From: Athripsodes cinereus
Taxonomy: Eukaryota > Arthropoda > Insecta > Trichoptera > Leptoceridae
Assembly: GCA_947579605.1 (NCBI GenBank)
Contig: OX388322.1
Coordinates: 4,402,001-4,466,000, forward strand
Direction: 5' to 3'
DNA: 64,000 bases
In this document: positions 1 through 64,000 of the stretch, piece by piece
Numbering within the stretch: position 1 is the first letter of the stretch
How the letters are laid out: the number at the start of each line of letters is the position of its first letter
Position numbers and translations under genes: made by a program
The notes under the pieces: generated by a model
What the model saw: only the letters and a program-made list of their open reading frames with translations
What the model was told of the DNA's origin: nothing
The model's database searches: none

Positions 1-525
1 GGTCATAATTTCATACTATCAAGGTTACATTCGTAATGGGAACCCGTGATTTTATCATTAATATCATTAGCATAAATTTTTATATTATTATAGCTTCCAC
101 TTTAATTTAAGTATTGTTATTTATTATTGTTTGCAACATAGCGAATAAGATTTTTTATGTTGCGATTTTTTTAAATATGGAGGGAAAATACCAAACGCAG
201 GTGACTCGAACTAGTTTGTTGGGACATTTGGGCAATGATGTCATCCAGAATGACGTGCTGACAGAACTGCTTAATAGAAAAGATGAAGAAGGTAGAATAC
301 GCCATCATGTGGGACTAATTGTCGAAAGAAAAGCCTGCATATTCTGGCGGTCTTCTAGACAAATACTTACAAGTGAAAAAAGATATTTGTGAATAGGTTT
401 TAGTATCAAGGAGATGACACACATTTCTCGGGTCACGTCTCTATAATGCCGTACTACAGAAGATTCTGGGTCCGAATGGGAGTGTTATAACGAAGATAGG
501 GGTAGGTATGCTCTTTTCTCCTCAA
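1..525. other. No gene recognised
   Basis: A+T-rich DNA. A 92-codon open frame at 114-392 (+) has no recognisable motif or splice context and is treated as chance. Confidence 0.4.
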
Positions 526-600
526 CCTGGGACTGGACGAATCTGAAAGCCGTGTAAGCTGTGTAGCATTCCGGTCTAAAGACTTTTTTTCTTTTTTTCT
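526..600 (+). repeat. Dispersed repeat, copy 1 (pair at 60,391)
   Basis: The words GAATCTGAAAGCC, GCATTCCGGTCT and AAGACTTTTTTTC recur in the same order and orientation at 60,391-60,470, followed in both by a T-rich run. It is probably the 3' end of an interspersed element of unknown type. Confidence 0.5.
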
Positions 601-1254
601 TTGATTGTTTCGATTTTTGTTTTTTTTTTATTAATATTTTTACATTAAATATACGGGTACTTACTCGATACGAGTGCAAATCCAGTGAGGTAGTATTGAA
701 TGTATAAATGTGAATTTAAATTGTGAAAAAAGTTATATTTATAAATAATTATTATACTAGTATTAAAATTATCTAAATAAATTCATCACCCAGTCCATCA
801 CCCAAAGAGGGGAGACAAAAGAAATTCTCGAGTATCTTTTTATTCTAGTTTTGATCATCATCACCATCATTATCGTTTTCAAGTGGTCTCTGTGGATAAA
901 AATTATCTAAGAGCTGTAGCTCTGTGTACAGTTTATTAGTAGGTATACTCCATTGCCCTTGGCGTCACTCGATGAATCTCTTCTATAACTCCGGCAAATT
1001 TACTTAGGAAGCAATCCTTCATAATGTGGCTAATCATTTCAATCTGGTCACAGATGCCATAGTCAGTTCGGATTCTGTAAATTCTCGACCATTGCTTCCG
1101 TGGTAGATAAAATCCAGGGAATATTTGCGTCAGATCTGTTATTTTATTATTATTTATTATTCAACCAAGCAAACATGCAGTTTTACAAAATAATACATAA
1201 CATCAATATTTGACCAATAAAGTTTTCGGATATTTATTTATTTTTTATTTATTT
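601..1254. other. No gene recognised
   Basis: A+T-rich spacer with a short CATCATCACCATCATTAT run near 855. No coding or structured signal seen. Confidence 0.4.
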
Positions 1255-1975
1255 ATTTATTTCATCAATATACGGCGTGAGCCTTTTACATGTTAAACAA
1301 CAGCATAATAGTCAACAAATACAAACATACACGATAATCAGAAATCAAAAGTCAAATATAAAATAATTAAGTTATATAAAGAGTAATAAGTTATATAAAG
1401 CCAAAAAAGCAGTCAAAAATAAAATAATGCGAAACAGAAGTAAATATAGAGTACCTAATTAATTAATATCAAGTCAAAAAATAAGATAATATTAAACAGA
1501 AGTCGATGGGAAACAATAGGTCTACGGCAAATAAATTATTTATGTCAATGCAAACAAGCATGAATATGTCAAGGAGGAAAATAACAATTTCGAACAAACA
1601 AACAAAAAAAAACTTAATGCTTTTAGGAAAATTAGAATGTTAACAGATGAGAAAATAAAGTGCAATATAAATAGGTACGAATTAAATTATTACAAAATAG
1701 AATGGAATGAGAAATTCAATAGAAAGTCAATAACAAAGTCAATTCAAATTCAAGAGGAAAGTCAATAAAATTTAATAAAATAAAATTGTCAAAGTGTATA
1801 TACAATACATTGATTAATAAAATACATAATGTGTAAAAAACGCAATTTGAATTCAATTTATGCATGACAAATAAATATACAGAGAAGTAACGTCTTCCAA
1901 TATAATGAGGTATGGATCGCACATTGGATCGTTCTATCCAACGATCCAATGTGCTCAATGTCAGTTTACAATTGA
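1255..1975 (-). repeat. LINE 3'-UTR-like block, reverse orientation
   Basis: Opens with TTTATTTATTTATTTC and then ATACGGCGTGAGCCTTTTAC. That word occurs in the opposite orientation at 63,957-63,987, and a related one at 17,005-17,030 sits just before an (AAATA)n tail. This is the usual look of a non-LTR retrotransposon 3' end pointing left. The rest is A-rich degenerate sequence without coding capacity. Confidence 0.5.
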
Positions 1976-2557
1976 GAAAAATAATTGATTACGTCATAAT
2001 CGTATTACAAGATAATCGGTATGTTTATAAATCTATAAAAAAGGAGAAAAAAACACGAAATGAAATCATAAGATTATAAGATCTCTTTCATCGGAGTTTC
2101 GGGTAATCCATTCATTTCGCCAAACCTCATCGATTATGGATCCCTCCTCAGAGAGTCTCTTCCATAGTTGCCAAGATGTATGTCATGTTTTGATGAAAAT
2201 GAGATTAATCCTCAGAATATATAATATAGTATTTCAGACTTGCTTGACATCATTGTATAGAAAATATATGACACAATACAATACAACAAATAATACCTGT
2301 AGTGTGTCTACATATTTAAATAAAATAATAACATACCATTACCTACCTCAATGCTGTTACAATTACGTCAGATTACTCTTAGCGAAATGATTTAAGACTC
2401 ACTAGTGAATAAATTTGAAATAGAACGTGTTTTGGAAAGAAAGTGTGTAAATAGAATAAGTTGCAATGTTTTGGACATGTGAAGCTAATGAATTATTATT
2501 TTATTTTCACTTGGTTACATTATTTCAAATCAATAAAAAGTCTCATTAAAAATATCA
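1976..2557. other. No gene recognised
   Basis: A+T-rich. The 84-codon open frame at 2136-2390 has low-complexity composition and no motif. Confidence 0.4.
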
Positions 2558-2625
2558 GTGATTCAGTGTATAGAGGGCGAGTTTATCGCTAGAATGCGAT
2601 GTCTTCCAACTAATCCAGTAATAAA
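2558..2625 (-). repeat. LINE 3' tail fragment (TTGGAAGA type)
   Basis: Contains AGAGGGCGAGTTTATCGC and TGCGATGTCTTCCAACTAA, the reverse complement of the 3' end of the LINE at 12,493-15,239. The same tail also occurs near 46,255, 51,610, 55,165 and 58,325. Confidence 0.7.
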
Positions 2626-2683
2626 ACTATAATCAAAGAAACATACATAAATAATTTTCTAAAATTATTTATGAATTATATAT

Positions 2684-3150
2684 AATATACAAACAACCGT
2701 CGCAGAAAAAATACGTAAATATACAGAACTAGCAGGAGAAATAAAAAATATTTGGCATTCTAGGTCCGTTTATATAATACCTTTAGTCATGTCAGCTACA
2801 GGGGTAACTCCGAAATCTTTAATAAGTAATTTACAAAAATTAGATTTACCGGTTAATTTGTACATTAAAATTCGTAAAAAATCTATTATAATAAACACTT
2901 GTAATATTGTAAAAAAAATTTTGAACACAGATACTTATTTCAGGCACAATGCTGGTATTATGATCCCGCGTTTTGAGCCTAATCCTTTGATATCCTGTAT
3001 ATCTGGATAGGTGAATTTTTCCCGGCATTAGACTGTTAAGCTTTTGTGTGACCATGACTGATCATATGGAGACTTATCTGGTTATATAATGCTGAGAAGT
3101 GTGGATGACAATTCTGCCGCCGCGTAAAAAAAAAAATAAAAATAAAAAAA
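2684..3150 (+). pseudogene. Non-LTR retrotransposon C-terminal fragment, copy 1
   Basis: Open reading encodes a piece with KYTELAGEIKNIWHSRSVYI followed by PLVMSATGVTPKSL, closely matching the copy at 10,547-11,113. I associate this protein region with the C-terminal endonuclease-like end of R2/R4-type non-LTR elements, from memory. The copy is 5'-truncated near 2684 and ends at TCTGCCGCCGCGT plus an A-rich tail, as expected of target-primed reverse transcription. Compared with the second copy it has small differences near 2875 and 2935. Confidence 0.6.
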
Positions 3151-3309
3151 ATCAAAGAAACATGCATAAGAAATAAAAATAAAACATACACACACATTAA
3201 GAAAAAATAAAATAAAACATACACACACACATTAAGACCATAAACAATATATTGCATTAGTAATTATGAAAGGATGTTGAAGAGGGTGTATTTATCTGAA
3301 TGAGGGTGG

Positions 3310-3462
3310 GTGAGAAAGCGCGAACGTCCGAAAACCGCGTGGTTTGACTACATGTATCAATTAATTCTCATGAATGGTGGACTCATGTTGAGAAAAAGAA
3401 ATCGGCTAGCATGGATGAGAAATTGCATGACTAATGAAGAAGCATGTAAGGATAAATAATTA
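3310..3462 (+). pseudogene. LINE C-terminal relic (RNRxACMRN family)
   Basis: One frame reads LRKRNRLAWMRNCMTNEEAC, which aligns with MRNRSACMRNCIDVEEAKE on the minus strand at 26,640-26,830. Both are the far C-terminus of the same unidentified retroelement family. Stops interrupt it outside this block. Confidence 0.5.
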
Positions 3463-3526
3463 TGACGTTCCGTTCGCTCTACCGACCCCATTTGGATAAG
3501 TAGTGAGGTAACTAACTAAATAAACC

Positions 3527-3690
3527 ATCACGGCATATTCCACGATAGTGAGGTAGCCAGCAGACTTGCTGCAAGTAGTAAACATTAAAGCTGTCCTCTC
3601 CCTGGATCAACAAAAAATATGACATTCAGCACGGGTAGCAAACTTCATCTCTGAATTTAAGATGTGCAATATATTTATGTTGTCTAAGCT
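3527..3690 (-). repeat. R240 repeat, reverse, head lost
   Basis: Reads CCATCACGGCATATTCCAC, GGTAGCCAGCAGAC, GCTGTCCTCTCC and TCTGAATTTAAGATG, the reverse complement of the R240 body and tail. Confidence 0.7.
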
Positions 3691-3715
3691 TTCATGGCTT
3701 GGCCAAAAAGTGCAC

Positions 3716-3905
3716 TGTTCTTCCGTCCGCAAGAGTTCCGTCGACCCGGGCGTCCCTCTTTCACAATACACCGTCCCTATGACAACGACATCAGAGAGCA
3801 GGGAACGTCGTGGAAAGAGGTGACGCAATTGGCGCAGAGACGCTCTGAATGGAGGAGGCTGGTTTCTGCCCTGTGCTCCCGAGAGGAGCGTTGAGGGCGA
3901 TGAAT
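3716..3905 (+). pseudogene. RTE-type LINE 3' end, copy 1
   Basis: Encodes a short C-terminal piece ending SWKEVTQLAQRRSEWRRLVS and a stop just after CSREER, the usual end of insect RTE-like reverse transcriptase proteins. It closes with a (GAATGAAT)n-like simple tail at 3898-3916. A near-identical copy lies about 310 bp downstream. Confidence 0.6.
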
Positions 3906-3911
3906 GAATGA

Positions 3912-3995
3912 ATGAAAGCTTGCATGTTTAATATGAGCAGCTGGTTTGCTGGCTTACCCACTTGCAGGATATACCGTGATGGTATAGTAGTAGAA
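3912..3995 (+). repeat. R240 tail fragment
   Basis: Contains AGCTTGCATGTTTAATATGA, CTGGTTTGCTGGC and GTGATGGTATAGTAGTAG. It is the last third of the repeat including the (TAG)n end and lies between the two RTE 3' ends. Confidence 0.7.
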
Positions 3996-4027
3996 TTAGT
4001 TAATACCTTCATATTTTCAAACGTATC

Positions 4028-4235
4028 TTCCGTCCGCAGGGGTTCCGTAGGCCCGGGCGTCCCTCTTTCACAATACACCGTTCCTATGACAACGATATCA
4101 GAGAGCAAGGAATGTCGTGGGAAGAGGTGACGCAATTGGCACAGAGACGCTCTGAATGGAGGAGGCTGGTTTCTGCCCTGTGCTCTCGAGAGGAGCACTG
4201 ATGATGATGATGGAGATGATGATGATGATGATTTT
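4028..4235 (+). pseudogene. RTE-type LINE 3' end, copy 2
   Basis: Repeats the 3716-3905 segment almost word for word (GACGCAATTGGC, CTCTGAATGGAGGAGG) and ends in a different simple tail, (GAT)n at 4198-4232. The differing tails suggest two insertions rather than a simple tandem duplication. Confidence 0.6.
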
Positions 4236-4239
4236 CAAA

Positions 4240-4322
4240 CAACTATCTTTTACAGGACACTCGTAAACTTATGGAAAAGAGTGGTATATTAATTATTTGC
4301 TGGGTGCTCCACGGGTATAGAT
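4240..4322 (-). repeat. R240 head fragment, reverse
   Basis: Reads TTTTACAGGACACTCGTAAAC and GGGTGCTCCACGGG, the reverse complement of the R240 head. Confidence 0.6.
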
Positions 4323-4680
4323 AGATAGGTACTACATATATGTAATATTTCACTTTATTTCTTAGAAATATCTGTTAATAAATGTTTTATGTACATATGT
4401 ACACAAGTAATTTTCTCCATTACATGCCCTTGCCGAAAGAGGATGTTAGAAGAATGTATGTATACCTAATTATATATTTTACCGATACATATTTCTCTTG
4501 GTAAGTGGTAATAAATTCATGTAGGAGTTACCGTAAAATCGTCAATCGATTGTCCAGTTCTATAACTCAACAAGTAAAAATATCTTATTCTCGAGAAATC
4601 ACAATTCTTGTAATTTTGGTATATTTATAAGATCGACTCTAACAAATCTTCTTTTATACAACAATAACATATCATGCGCA

Positions 4681-5400
4681 ATGGCGAAGGGAAGTCAGGT
4701 TGATTCCATTTACACGGATTTCTCCAAGGCTTTCGATACAGTTAATCATGCAGTTCTGATAGGTAAACTTGAATGTATGGGCTTTGGAGAGATATTTGTG
4801 TGATGGATAGAGAGTTACTTATCGGAAAGAAAACTTGCAGTTAAGGTTGGAGGAACAGTATCACAGGAGTTTTTGGCGACTAGTGGAGTCCCGCAGGGCT
4901 CCCATCTGGGACCGATCCTTTTTGTTCTTTTCGTGAGTGACATAGTTGATAGGTTGCATGGAGTAGAGGCTTTACTGTATGCTGACGACCTTAAAATTTT
5001 TAGAGTAGTTCATAATATAGAAGATTGTGCTATATTGCAACACAATATTGATGTTCTATCAGGCTGGTGTGATGAAAACGGTCTATTACTAAATGGAAAA
5101 AAATGTAATGTTATGCGCTTTACTAGATCAAGGGAGAGATTGGTTTTTGATTACAAACTTGGAACGGTTGTTCTAAATGCTCTCTCAGAAATAAGGGACC
5201 TCGGTATCATTTTCGATGATAGGCTGAATTTCATAAAGCACATAAGGGATAATGCAAATACACTACTAGGTTTCATATTTAGAATGTCAAAAAATTTCAA
5301 AAGAATTGAAACATTAAAAATAGTATATTGTGCTTATGTTAGGAGCCAACTAGAGTATGCGACCACTGTCTGGTCCCAATCAATCGGAAAAGGGGAGCAA
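4681..5400 (+). pseudogene. Non-LTR retrotransposon reverse transcriptase fragment
   Basis: A reverse transcriptase core read from 4681 in one frame. It shows DFSKAFDTVNHAVL (palm motif A region), SGVPQGSHLGPILF (motif B) and LLYADDLKIF (catalytic YADD), then the thumb-like stretch ending YVRSQLEYATTVWSQS. An in-frame TGA at 4801-4803 precedes WIESYL, so the copy is dead. The endonuclease and early RT motifs are missing, so it is 5'-truncated. Near 5400 it runs into a palindromic element; sequence at 5700-5760 (CATCTGCACGTTGAACCC, GGTAAAACAATAAAAAAAT) looks like its 3' tail and matches 51,840-51,905. It belongs to the CR1/Jockey-like group; the exact clade is unsure. Confidence 0.8.
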
Positions 5401-5418
5401 AATCTAATTGGAAAAAGG

Positions 5419-5694
5419 GAGATAGGCGTCTCAACGCTTACGAATTGTCTCTAGGCTGCCTTTAGTGACCACTTCCGGTGTCCATGGACAACGTTCACCA
5501 ATTTCGTCATTCTCACTGTTACAATATAAGGTTCACCAATCTTGTTTCTAAGGTTGGCATCAACTTTTCTCGATTGGTGAACTTTATATCGTGATATTGA
5601 GAATGGCGAAATTGGTAAACGTTGTCCATGGACACCGAAAGTGATCACTTAAGCCAGCCTAGAGCCAATTCGTAAGCGTTGGGACGCCTATCTC
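5419..5694. mobile_element. 276-bp palindromic (foldback) MITE
   Basis: The left arm starts GAGATAGGCGTCTCAACGCT and the right arm ends GCGTTGGGACGCCTATCTC. The two halves are reverse complements across nearly the whole length with a centre near 5556 (for example GGTGTCCATGGACAACGTT against AACGTTGTCCATGGACACC). No coding capacity. A related right-half copy lies at 61,248-61,305. The element sits inside the 3' part of the LINE fragment. Confidence 0.75.
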
Positions 5695-5814
5695 ACTTCT
5701 TCTTGTGGTTTTGACATCTGCACGTTGAACCCAAATCCGGTAAAACAATAAAAAAATAGTAATTATTCTAAACATATAAAGGTAATAACCGTGTATTTCT
5801 TATAGTTAATTGTT

Positions 5815-5890
5815 TGAAGAATTGAAAGACCGGCGTTGATTGTGTGTGTTAAGAATTAAATCAAAATGTTCAATATCTTCGACATGTAGT
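5815..5890 (+). repeat. Dispersed repeat (pair at 49,925)
   Basis: GAATTGAAAGACCGGCGTTGA, GAATTAAATCAAAATG and TTCGACATG occur in the same order near 49,930-50,000. Confidence 0.5.
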
Positions 5891-6147
5891 GTTATGGAAC
5901 TGTACAGTCGATATAATCATTACTAAAAAAAGGAGTACCTACCTGTGGTGCAACGAATCAAATCAAAGAAATGAAAATCGTGAAGGACGAAATATTATTA
6001 TATGTATTAAAATAAAATCTTTATAAGGATTTTTTAATATTCAAAGTGTAAATTATTTTCTACTAGTGTTGTCATAGCCGGTTTCGCTGAGAAAATAAAT
6101 ATCAAATCGACAATTTAACACTTACCTTCTACTTCTTTTTCTATCCT

Positions 6148-6375
6148 ATCACGGTATATCTCACAAGTGAAGTAGCCAGCAGACCAGATGCATGAAATAA
6201 ACATACAAGCTGTCCTCTCCGTGCTAAAAAGCTAAGACATTCAGGATGGATGACAAACCTCATTGCTGAATTTAAGATGAAAAATGTCGTTATTTTTCGA
6301 ACACCTGCCTTTTTAAGGATACTCGAAAACCTTAGGAAAAGAGTGAGAGACCAATTTTTCGCAAAGTACTTTCTT
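6148..6375 (-). repeat. R240 repeat, reverse
   Basis: Tail-to-head reverse copy: ATCACGGTATATCTCACAAG, GACATTCAGGATGGATG, TTTTTCGAACACCTGCC, then AGAGTGAGAGACC. The last CCGGGTGCTCC portion is lost. Confidence 0.75.
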
Positions 6376-6449
6376 GAGAAATTGGGGATAATTATTGACA
6401 ACACTTTAATGCATGTAAACATTTTTGACAGATCTATCATGATTTGACG

Positions 6450-7148
6450 TATGATATTGTGATTTATTTTTGCAAGTAGGTAGTCTAGGTTTTATATTGG
6501 CATCTGCAATATATTCAATAAATAATGTTATATATTGATATTATATATTCGATAAATTGAAAAAAAAAATGTTATGTTTTATTTAAACTATCCCAATAAA
6601 TATGATCAAAAGGAAAAAGGAATGAATCGAAAAATACTACTTCACAGAAGAGCCAAAACAAATTCGATTCCATCCTTGACAGAGAGCCAAAGGCGTTGCA
6701 ATATGTACAGTACAATATGAGCATTGTTTTATGTATTTCTGTGACTGTGTTTTACATTGAGATATGGCAAATGTACAAATATCGACTAATCTTTTTTTCT
6801 ATGATGCGCATTAAAAATATTTAGTGATTAACACATTAAACTCGATTTGGGGATGAGTCAACCCATCCCCTTTTTCCTATCGCACAATTCAATTCTCAAA
6901 CGAATCTGATGGTATGAAGGCATAATATGAACTCTAATATATCTGTCAACATATAGATTATAGGGATTTTATAATGTTTTTACCTAAGAATATGCCTAAT
7001 GCCTAATCTTTTATAATGTAGAGTACATATATTATTTTTCTTCTGTCTTCTCTTATAATCACGGTGTAAGGACAGGATATAATATATTATACCTAAATTA
7101 TTTCATAATCAGAGGTAATAATAAGAACATATAATTATAATAATAATA
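6450..7148. other. No gene recognised
   Basis: A+T-rich spacer. A small palindrome GGGGATGAGTCAACCCATCCCC-like segment (6851-6870 region) is the only structure noticed. Confidence 0.4.
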
Positions 7149-7401
7149 TCCCGTGGAGCACCCGGTAAAGAATTGGTCTCCCACTCTTCTGCGTAAGTTT
7201 TCGAGTGTCCTGTAAAAGGCAGGTGTTCGAAAAAATTAAGACATTTTACATCTTAAATTCAGCGATGAGGTTTGCCACCCATCCTGAATCTCTTGATTTT
7301 ATATTGGCACGAAGAGGACAGTTTGCATGTTTCTTACATGCAGCTGATCTGCTGGCTACCCCACTTGTGGGATATGCCATGATGGTATAGTAGTAGTAGT
7401 A
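7149..7401 (+). repeat. R240 repeat, full-length reference copy
   Basis: Begins CCCGTGGAGCACCCGGTAA, continues with TTTCGAGTGTCCTGTAAAAG, GGTGTTCGAAAAAATTAAG, TTCAGCGATGAGGTTTGCC and CCCACTTGTGGGATATGCC, and ends in (TAG)n at 7388-7402. The simple-sequence tail and lack of terminal inverted repeats favour a SINE-like retroposon. GTGTTCGAAAA could be a weak tRNA B-box but no convincing A-box is visible. Open frames on either strand are incidental. Confidence 0.8.
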
Positions 7402-7904
7402 GTAATATAATTATAATTCAGGACATATAAACATATACACATACGAACGGATTAAGGTATTAGTTTGATGATTCGATTCAGGTGTAAATTATTTTGTATT
7501 AATAGTAGAGTTGGGAATAACGGCTCTTTGAAAATAATGGAACGTAAGCGACTGTTATTTATTTATATTCTGTTATTAGAAAAGTTACCGTTATCACGCC
7601 CACCCATAAAAAAAAAAAAAAAAAATGACCTGGATATGTTCAAAAATATTTTTTATCTGGCGACGAACAATAATAAAATACGCAATATTAAACGCGCAAT
7701 TAAAAAAGGAAAGTTCGAAAAAATAAAGTCAATTTAGATCTTAAACTCAGCGATGAGGTTTGTCCCCCATCCTGACTGACTTATATTTTTGTCTGTCAAC
7801 TTTACTAATAATAATATAAATAGTTATAATTAAAAGATTAAAATAATCTCTTTTAAATTACATCAGTCATAAAATTAATATAGTAAAAGATTTTTTAAAT
7901 TTAA
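7402..7904. other. No gene; A-run and R240 scrap
   Basis: A poly(A) run of 17 at 7609-7625 and a short R240 piece (CAGCGATGAGGTTTGTCCCC) at 7748-7775 sit in A+T-rich DNA. The 90-codon open frame here is interrupted low-complexity sequence. Confidence 0.4.
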
Positions 7905-8050
7905 ATTTAAATTCAGCGATGAGGTTTGCCACCCATCCTGAATGTCTTGATTTTATATTGGCACGGAGAGTACAGCTTGCATGTTTCTTACATGCAGCTG
8001 GTCTACTGGCTACCCCACTTGTGGGATATGCCGTGATGGTATAGTAGTAA
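7905..8050 (+). repeat. R240 repeat, 3' half
   Basis: AATTCAGCGATGAGGTTTGC, then GGCACGGAGAGTACAGC, CCCACTTGTGGGATATGCC and GTGATGGTATAGTAGTAA. The head is missing. Confidence 0.75.
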
Positions 8051-8259
8051 TTAGATTAAAAGTTTTTAATTTAATTTTATGAAAAATAAACATGTAAAAT
8101 CATGTGGAGATAGTCCTTTGACCACTCAGATGATAAAAGGGTTATGAATAATTATCTACCCGTATCTCGAACTCATTCTACTTTTGTGTCAATCAACAGA
8201 TGTCCATAGTAGTACCGTTTTGAGGCTAAAAAAAGAACGCGTTCCTTTTCAAATAATAC

Positions 8260-8520
8260 CTAAATATTATTTTCCATACTAAAATGTATCGCCGCGTGAT
8301 TTGTAACGTCATCGGGAATACCTAAACGATCGTCCATAGTAAAATGTATGGCGGTGTGATAAGTAACACTATTATTAATACCTAAATGATCGTCCATAGT
8401 AAAATGTATGGCGGCGTGATAAGTAACACTATTATTAATACCTAAATGATCGTCCATAGTAAAATGTATGGCGGCGTGATAAGTAACACTATTATTAATA
8501 CCTAAATGATTTTCCATAGA
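8260..8520. repeat. 60-bp minisatellite, about 4.3 units
   Basis: A 60-bp unit is repeated with almost no divergence in the last three copies. Words such as ATGATCGTCCATAGTAAAAT and GATAAGTAACACTATT recur at exact 60-bp steps; the first unit is more diverged. The unit length is a multiple of three, so the minus strand stays open for 85 codons with a repeating HLGINNSVTYHAAIHFTMDD-like peptide, but nothing else supports a gene. Confidence 0.9.
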
Positions 8521-9870
8521 AAATTTGATATCTGTGATAATTCACGTCGTTCGGAACGAAGTAGCGGGTCGTCGTCAGAAATCACTCGATAATAGTGTGA
8601 TGTGATATATCGATATTCTGCTACCAAGCTCCGTAAAAATAATTTAATATATCACGCGTTCTTCGTTATAACGACCAACTCTAATTAATAGTTTAAGTTA
8701 ATGATGATCTATGCTATAAATTGTTAAGTTAGCCGTTAAAACAATTAATTGAATATGTACTAATCGATATAATTTGATTTTAGCTACTCAATAACCTTAT
8801 CTAGAGGAGATTTTCATGAAAATAATGAAGCATTAAAAAATACCAAGTATCTAGACGTTTCATCTGAACATGCAGTCAAATATTCTCTTAACTGTTCCCT
8901 CCCCGTCCCAATTTTTATTAATTTTATTCCTGTAAAGAATATGAATGTGATGAGTGTGAAGCCTATTTATGTGGATGGGTATGACAAGATGACCGGAATG
9001 TAAATATATATTCTATATTATCATTGACGCATGGTTTGGACTACACAGCGGTCTCAATTTGAATGAATCTACCTTTGTAGTTAAAAAAATATATTATATA
9101 AATATAATTTGTTCGTGCTTCTTTGAATATTTATTATTGTGTAAGAATATTGTAAGTTGTAAATAATAAATCAGCGATTATGATAATAATGTATTAATTA
9201 AGTCTTTAAATTCATAAACAAAGCAATAGTTAAACTTTCAAAATGCTCCCCTCTTAATTCACCTCTGTGGCACTTACCATATTTGTCTACTAAGCCATCC
9301 GATATTTTGTGTCATTTTAATTTCTAAAATGAAATAGGTACGAATTTTTTAAAATTAAATTACCTTACATCAATTTAAAAAAAAACCGTTAGGTACACAT
9401 TGTAAAGGATTTTATGTATAAGGAAGTTGTTATCGAAATATCATTGAAACGAGAGATGATATATTATTATCTTTTAAATTAAATTAAATTATGTATTTCA
9501 TACCAATTAAAATAATTATTATAAAAGGAATCCGAACAAAAATAATACAATAAATAACATTCTCGATGCGATAATCACTCTGTATGTTCAGTAAATTAAT
9601 AATATCCTAAACATAGGTATGTAATATAACCATATTACATTAAATAATTTAAATTAATTGTATATTATGTTGAGTGTATGAAGCTTTGATAAAAGTCGTG
9701 AGGAACGATATATCAAGAGTAAAATAATTAACCAAAAAATTTAACTTAAAAATAATTAACACGTTATAGGAAAAGTTTAATTTAAATTGTTGTAACTGTT
9801 TTCGAGTGTACTGTAAAAGGCAGACAAAAAACAAGTAAAAACAATTTTTTTTCATAGACGATTTACTCGT
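8521..9870. other. No gene recognised
   Basis: About 1.35 kb of A+T-rich spacer. No long open frame, RNA gene or clear repeat seen. Confidence 0.4.
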
Positions 9871-10255
9871 GGGTCAATTTTTACTATAGGTTATCCAGTA
9901 GTACCCATTATGACAACATAAATAATATTGATGATCATAGTATTGCGTATTTTTATTATCCTTCACTGTGTACCGTTACAAGATATCACAGAAGCCATAT
10001 GGGGGCGAGGGTTTGCATCTTTTCCAATGATTGCGATATTATTTAAATGCAGAATTATGCCATGAAATTCATTATGTACAAGAATAAATCATTATATAAA
10101 TATAATTTGTACCCCTCCCCCATCTCATATCTGGATGCCCCATGATATCTTGTAACAGTGTACAGTGAAAGATTAAAATAATAAATACAACTATGATCAT
10201 CAATATATAATTTCTAACTGGATACTATTGGATAACCTATAGTAGAAATTGACCC
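9871..10255. mobile_element. 385-bp inverted-repeat element
   Basis: GGGTCAATTTTTACTATAGG at the left end is matched by CCTATAGTAGAAATTGACCC at the right. The arms stay recognisable for about 150 bp (ATTGATGATCATAG against CTATGATCATCAAT; CGTTACAAGATATCA against TGATATCTTGTAACA). No target duplication was readable. Confidence 0.65.
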
Positions 10256-10257
10256 TT

Positions 10258-10352
10258 ATATTCAGTGATGAGATTTGCCACCTATCCTGAATTACTACCC
10301 TGGGTACCTCTAGTCTGCTGGCTACCCCACTTGTGGGATATGCCGTTATGGG
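10258..10352 (+). repeat. R240 repeat fragment with internal deletion
   Basis: TTCAGTGATGAGATTTGCC runs almost directly into CTAGTCTGCTGGCTACCCC and CTTGTGGGATATGCC; the middle of the repeat is missing. Confidence 0.65.
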
Positions 10353-10461
10353 ATAATAGTAATAGTGTTAGTAAATTTTCATGAAACCGTACGATTGTGT
10401 TTGAAATTTTAAGAATTAAAGTTTTAGATACTTTTTGTTTCGCTTTCACATTTCTACCACA

Positions 10462-10546
10462 GAATTGGTCTATCACTCGTTTCCGTGATTTTTCGAGTGT
10501 TCTGTATAGAGGTTGTTCGTTTAATAAAAAGGAAGGTGTTCGAAAA
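10462..10546 (+). repeat. R240 repeat, 5' part, split by a LINE
   Basis: AGAATTGGTCTATCACTCG, TTTTCGAGTGTTCTG and GGTGTTCGAAAAAACA form the R240 head. It breaks at 10,546 and resumes at 11,114 after the retroelement. Confidence 0.65.
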
Positions 10547-11113
10547 AACAAATTATGATAAAACCATAATAACAGATAGACAAATACATCATAATAGACC
10601 TGATTTAGTATTACATGATAAACGTAATAAAATAGCGTACCTAATCGACATCGCTGTCCCAAATACACATAATATACAAACAACCGTCGCTGAAAAAATA
10701 CGTAAATATACAGAACTAGCAGGAGAAATAAAAAATATTTGGCATTCTAGGTCCGTTTATATAATACCTTTAGTCATGTCAGCTACAGGGGTAACTCCGA
10801 AATCTTTAATAAATAATTTACAAAAATTAGATTTACCGGTTAATTTGTACATTAAAATTCAAAAATCTATTATAATAAACACTTGTAATATTGTAAAAAA
10901 GTTTCTGAACACAGATATTTCAGGCACAATGCTGGTATTTTGATCCCGCGTTTTGAGCCTAATCCTTTGATATCCTGTATATCTGGATAGGTGAATTTAT
11001 CCCGGCATTAGACTGTTAAGTTTTTGTGTGATCATGACTGATCATATGGAGACTTATCTGGTTGTATAATGCTGAGAAGTGTGGATGGCAATTCTGCCGC
11101 CGCGTATAAAAAA
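10547..11113 (+). pseudogene. Non-LTR retrotransposon C-terminal fragment, copy 2
   Basis: Reads RPDLVLHDKRNKIAYLIDIA, then KYTELAGEIKNIW and the same PLVMSATGVTPKSL segment as 2684-3150. The RPD...LID spacing fits a PD-(D/E)xK-like endonuclease region as found at the C-terminus of R2/R4-type elements; this is from memory of the family. The frame is lost near 10,925 (the longer copy 1 tail, PRFEPNPLISCISG, appears here in a shifted frame). It ends in TCTGCCGCCGCGTATAAAAAAA. It lies inside an R240 copy, so it inserted later. Confidence 0.65.
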
Positions 11114-11265
11114 AATATCTTGAATTAAGCGATGAGCTTTGCCACCCATCCTGAATGTCTTAATTTATTGTTGGTATAGAGCGAACAGCTTGAATATTTA
11201 TTGCATGAGGCTGGTCTGCTGGCTACCCTACATGTGGGATATACGGTGATGGTATAGATAGGTAA
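11114..11265 (+). repeat. R240 repeat, 3' part, continues from 10,546
   Basis: TTGAATTAAGCGATGAGC, GCCACCCATCCTGAATGTC and GGCTGGTCTGCTGGCTACCC, ending in GGTGATGGTATAG. It completes the interrupted copy. Confidence 0.7.
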
Positions 11266-11344
11266 ATTTTATTGTATCTTTTATTTCATTTCATTTTTTT
11301 TTTCATAACAAACGACACAAAACAGACAGTTACTTAAAAAGGTA

Positions 11345-11480
11345 ATCTTCTCAAATTCAGCGATGAGGTTTGCCACTCATCACAGAGAAGACGGCTAACA
11401 TGTTTTTTACATACAGCTGGTTTGCTGGCTAACCCACTTGTGGGATAGGTCACGATGGTGCAGTAGTAGAAGAAGTAGTA
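11345..11480 (+). repeat. R240 repeat, 3' half
   Basis: TTCAGCGATGAGGTTTGCC, then ACACAGAGAAGACGGC, TGGTTTGCTGGCTAACCC and a GTAGTAGAAGAAGTAG tail. The next 50 bp (to 11,522) recur at 33,806-33,862. Confidence 0.7.
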
Positions 11481-11522
11481 AATATAAAAAAAATGTATAA
11501 TTCTATGAATTGCAGAATATAT

Positions 11523-12030
11523 TTAATGTGTTAACTATTATTTAAATAAAAATATTCGAATTTGATTTTATTTTCTATCTACATAATTTGAATGTAGTGT
11601 ATTTAAATAAACAAGAGCACTTTTGTTGAACTACCTACTATTGAAAAGTGTAGGTACCAGATGATACAGTTTAGTTAAAAGTAATTTTATAACCTTCAAA
11701 TTATAATAAAACATAGCACTCATTATTATATAAGAAGATATAAAACATATTAGATATGCACACACGGGCGCATCCAAAATTTAATCTAAAGGGGGCAAGT
11801 AGCTTAAAAAGTTTAAATCGTTCGTATTACGAATGTGCTCCATTTATAAAATCAGCGCACATAAGTCGATTTTTAACTCATGACTTTATTAACACACAAA
11901 TATTATAAATTTTCAAATTTTATCCGTTTGGATATAATTTTTCCATGCTTTTTCTATACTTAACCTCTATTCATACTTATGATTGAGTTGACATTTATTT
12001 TCTACAACTCCATATTAATTTATGTAAAAA
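11523..12030. other. No gene recognised
   Basis: A+T-rich spacer; nothing structured seen. Confidence 0.4.
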
Positions 12031-12206
12031 AACCGGTAGCCTAGAGGTTGGGTCTCGGCCTCATGGACAAAAGATGCGCTGTTAGGTCCCAGGTGCCGGC
12101 AAAATCTCCTTTCACAACACAAGCTTTTAGTTTACTGTAAAAGGTGCATAATTTTGTATTTGGGTTTATAACAAAAACCCAGATACATCTTTTTAAATAA
12201 AAATGT
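12031..12206 (+). mobile_element. tRNA-derived SINE, copy 1
   Basis: GGTAGCCTAGAGGTTGGGTC (A-box region) and CCCAGGTGCCGGC (after a damaged B-box) are followed by CAAGCTTTTAGTTTACTG and GGGTTTATAACAAAAACCC. Same family as 21,068, 33,866 and 16,449. Confidence 0.75.
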
Positions 12207-12492
12207 TAATCTACCTTTTTAATTGAGTGAACTGGTTACGACTTACTAAGTCATTGTCAAACTGTATTAATAACATGCCATGTTGCTGTTGCTTATATAC
12301 TACATCTTAATCTAAGCAATAATATGGAATGTAGTAAAATCAGTATAAAAATGAGTTTGCAAGTCGAAACCGGATCATTAAATTATTTAAAGTATCTAGT
12401 AATACTCAAACCATTTATATGTTTTTCAATCCATTCTTTTTACTTATTTATTTATTATTACCTATATTTATGAACCTTCATTCATTACTGTA

Positions 12493-15239
12493 TGCGTATA
12501 TACGCGATCAACGAGACTTTTACAAATAACTTCTTCTGCTTGTCTAAACATCCTTCCTCTGCAACCCACACACGTTCTTCAAAATTCACAATCTCTCATT
12601 GATAATATTATAGTTTCTCAAACGAGCATGGTGAGGTCACATGGTCAATTGTCTGCTTCTGGTTTCTCGCATCATGACCTACTCTTCTTGGTATATTCGC
12701 TCAGAGTACCGAAGCCAAAACCTAAAATATCTATGGTTCGCAACTTTCGTCGTGTTGATACTGCTGCTCTTGTCTCCGATGCCGAGTCTCTTGACTGGGA
12801 TGGCATTATGCTTGCCGAGTCCATTGATGAAAAGGTAGAGATTCTAAATTGTAACATATGTCATCTTCTTGAGAGACATGCTCCGCTTAGAAAAGTTAAA
12901 ATAAAGAATCCAAACAACCAATGGATGACCGACGACATCCGTAAGCTGATGAGGCAAAGAGATAGGGCGCGTATCAAGCACAAACTATCTCCAACTGCAG
13001 TAAATTGGGTAAATTTCATAAGTCTTCGTAGGTTGTGTGCCAAGAGATGTCGAAACGCTAAAATATCTTATACTCAGGACTTATTCAAAAATTGCTCCCA
13101 AACACAAGCATGGAAACGACTTGACTCGCTGGTGCTCCCTAAACATGGGATGACGTGTGGTGACCCTACTTTAGATCCGAACGTACTCAATGCACATTTT
13201 GCCTCACCTCCCACCATTCTAGATGATGCTACCAAGTTAAACACCTTACAAGGATTAAACACTCACTCACGTATATCTGGACCTAGTTTTGATTTCCCTG
13301 TCGTGTCAGATTTAGAGGTTAAACGCTGCATTACCTCTATCAAATCCAAAGCTTCGGGAAGTGATGATACAAGTATAACATTTGTGTCACACTTTCTACA
13401 TACTATTCTTCCTTATCTCACTCACATCATTAATTGCTCATTCGAAAGTGGCTCATTTCCAGGAAAATGGAAGAGAGCTTTTATCATTCCACTCCCAAAA
13501 AAAAGCACTGTCGCGGGTCCCCAGGACTTTCGCCCCATTTCCATACTTCCTTTTTTTTCTAAGGTAATAGAAAAACTTGCGTATTTACACTTCAACCAAT
13601 ATCTCACAGAAAATGGTTTTCATAATAATTTCCAATCGGGATTCCGTGAAGGGCACAGCACAGTAACTGCTCTGGTTAAGATCACAGATGACGTTAGAGT
13701 TGCTATGGACAGAGGGTTGCTGACACATTTAACGTTGTTGGATTTTAGTAGTGCATTCAACTCTGTAGATTTTGATCTACTCTTGGCTACACTCAATCAA
13801 CTCAATATATCTCCATCTTGTGCTGCATGGTTTGAGTCGTATCTCAGGGGTCGTGCACAGTGCGTTCGATTGCAGAGTGGTGTTAGTTCTGAGTGGGTGG
13901 AATTAAGGGCAGGGGTACCGCAAGGCGGAATCCTCTCTCCCCTTCTATTCTCAATTTTTATTAATCCAATTGCGCGACATATTTCATGTCAATATCATCT
14001 ATACGCGGATGATTTGCAGGTTTATACTCACTTTAAGTTAGATGACCTTGCAACTGCAATTGACTGTAAATCACAATGCCTAAAGCAAATTTCTGATTGG
14101 GCTTCCAGCAATGGACTCATTCTTAACCCATCCAAATCACAGTCAATATTTATAGGGAGCCACCATTTAATTGGTAGACTAAACAATATAAGGATACCTC
14201 CCACGCAAATGAATCACGATACAGTTCCATATTCAAAAACGGTTAGGAATCTTGGTCTGATTATTGACCAGAGACTGTCTTGGCAACAACATATAAATTC
14301 TATTCGAAAAAAATTCTTTTATTCGTTACATAATCTCAAAAGACTGCAAAGATTCTTGCCAGTGAAGACTAAGATCCTACTCGTTCAATCCTTATTAATA
14401 CCGATCCTTGACTATGCAGACATTGCTTATATTGATCTTAATGAGGTTCTCTTGACTAAAGTTGAGAGACTTCAAAACGCAGGCATCCGTTATATTTTTA
14501 ACCTCAAAAAAACTGATCACATAACCTCGTACAGAAACCAGCTGAAGTGGACCACCATACGTCAAAGACGTGATCTACACATTTTATGTCTAGTTTTTAA
14601 AGCTTTATTTTTAGCGTCCTCCCCTTACTATCTTAAAGTCAAATTCGAGTATCTAGCGAGTCATGGTTTACCCTTGCGATCTAACAGAGAGCGTCTTCTA
14701 GCTATACCAGCACACAGTACAAGCTTTTTATCTAACTCATTCCTTGTTCATGGTGCTCGCAGTTGGAACAATCTTCCTTCGAAAATCAGGATGATAACAA
14801 CCTTTAATTCTTTCAGACAAGCTGTCAAAAATCATTTTCTCTCATTGAATTTAGCATCTGACTCCTAAATCCTTTTTCCTTTCCCTATGCATGTGCACGC
14901 TGCAATTTAATATGTTATACTTTTATTATTATGTGTCCGTAAGTGCATTGTTGCTTGCGTGTGTTCTTTTTCTTTTCTTTTGTTTACTTTGTGTTGTATT
15001 TTTATTTCTTTTATGACTGTTGATATGTAAGGGTGTATATATGTATGCATGTGTTTTTTTTTTTTTTTTAATTTTGTTTAGTTTTAGTTACCGGGTTAGT
15101 TGGAAGACATCGCATTTTAGCGATAAACTCGCCCTCTGTACATTGAATTTATAATTGTTATTTTTATGCCACTATTTCACTATGTAATATTGTAACCAAT
15201 GTACAGTAAAGAATAAAATAAATAAATAAATAATAAATA
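12493..15239 (+). mobile_element. 5'-truncated CR1/Jockey-group LINE with 3' UTR
   Basis: Spans the end of an endonuclease domain, a full reverse transcriptase, a 3' UTR and an (AAATA)n tail (15,213-15,236). TACTGTA at 12,486-12,492 and again at 15,238-15,244 could be the target-site duplication. The 3' end word GTTAGTTGGAAGACATCGCA defines a tail also found alone at five other places in the window. Confidence 0.8.
12505..14868 (+). CDS. LINE ORF2 polyprotein, 5'-truncated (endonuclease end + reverse transcriptase)
   Basis: Open from about 12,505 to the TAA at 14,868, with the first ATG at 12,628. Sequence before that ATG still reads as the end of an apurinic-type endonuclease (NILPLQPTHVLQNSQSLIDN) and continues as HGQLSASGFSHHDLL, the remnant of its SDHxL-type box. 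So the natural start is missing, and the ATG is only a convenient mark. The reverse transcriptase follows: FRPISILPFFSKVIEKL, SGFREGHSTVTAL, LLDFSSAFNSVDFDLL, AGVPQGGILSPLLFSIF and the catalytic LYADDLQVY, with a thumb and a C-terminal GARSWNNLPSKIR motif typical of CR1/Jockey elements. No stop breaks the RT region, so this copy is fairly young. It would reverse-transcribe its own RNA at a nicked target, but without the full endonuclease and 5' end it cannot be autonomous. Confidence 0.85.
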   Translation, partial: RSTRLLQITSSACLNILPLQPTHVLQNSQSLIDNIIVSQTSMVRSHGQLSASGFSHHDLLFLVYSLRVPKPKPKISMVRNFRRVDTAALVSDAESLDWDGIMLAESIDEKVEILNCNICHLLERHAPLRKVKIKNPNNQWMTDDIRKLMRQRDRARIKHKLSPTAVNWVNFISLRRLCAKRCRNAKISYTQDLFKNCSQTQAWKRLDSLVLPKHGMTCGDPTLDPNVLNAHFASPPTILDDATKLNTLQGLNTHSRISGPSFDFPVVSDLEVKRCITSIKSKASGSDDTSITFVSHFLHTILPYLTHIINCSFESGSFPGKWKRAFIIPLPKKSTVAGPQDFRPISILPFFSKVIEKLAYLHFNQYLTENGFHNNFQSGFREGHSTVTALVKITDDVRVAMDRGLLTHLTLLDFSSAFNSVDFDLLLATLNQLNISPSCAAWFESYLRGRAQCVRLQSGVSSEWVELRAGVPQGGILSPLLFSIFINPIARHISCQYHLYADDLQVYTHFKLDDLATAIDCKSQCLKQISDWASSNGLILNPSKSQSIFIGSHHLIGRLNNIRIPPTQMNHDTVPYSKTVRNLGLIIDQRLSWQQHINSIRKKFFYSLHNLKRLQRFLPVKTKILLVQSLLIPILDYADIAYIDLNEVLLTKVERLQNAGIRYIFNLKKTDHITSYRNQLKWTTIRQRRDLHILCLVFKALFLASSPYYLKVKFEYLASHGLPLRSNRERLLAIPAHSTSFLSNSFLVHGARSWNNLPSKIRMITTFNSFRQAVKNHFLSLNLASDS

Positions 15240-15338
15240 CTGTAGGTACACTGAAAACACGCAGTGTTACAAAACGCACATAAATATTGAATGCAATTTT
15301 ATTAATATACAGAGGGTGACATTATCGCAAGGGCCATT

Positions 15339-15605
15339 TTTTTCGACTAAACCAAATCTTTTTAATTTTACTTGCAGCGATACCATTATCTATGTTTTTC
15401 CCATACTTATTGTCTAGTTTTAAACTATTTTAAAGATCCTTAGAGGGGGGAGGCAAAGTGGGGACCAACTAAACCAAATCTTTTTAATTTTACTTACAGC
15501 GATACCATTGTTCCATGTTTATCCCCTACTTATTGCCTTATTTAATGTATTTTCGAGATCCTACAGTAGGAGGGGCAGCTGTCCCACTTTGCCCTCCCCC
15601 TGCGT
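15339..15605 (+). repeat. Two-unit tandem duplication, about 130 bp per unit
   Basis: AACTAAACCAAATCTTTTTA, TACTTGCAGCGATACCATT and TCCCATACTTATTG in the first unit (15,339-15,468) are repeated with small changes in the second (15,469-15,605). Both end near a G-rich AGGGGG-type stretch. The block follows a LINE-tail-like ACAGAGGGTGAC at 15,310. Confidence 0.7.
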
Positions 15606-16448
15606 ACGCCATTGATTATTAAAACAACAACATTACTTAGGTTTGTAATTATTACATTACAATTACATACCTATTATCATCTTGTCTTGATATACCTGTG
15701 CAGGTATATATATTTACTATATAGTCATGTATCTTCTTACTTGTTTAAGAACAAATTTGATTGACTGGATGTTTTGGAGAGGGGTTTAACACGACAAAGC
15801 AAGCAGCGGCTGCTCTGATATGATGATGATGCGACCATGACGTTCAAATAACGTATTTCATACTTAGATAATTATTTAAGTTCATTCGTATATTCCTTCA
15901 TAATACACAAATAAATAGTTTAGCCTCTTCGTGTATAAGACTATAATATGTCTTGAAGGAACTCCGTAATTAGAAAAGACAGAGGTAAAATAATACACGC
16001 TATGAGAACGGTGAACCTTTTTGAGCCTGAAAAAGTTTTTTCGATAAAATAACATGTCACGTACCACATGCCATGGAAATAAAAATGTATCAAATGTTTG
16101 TCTCACTTGAGATTTTTGATATAAACAAATAATTAAGTACTTATTTAAAGCGAAAAAAAAAAGTAAATTGTATAATCACTTTTATTTTACTTTTTTTCAT
16201 TCGCGTGTCATGCAAAAAACTATTCTTCTCAAGGCCATCCACTCGTTGTATTGCAACGTCGTCTCAAAATCGTGTCACAGGTTCGCCATCCCTGAAATAG
16301 GAGTTCTCATTCTCCGGGCAGGCTTTAGGCTACAACCGTTTTCAATTTTTTTCTTATTTATTACAGAGATGAATCTAAGTGTTAAAAGTTTTGTATGGAA
16401 ATTAAATATATTGTCAAAGGATTTATTTTTATTTTATATTTTTAAATT
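15606..16448. other. No gene recognised
   Basis: A+T-rich spacer. Open frames at 15,882-16,106 (-) and 16,168-16,506 (+) lack motifs; the latter runs into a reverse-oriented SINE. Confidence 0.4.
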
Positions 16449-16613
16449 AGAAACTGTTTTTTTTTGTAACAAACTCAAATACAACTTTATACACCTTTCA
16501 CAGTAAACTAAAAACTTGTATCGTGAAAGGGGAGTTTGCTGACATTTGGGATCGAACCGCACACTTCTAGTGCATGAGGCCGAAACTCTACCTCCAGGTT
16601 ACCAACGAACTAG
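16449..16613 (-). mobile_element. tRNA-derived SINE, reverse copy
   Basis: GGGATCGAACC at 16,548-16,558 is the reverse complement of a Pol III B-box. AACTCTACCTCCAGGTTACC is the A-box side, and CACCTTTCACAGTAAACT is the SINE body. Confidence 0.75.
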
Positions 16614-16729
16614 GGATACTAGAAGTATTTAAATCATGGTATTGCCAGTTTTCGAATAAGTAATTTCCAAAACTATTTGTTATTTCTCAGAAAAGTACCC
16701 ACTTATGTTATATATCTACAGGTCCTAAT

Positions 16730-17055
16730 TTCTCTAATTTATGTTTAATTCTTTATTTTTATTTTGAAATTCGATGTGATGCAGTGTATTGTAACTTTAT
16801 TTTATGGTTAGATATGATACAGTTTGTTTTTTTTATGATTTGAAATGATGCTGTTGATATGTTGTAATTTTATTATGTGGTTTATGTGACACAATGTGTT
16901 TAATTTTTATTTTTATAATTTGAAGTGATGCAGTATATTTAATTTTTGTTTTGAGTTTTAATTTGATACGACGGTGGTGTTGTTCAATTGTTGTTTATAA
17001 CTATGTATTAAAGGCGTAAGCCGTATGTATTATTATAAATAAATAAATAAATAAA
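16730..17055 (+). repeat. LINE 3' UTR with internal degenerate repeats
   Basis: Repeating T-rich motifs (TGATGCAGTGTATT, TGATACAGTTTG, TGACACAATGTG, TGATGCAGTATATT) lead to AAAGGCGTAAGCCGTATG and an (AAATA)n tail at 17,035-17,055. Confidence 0.6.
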
Positions 17056-17156
17056 TTCTTCAGTGAAACCGGGTAAAACTACTCTAGTTATATTAATAAA
17101 TGGCGAGTGTATCTCCAATAATATACTACTAATGCTGCATATACTATCTATACCTA

Positions 17157-17385
17157 TCATCACGGCATACCCACAAATGAGGTAGCCAGCGACTAGCTAC
17201 AAGTAATAAACATGCAGAATGTCCTCTCTATGCCAATAAAAAAAATGTATTCTGGAAGTGTTGCACTTTTTTTGAATTGGTGATGATAATTATTTTGTTA
17301 CACATGAGGCTTATGAGCTTTACAGGACGCCTTTTACAGGACAATCGAAAACTTGTGGAAATAGTGGGAGTCACATTCTTTTCGG
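17157..17385 (-). repeat. R240 repeat, reverse
   Basis: CATCACGGCATACCCACAA, GCAGAATGTCCTCTC and later TTTTACAGGACAATCGAAAAC. The centre is disrupted. It is followed at once by a forward copy, forming an inverted pair. Confidence 0.65.
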
Positions 17386-17432
17386 GGGATATTTAAATAT
17401 ATATAATATTCTGTATATGTCAATATTATTAT

Positions 17433-17672
17433 CCTGTGGAGCACCCGGTAAAGAATTTGTCTCCCACTCTTCTCCGTCAATTTTCGAGTGTCCTGTAAAA
17501 GGCAGATGTTCGAAAAAATTAAGACATTTTACACCTTAAATTCAGCTATGAGATTTGCCACCCGTCCTGAATGTATTGATTTTATATTGGGATTTTATAC
17601 ATGCAGCTGGTGTGCTGGGTACCCCACTTGTGGGATATGCCGTGATGGTATACCTAGTAGTAGTAGTAGTAT
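17433..17672 (+). repeat. R240 repeat, near full length
   Basis: TCCTGTGGAGCACCCGGTAA through TTTTCGAGTGTCCTGTAAAA, TTCAGCTATGAGATTTGCC and CTTGTGGGATATGCC to a (TAG)n tail at 17,655-17,668. A short deletion removes part of the GGCACGGAGAGGACAGC segment. Confidence 0.8.
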
Positions 17673-18085
17673 AATATTCTAAAGAGTTGGTTTCATTTTA
17701 TATAAGTTAAAATTTTCAATAGTTTGAAGACATTTCATTTTATACATTTCAGACATTTCATTTTCATTTTATATTTAGGTACAAGAAGTAATCGGTAGAC
17801 TAGCAGTATGGCTTGTAATAAACATGCAGGTAGTCCTCTCTTAAATAATTTATAGGTTAGATATGTTAATATGTAAAATTAACTAGAGTTTCCAATCCAA
17901 TGAATGAATATTATATCATGAGTAGGTACTTACACGACCATACACATATTTATATACAATGCACTAAACATATAATTTTACATGTAACACCCAGACTAAG
18001 GACAATATTAGAAAAAGGTCATTCTTCATTTTGTCCTGACTGGGAATCTACCCCGTGACCTGATGACTCAAAGGCAAGAGCGTTA

Positions 18086-18620
18086 TGTGGTGTTCTCACT
18101 TTGGCGAATATCGCCAGGCTCCAAAATATCGCCAGCCATTTGAACCGTGTGAACAAAATGACAGCTAGTCTGAAACGATAAAAAACCAGTAGAAACGATA
18201 TCGTCTCGAGTTGACCACCTTCCAACTTTTCGGCCGATTGAACGATTCGCGCATGCGCAGATATGCGCGGCGTTCGTATCTATGGTAAAGACTTTATAAC
18301 CTATAAATTTTACAATGTTTCCCGCTTCGTGACAGCTGTTATCTTTGTTGATGGTTTGTGGCGTTTGTTTCCTTAATTAAAAGGTGCCTTATAACCTCTA
18401 CTATAACATTTTCGACTAAAAATAAACACTTCGCGATCTCCATCTCGACGCCATTTTGAAAACAGTGTCAAAATCAAAGCGCATCTGACAGATCGTTTCT
18501 ATATTGGTGGACTGTGTGAACATGTGTGACGATCAATGGATGTCCGGCGAATTTTGTTTTTTCGCCTGGCAATATATTTTGAAATTCGCCTGGCGATATT
18601 CGCCAAATGTGAACACCCCA
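18086..18620. mobile_element. 535-bp MITE, PIF/Harbinger-like
   Basis: The left end has GGTGTTCTCACTTTGGCGAA and the right end, reversed, GGTGTTCACATTTGGCGAAT; both continue through ATATCGCCAGG. The flanking trinucleotide TTA at 18,083-18,085 and 18,621-18,623 fits the TWA target of PIF/Harbinger elements. No coding capacity. The class call rests on the target trinucleotide only. Confidence 0.65.
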
Positions 18621-18892
18621 TTACATAGCCATGTTACACCGGCCGTCCGTCCCTACATTGTATTGCATTAAAAAAAATCCTTCATCTTTTCTGTCTATTT
18701 CTCAAGGAAAGCGGCATGATGTATGATGAAATAATATAATATATAATAAAGAATATCCGAGTAAAATTAAGTCTAACAGCTAGTACAACAACATGATATA
18801 TTAATAATAATAATAATAGTAACAAAAATTGGTCTGATTTCGCAATCGCGACAACCATCTCTCAAATACCGTGCTCAAATCCTGCGTCGTGG

Positions 18893-18900
18893 TATATATA
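18893..18900 (+). promoter_or_regulatory. TATA box of the resilin gene
   Basis: TATATATA lies about 30 bp before the likely transcription start (TCAGATACACTCAGC at 18,924-18,938 offers two insect-type initiator CA steps). TATA-containing promoters are common in cuticle protein genes. Confidence 0.55.
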
Positions 18901-18924
18901 GTTGTTAACGTTCCATCTAGAACA

Positions 18925-19112
18925 TCAGATACACTCAGCATCTTCTGCGGTACAGAAGTGTGGTAGAATAACAATTACTTTTGTTAATTATTCATTTATT
19001 AATTAAATAAATTAATAATCAATTGAATAAACAAAAAACATTTGTTTGTCGGTTCAGTGATAAAAGTGTTTGTGATTTTTCTTCTATTCATTTAGTTATA
19101 TTTAATTCTTAG
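18925..19112 (+). other. resilin: Resilin exon 1 (5' UTR), inferred
   Basis: Starts about 30 bp after the TATA box and ends at AG|GTGAGT. The 2.4-kb intron that follows holds R240, LINE and SINE insertions. The start point is an estimate. Confidence 0.45.
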
Positions 19113-22100
19113 GTGAGTTTAAATATAATGATTTTTTTATAATTCCGTTAGGCGGGCATTTATTCTTACACCATTAAAGACATTAACTATACTATACCCT
19201 CACGCCGTGTCCCAAGTGGGGTAGGCAGAGAGAACGGAACGCCAAACAGATCTATCTTTACACACTTCCTTCGCTTCCTCCACCTTCATACAGTTTCTGA
19301 CGTCTATAGAAATTCAGCGACGAGGCTAGCCACACATCCTGAATGTCTTAATTTTTTGTTGACGCGAAATAGACAGCTTGCATGTTTATTAAATGCAGCA
19401 GGTCTGCTGGCTACTACACTTTTGGGATATGTCGTAATGGAATAGTAATAGTAATTTAATCTACAAGACATTAATTTCTACTATCTATCTAACTATACAC
19501 CATCCACAAGCAACTGAAATGACTGCTCAATGTAATAAATAACCAGATACATTAATTTTTGTGTTAGTGTTTGATTTGATTTTTTCCTTCTGAGATCGCC
19601 TTGGCCAAAAACTGTTATGGTTTCAGTATAGGGTATAATCTTAAAAACAATAATATTAATATTTATCAGACACAGTTAGTCTTATGACTACCTCTCATGG
19701 GAGATATAACGTGGTGATATTTATCGAATGAGCCTTTAATTTATTTAGTATTCAATTAAATTAATAAAACATTTAAGTATTTAGTATTCAATTAAAGAGA
19801 AAATAAAAACAACAGCAACAGTTAAATATGTACATTCGTTAAATTAACAAAAGAGAATAGATAAAATAAACAAACCGCGTTAGCACGGAGAGGACAGCTT
19901 GCACGTTTACCACATGTTGTTGGCAACCCCACTTGTGGGATATGTGATGAAGGTATAGTAATCAATAAAATATAGAGATACTTCAGCCGTGGAGCACCCG
20001 GCGAAGAATTTGTCTCCAACTCTTTTCCGTAAGTTTTTGGGTGTCCACTAAAAGGCGAAAAAATAAAGTCATTTTAAATCTCAAATTCAGCGATGAGGCT
20101 TGCCATACATCTTGAATATCTTAATTTATTGTTGGCACAGAGAAGACGGCTTGCATAATTATTACATAATATAGCTGGTCTGCTGGCTACCCCACTTGTG
20201 GGATTTGCGGTGATGGTGTAGTGTGGTACTCCATCTACGTTTTAACCTTCTCGGAGACACAGAGTTGAAATAGACATTCTCAAATTAGAGTGATTTTGTG
20301 CCAATTATTTATTTACTTATTTTATTTATTAAAGTAAAATATAAACATAGCATTAAATAAATACATATACAAAATTTTAAGAAATAACATAATTATATCA
20401 ATAAATATACTCCCCAAGCAGTAAAGCAAACTTACTGGTGTAAGGGGATATTAAAAAAAAATTTAAACTTCCACTTTCGATCCGAGATGCTGTCATAAAT
20501 TACCAACAACCATTCGTTACAGATAGTTAATTTTGTGCTAATATGACCACACGTAGATATGTAGTTCATAATATCAGCAATTATTTATTGTGTAATAAAA
20601 TAGATTATATCATGTGTAAACTAGTGTAAACACACCGCAAATTTGTTGCAAGTTATTTTTTCATTACCCCTCGCAGCATTTGGCTATAATTAATAATACT
20701 TCATTACACTTGATATTAATAAATTGATAAATAACGTAGTTATGAGTTAATGTATTTTGCAAAACATTAATCATGATAAAAAATACTCATGGGGGAATTT
20801 ATTTATTAAATAACTTTTGAGGTACAGTAGATAAAGAATGGCGATTTTTTGGGAAGGACAACTTATAAAGAAAACGTCCATAATATTTTAAATTTCTTTT
20901 GCCATATACTTGTTCAAGTAAGACCATGATTTTTTCGTAAATTATTTTCATATCGATAAAAGGAAACATGAATTCGCTTATCTACACACAAATTTATTCT
21001 TGTACTTTGTCTCGTACAATGCGCGTGTAATTTCTTAGGAAAGTATTTAAGCCATTTGTTCTTCGAGTATGTCGGTAGCCTGGGGGTAGAGTCTCGGCCT
21101 CGTGAAAAAGGGATCCGTGGTTCGATACCAGGTGCCGGCAAGCTCCCCTTTCACGACATAAGCTTTTAGTAGCTTACTGTGAAAGGTGTATTTGGGTTTA
21201 TTACACAAACCCAGTTATATCTTCTTTTTTTAAAATCATTATTGATAAAAAATGTTTCATTACATTCAGTAACTCCACTGGCTACCCTGTTTGTGGGATA
21301 CGCCGAAATAGAATAGATGCTAACTGGTCGAACTAGCAGTCGCTAAAGTATTGAATTTAATTGTTCCGTCGCCATTTAGACAGGAGATCGCGATTCATTT
21401 GAGATCCGAAATATGGAGTCCCAAAAATAATTATGTTTAGATTTAAAACATATAAATTGACGTAGGTATTTATAAGGAAGAATAAATTTGAATTTAATTT
21501 AACGATTTTAATCTTTTTGTTTCAGATAATACTCAAAATGAAGGTAAGTTTACAATAATATTTCCTAAAATAAAATTTCTTATCTCTAACCAATTATGAC
21601 TAATGAAATAAATTTTACATCCCCTGTCAATGATGACGGCACTTTTTGATCTTTAAAATATTTTCTGATCATTCATTATTTGTCAAAGCTTCATGACATT
21701 TTCTGATCTTTAATATTTAATTATTGTTTTATTTCAATTTAACCTCAGTCTAAGAACACACATTTGACTTATCTATTTGACCTGCAATTCGATTAAAATA
21801 TTTATAATCCTAATCATCGGTTATTCTCATAATGTTTACAGGAATTGAACTTTTTGCTGTGATTGCTAACGGGTCAATGTCGCATGTGCTTACGTTTCAT
21901 AACGATAAAATTACTAATTATACCTAATGGTTAATCATAAATAATATCTGTTATGATGAAAATTCATTATAAAATCATTTATAGGTCAAAAAAAGTGTTG
22001 TTACTTAGAGTTGCAAAATTGTGGTCTACCACAAGGTACTATTCTTGGTCCAATTACTTTCATTTTATTTTGCATAGTTCGAACGTGTATGAAAGTCAAA

Positions 22101-24270
22101 ATTCAATACAATACTTCTTATTAAACTAATGGACTAATTGAAATTTTAAACTATCACGCATCATATTGCTTTAAGCACTTTTTAGTCATATATTATGAAG
22201 TTTCATTTTCAAATAATTTCCTGGGAAAGCATTTTCTGCCGAGACTAACGATGCATAATTTTTTCTCAGCTGTTTTGTGCTGTGCTCGTAACCCTCGCTG
22301 CTGTCTGCAGAGCAGAACCTCCAGTGAACAGGTACCTTCCCTCCAAGCCTAGCTCCCAATATGGTCTCCCATCAGGATCTGGATCATTCGGTGGCCCAAG
22401 CGCCCCAAGCCAACAATACGGAGCACCCAACGGTGGAGGACATAATGGACAAACTCATGCTGTGTTCGGGTAAATATTAGAAACTTACATAATTGAATTA
22501 GCCAAAATCAAAAGTGAACGTGTTCTTATAAAAAAAATCTTTCATGAATATTTTGTATGCAACTTTTGGTGCTGACTTAATTTATTTGACTTTGCAAGGG
22601 TAATCGATAGCTTTAGAAACTATTGCTCAAAAATAAATATATAAAAACAGCATTCAGATTTTTAATATCGTTTTGGAATTTTTAGAGGATCCAGACCATC
22701 ATCCAACTATGGAGCTCCAAGGCCTTCCCAAAACTATGGTGCCCCATCTAGCCAATATCTCCCATCAAACGGAGGATACGGAGGCGGCAATGGACATGGA
22801 AATGATGAAGAATACAATGTAAGTACAAGATAAATCATCCATTTTAAATATTGGAGTCTTAAAACTAGAACAGTGATTAAAACTTTAATTGATAATCTCG
22901 GCTAAATTTGAGGGAACGATTTGTTTCACTAATTTGGGGTCTCTGATAAAACGAATGCTACATAATGGAAAAAAAGGTAATAATATATTCAAACGTATTT
23001 TTTTTGTAAACCGAGATAGCTTTGAGAGAAACATTACTTATGCTTCTTACTGGTGGATCTGAATATCGATTTTTATTTATGAAGCAATGTGGCAATTAGG
23101 TCAATAATAAATGTCAGAAATAAGCATGTGAAAATGAACAGATAAATATGCAACATTGCAAATCAAAATATGTGCGGATTCACTTACATTGATTACAAGC
23201 AATTTTACATCAAAATACATTCGCATTAAATATAATCAACAAACAGAAGACGAGTTTATCGCAAAGTTTATCATAATGATGTAATATTTTTCTCTGAAAA
23301 GATATTGAGCTGTACCTATGTGATTACTAAACGACAAGACATAATTAAATATGCGATAATTAGGTACACACAACATGCAGTTTGTCATTATGAAGTTTAC
23401 TGTCAATCCCTCGTTATCGCAATTATATACTTTTCAACATTTAAATTGTACAACTGGCAAAAACAATTAAAACTGTTTCGTGTATCGTTAATTACATAAG
23501 ATTTTTTTTATATAATTTATTAAAAATACTGCAAATCAGGAAAGGAACGAGCAAAATTAGATTGAAAATAGTTCGTAATAAACCGAAAATTATTCAATTC
23601 TTAAGTTGTATTAATTTCCCCTTTTTATTTTTCAGGAGCCCGCTAACTACAACTTCGAATATATGGTAAAGGATGATCATTACGGCACAGACTTCGGCCA
23701 TAAGGAATCCAGACAAGGAGACTTCGCTCAAGGTGAATACTACGTCCTCCTCCCTGACGGCAGAAAACAGGTAAAAAATAATCAGAGATAGATATCAAAA
23801 TAAATTCTTCAATTTGTAATTTGTTCAAACATTCAACTTTCTATAAGTAACAATTCTGTGAACTAATTTTTAATTCTCATTTGAGAATTCGATAAATTGA
23901 GGTAGGGGTCAGTTTTTTATAGATTATTTAATCAATCTTCATCTTTCAGATCGTCACATACGAAGCTGATAAGGATGGTTACAGGCCAAAGATCACATAC
24001 GAAGACACTGGTGCAGGATCCGGTTACGGAAGAGGACCAGCTAACGGCGGATATTCTGGATCCGGTCTTGGAGGATACCAATCTGGAGGACAAGGCGGAA
24101 ATGGTGGATACCAATCTGGAGGACATGGCGGAAACGGTGGATACCAATCTGGTGGACACGGAGGAAATGGTGGATACCAATCCGGAGGTCATGGTGGAAA
24201 TGGTGGATACCAATCTGGTGGACACGGAGGAAACGGTGGACAAGGCGGAAACGGTGGATACCAATATTAA
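18925..24270 (+). CDS. resilin: Pro-resilin-like cuticle protein (RR-2), six-exon gene
   Basis: A structural protein of rubber-like cuticle, secreted to the extracellular matrix, where it binds chitin and is cross-linked through tyrosines. The predicted product is 264 aa, coded by 21,538-21,543, 22,270-22,469, 22,686-22,818, 23,636-23,770 and 23,950-24,270. All junctions have GT-AG and keep frame. The ATG at 21,538 is chosen because it starts a signal peptide (MKLFCAVLVTLAAVCRA) split by an intron after codon 2, a hallmark of insect cuticle genes. Mature EPPVNRYLP matches the start of fly resilin. Residues 18-113 are YGAP-type elastic repeats; residues about 114-180 form the Rebers-Riddiford RR-2 domain (NYNFEYMVKD, GHKESRQGDF, VLLPDGRKQ, IVTYEADKDGYRPKITYE); the rest is Gly-rich with repeated YQSGGHGGNGG. 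Repeat number is much lower than in fly resilin. Exon 1 is non-coding and inferred from the TATA box and the donor at 19,113. Confidence 0.88.
19190..19305 (-). pseudogene. LINE 3' fragment in resilin intron 1
   Basis: CGCCGTGTCCCAAGTGGGGT and GGCAGAGAGAACGGAACGCC match the 3' end at 26,650-26,790 and, less closely, 62,115-62,215. Confidence 0.6.
19306..19450 (+). repeat. R240 repeat, 3' half, in resilin intron 1
   Basis: AATTCAGCGACGAGGCTAGCC, CATCCTGAATGTCTTAA, GCAGCAGGTCTGCTGGC and ATGGAATAGTAATAG. Confidence 0.7.
19880..19963 (+). repeat. R240 tail fragment in resilin intron 1
   Basis: TAGCACGGAGAGGACAGCTTG, then CAACCCCACTTGTGGGATAT and a GGTATAGTAATC end. Confidence 0.65.
19987..20225 (+). 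repeat. R240 repeat, full length, in resilin intron 1
   Basis: CAGCCGTGGAGCACCCGGCG, GGTGTCCACTAAAAGGCG, AATTCAGCGATGAGGCTTGC, CCCACTTGTGGGATTTGCGG and GTGATGGTGTAG. All parts are in order. Confidence 0.8.
20290..21060. other. Resilin intron 1 remainder
   Basis: A+T-rich; the start (TTTATTTACTTATTTTATTT) resembles a reversed LINE tail. No coding signal. Confidence 0.4.
21068..21236 (+). mobile_element. tRNA-derived SINE, best copy
   Basis: A-box-like TAGCCTGGGGGTAGAG (21,076-21,091) and a consensus B-box GGTTCGATACC (21,119-21,129) are spaced as in a tRNA. They are followed by CAGGTGCCGGCAAGC, the body AAGCTTTTAGTAGCTTACTG and a T-rich end. The boxes are internal Pol III promoter elements. 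It is not counted as a tRNA gene because no cloverleaf closes after the B-box. Confidence 0.85.
21265..21322 (+). repeat. R240 tail scrap
   Basis: CTGGCTACCCTGTTTGTGGGATACGCC is a short R240 end in resilin intron 1. Confidence 0.5.
21526..21543 (+). CDS. resilin: Resilin exon 2, start codon
   Basis: TTTCAG acceptor ends at 21,525; ATG AAG then GTAAGT at 21,544. Only two codons are coding (21,538-21,543). Confidence 0.8.
21992..22082 (+). pseudogene. Reverse transcriptase scrap in resilin intron 2
   Basis: One frame reads GLPQGTILGPITFILFC, the palm motif B of a non-LTR reverse transcriptase. Nothing else of the element is recognisable. Confidence 0.55.
22270..22469 (+). CDS. resilin: Resilin exon 3, signal peptide and elastic repeats
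   Basis: Acceptor TTTTCTCAG, donor GTAAAT. Codes the rest of the signal peptide, EPPVNRYLP and the first YGxP repeats. It ends two bases into a Gly codon. Confidence 0.85.
22686..22818 (+). CDS. resilin: Resilin exon 4, YGAP repeats
   Basis: Acceptor TTTTTAG, donor GTAAGT. Codes three SxNYGAP/QYLP-type units and ends GNDEEYN. Phase joins exon 3 exactly. Confidence 0.85.
23636..23770 (+). CDS. resilin: Resilin exon 5, first half of chitin-binding domain
   Basis: Acceptor TTTTTCAG, donor GTAAAA. 45 codons, EPANYNFEY to PDGRKQ. The intron falls just after GRKQ, inside the RR-2 domain. Confidence 0.9.
23950..24270 (+). CDS. resilin: Resilin exon 6, end of RR-2 and Gly-rich tail
   Basis: Acceptor CTTTCAG. 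Codes IVTYEADKDGYRP, then Gly-rich repeats built from an imperfect 33-bp DNA unit (about five GGATACCAATCTGGxGG copies, 24,079-24,240), ending GGYQY and TAA. Such repeats easily change number between alleles. The open minus-strand frame here is a shadow of the repeat. Confidence 0.9.
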   Translation: MVTYEADKDGYRPKITYEDTGAGSGYGRGPANGGYSGSGLGGYQSGGQGGNGGYQSGGHGGNGGYQSGGHGGNGGYQSGGHGGNGGYQSGGHGGNGGQGGNGGYQY

Positions 24271-24510
24271 CTTTGAAAACGATTAAATTACGAATTTCGA
24301 TGTATTTATTTATTTAAATCTTAATCTATATTTTGTTCATTATTACGTTTATTATCATGATCTTTTCATATAATTTGTGAATCTATTCACAAATTTATTT
24401 ATTCTTCATTATTATTTATTTATTTAATTCTCATTCTCTCATGATTTTCATCTTTTATCATTTTATTTATTTTAGCGATTGTTGTGATTTTTACATAAAT
24501 AATACTCGTA

Positions 24511-24516
24511 AATAAA
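24511..24516 (+). promoter_or_regulatory. resilin: Likely resilin polyadenylation signal
   Basis: AATAAA 240 bp after the stop codon. Further AATAAA copies at 24,762 and 25,331 could serve longer transcripts. Confidence 0.5.
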
Positions 24517-24519
24517 TTA

Positions 24520-25458
24520 TTTTTATAGTCATTACTTCTATAAAGTTTTTTTAAACTTTTATTTATTTTCTTTATATATTATAACGCAATGTTTCTAGAT
24601 CTCTTATATTATCATTATTTATTACCTTTTTATATATTTATTTTGACTACATATTGTGAATGATGACGACATGGCCATTAAATAAGGTATAAATGAAAAT
24701 GTTTGTTTTATGTGTATGGAATACTAGGAAATAATATTATTTTATTATTTTTAAGATGTTCAATAAATCAACATTCATACATAACAGTAAATTAAATATT
24801 GTATTGTATATTCACTAAATTTGAGAACATTCTCAATATCAACACAAAAACATTCTCAAACACCCTGTTGACTTATGGTCACACTAACAATTTCAAATTC
24901 AAAATTTAGAACAGAATAATAACTTTTCAAATATTATTGTGAACAGAATTGGTTCCATTGATTCTGTTGTGAGAATTCAAATGTCGATTCTAATTCTGTG
25001 AACTAATGTTCGCGTTCGAAAATTCAAATGATTGAAAACGAATAATGAAGATTTGAAATGTTTATATAGTTCTTTATTCTGATTACGAATTTGAAGTTAA
25101 AATGTGGCCTTAATTCAAAGCAGGTGAAGATTTTTTGTTGATTTTTGATTAAAATGTATGATTTGTATCATATTCTAAGTGCCAATCTCGATAGAATGAT
25201 TGTATAGACCCATCTGTCGAGATATTATGAAATGTGTATGATTTTTGTATTTTTTGATATTTTTATTATTTTCGTGTGCATGTAAAACATATTATAAAAT
25301 GTGTGATGATGTATTTATATTTTATGAATGAATAAAATGGTGACAAGTTACCAGAACTAAAAAATTAAACAGTTTTTTACTCTGCTCCCATAATTTATTT
25401 CAATTATTATCTATTTTTTTTAAATGTAAATAACAAGATTTGTTTTAAAACTCAAATA
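24520..25458. other. No gene; resilin 3' flank
   Basis: A+T-rich. ACATTCTCAATATCAACACAAAAACATTCTC (24,828-24,858) is a small imperfect repeat. No other gene seen. Confidence 0.4.
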
Positions 25459-26084
25459 CAGTCAACTATGGCAACTTTAATATATTTTTTTTATGAAAAA
25501 TTTTGATAAGTCCAAAAGAAATAATTTGTTGGAGAATATATATTTTAAGGTGATGCAATATAACAATATCTAGTTTTTTCACACTTTGCTTACCACAAAT
25601 AAATCATTAATTAAAAAGTTATTTATAAAATAGTCTAAAGGAAAAGATTATTATTATTACTGACAATAAGACGATGATTACAAGGATCATTACAGCTGAA
25701 GGCCAATGCGATTCCAGAAGCAAACCAAAAAGATGCCACTGTTTGGGCAACTTTACCTAGTTTATTTTGAAGTTTGAAATACAACATACATCAATATTTA
25801 CTTACCAAAGTTTTGCAGTTTTTTCAATAACGTCGGAATTTTTACTAGCTTTGAAAATCAACTTCTCACCGCACTTTATGAAAAAGTATAATAAATTGTC
25901 AAATATGACAGTGTTGCCAACAATTTATTTTTCTGAGTGTTGCCCGATCTTTAAATGCATACCTAACCATAGAGAAATCAAATCAATGTTAGAACCTACT
26001 ACAGTTCTCACAATTTCAATTTTTGTATGACTCCACAAGGTGGGTAAAGTTGACCATGATGGGTTAAGTTGCCATAGTTGACGG
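25459..26084. mobile_element. 626-bp mariner-like MITE
   Basis: Left end CAGTCAACTATGGCAACTTT; right end reversed CCGTCAACTATGGCAACTTA. TA dinucleotides flank both ends (25,457-25,458 and 26,085-26,086), fitting a Tc1/mariner target. The 87-codon open frame inside lacks any transposase motif. Confidence 0.7.
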
Positions 26085-26162
26085 TAGGTACTTACATTCT
26101 TAGAGTATTTACTCAGTTTTTATTTTATAAAACTCAATACCTATTTACCTATAGCAAAATAC

Positions 26163-26346
26163 AAATATGTTTCAAAGTTTTACTAGTTACTTTATTACAG
26201 GTATCTACATAGGTTTTGACATGCGATATTTTTTGAAACCAAACTCTGGTTTGGTTTTCATAAAAACTTCACAAAAAACATCGCATGTCGAAACCTAGGT
26301 CACTATAATATAAAGTAACAGCTAGTAAAACTTTGAAACATATTTT
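26163..26346. mobile_element. 184-bp palindromic MITE
   Basis: AAATATGTTTCAAAGTTTTA on the left and TAAAACTTTGAAACATATTT on the right form arms of about 72 bp, including GGTTTTGACATGCGAT against ATCGCATGTCGAAACC. Confidence 0.75.
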
Positions 26347-26349
26347 AGT

Positions 26350-26639
26350 TTTGATATAAATACTCAACACTTTTGTAAATAGATATATCGATTTTTAAAA
26401 GCTGAAAAAAAAATTGTACTTAAATGAAATTTCTACATCAATCTGTCTCAGGGGTTCCGCCATTGCTAGGACCATCCCGGAACTTCTCGACTTTCATTTT
26501 AACATTCATCCATCTTCATTTGAAATAACCAGCGGACTAAACTGCCTTCCACTCAAAAAGTCAAACTCAACATACTCTAGATTAAATGGGATGTTAGTGG
26601 ACTCAATTTTCAGAAAGATATGCCTAAATAAATTTATTA
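26350..26639. other. Unassigned block, possible retroelement debris
   Basis: A 76-codon frame (26,414-26,644, +) is less A+T-rich than its surroundings and sits just before a LINE relic. No motif recognised. Confidence 0.35.
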
Positions 26640-27130
26640 ATTAGGAAAACATACAATACCCTCTCGCTGTGTCCCAAGACTCCCATAAGTAGGGTAGGCA
26701 GAGAGAACGGAATGCCATATAGATATGTCCTTACATACTTCTTTCGCTTCTTCTACATCTATACAGTTTCTCATGCACGCACTTCGGTTCCTCATACTCA
26801 ACACACGACCGTCCTTGAGAATTTGATCCACGTGGTTCTTCTTGGACGCCTGTGCTTCCTCACACTCCTTCTTTCAGACAAAATATGTAATATATCCTCC
26901 TTTTTATTCTTTCCTCGTTCATTCGTTCAACATGTCCAAACCATCGTAACTTATTTAGGCGCATTCTGTCCACAACACTTCTCTTGCATTCGTTCATTCT
27001 TCTTATATCTTCATTCTTCACTCTATCACGCAACGTTTTACCAACCATTCCTCTCAGCGATCGCATCTCCACTGCATTTATTCAACTTTCGTCCTTTTAC
27101 AACCACGTCCATATTTCGCTCGCTCCAAAT
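26640..27130 (-). pseudogene. LINE C-terminal region, reverse
   Basis: The minus strand reads MEMRSLRGMVGKTLRDRVKN, then KLRWFGHVERMNEERIKRRI and, after a frame break, MRNRSACMRNCIDVEEAKE ending SVLSAYP. The LRWFGHVERM segment is typical of the C-terminus of a widespread insect non-LTR element. Several frameshifts make it non-functional. Its tail recurs at 19,190 and 62,108, and the ACMRN part at 3,310. Confidence 0.7.
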
Positions 27131-27151
27131 ATGAAAGATCCATGTATGTAT

Positions 27152-27504
27152 TAGTGATGTAGGTAACGAATATTCGTATTCGCATATTTCAAAGTATTCG
27201 CATTCGTATTCGCAAATAAATATGTGAATGTTTTGCGAATATTATTTTGGTAGTAGAGTATCGGATATTCGGTAAAAGTACCGGATATTTACCCGGTACA
27301 TTGTAGACAAAGGTACTGCTAGAAAATATTCTTCAAGAAAACCGAGGAGTTTCGAAATATTTTAAATTCCTATACCATTTTGAAAATTCGGCGACGGGGG
27401 GTAGAAATTTTAATGTTTGAGCAATTTAAGCAAGTCAACATTCGCTATTCGCATTCGCAAATGTCGGCATCAAATATCCAAAGTCACACATTCGTTACAT
27501 CACT
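27152..27504. mobile_element. 353-bp hAT-like MITE with 8-bp target duplication
   Basis: Ends are TAGTGATGTAGGTAACGAAT and, reversed, TAGTGATGTAACGAATG. Flanking octamers are GTATGTAT (27,144-27,151) and ATATGTAT (27,505-27,512), seven of eight identical, as expected of a hAT target duplication. The inside is rich in ATTCGTATTCGCA-type short repeats and shares a block (CGGATATTCGGTAAAA to CCATTTTGAAAA) with the element at 31,847. Confidence 0.75.
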
Positions 27505-27559
27505 AATATGTATTAATATTTGAAATATTACTACTACCAAAGTACCAATATACCATCTG

Positions 27560-27738
27560 ACCATCACGGCATATATCTACCAAAAGTAGGGTAGCCAGCA
27601 GACAACCTGCAAAATAATCATGCAAGCTATCGTCTCTATGCCAATATAAAATTAAGACTAAAAATAAAAAAAAATAAAAAAATAAAAGACGTTCAGGATG
27701 GGTGGCAAACCTTATCACTGAATTTGAGATGTAAAAAT
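27560..27738 (-). repeat. R240 repeat, reverse, head lost
   Basis: CCATCACGGCATATATCTAC, GGGTAGCCAGCAGAC, GACGTTCAGGATGGGTGGCA and AATTTGAGATG. An A-rich stretch expands the centre. Confidence 0.7.
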
Positions 27739-27880
27739 TATAAGAGATTGCGATACGAACACTGCCATCTAGCGATATTATGATGAGACTTTATTAGTTA
27801 CACTAGTCGCGCACCATTCTGTTATACACTGTATTCAAGTAATAACCAGTATTGGTTCAAACCTATTTGTATTCGTTGTG

Positions 27881-28597
27881 GGTTAATCAATACTTCAACA
27901 CCCCAGAATGCTTTGCCTATTCAGCTTGTGGTGGTGCTAGTAAAGTTTTTGCTTTGTCTATTCAGCGTGTGGTGGCGCTAGTAAAGCTTTGAAAACCTCG
28001 ACGGGATGGTGGTAGTGTATAGCAGAGAATAATATTACTTCAGTCTCAACATGTACACAAAATATAATAACGATACAAATAAATATTTGAAAGCCATACA
28101 ATACCTAATAATATGTATGTAGGTAACTAATTCAAAATTATTGTACAACTAAATTATTAAACAATAAATTATTACCTATGCCTTCTGTAAAAGCTCAAAA
28201 AGTAGCAAAGTTTACAAATAATTGTATAAAGCTGCATCGAGTAAACATGATACATACACTCCTAATTAATCCATTTATATTTTTCATATAATGTTAATAA
28301 ACATTGTTGTTAGCACATAATTATACCTACAATACGTGACATTGAATTAGTTACCTACATACATATTATTAGGTATTGTATGGCTTTCAAATATTTATTT
28401 GTATCGTTATTATATTTTGTGTACATGTTAAGACTGAAGTAATATTATTCTCTGCTATACACTACCGCCATCCCGTCGAGGATTTTCAAAGCTTTACTAG
28501 CGCCACCACACGCTGAATAGACAAAGCAAAAACTTTACTAGCGCCACTACAAGCTGAATAGGCAAAGCATTCTGGGGTGTTGAAGTATTGATTAACC
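27881..28597. mobile_element. 717-bp foldback element, 255-bp arms, 8-bp duplication
   Basis: Arms 27,881-28,135 and 28,342-28,597 are reverse complements differing at about five positions (about 98% identical). The ends are GGTTAATCAATACTTCAACA and its complement. The octamer TCGTTGTG directly abuts both ends (27,873-27,880 and 28,598-28,605). The 206-bp middle is A+T-rich. Each arm contains two near-copies of a TATTCAGC(G/T)TGTGGTGG unit about 39 bp apart. No open frame of note. The superfamily is uncertain: 8-bp duplications occur with hAT, P and Merlin elements, but none of their end motifs is seen. Confidence 0.85.
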
Positions 28598-28605
28598 TCG
28601 TTGTG

Positions 28606-30531
28606 CTTCAATAGTTATTTCATTGAAACACAAATTAACTGACATAATCACGCTTGTTTCAAACATTATTTAATGTTTAAAACTTACTGAATCAAGAATA
28701 ATACAACAATTTTTTGTAAGTGAAACCCGAAGTAATATGCAGAGTCATCTATTGTAAAACTCGCAAAGATACATTTATGATAGCTTTGAGGTGTTCAACA
28801 TAGATGGCAATAGTTTACAGTAAAATGGGTTATATTATTGGGAATATTTTTGAAAATAATTTTGTAAGTAGGTACTATGAATAAATTATAGTGGCTCGTA
28901 ATAAAACAAATTTTAAAATAATGTGTATGTATTTATTTTCAATAGTTAGGATATTAATATATTAACAAATTAGTTTAATATTGTACAAAACAAAACTATG
29001 GACACACACTCAAATGTAATATTTTAATTTATTCTTATATTTTAGTATTATCAAATAATATAATATACCTAATTCATTATCTTTATAAATTCAATATTTC
29101 TTAATTTTATTTAAATATACCTACAATAATTATTAAACATAGATAATTATTACTTAATTATAAAATAACAAAACTATTTTAGTAAGTATTAGGCCAATAT
29201 TGACCGGATTCTTAATAAAGAAATGATTTTTACCATCCAATTTTGTATTGGAATGTGAGAAAAAGTTTGACAGTTGGAGACCAAAAAACGTCATAAGACC
29301 TCACACTTTAAAAGCGTATATTTTAAATTAAGGAATTTATTTAATACAAGGAACATGTTTGTCTTTATCTTTAATATTTTTTTTTATAAAGGTGGATAAT
29401 TTTGTAAGTAGGTAGGTATGTTTAAATTTTTTGTAATAGAATAGATCCCTACAATTCACACAATTTCGTAAAAAGTAATTTTCGATTGAAAATTAGGCCA
29501 TTGAACGTTTTAATTTTTATAATGGTTGATCACAGTTTTTCATTGTTTTATTTAATTGTTAAATTTACCTTTAACAAAATGCACCTTGATGACATCAAAT
29601 TACAATTTTAATAAGCCATGAATATGAAAACTTTAAACAATATACCATGTTTAAAGTTTAAAATGTCTACTTACTGATTGTACCATGATATTTTTTTATA
29701 ACCTAGGTATTCATAAATCTATGTATATTACATAATTACAGTCCTTCTGAATAAAAGCAAATGTTCATCCAAGGTTCTTGCGAGAATGGATATAAAAAAG
29801 CAGATGTACATACCTACTTTTTATTTCTGTAAAGAAAATGTTTTATAAGTTAATAATATATGCTGAATATTCCACCAAATGACCAGTTTCATAATTATTC
29901 TAATACGGTCCAAAGTAAGACCCTTGAGGCATACCCATTAGACGTTTCAATGATTCAACTCAAACATTAAATTTGCTAGTGAAACTTTACTCACATAATG
30001 CATTTTTGTAATAAATTTGGTTGTCACATACTCTTCAAATTTTTTCATAGTCTTCAAATGCGTTTTTAATTGTAGCAAGGTATTTATTTGATATTTCTAA
30101 ATAAACAGATTAAAAATAATAAACTCCCTGGAATCAGCCGGTTGATACGAAGGTATGATATTTTTATGATAAGATTAATTGATTTCAAATTTTGTTTAGT
30201 AGAAACGTGATGAAAAGATAATAATGATAAAAAATAGAAGTCTACACAGTATGTAAGTAGTCATTAATAGTTTGGCCAGAAAATCTTGACCCCATCCAAT
30301 ATTGTAAAAAATTATATCATATTTATATATTTGATATAATAATTAAGTACCTTAATATTCTAATATATTTTTTGTTACATTATCGCTATTGCCACAAACC
30401 ACTTGATCTCATATTGTCACAAAAAGTTCGTAAAGGAGATATATATTGCACTCGATGTAAGTATTTACATATTAAATTTGGGTACCTTGAAGTAGGATTA
30501 AAACCAATTTAATTAACTATGATTTCATATT
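28606..30531. other. No gene; Otx 3' flank
   Basis: About 1.9 kb of A+T-rich DNA without recognisable coding or repeat structure. The proximal part should contain the Otx 3' UTR; TTTATT at 30,083-30,088 (AATAAA on the minus strand) is a candidate polyadenylation signal. Confidence 0.4.
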
Positions 30532-44653
<14,122 letters not shown>

Positions 44654-44924
44654 CTGAAATAAGACAAATAATAGAATTCCTAATAAAAAATGGATACACT
44701 CCTATCAGAAGTAATTTGACTTTTTCATGAGAATGGACTAAATTTGCAGAGGAAATTGAAGTTCGTAAAGGTACCCAGATTAAAGTATGAAATGCTACTA
44801 TCAGGCTGTGGAAAGCTTAAAGTTACTATACGAGGTGTTTTTTTCGTTTATCTGTTTGTAGTTGAAGGTATGAGAAGACGCAAGCAGTGAAGCAGACGTG
44901 GCTCAATTTAGCTCATGAAACTAT

Positions 44925-45025
44925 CATATAAGGCTTGGAAAAGATAACGTCACATTATTTGGCTGTGCCCTGGACGGGACTTGAATCAGCAACACATCCT
45001 TATCGCGAAGTATGCTTTGTTCAAC
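44925..45025 (-). mobile_element. Second tRNA-like SINE family, copy 1
   Basis: TCATATAAGGCTTGGAAAAG, GGGACTTGAATC (reversed B-box-like, 44,977-44,988) and GCGAAGTATGCTTTG. Matches 48,490 and 57,405. Confidence 0.6.
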
Positions 45026-45839
45026 TAAAGTCTCCCTCAACATTTTAGAGGATTTTTCAAACATAACAAATTTCAAAGCCACAAAGAATACCGTGATCAA
45101 ATATTAATAAGGATTTACCAAAAATATTCATTTTCAAAGATTCTATATCGAGTAAGAATTTATTAAAAATTATACGGACACTTAATATCATGTATTGATA
45201 CATTTTAAAAGTTATAAACTTGATGGTTGGTTCTTAGTCATTGAATACCGACATGGACCACCGGGCAAAAACACTTCGAACCAAAACAATGACAATTAAA
45301 AAAAAAAAAACAAGAACAACTAATTTCATAATCCGATAATCCCCGAAGATTGACGATCGTGAACGAAGTGTAATTTGACCGCCATATATCATTCAAACAA
45401 TGTCTAAAATATAATACAATTCCATTATAATTTTTTTCATTAGAAATCAAGAAATATTAATTTATTATTATTTTATTCATTGATTAGGCTTTTACAAGAG
45501 TTTGATAGACAGTTAAGTATTAATATCATGAACAATCGTTTCATTTTTTTTTATATACCTAATAGACGTTATGCCACTTCTATTAATGTATAGTCAATGT
45601 ACATTTTAACTTGAATTTTGTGATTAAGCAATCTTTTCCGGTCAATCTGAACCGTTTTAACAATACATTTCATTTAAAATATATTAACAAAACAAGAAAT
45701 ACCTATAATTATTACACTGTTGATTTTTTCACTTATTTCCATTTTTTTTAAAGATGAATTGTTTTTTTTTAAATATTTTTGATTGATTAACAATGTTTTT
45801 TTTTAAAGAATTTGAATAAAGCCTGAACCATCTTTACAG
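45026..45839. other. No gene; Otx 5' side
   Basis: A+T-rich. No exon with ATG plus a phase-matching donor could be found for Otx. Confidence 0.4.
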
Positions 45840-46410
45840 TGAGTAATGTATTTGATAATGGTTATGGAAATGGGAATATTTAAACACGAGTTTCTCGTTT
45901 TAAAATTCGAGATTTTAGCATCGTGCCACTGAATACCTCAATCAAAGAACCTTTGATTGTCTTTCTATTTAAGTAGGTTGCAATATGCTGGTTATGGCTA
46001 CGAGAGAATTGAACCTGGGAACACTTGTTCAAAATTCCGAGACCTTCATCATAACATCAAGCTATCCAGTAAGTACTATATAAATATCAGAGAAATAACT
46101 GACTTCGTCCTTCACCACTTCTCTCCGAAGCATAGGGCAGAAATCAGCCTCCTTTGACTTGCCTCCTCATTTCAGGTCGTCTCTGCGACAGTTGAGCCTG
46201 CGGCACTTCCTACGACATCCCACGACTCTCCAAGAACTTTTACAAAATTTGGTTAGTTGGAAGAAATTGCACCTCTGCGATAAACTCGTTCTCTGTTTAT
46301 TATTGATTTTATGATTTTGTATTTGATTTGTATGTATTTTGTGTAAATTTGTGTAATCGATGTACCTACAGCAAAGAATAAATAAATAAAATAAAATAAA
46401 AATAATTGGC
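45840..46410 (+). repeat. LINE 3' region with TTGGAAGA tail
   Basis: TTGGTTAGTTGGAAGAAATTG and CTGCGATAAACTCGTTCTCTG at 46,249-46,300 are the same 3' tail as the LINE at 15,097, ending in AAAGAATAAATAAATAAAAT. Upstream sequence to about 46,085 may be its decayed C-terminus. Confidence 0.65.
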
Positions 46411-46964
46411 TTTTTGTTCAAGCAGACACATAGTATATACCTACATTATCAAATTAAACATGTATAAAGTGTGTATAAATATGAATTTATTTGTAGATAC
46501 CTTCTTCCCTACATATGCCAAGTATACCTTCAAGGCATAAAAAAGTTCCTAATGAAAAAAATTGTACCTAATGTAATTTTGTTAATGTATGTATGTATAT
46601 GTTACCAAGTAGGTACTTGGGATAAACTTTTGTACAGAAACATTTTGATCACTTTACAGCCTTTGCGAAATATCATTATAGGTAGGTAGTGGATTGCGCG
46701 CCGTTTGGCTGCCGCCACGCAAATCAAACCGCTCCTTTAAATAATTAGATTTTACGAAAGATATCGGTCCCATAGTGCTGAACTTTCTTGTGCACGCTAA
46801 CATTTCAAAACCGCGTAGTTTTTGCATTTCATCATCTCTTAAACTTCATCAAAACTCGAAATAAATTAATATTCATTACTGTTGATTGTCTCTTCAAAAC
46901 TTTAACAAGTCATCATTTTGTGTTGCATTCCCGCTTCTATTGCCAAAACACGTGTTAAAAAAAA

Positions 46965-47500
46965 TCATCCCCTTCCGGGAATCACTCTATACAAGTGCCA
47001 GCGTGTAGTGATCAGAGTATGTCCAGTAGTGTAACAGAGAAGGATAACAACACCGACTACTCGCAACAACACAGCGGGTGAAAGAGACAAAAATACTGTT
47101 TTGTCTACCACGATGCCTATCTCAGATCTCCGTAAGAAGAAGCTTCTCTTTGTGTCCAACGTTTTCTTTGATGTCAACCAAAGTGGAACGCTCGAAAAGA
47201 AATACTTCGAGTCGGCTATCGAGAAAATCTGCACTCTTCGTGGACGGCGCCAGAGTCATCCCAAGAACGTAGAGACGAACGACACCATGACCAAGATATG
47301 GGATGACCTGAGGCAGAGAACTGATACCAATAAAGATGGAGAGTCCTCTGCAGTGGCAGCAGCGCTACATGAACTTCATGTTTGACCTAGAAGATGCTTC
47401 CAACTTAACTAAAAAGCCACGGCGCTCTTGAGATGGTCACGGACCATGAAACAGCGCCAAATACAAACCATCTTTTTATTATTATTATTATTATTATTAC
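46965..47500 (+). pseudogene. Calexcitin retrocopy fused to a LINE 3' end
   Basis: An intronless copy of calexcitin, a neuronal EF-hand calcium- and GTP-binding protein. From ATG 47,113 it reads MPISDLRKKKLLFVSNVFF, then the first EF-hand DVNQSGTLEKKYF, FESAIEKICTLRGRR, MTKIWDDLRQRTDTNKDGE. About 20 expected residues are missing, the frame changes, and the other frame gives LQWQQRYMNFMFDLEDAS to 47,401. Loop position 12 of the first EF-hand is Tyr, so calcium binding would be lost. After EDAS the text switches to CACGGCGCTCTTGAGATGGTC and ACGGACCATG (47,418-47,448), the end of the LINE relic at 52,545-52,620, and then to an (ATT)n tail. About 145 bp before the ATG may be 5' UTR. Identification is from memory of the family. 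Confidence 0.82.
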
Positions 47501-48184
47501 CTTCTTAACTACGTATAAATACCATCGCAATATTATATTATAATGAGAATTAATATATCATCCTTTGGAATATCCGGTAAAGAATAGACCTCCTACACTT
47601 TACTGTAGATTTTCAAATGTCCTGTGAGAGACACGAAATCTTAACACACTACGTTTAAGACACTCAACATCTTCAGTTCATCATTGAAGAGAGACCGTCT
47701 TCACAATTGGATATCTTAGGAGTCGTATAGACTCTTATTTATCCACACATTCAGACTCAATTCTGGGTGAATATTCTTACTGAAAATCGCAGTTCAAAAT
47801 TATTCTGAAAATAGAACAGGTATCTCGAGTTCGTGTTTTCCATATACCTAGGTATAAAATACCCATTTCATTTTAATGTCAGTATTAAATTAATAAATCG
47901 TCGTTGCATATTCAAAAAGGGACATGTGAATTCATAAATGTTTTGACATTTCTAGAATAAACTGCTTATAATGACATCATAACCATTTTATAAAGTGATT
48001 CTTAGTATCAAATATTAAAATTCTATACTTTAAGAATAATATCACACGCCAATAAAAAATCCAAACTACAATTTTAATGCCTTAATGAACAGTTTTAAAA
48101 GAGTATGCCTAAATAAAAAATTGTGCACATGTCTCTTTTTAAATATGCAACGACGAAATATGGATGCACAACTAAATATTCTTT
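47501..48184. other. No gene; R240 head scrap
   Basis: 47,565-47,640 (+) holds an R240 head (AATATCCGGTAAAGAATAGA, TTTCAAATGTCCTGTGAGAG). The rest is A+T-rich. Confidence 0.5.
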
Positions 48185-48230
48185 AACCCCTTCAGACCCT
48201 GTGTGCAGAATTATGCACATAACAAAATAA
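48185..48230 (+). repeat. Possible piggyBac-like terminus
   Basis: TTAACCCCTTCAGACCCTGT, then GTGCAGAATTATGCACA (a small palindrome). TTAA followed by CCC is the piggyBac end pattern; a similar TTCAACCCTTCAAACGCTGT is at 58,017. No second end was located. Confidence 0.35.
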
Positions 48231-48489
48231 AACCTTGTTTTTCCTTGTTCAATATATTTTACTTTATTACCATCACTCTAGGCACTAAATAAACTATTTA
48301 AATTGTTTGATCATCATAGCACTAGTAGGTGTAATTTTTATCATACATATTGTGTTTTAATTTAACCATTTTGGCCAATAATAAGACATTTTTTACCATT
48401 AAAAATAATTTAGATCTTGAGGGGAGACAGGGTTACAGACAAAATTTAATTTTGAATAATTCGAAATTTGCATAAAACATTGTAAATTT

Positions 48490-48605
48490 AACGCATAAAA
48501 CTACCATATAAGGCTGAGAAAAGACAACGTCACCTTATAAGGTAGTTCTCCAGACTGGACTTGAACCCGCAACCAATCTTTTCGCGAGGCGTGCTTTGTC
48601 CAATG
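48490..48605 (-). mobile_element. Second tRNA-like SINE family, best copy
   Basis: AACTACCATATAAGGCTGAG, a reversed consensus B-box GGACTTGAACC at 48,557-48,567, then TTTTCGCGAGGCGTGCTTTG. On the minus strand this gives GGTTCAAGTCC, an intact Pol III B-box. Confidence 0.7.
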
Positions 48606-50589
48606 AGGATTAACATAAAAATACTTTATTTTATTTATTTGACTTTTCAATAGGTTTTTACAAATATAAATAAAGTATACTATAACATAAAAAATGACAT
48701 TTACAAACACATCTTTCCTACATTACTAGTAGGTATATTATAATTTGAAATATTTTGTTTAACGCTTATAAAAAGAACTATAACTTGAAAAAAATAATTT
48801 GCCTTGTATCGGTTCTGTACTTACTATAAAACAATACAAATACAATTTAATAACAATGTCGTTTGTATAGGTAGGCAGTAGGCACATACCTGTAACATTT
48901 ATACCTACTTTATATAATAATATATAGCAGTTTTGTGTAGGTAGGTACGAATTTGCGAACAATGTATTTAGTTATGTATCTGTCTGTGTATTGTCATTTC
49001 GCAGTGTGAATTTATTTAAATAAGTAGGTACCTATTTAGTAGGTATCTCATTCGAAGAAAGCAAAACCAATTCTCTCAAGTGCTTCAGAACAGCGTCGTA
49101 TGCTACATTTTATTTAAAACTTGAAAATATTGTTTCTGAATTAATATACAAGGATGAAGAAAGATTTTCACTGTGTTAGTGTTTAGATAGTAGAATTCCT
49201 TAATGAAATTAAAAATAAATGTTTTCTTCTATTATTTTGATTTTTTATGGAGAGGGATGTCTTTCGTCAATCGATGGACTATATCTTTAAAAGGCGAAAG
49301 AATTCTCTCCCAATAAAAAATGAACTCAGCATACTCGCCATTTACTTTGTACAAATTTTGTTAATATACATTTTCATTGTTTTGTAAATTTATGTATTTC
49401 TTAATCTATATACAGTGAATGATGAAATGAATTAATTGAAAGTATCATTGAGAACTTAACCATGTTTTCACCATAATCAATGATGCAATGAAAGTTAAAA
49501 GTTTCTAAACTTTATGTGGCAAGTGGCTTGGTAGTATGCACGTGAATGATTTTGTATTGAATTACTATGTAATCTGTAACTTATTACGATTTCGGTTCAC
49601 TAGTACTATTGACAAGCTATTCAAGACTTACATAATTTAAATTTTCGAATCTGTTCCATGGTTGGTGCTATTAAAAATAAATCTATTGGCCAGTCTAAAA
49701 CACATTGAAAATGAAATATATTGTGTAGTAATCGCACTGTTAAAGATATTATGCATTGTCTTTGTTCCATTGAACAGCTGAACATTTTTTTTAATTCTTT
49801 TCTCTCTTTTTAATTTTTTTATTTCGATTTTAATTATTTGTAGAATAGAAATTTGTTACATTCTTCAATAATTGAAATATTTAATATATAAAGGGTACAG
49901 TGTATTTTTTATAATTTTTTTTGTTCATGGAATTGAAAGATAAGCGTTGACTGTGTGTATAACGAATTAAATCAAAATTTTGAAAATTTCGACATGAAAG
50001 TCGAAATAAAAGCTTAAAGTGAATACATTTCCACTATCCGGGTGTTCCGTGGGTCTCCTTTGTCTTATTTTTCTTAATACAATTGATATTTTTTAAATAT
50101 ATAAAAATAAATTTATTAAATTTATGTTGCATACAACATTCTAAGGTACAAATCAAAACATTCATCTCATAATTAAACGCCACCCATCACACGTCTGTGA
50201 GCGGCGCCATCTTGATTTAATTTCAAATATGGAACTCCAGGTGACAGATGCTGTCACTGGGAGGAGGGGAGGGGGACTTGTTGCGAAAGTATAAAATACA
50301 TAATATGAAATGAATTGTATCCACCTAATGTACATTCGTCTTTTTTTTCTTTTATTAATTTTAATCTATGGTATCTACGGATGACATTTCACCTGCGGCA
50401 ACATTTTGAATAATTAGTTTTTTTTGGCGCTTTATATAGGTACATCCTTATTTTCGTTCTTAATTGTTTTTTTTTTTAATATTTTATTTTTTTTCATTCC
50501 GCACTCTTGAAGTAACAAGATACGGTTGTCTTGTTTTATTTTTTATGTGTGATGTCTTATTTAAATGTATTATTTTAATGATCATTACA
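48606..50589. other. No gene recognised
   Basis: A+T-rich. 49,925-50,000 repeats 5,815-5,890. 50,160-50,280 is less A+T-rich (CCATCACACGTCTGTGAGCG) but has no assignable feature. Confidence 0.4.
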
Positions 50590-50693
50590 GTGTGTTCATT
50601 GCACGAAGCTAGTTCACTGTCTACCCCACTTGTGGTGATGATGGAATTGAATTATTATTGTTAAAATATGTTTTATCAATTATTATATAAGTA

Positions 50694-50940
50694 ATGAATT
50701 ACAATTCATTAGATTGGTCTGCAACGAATTTGGATTTACTTCTCCATTCCTCCCTATTTTCAGCTAGTCTCTTTAGTTCTACTATGAGCCACAGTTCATG
50801 TCCTTTTTCATTTGTTCCATATAAGCGTCTTTTGGTCGGTCTCTACCATTTCTGCCTTCGATCCTACGCAGTCCTGGGTGCCGGCTGTTGCGGCCAATCC
50901 AGTTAGCTCGTTATTGGTTGATTCTTTTAAGGAGTTGTTT
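50694..50940 (-). pseudogene. RTE-type LINE C-terminus, reverse
   Basis: Reverse complement of the end of the RTE relic at 36,500-36,740: CAATTCATTAGATTGGTCTG, TCTCCATTCCTCCCTATTTT, GGCCAATCCAGTTAGCTCG. Several indels. Confidence 0.7.
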
Positions 50941-51539
50941 TTTCGTTAAGTTTCGTTTCGTATTGTTAATTAAGACATTCAAGATGGTGGCATATCTCAT
51001 CGCTGAATTGAATATGATAAATGTATTATTGATCATGTTTTACGAGTATCTACCTAACTGGAGAAAAGAATGGAAGTTCTATTCTTTTTGGGGACTTTCG
51101 GGAGCTAAGAAAGCAGGTACTCTCATGAAGAATGAAAATAAAATAAAATAATATACAATTGTATTCATTTCAATGATATTAAATAAAAAGTAAAATGAAT
51201 TTAGAAAAAAAATAACCATTCTGTTATTACGTTCGATAAAAAATTGAATTAAGAACATTTTTGAAACGTGTCAAATCGACCATAGATAAATTAATAAGAA
51301 TAGTAAAGAGAACATTTCATTTCCTATGCGTTTCTAATCTTGCCATGTCAAATAAGTAAGTACCTACCTATGTAGTGACCGAAGCACTTCCGTCTTAACC
51401 CCGGATTAACATCTCAATATTTGAGTGTTTCGTTGATCCAATGAAACATGTCAACCTTTTTTATCTATGGTTACAGAATGCCGCGTTCTAAATTCAAAAT
51501 ATACCTAATTATTAATTCGTATTGACTATATTTTTATTT
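50941..51539. other. No gene; R240 scrap
   Basis: GACATTCAAGATGGTGGCAT and CATCGCTGAATTGAATATG (50,973-51,017, reverse R240). The rest is A+T-rich. Confidence 0.4.
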
Positions 51540-51690
51540 ATTTATTTATTCATTCTTTACTGTACATTGATAAAAAACAATTACATAAAAGGTATACATT
51601 TAAATTAAATACAATCAATATACAGAGGGCGAGTTTATCGCAAAGGCGCGATCTCTTCCAACTAACCCAAAACTATAGTTAACTATAGTT
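51540..51690 (-). repeat. LINE 3' tail, reverse (TTGGAAGA type)
   Basis: Starts TTTATTTATTTATTCATTCTTTACTGTACAT and ends AGAGGGCGAGTTTATCGCAA, GATCTCTTCCAACTAACCC. A full tail copy. Confidence 0.75.
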
Positions 51691-51794
51691 ATCTAAACAA
51701 ATTTAAAAAAAATGTGTATCTATAAAATCAATTAGACATTTCATTTGGAGAATCGTGTTTAAGTACCTAATGTAACATTGAGCAAAATCTAGTC

Positions 51795-51910
51795 GGTATA
51801 AGTGAGGAAGGCTTCCCAATGCTTACGAATTGGCTCTAGGCTGGTTGGATTTTCTCATCTGCACATTGTGGCCACTGTCCAAACCCAGTAAAACAAAAAA
51901 AATAAAATGA
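51795..51910 (+). repeat. LINE 3' end related to 5,640-5,760
   Basis: CCCAATGCTTACGAATTGGC, CTCTAGGCTGG, CTCATCTGCACATTG and CCAGTAAAACAAAAAAAATA in the same order as the fragment near 5.7 kb, but without the palindromic insertion. Confidence 0.65.
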
Positions 51911-51974
51911 CTGTGTATTTAATTTGAATTTAGAATGATTTTTTCCTGATGGACGACAAATGGTTAAACTCTCT

Positions 51975-52170
51975 TACATCTAGGAGACCAAGAGCGACAA
52001 CCAGAAGGACAAGAAGATCACCAATGTAGTGAAGAGTTGACATCACTCGACACGCTGGCGCTGGTGTCAACTGGATGCAGACGGTGCAGGATCGGGTGGC
52101 ATGGAAAGGAATGGAAGAAGCCTTCGTTCAGGAATGGACGGGAGTGGGCTGAGAGGTAGAAGAGGAAGAT
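51975..52170 (+). pseudogene. RTE-like LINE C-terminal scrap
   Basis: One frame reads GAGVNWMQTVQDRVAWKGME and EAFVQEWT, the usual end of another RTE-type protein, after an Arg-rich RPRATTRRTRRS stretch. Confidence 0.65.
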
Positions 52171-52359
52171 CTAGGTTATAAATTGTATTAGGTATTTTGA
52201 GACAGTAGTTCAGGACAATAATAATTTAGTAAACACCATACTGTATATTACTAAATACATTTAATGTGGACACGCGGTTCAAATTTAAAATTAATTTATT
52301 TGTTGCTGTATATAGGAGATATTTCTAAATTTTTATTAGGTATTAATACAAATACTACT

Positions 52360-52502
52360 ACACCATCCCGACATATCCCACAAGTAAGGTAGCCGGCGGA
52401 CCAACAGCAAGTAATAAACATGCAGTTTGTCTTCTCCGTGCCAATAAAATATGGATCATTCAGGGTAGGCGGCGTGCCTCATCGCTGAATTACAGAACTT
52501 AT
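52360..52502 (-). repeat. R240 repeat, reverse, 3' half
   Basis: ACCATCCCGACATATCCCAC, GGTAGCCGGCGGACC, AAACATGCAGTTTGTC and CCTCATCGCTGAATT. Confidence 0.75.
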
Positions 52503-52534
52503 TTGTCTTACACGTTTATATTTTTAGGTACTTG

Positions 52535-52870
52535 AATATAATAATAATATGAACGACTTGTATATGGTCCGTGACCATCTAAAGGACGCCGTGACTTCTC
52601 CTGAACAATAATGTTTTCGTCTTGCTCCTGAATGTAGCAGTGGGTTTGGTTCTGTCTTAAATCCACTGGTAATCGGTTCTAAGCAGTTGGTCCCGCGACG
52701 CTGAAGCTCCTCTTTGCGAATTTGGAAGTATTTGCCCTGTTGGGTTCAACAAATTAGTTGACAGCGGTTAAAGCTGAACGCAGTGGTCGCCTCAGTGTTT
52801 AGTCAACGGGACAGAGTTCAGCGAGGCAAAGAGATGCTATATATCATCTTTTGGATCTTTTATTTCTATA
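52535..52870 (-). pseudogene. CR1-like LINE C-terminus and tail, reverse
   Basis: The minus strand reads FAKRSFSVAGPTA, a stop in place of Trp, then NRLPVDLRQNQTH, the FSVAGPxAWNxLPxxLR motif of CR1/L2-like proteins. It ends TTTAGATGGTCACGGACCAT and an (ATT)n-like tail. The same 3' end is fused to the calexcitin retrocopy. Confidence 0.75.
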
Positions 52871-53653
52871 CAATATATTTACCCATAGGTAACAATTTGT
52901 GATCCTTGAACAACCGTATGCATATCATTACAATGCAAATAAAAGCACATAGATATATTTCATTGCACCACTCACCCTGTTTATTTCAATAAATCTGATA
53001 AAATGTTATCGCTGACTGAATGCGCAATGATACTACGTGTGTTTTCAATTGTGAAATCTTTGTTAACGTTTTTGTTATTTGAGATTTCTCTCTCATATAA
53101 AAACTTTGTCTTACAAGTGAGAGTAAATCGATGCTGATATATTATAAGCATCGAATTCATTAAATATATGATTTATTTGTTTATAAAAAGACATGTTTGG
53201 ATATAATTATGAACAAAATTAACATAATTTAAAAAAGGGGCATTGAAGAGAAATCGTGGAATAAAATATTTGTTATATGAGCATATATAAGTGTAAGTAA
53301 TATAGAACACTACCTCAATTTTGAGGAAATTGATTGATATTTTTTACTGAATATTTATAAAGAAATGATAATTATTGTAAAATGTATTTATTAAAAATAA
53401 AAAATATTTGAATTTGATTTCCAAGGTGGTGGTTTTAACCAGCAGGTCCTTTTAACCTGCCCAATATCTGACCAGTGTGGACTATTTTGGTTTGAATGTG
53501 CGGATAAATTGGAGTCTGCGACTCCTGAAATATCCTGGAGTGAGGGGGTCTCTCTTGAAATAATAAATTCGTAGTTCCAACAGACCAAAGGTAAACATAG
53601 AAATAGTAAGAAATAAAATTGTATGGTGAGATAAATTAAAATAGTTAATATTA
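52871..53653. other. No gene recognised
   Basis: A+T-rich. A 65-codon minus frame (53,391-53,588) lies in a slightly G+C-richer patch; no motif. Confidence 0.4.
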
Positions 53654-53912
53654 CACTGAGAAAAATATTAACGAAATTTCACAACGAATCATTGGTACGT
53701 ACTATCAGATTAGGACCAGAGATCGTACAAACGATTCATTAGTACGAATCTATAATATTAAGTCTTCGCAAACAAGTTGTTGGTAAATTTACCAATGATT
53801 TGTTTGTGAAGAGTTAATATTATAGATTTATACCAATGAATCGTTTGTACGATCTCTGGTCCTAATCTGATAGTACTGTACCAATGATTCGTTTTGAGTA
53901 TTTTTCTCAGTG
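53654..53912. mobile_element. 259-bp fully palindromic MITE, mariner-type target
   Basis: Ends CACTGAGAAAAATATTAACG and, reversed, CACTGAGAAAAATACTCAAA. TA lies on both sides (53,652-53,653; 53,913-53,914). The arms pair along almost the entire length, e.g. TCAGATTAGGACCAGAGATC against GATCTCTGGTCCTAATCTGA. Confidence 0.85.
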
Positions 53913-53914
53913 TA

Positions 53915-54843
53915 AATAATGATAATATTGAGTAATAACATTAGGTAATAATGCAAGAATTCAATAATAAAAAATACATCATCATATTTTTTCTTATGTA
54001 AACTACTCTGTTGATTTTGTTATATGAATGATGATGGGCAAGAATAATAAAATAAATGAATAAACAAGTAGAATTTTAAGACAAAAGTACCAACCAATTC
54101 AAGTGACAACGAATGAAAAATCCTTCAAATCTTTCAAACATGAATATTAGGACAAAATAAAAAGAAGAATTTTCAAAATATTTTGTTAAAACATCATTCA
54201 TTGGTTGTCAAAATCAAAATTCAATTCTAATTTTGAACAAATTTAATAAAACGCATATATTACAACTATGAATCATACCATCGATATATCAGTCAATCTA
54301 ACTAATTGGCTAGGGCGCTGGTTGTTTCGCTATTTATTATTATTGCTCTTATTATTTATTCGAGCAGCGTTGTTAGGGATTATAATCTTGATGGGCGATT
54401 AGCTCTATAGTACAGTAGATAGTATTCGCCCTTTTAAGTAGTCTCTCTGCCTATCCAGTAAAGGATGTCAAGGATAATGAGCCGACATAATATATAAATA
54501 TACCCATATGTTTCAATTAGTTTGAAAATTTTATTAAGTACCTACCTATAATAGGTATAACTTAATTAGAAAGTATTGCATGTAAATCACACAATGCAAT
54601 TAATTATGTTTTGAGCAGGTCGTTCAATTAGGTATAGAAGAGTTTCAGATTTTGTTCGTGGTTCGAATATTGCTGTCAACCTACTCCATCTTCATCGTGC
54701 AAGGCATTGCTCAGAGCAAGGATAGGTATATAGGGGTTTATGTGGGTTTATCAAAAATCCAAATTGATCTTTATTTTATTTTATTTATTGATAAAAAGTA
54801 CAAAACAGACAAGAACTATAAATATAAAGTTTAATTTATCGAC
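53915..54843. other. No gene recognised
   Basis: A+T-rich spacer. No structured signal apart from short T-rich stretches. Confidence 0.4.
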
Positions 54844-55054
54844 CGACGCACAGACAGGTATTTCTACCTAAAACGTGGCCAAAAATATTTTGTCACTTTT
54901 TTTTATGTCAACAGGGTATCAAATGACTAAAAACGTGTTTTGAATGATGTAGCATTGCAAAATAGGTACCTACCACGTACGTACCTACTTAATTTTACGA
55001 AAAATAAAAAAAGCAAATCTTTGGCAAATATTTATATTTTTGATATATTATTGT

Positions 55055-55300
55055 TAGATACAGAGGGAGCCTTTTACATGTAGAGTATATAAGAAATACA
55101 TGACAGACATAAGCAAAACACGAAAAAAACAACAATACATAATTAAAAAACAATATGATACATATAATGGATTAGTTGGAAGATGTCGCATCCCTTCGAT
55201 AAACTCGCCCATTGTACAAAATTTTCGTTTATACGTACCTTATTGTAATCCTATTATTTTTATACAAATTTTGTACAATAAAGTTTATTATTATTATATA
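55055..55300 (+). repeat. LINE 3' tail nested in the RAG1-like transposon
   Basis: TTAGTTGGAAGATGTCGCAT and GATAAACTCGCCCATTGTAC match the tail at 15,097; preceded by GGGAGCCTTTTACATGTAG, followed by AATAAAGTTTATTATTATT. Confidence 0.65.
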
Positions 55301-55439
55301 ATATAAATAAAGTGTAAGACTATACCATAAGCTTCCAGATACAATAAAGTGCGATGATGTATTGATTTTTCGGAGACGAATGAAATCGTATCTGGTTGAT
55401 AAATCGTTTTACTCAATTAATTTGATTGATTTCTTCATT

Positions 55440-56935
55440 GGTTATATCTCTGTCTTCCCTAACATAACGAATCCGTATTGGTCTGCAATATCTTGGTGAT
55501 GATGGTTGCATATTTTGCTATATAATTTTATCTGCACACATCAAACGAAGGGGCACAAGAGAACTCATATATATGTTAGCATCACTATTCGCGTCTTCTT
55601 CGAATTTTTGTTTGTATTGCATTTGAGTTGATCCATCACGACCCCACTTACATATAAGAGTTAAAACTGTGTCTGTAGTCTGAAAGCACTGTTGGAGAAC
55701 TGGTTCCAACTATTTACACAGTCGCGATGATGTATGAGCTACTAAATCTTGAAGTTTCACTTCTGCAACTGTCTCACTGACGTTTTTTGGTGGGTTACAA
55801 TCATCTTTAGCCCTTTGTACATAGGTATAGCATGGATATACCTCTTTGTTGGCCTGATGAATGACCTCGTATTGATTAACAGTCATATTAGCTCCAACGT
55901 ATATGCTCAAAGCTTCCTCAGGAGTATGTTTCCTGGTAGTTGTGGTTTTACTACCAATCATAGCCGCTTCATGGAATTTTATAGCCCTCTTGGAGATTTG
56001 GTAACTTCTTGTATCACCTTAGCGACATCATTGTTACCCACTGACCTTTGACTCATTTGTGCAGCGTATGTTAGTTCTTCAACGGGCACATTTTTTAGAA
56101 AGATCCATTGTTTTGCGATGCTTTGTTCGATCACTGAATTCCCCGAATTCTTTACTTGGGCGGCCTTTCGAACTTCCGGAAATTGGTCTAGCAGGTAATG
56201 CAATTTCTTCACTAAGCCATTCGTTGCTATTTTCTCTAGGAAACGAACTTCTGTACTATTACACGCGAGCCATTTTCGTTTATACACAGCTTTGAATACC
56301 TTTATAATTTTTTGAAGGTCATTCATTTTTTCAAGAGGACATTTTGTTAAATCTACGATTTTTTCAGATAAATCTTCGAGTTTTCTGTCAAGCAATCGTT
56401 GGGAGCTTCCTCTAACCAACTCATGTAGCTGTTTTCTACTCATAGACACGACAGAATGAGCAATATCTGCAACAATGTTAAAATGTGTTATTTAGAATCC
56501 CACTTAAGGGTGTGTTCACAGGTATATTTTTCTGTGATGTGATTACTTGTGAATGTTTTTGATATCTACAGTTATAGAAGATATATTGAAGTAAAATGCC
56601 AAGTAAGTCTGATACTGTTGCGGGCAGTTGCATATATTCAAAAATACTAATGTTTGTTCAAAAAGACGAAAAAGATAAAAATATTTTAAGTAAATAGTTA
56701 CATTACTCGGTATGATTAAATAAAGATTGAAACACAAGCAAATTAACACTCAAAATACTGTACATACCTTGAATGATGGTATCCATATTCATTTTTGTCA
56801 CAGTATTCACTTTTAACATATGAAAACAGGCAGCGAAAGTACAGTTTTTTGTGAAATGTCGCGAACAAAAACAAACGTCTTCAGTAAGTGCTAGGTTCCG
56901 ACCGGCGATGCCACGGACTGGGGCGACCAATTTGG
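55440..56935 (-). pseudogene. RAG1/Transib-superfamily transposase, N-terminal half, decayed
   Basis: Exon 1 (to 56,768) ends NTVTKMNMDTIIQ. An intron of about 300 bp (donor GTATGT, acceptor GTTGCAG) joins in phase to DIAHSVVSMSRKQLHELVRG and a 150-residue helical region. A frameshift near 55,975 leads to RAIKFHEAAMIGSKTTTTRK, then TPEEALSIYVGANMTVNQYE. A TAG at 55,710 interrupts before LEPVLQQCFQTTDTV and CKWGRDGSTQMQYKQKF, whose Asp (55,635-55,637) I align with the first catalytic Asp of RAG1. SSLVPLRL follows, then a TAG at 55,518 in place of an expected Trp, then QPSSPRYCRPIRIRYV. That C-P block parallels the EPKPNSELCCKPL segment of RAG1. The remaining catalytic residues are absent. The family call is from remembered motifs. 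Confidence 0.62.
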
Positions 56936-57083
56936 GTAACGAGATCGTTAAAGGGTGGCCACGTTATCTATCTGCTTTGGGACACAGTGTTGTCGCTAGG
57001 AGTGAAAATTGAAAATTTTGATTTATGGCCACACTTTAGGTAGAAATACTTGTCTGTGCGACGGTTCTTGGTGGAAGTTCATA

Positions 57084-57207
57084 TTAATAATTTTTAAAAT
57101 GAAACGCGATATATAGGTAGTTATTCCACTATTGACTTTATTTATTTTTGGAAGCCGGCTCGCAAAAATAAATAAAGTCTATAGTGTTTCATTTTAAAAA
57201 TTATTAA
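57084..57207. mobile_element. 124-bp palindromic MITE
   Basis: TTAATAATTTTTAAAATGAAAC pairs with GTTTCATTTTAAAAATTATTAA; inner CTATTGACTTTATTTATTTT pairs with AAAATAAATAAAGTCTATAG around GAAGCCGGCTCGC. It lies just outside the RAG1-like element. Confidence 0.7.
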
Positions 57208-57404
57208 CTATAAATATGGTTAACAAAAATAAAAATAAGTCGTTCATAACTCAGCTGTCATCCACAAACATGTATCACAGTTAAGTCAATTATTTAAGTA
57301 TCGCAAATTCCGCTCATTCATTAACATTTATCTTTTGACGGAATAAAAAAAGTTTTTTGATGCTCATGTATTGGATTACCTACTGCTGAATATTTCATTG
57401 AAAT

Positions 57405-57520
57405 GTAAATTAAACATACGAAACTACCATATAAGGCTAAAAAAAGACAGTCACCTTATGTGGTAGTGCCCCAGACGGAACTTGAACCCGCAACCCAACC
57501 TTTTCGTAAGATGTGCTTTT
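57405..57520 (-). mobile_element. Second tRNA-like SINE family, copy 3
   Basis: AAACTACCATATAAGGCTAA, GGAACTTGAACCCGCAACCC and CTTTTCGTAAGATGTGCTTTT match 48,490-48,605 with a few changes, one in the B-box. Confidence 0.65.
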
Positions 57521-58237
57521 AATTATTTTCAAATAAAATTTATATCTATTATTTTTATTTGCTAACAACGTGTTCGTCATGGGTCCTGATAACTCGCGAG
57601 ACCCTGATTGCTTAATTTATCGATGAAATTTTGTAATGTTAATATTAATCGTATTATAGGTACTGTTCTTGTCCCTTAAGACTGAAAAAAAATAAACAAT
57701 AAAGGTAATAGATATATCATATAAAATAGGATTCAATAAGTGCTTGTCCGAGAATCGCAGGACTTGATTACGTGGGTCAAATTTATAAGATTTTTTTTTA
57801 AATAAATAATAAATTTAATTTTAAGGAAGTGAAAGAAAAACCTATGCCAAAAAGATTGAGTTGATTGAGTTAACGATACGTTTTCTATGCCTATCCCGTC
57901 TAGGATATTGCGTGAGGGAGTTGAAAGATAGATTTCATCCCCATTTCTCATCGATTAGTTTCATTATACACAATATCTATTAGCAAACTCCTCTTTATCA
58001 TACGTACAAACACCTGTTCAACCCTTCAAACGCTGTGTGCGTCTCGTTACACCCCGTGGTCTTTCTATCATAACTATTGTTTGTATTTTAGTGCGATGTA
58101 TTGAATCTCATACAAAATTGACAGGAAAAACTAAGATAAATTGGGTTACAAAATGTGTTTCGATCAAATATTTTGTTATTTAAAATAATTGTGTTACGTC
58201 GTACTAATATAATATGACAAGATGTTTCATTCTCTTT
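57521..58237. other. No gene recognised
   Basis: A+T-rich. TTCAACCCTTCAAACGCTGT at 58,017-58,036 resembles the piggyBac-like end at 48,185. Confidence 0.4.
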
Positions 58238-58365
58238 TCTTTTTATTTATTTATCCTTTACTCTTGATTACAAGAAATTTTATAGGTAAATATATTAATT
58301 TTAAATACAATCAATATACAAAGAGGGCAATACAGAGCTGCAATTTCTTCCAACTAACCTTCAAT
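58238..58365 (-). repeat. LINE 3' tail, reverse (TTGGAAGA type)
   Basis: TTTTTATTTATTTATCCTTTAC at the start and GCAATTTCTTCCAACTAACC at the end; the middle GATAAACTCGCC block is damaged. Confidence 0.65.
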
Positions 58366-58676
58366 TATATTTACATTTTTTATGTTATTCAAATGTTTGA
58401 AAAACTCCATTTGAATTACATTAAAAAAAAAACAAAATACTTTATTTATATGAAGTAGGTATGTTTAAAAATGTATTTCATTCATGGGCATTTTTTATGC
58501 TAAAGAAAAACTTTTTGTTTTTTTTTATTATAAGTAATCGAAATGATTATGTAAATGGAAAATTTAAAAAGACTGAAGCCTGCAAATGTTTCATCGCTTT
58601 AAAAAAGTCATTCTGTACGGACAAAAAAAATATTGAAAATTAAGGTCTCTTAAAATTCTATATATTTCATAACTAT
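58366..58676. other. No gene recognised
   Basis: A+T-rich low-complexity spacer. Confidence 0.4.
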
Positions 58677-58872
58677 TTAAACATATTCAAGACATATCCC
58701 TTGAGTATGGTAGCCAGCAAACCAGCTGCATGTAATTAACATGCAGATAGAAAAAAAAATAAGACATTCAGGATGTGTGGCATGTCTCGTCGCTGAATCG
58801 TAGAAATGAATTGTTTTATACATGAGATTTTGCAAACGCACTTGAAAGCTTATAGAAAGAGTGGGTAATCCC
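58677..58872 (-). repeat. R240 repeat, reverse, diverged
   Basis: GGTAGCCAGCAAACCAGCTGC, GACATTCAGGATGTGTGGCA, CGTCGCTGAATCGTAG and AGAAAGAGTGGGTAATCCC. Confidence 0.65.
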
Positions 58873-58877
58873 AGGTA

Positions 58878-59013
58878 CAAATATCAATATTTCTAAACAC
58901 AGTTTATTTTTCACGATTTTTTTTAAAGAATTCGAGCGCTTTCGTCAAAAGACTAGTAGGATATTTAAATAAAATTGTAAAATATTAACTGTGTTTCAAA
59001 ATATTGATATTTG
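58878..59013. mobile_element. 136-bp palindromic MITE, mariner-type target
   Basis: CAAATATCAATATTTCTAAA and, reversed, CAAATATCAATATTTTGAAA; TA flanks at 58,876-58,877 and 59,014-59,015. Confidence 0.7.
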
Positions 59014-59551
59014 TAATCATGAATTTTCACTCTGTGAATGTTTAAAAATAAGAATTACTATCATATAAATTGAGTAATAAGGCTATAAATTTAAACGTGA
59101 TAATTTTCGTAAAACTTAAAAAATTCTCGTATTGATACCGGAAAGAATAAATAACAAATTAAAAACTTTTCATTGCGAACAGTGTTAAACTTCACGATAG
59201 TTACAATGCTTAATCTTTGTTTTACCCCGGGGTTATTAGCACAAGTATTAAGTACTTACCTAGTCCCTTTTATTAATAATATCGTTAATGGCTACTGAGA
59301 GAGTAGTAGGGGAAATAGTGCAGTAATTGGCTACGTCACGAATTATATTTAATTATTTACCTAGCCGATAATAATAATTTATTTCATCACTCTATGGAAA
59401 CCAGGAAAGAGCATATTTTTACAGTAGTAATATGACATCATCCGAAAGTGAGGAAAAACATACAAAACAGTTTGACGAAGTTTTCCAGAAATTAGTTATT
59501 AACATTAAATTTTCTCGAAAAATTACTTATTTAAATCAGGAACATAATAAT
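59014..59551. other. No gene recognised
   Basis: A+T-rich spacer. The 61-codon frame at 59,432 is acidic/basic-mixed and runs into an R240 copy. Confidence 0.35.
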
Positions 59552-59800
59552 GTTACGTGGAGCACTTGCCAAAGAATGGGTCTGCCACTTATCCGTAAAT
59601 TTTCAAGTGCTCTGTAAGAGGTGAGTGTTCGAAAAAATAATGACATTTTACATTGTATAAATTAAGCCATGAGGTTTGCCATCCATCTTTGATGTTTTAC
59701 TTTTTTATTGGTACGGAGAGAACAGGTTGTATGTTTATTACATGCAGCTGGTCTGCCCCACTTGTGGGATATGTCGTGATGGTATAGTAGTTGTAGTAGG
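59552..59800 (+). repeat. R240 repeat, near full length
   Basis: TTACGTGGAGCACTTGCCAA, TTTTCAAGTGCTCTGTAAGA, GAGTGTTCGAAAAAATAATG, CATGAGGTTTGCCATCCAT, GCCCCACTTGTGGGATATG and GGTATAGTAGTTGTAGTAGG. Confidence 0.75.
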
Positions 59801-60180
59801 TAATACTAATTGTTTATTTTAAATCATTCCCCGTAGGTCCCTTACGGGACACATGGGTTCATCATAATTATACAGAATAAAAAGAATAACACAAAAAGAA
59901 TACAAAGCAGTGAGGCATCAAAAGCGAGACAAAAGTAATGTAAATTGAGTCAAAATGTGCAAATATATGAACGTAAATAATATAGATATAAATATTTATA
60001 ATAAAACATTTTTCAGTACTAGAAGGATGTAAAGAGTCTCCTTAGTACCACGTCTAAACTAAAATTAGGTATCTAAAAATTTTTCACTACTTACATAAAG
60101 CTATCCTTTTACAAGCCTTTTATTATGTTTTTCCCCTTTCAGCATTACTAGCAGTGGTATTGCCAGAAGTAACCATTTAA
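59801..60180. other. No gene recognised
   Basis: ATTCCCCGTAGGTCCCTTACGGGACACATGGG (59,825-59,856) contains a short GTCCCTTACGGGAC palindrome. The rest is A+T-rich. Confidence 0.35.
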
Positions 60181-60352
60181 CCCCTCATGTTTGCACAAAG
60201 AATCACGCGGCTTAATATACATAATGGGTAACAGTAATATCTATACTGGCGCGGCGGGTCATTGTAGTTTGGTACTAACAACATAATATTATTATTTTGT
60301 TCTCACGAGTCAGCTGTTGTTACCTCAGCAGCAGCGCGTGGGCATTTAAGGG
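60181..60352. mobile_element. 172-bp piggyBac-like MITE candidate
   Basis: TTAA at 60,177-60,180 and 60,353-60,356 with CCC/GGG just inside: left CCCCTCATGTTTGCAC, right reversed CCCTTAAATGCCCACGCG. The interior is unusually G+C-rich (GGCGCGGCGGGTC, CAGCAGCAGCGCGTGGG). TTAA plus CCC is the piggyBac signature; the inverted repeats beyond it are weak. Confidence 0.5.
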
Positions 60353-60390
60353 TTAAATGGTGTGGAACTGATTGATTTAGTTTAATGTGT

Positions 60391-60470
60391 AGCCTGGAAC
60401 TTCATGAATCTGAAAACCTACTGTATAACATTCCGGTCTGAAGACTTTGTTTTTCTTATTGTTTTAGTTA
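60391..60470 (+). repeat. Dispersed repeat, copy 2 (pair at 526)
   Basis: GAATCTGAAAACCTAC, AACATTCCGGTCTGAAGACT and a T-rich end match 526-600. Confidence 0.5.
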
Positions 60471-60532
60471 TTAATTAGGTATTTTTTCATTGAATAAAAA
60501 TACAGTATTAATAATATTATCTACTACTAGGT

Positions 60533-60715
60533 ACTATACCATCACGCCATATCCTACAAATGGGGTAACCAGCAGACCAGCTGCATATAACAAACATGCA
60601 AGCTGGCAAGATGGGTGGCAAACCTCATCGCTGATTTTAAGATGTAAAATGTCTTTTCTAACTGCCTTTTACAGGACACTTGAAAACTTACAGAGAAGAG
60701 TTGAAGACCAATTCC
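60533..60715 (-). repeat. R240 repeat, reverse half of an inverted pair
   Basis: ACCATCACGCCATATCCTAC, AACCAGCAGACCAGCTGC, GATGGGTGGCAAACCTCATC, then TTTTACAGGACACTTGAAAAC and CCAATTCCTTACCAGGTGC. Confidence 0.8.
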
Positions 60716-60890
60716 TTACCAGGTGCTCGAAAGGCACGTGTTCGAAAAAAATAGGACATTTTAATCTTAAGTTTAGCGATGAGTTTTACCACCAATCCTG
60801 AATGTCTTTTTTTGTTGGCATGGAGAGGACAGCTTGTATGTTTAGTGCATGCGGCTGGTCTGTTGGCTACCTTTGGCTGAGGTGTACCTT
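60716..60890 (+). repeat. R240 repeat, forward half of an inverted pair
   Basis: GGCACGTGTTCGAAAAAAAT, TTTAGCGATGAGTTTTACC, CATGGAGAGGACAGC and GCGGCTGGTCTGTTGGCTACC. It meets the reverse copy head-to-head, so the transcript could fold into a hairpin of about 150 bp. Confidence 0.75.
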
Positions 60891-61247
60891 TTCCAATGGA
60901 GCTACTGGGTGACATGCCAAAGGCTCCGACATGCTCTCTTATAAACCCGAATGACAGTTTCATGCACGTGTATTGTTTTAGGATACCTAGTATGGGTAAC
61001 GCATGCTGGATACTTCCACGTGTAGGTACATAGTTGCATTATAAATATTTGTTTGATTTACTTTTATATGACATGATAAAAAATATTTCCTTACCCTCCT
61101 GTCAAACTATTAGGCCACATGGAAGACAGAATCTGAAACAACACAAAAATCTCAATTAAAATGGATGCTTCTATTGCATTTCAAATACATATTACTCGAT
61201 TGATGCATTAGCGTGATGGTGAGAATGGCAGACTTGGTTTTCCATGA
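60891..61247. other. No gene recognised
   Basis: No structured feature seen. Confidence 0.4.
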
Positions 61248-61305
61248 ATACTCAAAGTGATCACAGTGGTCAGCCTAGAGGTAATTCGTAATCATTTGGG
61301 CGCAA
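61248..61305. repeat. Half copy of the 5,419 palindromic MITE
   Basis: AAAGTGATCACAGTGGTCAG, CCTAGAGGTAATTCGTAA and TTTGGGCGC follow the order of its right arm. Confidence 0.5.
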
Positions 61306-61359
61306 GTCGCAAAACTTTACACTCTGTAACAATGGTTTTCTAACCGGTATGTCATATTT

Positions 61360-61655
61360 ATAAATTTGCATTGGTCGGAAGATGTTGAAAACGAAGAGGC
61401 GTTAATCAGGGTAGACGAAAGTAGGCAACTGTTAAAAAAAATCAGCCAACAAAGAGCTAACTAGATTGACCACAACATCAGGCACCCAGGCCTGCTTTTC
61501 ACCATCGCGGAGGGCAAAACCGAAGGCAGAAATGGTAGAGGCTGACCAATAGACACATACATGGATCATGTGAAGAACTAAAGAGACTCGCAAAAATAGA
61601 GATGAATCGAGAAGAAAATTCAAACTCGTTGCAAATCAATCCAATGAATTGTAAC
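61360..61655 (+). pseudogene. RTE-type LINE C-terminus, decayed
   Basis: HWSEDVENEEALIRVDESRQ and LLKKISQQRAN followed by a stop match the RTE fragment at 36,420-36,740. Further stops and a deletion near 61,570 follow; the end CAATGAATTGTAACTCA is shared. Confidence 0.75.
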
Positions 61656-62105
61656 TCACTTTCTATATATCTGACTGGTTAAAAAAAAATTGTTTCGTGT
61701 CCAATTGTGCAACTTACAGAACAAAATGTAAATTTTTTCTCCATATAATTTATTGGTGTATAATGGATATTGGACGTAGCTGGTTGTTGTGCCATCGCAA
61801 TAACAGGTATAAAACAAAGAGTACGTATATACCATGTAGCCAGGGTCTTCCTGAGGACGATCATATGTCACACTGCTATTGATTATTATACCCCATTGAT
61901 TACTGAAGCCCTAGGCAGACGCAGGTATGACTTAAGCTGATACTCTACTCAATAGACGAATTTTTATACTTAAATCAACCGTATCTTACAACACCTGAGT
62001 TACCTACTTATGAGAACTTGGAAAACACATTATGGTTCAGTGAGAGAGATATTTTTATATCTTAAATTCTCTTTCACTGTCATTTTCAAATACGGTTCTA
62101 TCTAT
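61656..62105. other. No gene recognised
   Basis: Overlapping 60-70-codon frames on both strands at 61,656-61,882 have no recognisable motif. Confidence 0.35.
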
Positions 62106-62285
62106 TTATCTATAGCTTTACGCCGTATCTCATGTGGGGTAGCCAGAGAGGATGGAACGCTGTATAGACCTATCCTTACTACTTCTTTGGTTTTCTTCAC
62201 ATTCATGCAATTTCTCATACACGAACGCCGATTTTCTTTACTCAACACGCGATCGTTCTTGAGAATTTGATCAAGCCAGATAGAC
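62106..62285 (-). pseudogene. LINE 3' fragment, reverse (26,640 family)
   Basis: TTTACGCCGTATCTCATGTG, GTAGCCAGAGAGGATGGAAC and CGATCGTTCTTGAGAATTTG match 26,650-26,830. Confidence 0.65.
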
Positions 62286-62393
62286 TTTTTTGTAGACTTT
62301 TATTTATTTCTTAATAAATTGCAATTTACACACATATGTACTATATTGATGCTGCCCAGCTAGGTATATCCTGTACTAGGCCAAATATCTCAC

Positions 62394-62727
62394 AAACATA
62401 TCAATCATATACAAACATATCCTACACAATTACAAAAAGCATTCATCTCCTACATATACACAATCACATTCATAACAAGCAAATACTGCACTGTAAACTG
62501 TCCATACATATCAATCATATACAAACATATACCTACACAATTACAAAAAGCATTCATCTCCTACATATACACAATCACATTCATAACAAGCAAATACTGC
62601 ACTGTAAACTGTCCATACATATCAATCATATACAAACATATACACAATTACAAAAAGCATTCATCTCCTACATATACACAATCACATTCATAACAAGCAA
62701 ATACTGCACTGTAAACTGTCCATACAT
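62394..62727. repeat. Tandem repeat, three units of 110-111 bp
   Basis: Units begin at 62,401, 62,511 and 62,622 with TCAATCATATACAAACATAT and contain GCATTCATCTCCTACATATA and CTGCACTGTAAACTGTCC. The units are nearly identical. The open frame across them is a product of the repeat. Confidence 0.9.
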
Positions 62728-62965
62728 GAAATAATAAACAAATAAACCATTTCTCCATATAAAATTAAAAAAAAAACAACATATCCCTCAACCATACACA
62801 TGACAAATCCCACACCACATATTAACACACATACCTACATCATCCCACACAAAACAAAACACAAAACAAATCACGGAACAAATCCCAAAATATCCTGCAT
62901 TCTCTCCAGTGGAAATAGTTCTCTATCATCATCAGAATAGAGTAAGTTCACTTTTACCAAGTGAA
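62728..62965. other. A/C-rich low-complexity spacer
   Basis: Strand-skewed, C- and A-rich sequence (CACACAAAACAAAACACAAA) with almost no G from 62,760 to 62,880. Confidence 0.5.
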
Positions 62966-62967
62966 CC

Positions 62968-63165
62968 AGTGTGCTAATTGCATGTGATAAACATGCAGAT
63001 TGTCTTCTTCGTGTCAATAAAAAATTGAGACATTCAAGACAGATGATATGTGCCTCATCTTATACATGGGGTCTTAGGAACATTTACCTTTTACAGGACA
63101 CTCGAAAACTTGCAGAAATGAGTGGGATACCCATGCTACTTTACCGGGGACTCCACGGGGTAGGT
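62968..63165 (-). repeat. R240 repeat, reverse, diverged
   Basis: TGATAAACATGCAGATTGTC, GACATTCAAGACAGATG, CTTTTACAGGACACTCGAAA and CCGGGGACTCCACGGGG. Confidence 0.7.
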
Positions 63166-63179
63166 ACCTATAAAATATA

Positions 63180-64000
63180 TACAAGAATAAAATAAATAAA
63201 TATTAATTGATATATTAGATACGTTATATTATGTACCTAAATATAAACATGACAATGTAATAAATTGTTTTATGTATATATATTATCAATGGGCATTTCG
63301 AAGTATGTTTGTCTATTAAATTTGAATTTTTGTATTATTATTCCTTCAACTATCCATCTGATATTAGTGACAATTTATTGAATAATTGACATATACCTAT
63401 TTAATTTCTAACATTAAAATGTATCATTTATATTTTTTTTTGAAATTTTTAGTTATCTATTACAATTCATAATTACATATATATTATAATTTTTCTTCTA
63501 TCTACTTGACATCTCCTTACTGTATTACAATAATTGTTCTTGATATTTCTTTGATATCTATTTGTGATAAGTTTTGCTCTATTTGTTGATGTCTGTTCAT
63601 GTCTAATTGTTTTTTTACTGTATTTGTTTACTTTATCTAATGACATTTAAATCATCATTATTGTTAATTTTTATGTATAGACCTTTTCATATTAAATTCG
63701 TAGTTAAATTTTATTTCTTGACATATTTTTTACATGCTTATGTACTTGTTTGAATTGAATTACTTATATTGACTTACCAAAATTGAATTATTTTTATTGA
63801 CCTTATTCATATACAATTTTTTATTATTGTTTTTACATTATCTTGTTGTTAATCTTGACTTGTGGTGTATTGTTTTGTATAGACTGCGATTAGGTAGGTA
63901 CTTTGTTTTTTTGTTGTTGTTGTTGTTGTTGTTCCTTAGGTACACTTTTTTGTTAACATGTAAAAGGCTCACGCCGTATTTTGTGTACATATATATATTT
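63180..64000 (+). repeat. T-rich LINE 3'-UTR-like block
   Basis: Long T-rich stretch with recurring TTGAC/TATTG words, a (GTT)7 run at about 63,911-63,932, and the terminal word TGTAAAAGGCTCACGCCGTA (63,959-63,978), the inverse of the word at 1,271. The block runs off the window edge. Confidence 0.5.

Follow-up and report, generated by a model that had tools for sequence, protein, structure and literature searches.

A CACAG-ended, non-autonomous Transib family in the genome of Athripsodes cinereus, most likely mobilised in trans

Introduction

A transposon-like element with CACAG ends lies in the 64,000-nucleotide stretch of Athripsodes cinereus DNA that was analysed (hereafter, the window), and it raises the question of whether this genome holds a RAG1-like family apart from Transib. 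The first-pass annotation had argued for such a family, citing inverted ends that begin with CACAG, exact CGACG flanks, minus-strand pieces of a RAG1/Transib-type catalytic core and a recent gene structure with an intact intron, and had suggested a bearing on the origin of V(D)J recombination. Transib is a group of insect transposons with kinship to RAG1, the recombinase of antibody genes; classic Transib ends read CACAATG. Here, we consider the ends of the element, its copies and relatives, and the state of its gene.

Element Boundaries and Target Site

The element spans 2,210 bp between two exact copies of CGACG (Table 1). Its terminal inverted repeats (TIRs) are identical at 34 of 38 positions and both begin CACAGACA; the end pattern CACAGACARGTATTTCTACCTAAA, with up to three mismatches, occurs twice in the window against a mean of 0.00 in 100 shuffles, so that the CACAG-starting inverted ends and exact flanks described at the outset hold. 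As chance background, identical 5-mers at the spacing of the element occur at 111 of 61,780 window positions, and CGNCG occurs at 63 of 63,996. Since CGACG is almost palindromic, the inverted repeat appears to extend to 45 nt (89% identity); where a copy has a different duplication, the element is seen to begin at CACAG.

Table 1. Features of the element, in window coordinates.
Feature	Position	Strand	Basis or remark
Element	54849–57058		between two exact CGACG copies
Target-site duplication, left copy, CGACG	54844–54848		flank sequence
Left TIR, far from gene start, CACAGACAGG...	54849–54886	+	same end in other copies
A+T-rich segment, left end to stop of transposase reading	54887–55412		five ORFs, one extending past 55412
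Nested dispersed repeat, about 133 bp	55165–55297		genome matches
Degraded exon 2, transposase N-terminal half (P0007 residues 1–339)	55413–56466	−	alignment with relatives
Terminating TGA	55413–55415	−
Internal stops in exon 2	55710–55712; 55518–55520	−
First catalytic Asp codon, in KWGRDG	55635–55637	−	aligned with HzTransib motif
Frameshifts in exon 2	near 56231–56234, 56091 and 55991–55994	−
Transposase pieces	56018–55710; 55709–55518	−
Predicted intron (GT 56767, AG 56467; exon 1 would end at 56768)	56467–56767	−	prediction from sequence
5' region or possible exon 1	56768–57020	−	candidate starts 56792, 56819, or Met 56443 in exon 2
Right TIR, near gene start, CACAGACAAG...	57021–57058	−	same end in other copies
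Target-site duplication, right copy, CGACG	57059–57063		flank sequence

An RSS-like organisation of the ends was rejected, as both ends have the same layout rather than a 12/23 asymmetric one. A nonamer-like match is present at both ends at 23-bp spacing, but is weak (6/9), this score being reached in 260 of 20,000 shuffles when six spacings were allowed. In the available part of PMC8289069, CACAG denotes the RSS heptamer. Directly to the right of the element, two nested inverted repeats (57084–57207) form a foldback or MITE-like hairpin.

Copies in the Same Genome

The search of the source genome (716 Mb in 160 contigs, with the window on contig 18) located the family of the element at no fewer than 13 further places, which is a lower bound based on the 40 of 1,420 candidates that were scored; thus, copies or a partner could have been missed, or could sit in an assembly gap. 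Including the window, 11 copies have both ends; L015 and L021 retain one end, and L020 neither. Exact 5-bp duplications flank 10 of the 11 two-ended copies, the remaining one (L010) matching at 4/5 positions (CGTCG/CGTCA). Seven of the 11 have exact CGNCG on both sides, either CGACG (the window, L009 and L011) or CGTCG (L012, L014, L016 and L018), and three have duplications of another type: CAATG (L013), CAACG (L017) and AACCG (L019). CGNCG is named as a Transib target in the available part of PMC4735498, and the copies with independent duplications agree with a target of this type. The view that the G+C-rich 5-bp duplication is of the type made by the superfamily is therefore upheld.

The ends are equally consistent across copies: a CAC start is found at 21 of the 22 ends of the two-ended copies, the exception being one L019 end that starts CAA. 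Genome-wide, the end pattern (up to three mismatches) occurs at 25 places, compared with two for the reversed control; 24 of the 25 coincide with ends of the copies described above, and the remaining one, which has three mismatches, is located elsewhere. The other copies thus have the same ends and 5-bp duplications as the window copy. The full catalytic triad was found in none of the CACAG-ended copies identified, and by tblastn the Glu was not kept in any of them. The second-Asp region is kept in L019, the most diverged two-ended copy.

Family Assignment

Homology confirms the minus-strand coding, the first-Asp region and the Pro/Cys block. The Pro/Cys block (P0002) matches the HzTransib chain of PDB entry 6pqn (E = 4.3e-5), and the first-Asp block (P0003) matches the HzTransib chain with E = 1.2e-6, making HzTransib, rather than a member of another transposase family, the best solved-structure match of the pieces. 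P0002 also drew four immunoglobulin-binding protein A sequences (E = 0.0024–1.6), but no individual stretch passed. For the longest piece, P0001, the PDB search gave no Transib chain, and no RAG1 or RAG1L chain was listed among the PDB matches of the three pieces up to E = 10.

A search of 5.8 billion protein sequences returned 79 relatives at E ≤ 0.01, the full-length ones being about 620–725 aa long. One of these, P0007, reaches 372 bits with HzTransib but 18 bits with amphioxus RAG1L; for a profile built from 19 relatives, the scores are 582 bits with HzTransib, 58 bits with amphioxus RAG1L and no more than 39 bits with vertebrate RAG1. In a tree of 54 rows, the window sequence falls inside a 16-row clade (SH-aLRT 100), near P0005, P0014 and the beetle sequence P0006; this tree was made by a quick method with no bootstraps, the forks just around the window have values of 84–91, and the HzTransib root is a long branch. 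The superfamily call and the CAC ends noted initially are thus borne out by homology and by the ends themselves, but the proposal of a RAG1-like family apart from Transib is contradicted by the profile scores. From its sequence, the element is assigned to Transib and not to RAGL.

RAGL/ProtoRAG transposons resemble the element in having a CAC start, a 5-bp duplication and a distantly homologous core, and in the available part of PMC7204232 the CAC ends, 5-bp duplication and RAG1-related core are common to Transib, RAGL and RAG. The Pfam RAG1 core model was matched by four of the eight relatives scanned, one of them (P0072) above the cut-off (30.4 versus 25 bits), which might seem to favour a RAGL transposon, or a further lineage that is intermediate between Transib and RAG1 and relevant to V(D)J origins. 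We regard this reading as extremely improbable. The match of P0072 is what is expected of distant homology and a known distant kinship, and the window's relatives score far lower against the RAG proteins than against HzTransib. The N-terminal RAG1 domain was not matched in the eight relatives scanned, and none of the four transposase pieces of the window has a Pfam match at the cut-off. RAGL/ProtoRAG elements differ further in their convergent RAG1L and RAG2L genes, as described in the available part of PMC7204232, and the ends of the element do not fit the protostome RAGL consensus as given there. The RAG2-like partner gene that had been envisaged was not found among the five ORFs of the element outside the transposase, which have no Pfam match at the curated cut-off (one chance-level match, E = 0.071).

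Closest Relatives

HzTransib of Helicoverpa zea (PDB 6pqn and five further entries) shares with the window copy a homologous core with a KWGxDG first-Asp motif, as well as TIRs and a 5-bp duplication (PMC1852546, available part). The two differ in that HzTransib is active (PMC6941560, available part), whereas the window copy is truncated and broken; their identity is 37.5% over 152 aa. Three members of the 16-row clade are closer. P0006 (621 aa), from the beetle Brassicogethes aeneus, is 72% identical over 337 aa, with window breaks read across with X, and extends past the truncation point of the window copy. P0005 (387 aa; 71% over 354 aa) is unbroken and ends near the last residue of the window copy, and P0014 (402 aa; 73% over 222 aa) continues 178 residues beyond it.

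The best named relative is therefore the beetle P0006, and the best-scoring named lepidopteran sequence among the matches listed is P0025 (48%). A beetle as the nearest named relative could reflect horizontal transfer, or old lineages that have been unevenly sampled; with many Transib lineages per genome, beetle–moth transfer is no more than a possibility. Searches for relatives in viral_contigs gave no confirmed stretch among 6 and among 20, nor did the search of genome_contigs among 71; no exact element ends were present in viral_contigs, and Rfam and tRNA scans gave no matches.

Other Transib Families of the Same Genome

A search of the genome for other Transibs gave at least 75 matches (68 of 97 candidates scored). 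Ends were sought at 16 loci, 13 of which gave a pair (L053, L058 and L059 gave none); pairs were required to have a CAC start and flanks matching at 4/5 or 5/5 positions, so that their duplications, exact CGNCG in 8 of the 13 pairs, were selected and are not independent evidence of duplication length. A family with CACACTGTTTGAA ends (2.9 kb) accounts for 8 of the 16 loci, including L060 and L061. The L060 element (positions 1855–4780 of that locus; 2.9 kb) has CACACTGTTTGAA ends, a CGACG duplication, no stop over P0007 residues 1–626 and a complete triad; in L061 the Glu is replaced. L060 would have to gain its start through splicing, because its longest Met-begun frame is 415 aa and there is no Met start upstream of it, and a working product is putative.

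A second family, with CACACAAGCCC ends (1.9 kb), is present at 4 of the 16 loci. One further member is inserted in L013 (358–2231) with a CGCCG duplication, and was found without the end-pair filter. In the four elements of this family that were measured (L052, L054, L055 and L064), a Met frame of 258 aa is present in three, and one of 235 aa in L064. The 258-aa frame joins the N-terminal part and first-Asp motif to a C-terminus-like tail, with the middle of the core missing. KP of the P element is an example of a repressor of this kind, and by analogy the 258-aa product might act as a DNA-binding repressor. At a third type of locus, L057, the ends are CACATACGGGTATTT and CACTAACGGGTATTT.

These other families (CACACTGTTTGAA, CACACAAGCCC and CACATACGGGTATTT) share CAC ends, 5-bp duplications and transposase homology with the window family, but their ends diverge after CACA and protein identity in matched stretches is 28–51%. 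CACAC and CACAT ends occur beside CACAG in one genome; what follows CAC therefore differs from one Transib family to another, and a CACAG end does not indicate proximity to RAG. The contrast with classic Transib ends is thus ordinary variation and, with no RAG2-like gene found, the bearing on V(D)J origins falls away. The CACAG-ended family is a new non-autonomous Transib of a kind already known, and the RAG-origin lead settles as ordinary Transib biology.

Transposase Gene and Its Decay

The recent, intact gene structure proposed for the window copy gives way to a frame that is shifted at three points, interrupted by two internal stops and devoid of its C-terminal half. The first catalytic Asp, invariant in the 19 relatives, is the only triad residue left. 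The second Asp and the Glu belong to the missing part, and their equivalents in P0007 (D367 and E576), invariant in the same relatives, correspond to D225 and E436 of HzTransib (PMC6941560, available part). As the part with the second Asp and Glu is missing and the frame is broken, we classify the window copy, on the strength of its sequence, as a deletion derivative and not an autonomous Transib.

The predicted splice acceptor is present in all 12 aligned copies and the GT donor in 10 of them, L016 and L019 deviating. It is uncertain whether exon 1 is coding sequence, because relatives such as P0007 and P0009 begin at a Met inside exon 2 of the window copy; the true start may instead be that in exon 2. 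The THAP-like look of the exon 1 translation was rejected, since Pfam listed no family, and the stretch may be 5' untranslated. The repeat nested in the A+T-rich segment has 24 further places in the genome (87–93% identity) that match only about that part.

Spread After Gene Death

Alignment of 12 copies showed that most defects of the window copy are held in common. The first frameshift is common to 7 of the 11 copies with letters at that position (the window, L009–L012, L016 and L017), the first internal stop to 6 of 11, the second to 6 of 8 and the truncating TGA to 7 of 8; only the window copy has the frameshift near 56091. Seven copies with shared defects differ pairwise by 0.9–2.6%; of their variable sites, counted where at least five of the seven had letters, 124 are private and 11 shared, a pattern that fits a short burst from one source. 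Because these defects recur in copies at separate sites, most of which have an exact duplication of their own, the copies moved after the gene had died, and a functional transposase must have been supplied from another source. We infer that the copies were most likely mobilised in trans by a borrowed transposase. The element in the window is, in our assessment, almost certainly a non-autonomous copy of the Transib superfamily, in which the ancestor's gene was truncated and broken, the ends were kept, and movement in trans followed.

In the scenario we propose, an autonomous ancestor would have had a single gene for a DDE transposase of roughly 650 aa, which cut at CAC ends and integrated the element, with a 5-bp stagger, at CGNCG-like sites. 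A derivative would have lost the C-terminal half of this gene, with the second Asp and the Glu, and accumulated frameshifts and stops while its ends were kept; the transposase of another copy would then have carried it in trans to several places, among them that in the window. By analogy with HzTransib, the cut-and-paste chemistry would be of the nick-hairpin type; excision by this route, with the hairpin on the flank, is reported for HzTransib in the available part of PMC6941560.

The transposase probably came from an autonomous copy of the CACAG family, either lost in the meantime or not represented in the assembly. No match to the C-terminal part of P0007 occurs in the window or at any of the 13 further places, the second-Asp region of L019 implies that longer ancestors existed, and the close relative P0014 continues well past the end of the window copy; against this, no autonomous copy is present among the 25 end-pattern places. 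Cross-mobilisation by one of the other Transib families in this genome, for example that with CACACTGTTTGAA ends, is in our view unlikely. L060 would be the candidate donor, given its three catalytic residues, its stop-free reading and its CGACG duplication, but its transposase is about 35% identical to that of the window, its ends have hardly more than CACA in common with CACAGACA, and with a longest Met-begun frame of 415 aa its product is putative. That a CACAG family for which the assembly yielded no autonomous member was spread by so distant a Transib, acting on ends with little in common beyond CACA, is quite improbable; if true, Transib transposases would accept ends far looser than their own. 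The family thereby offers a test case for the action of Transib transposases in trans on foreign ends, alongside the more probable loss of an autonomous CACAG-ended parent.

Other Features of the Window

Elsewhere in the window, a 585-aa open frame (38764–40521) has DDE_1, Tc5-type HTH and CENP-B_N domains, as in a pogo/Tigger-like transposase, and is free of stops. LINE reverse transcriptase frames are located at 12403–14868 (821 aa, stop to stop) and 4804–5454. Among the 120 relatives listed of 554 for the first of these frames, the insects named are all lepidopteran (best match 58% identical), and one archaeal assembly, probably contamination, is also listed.
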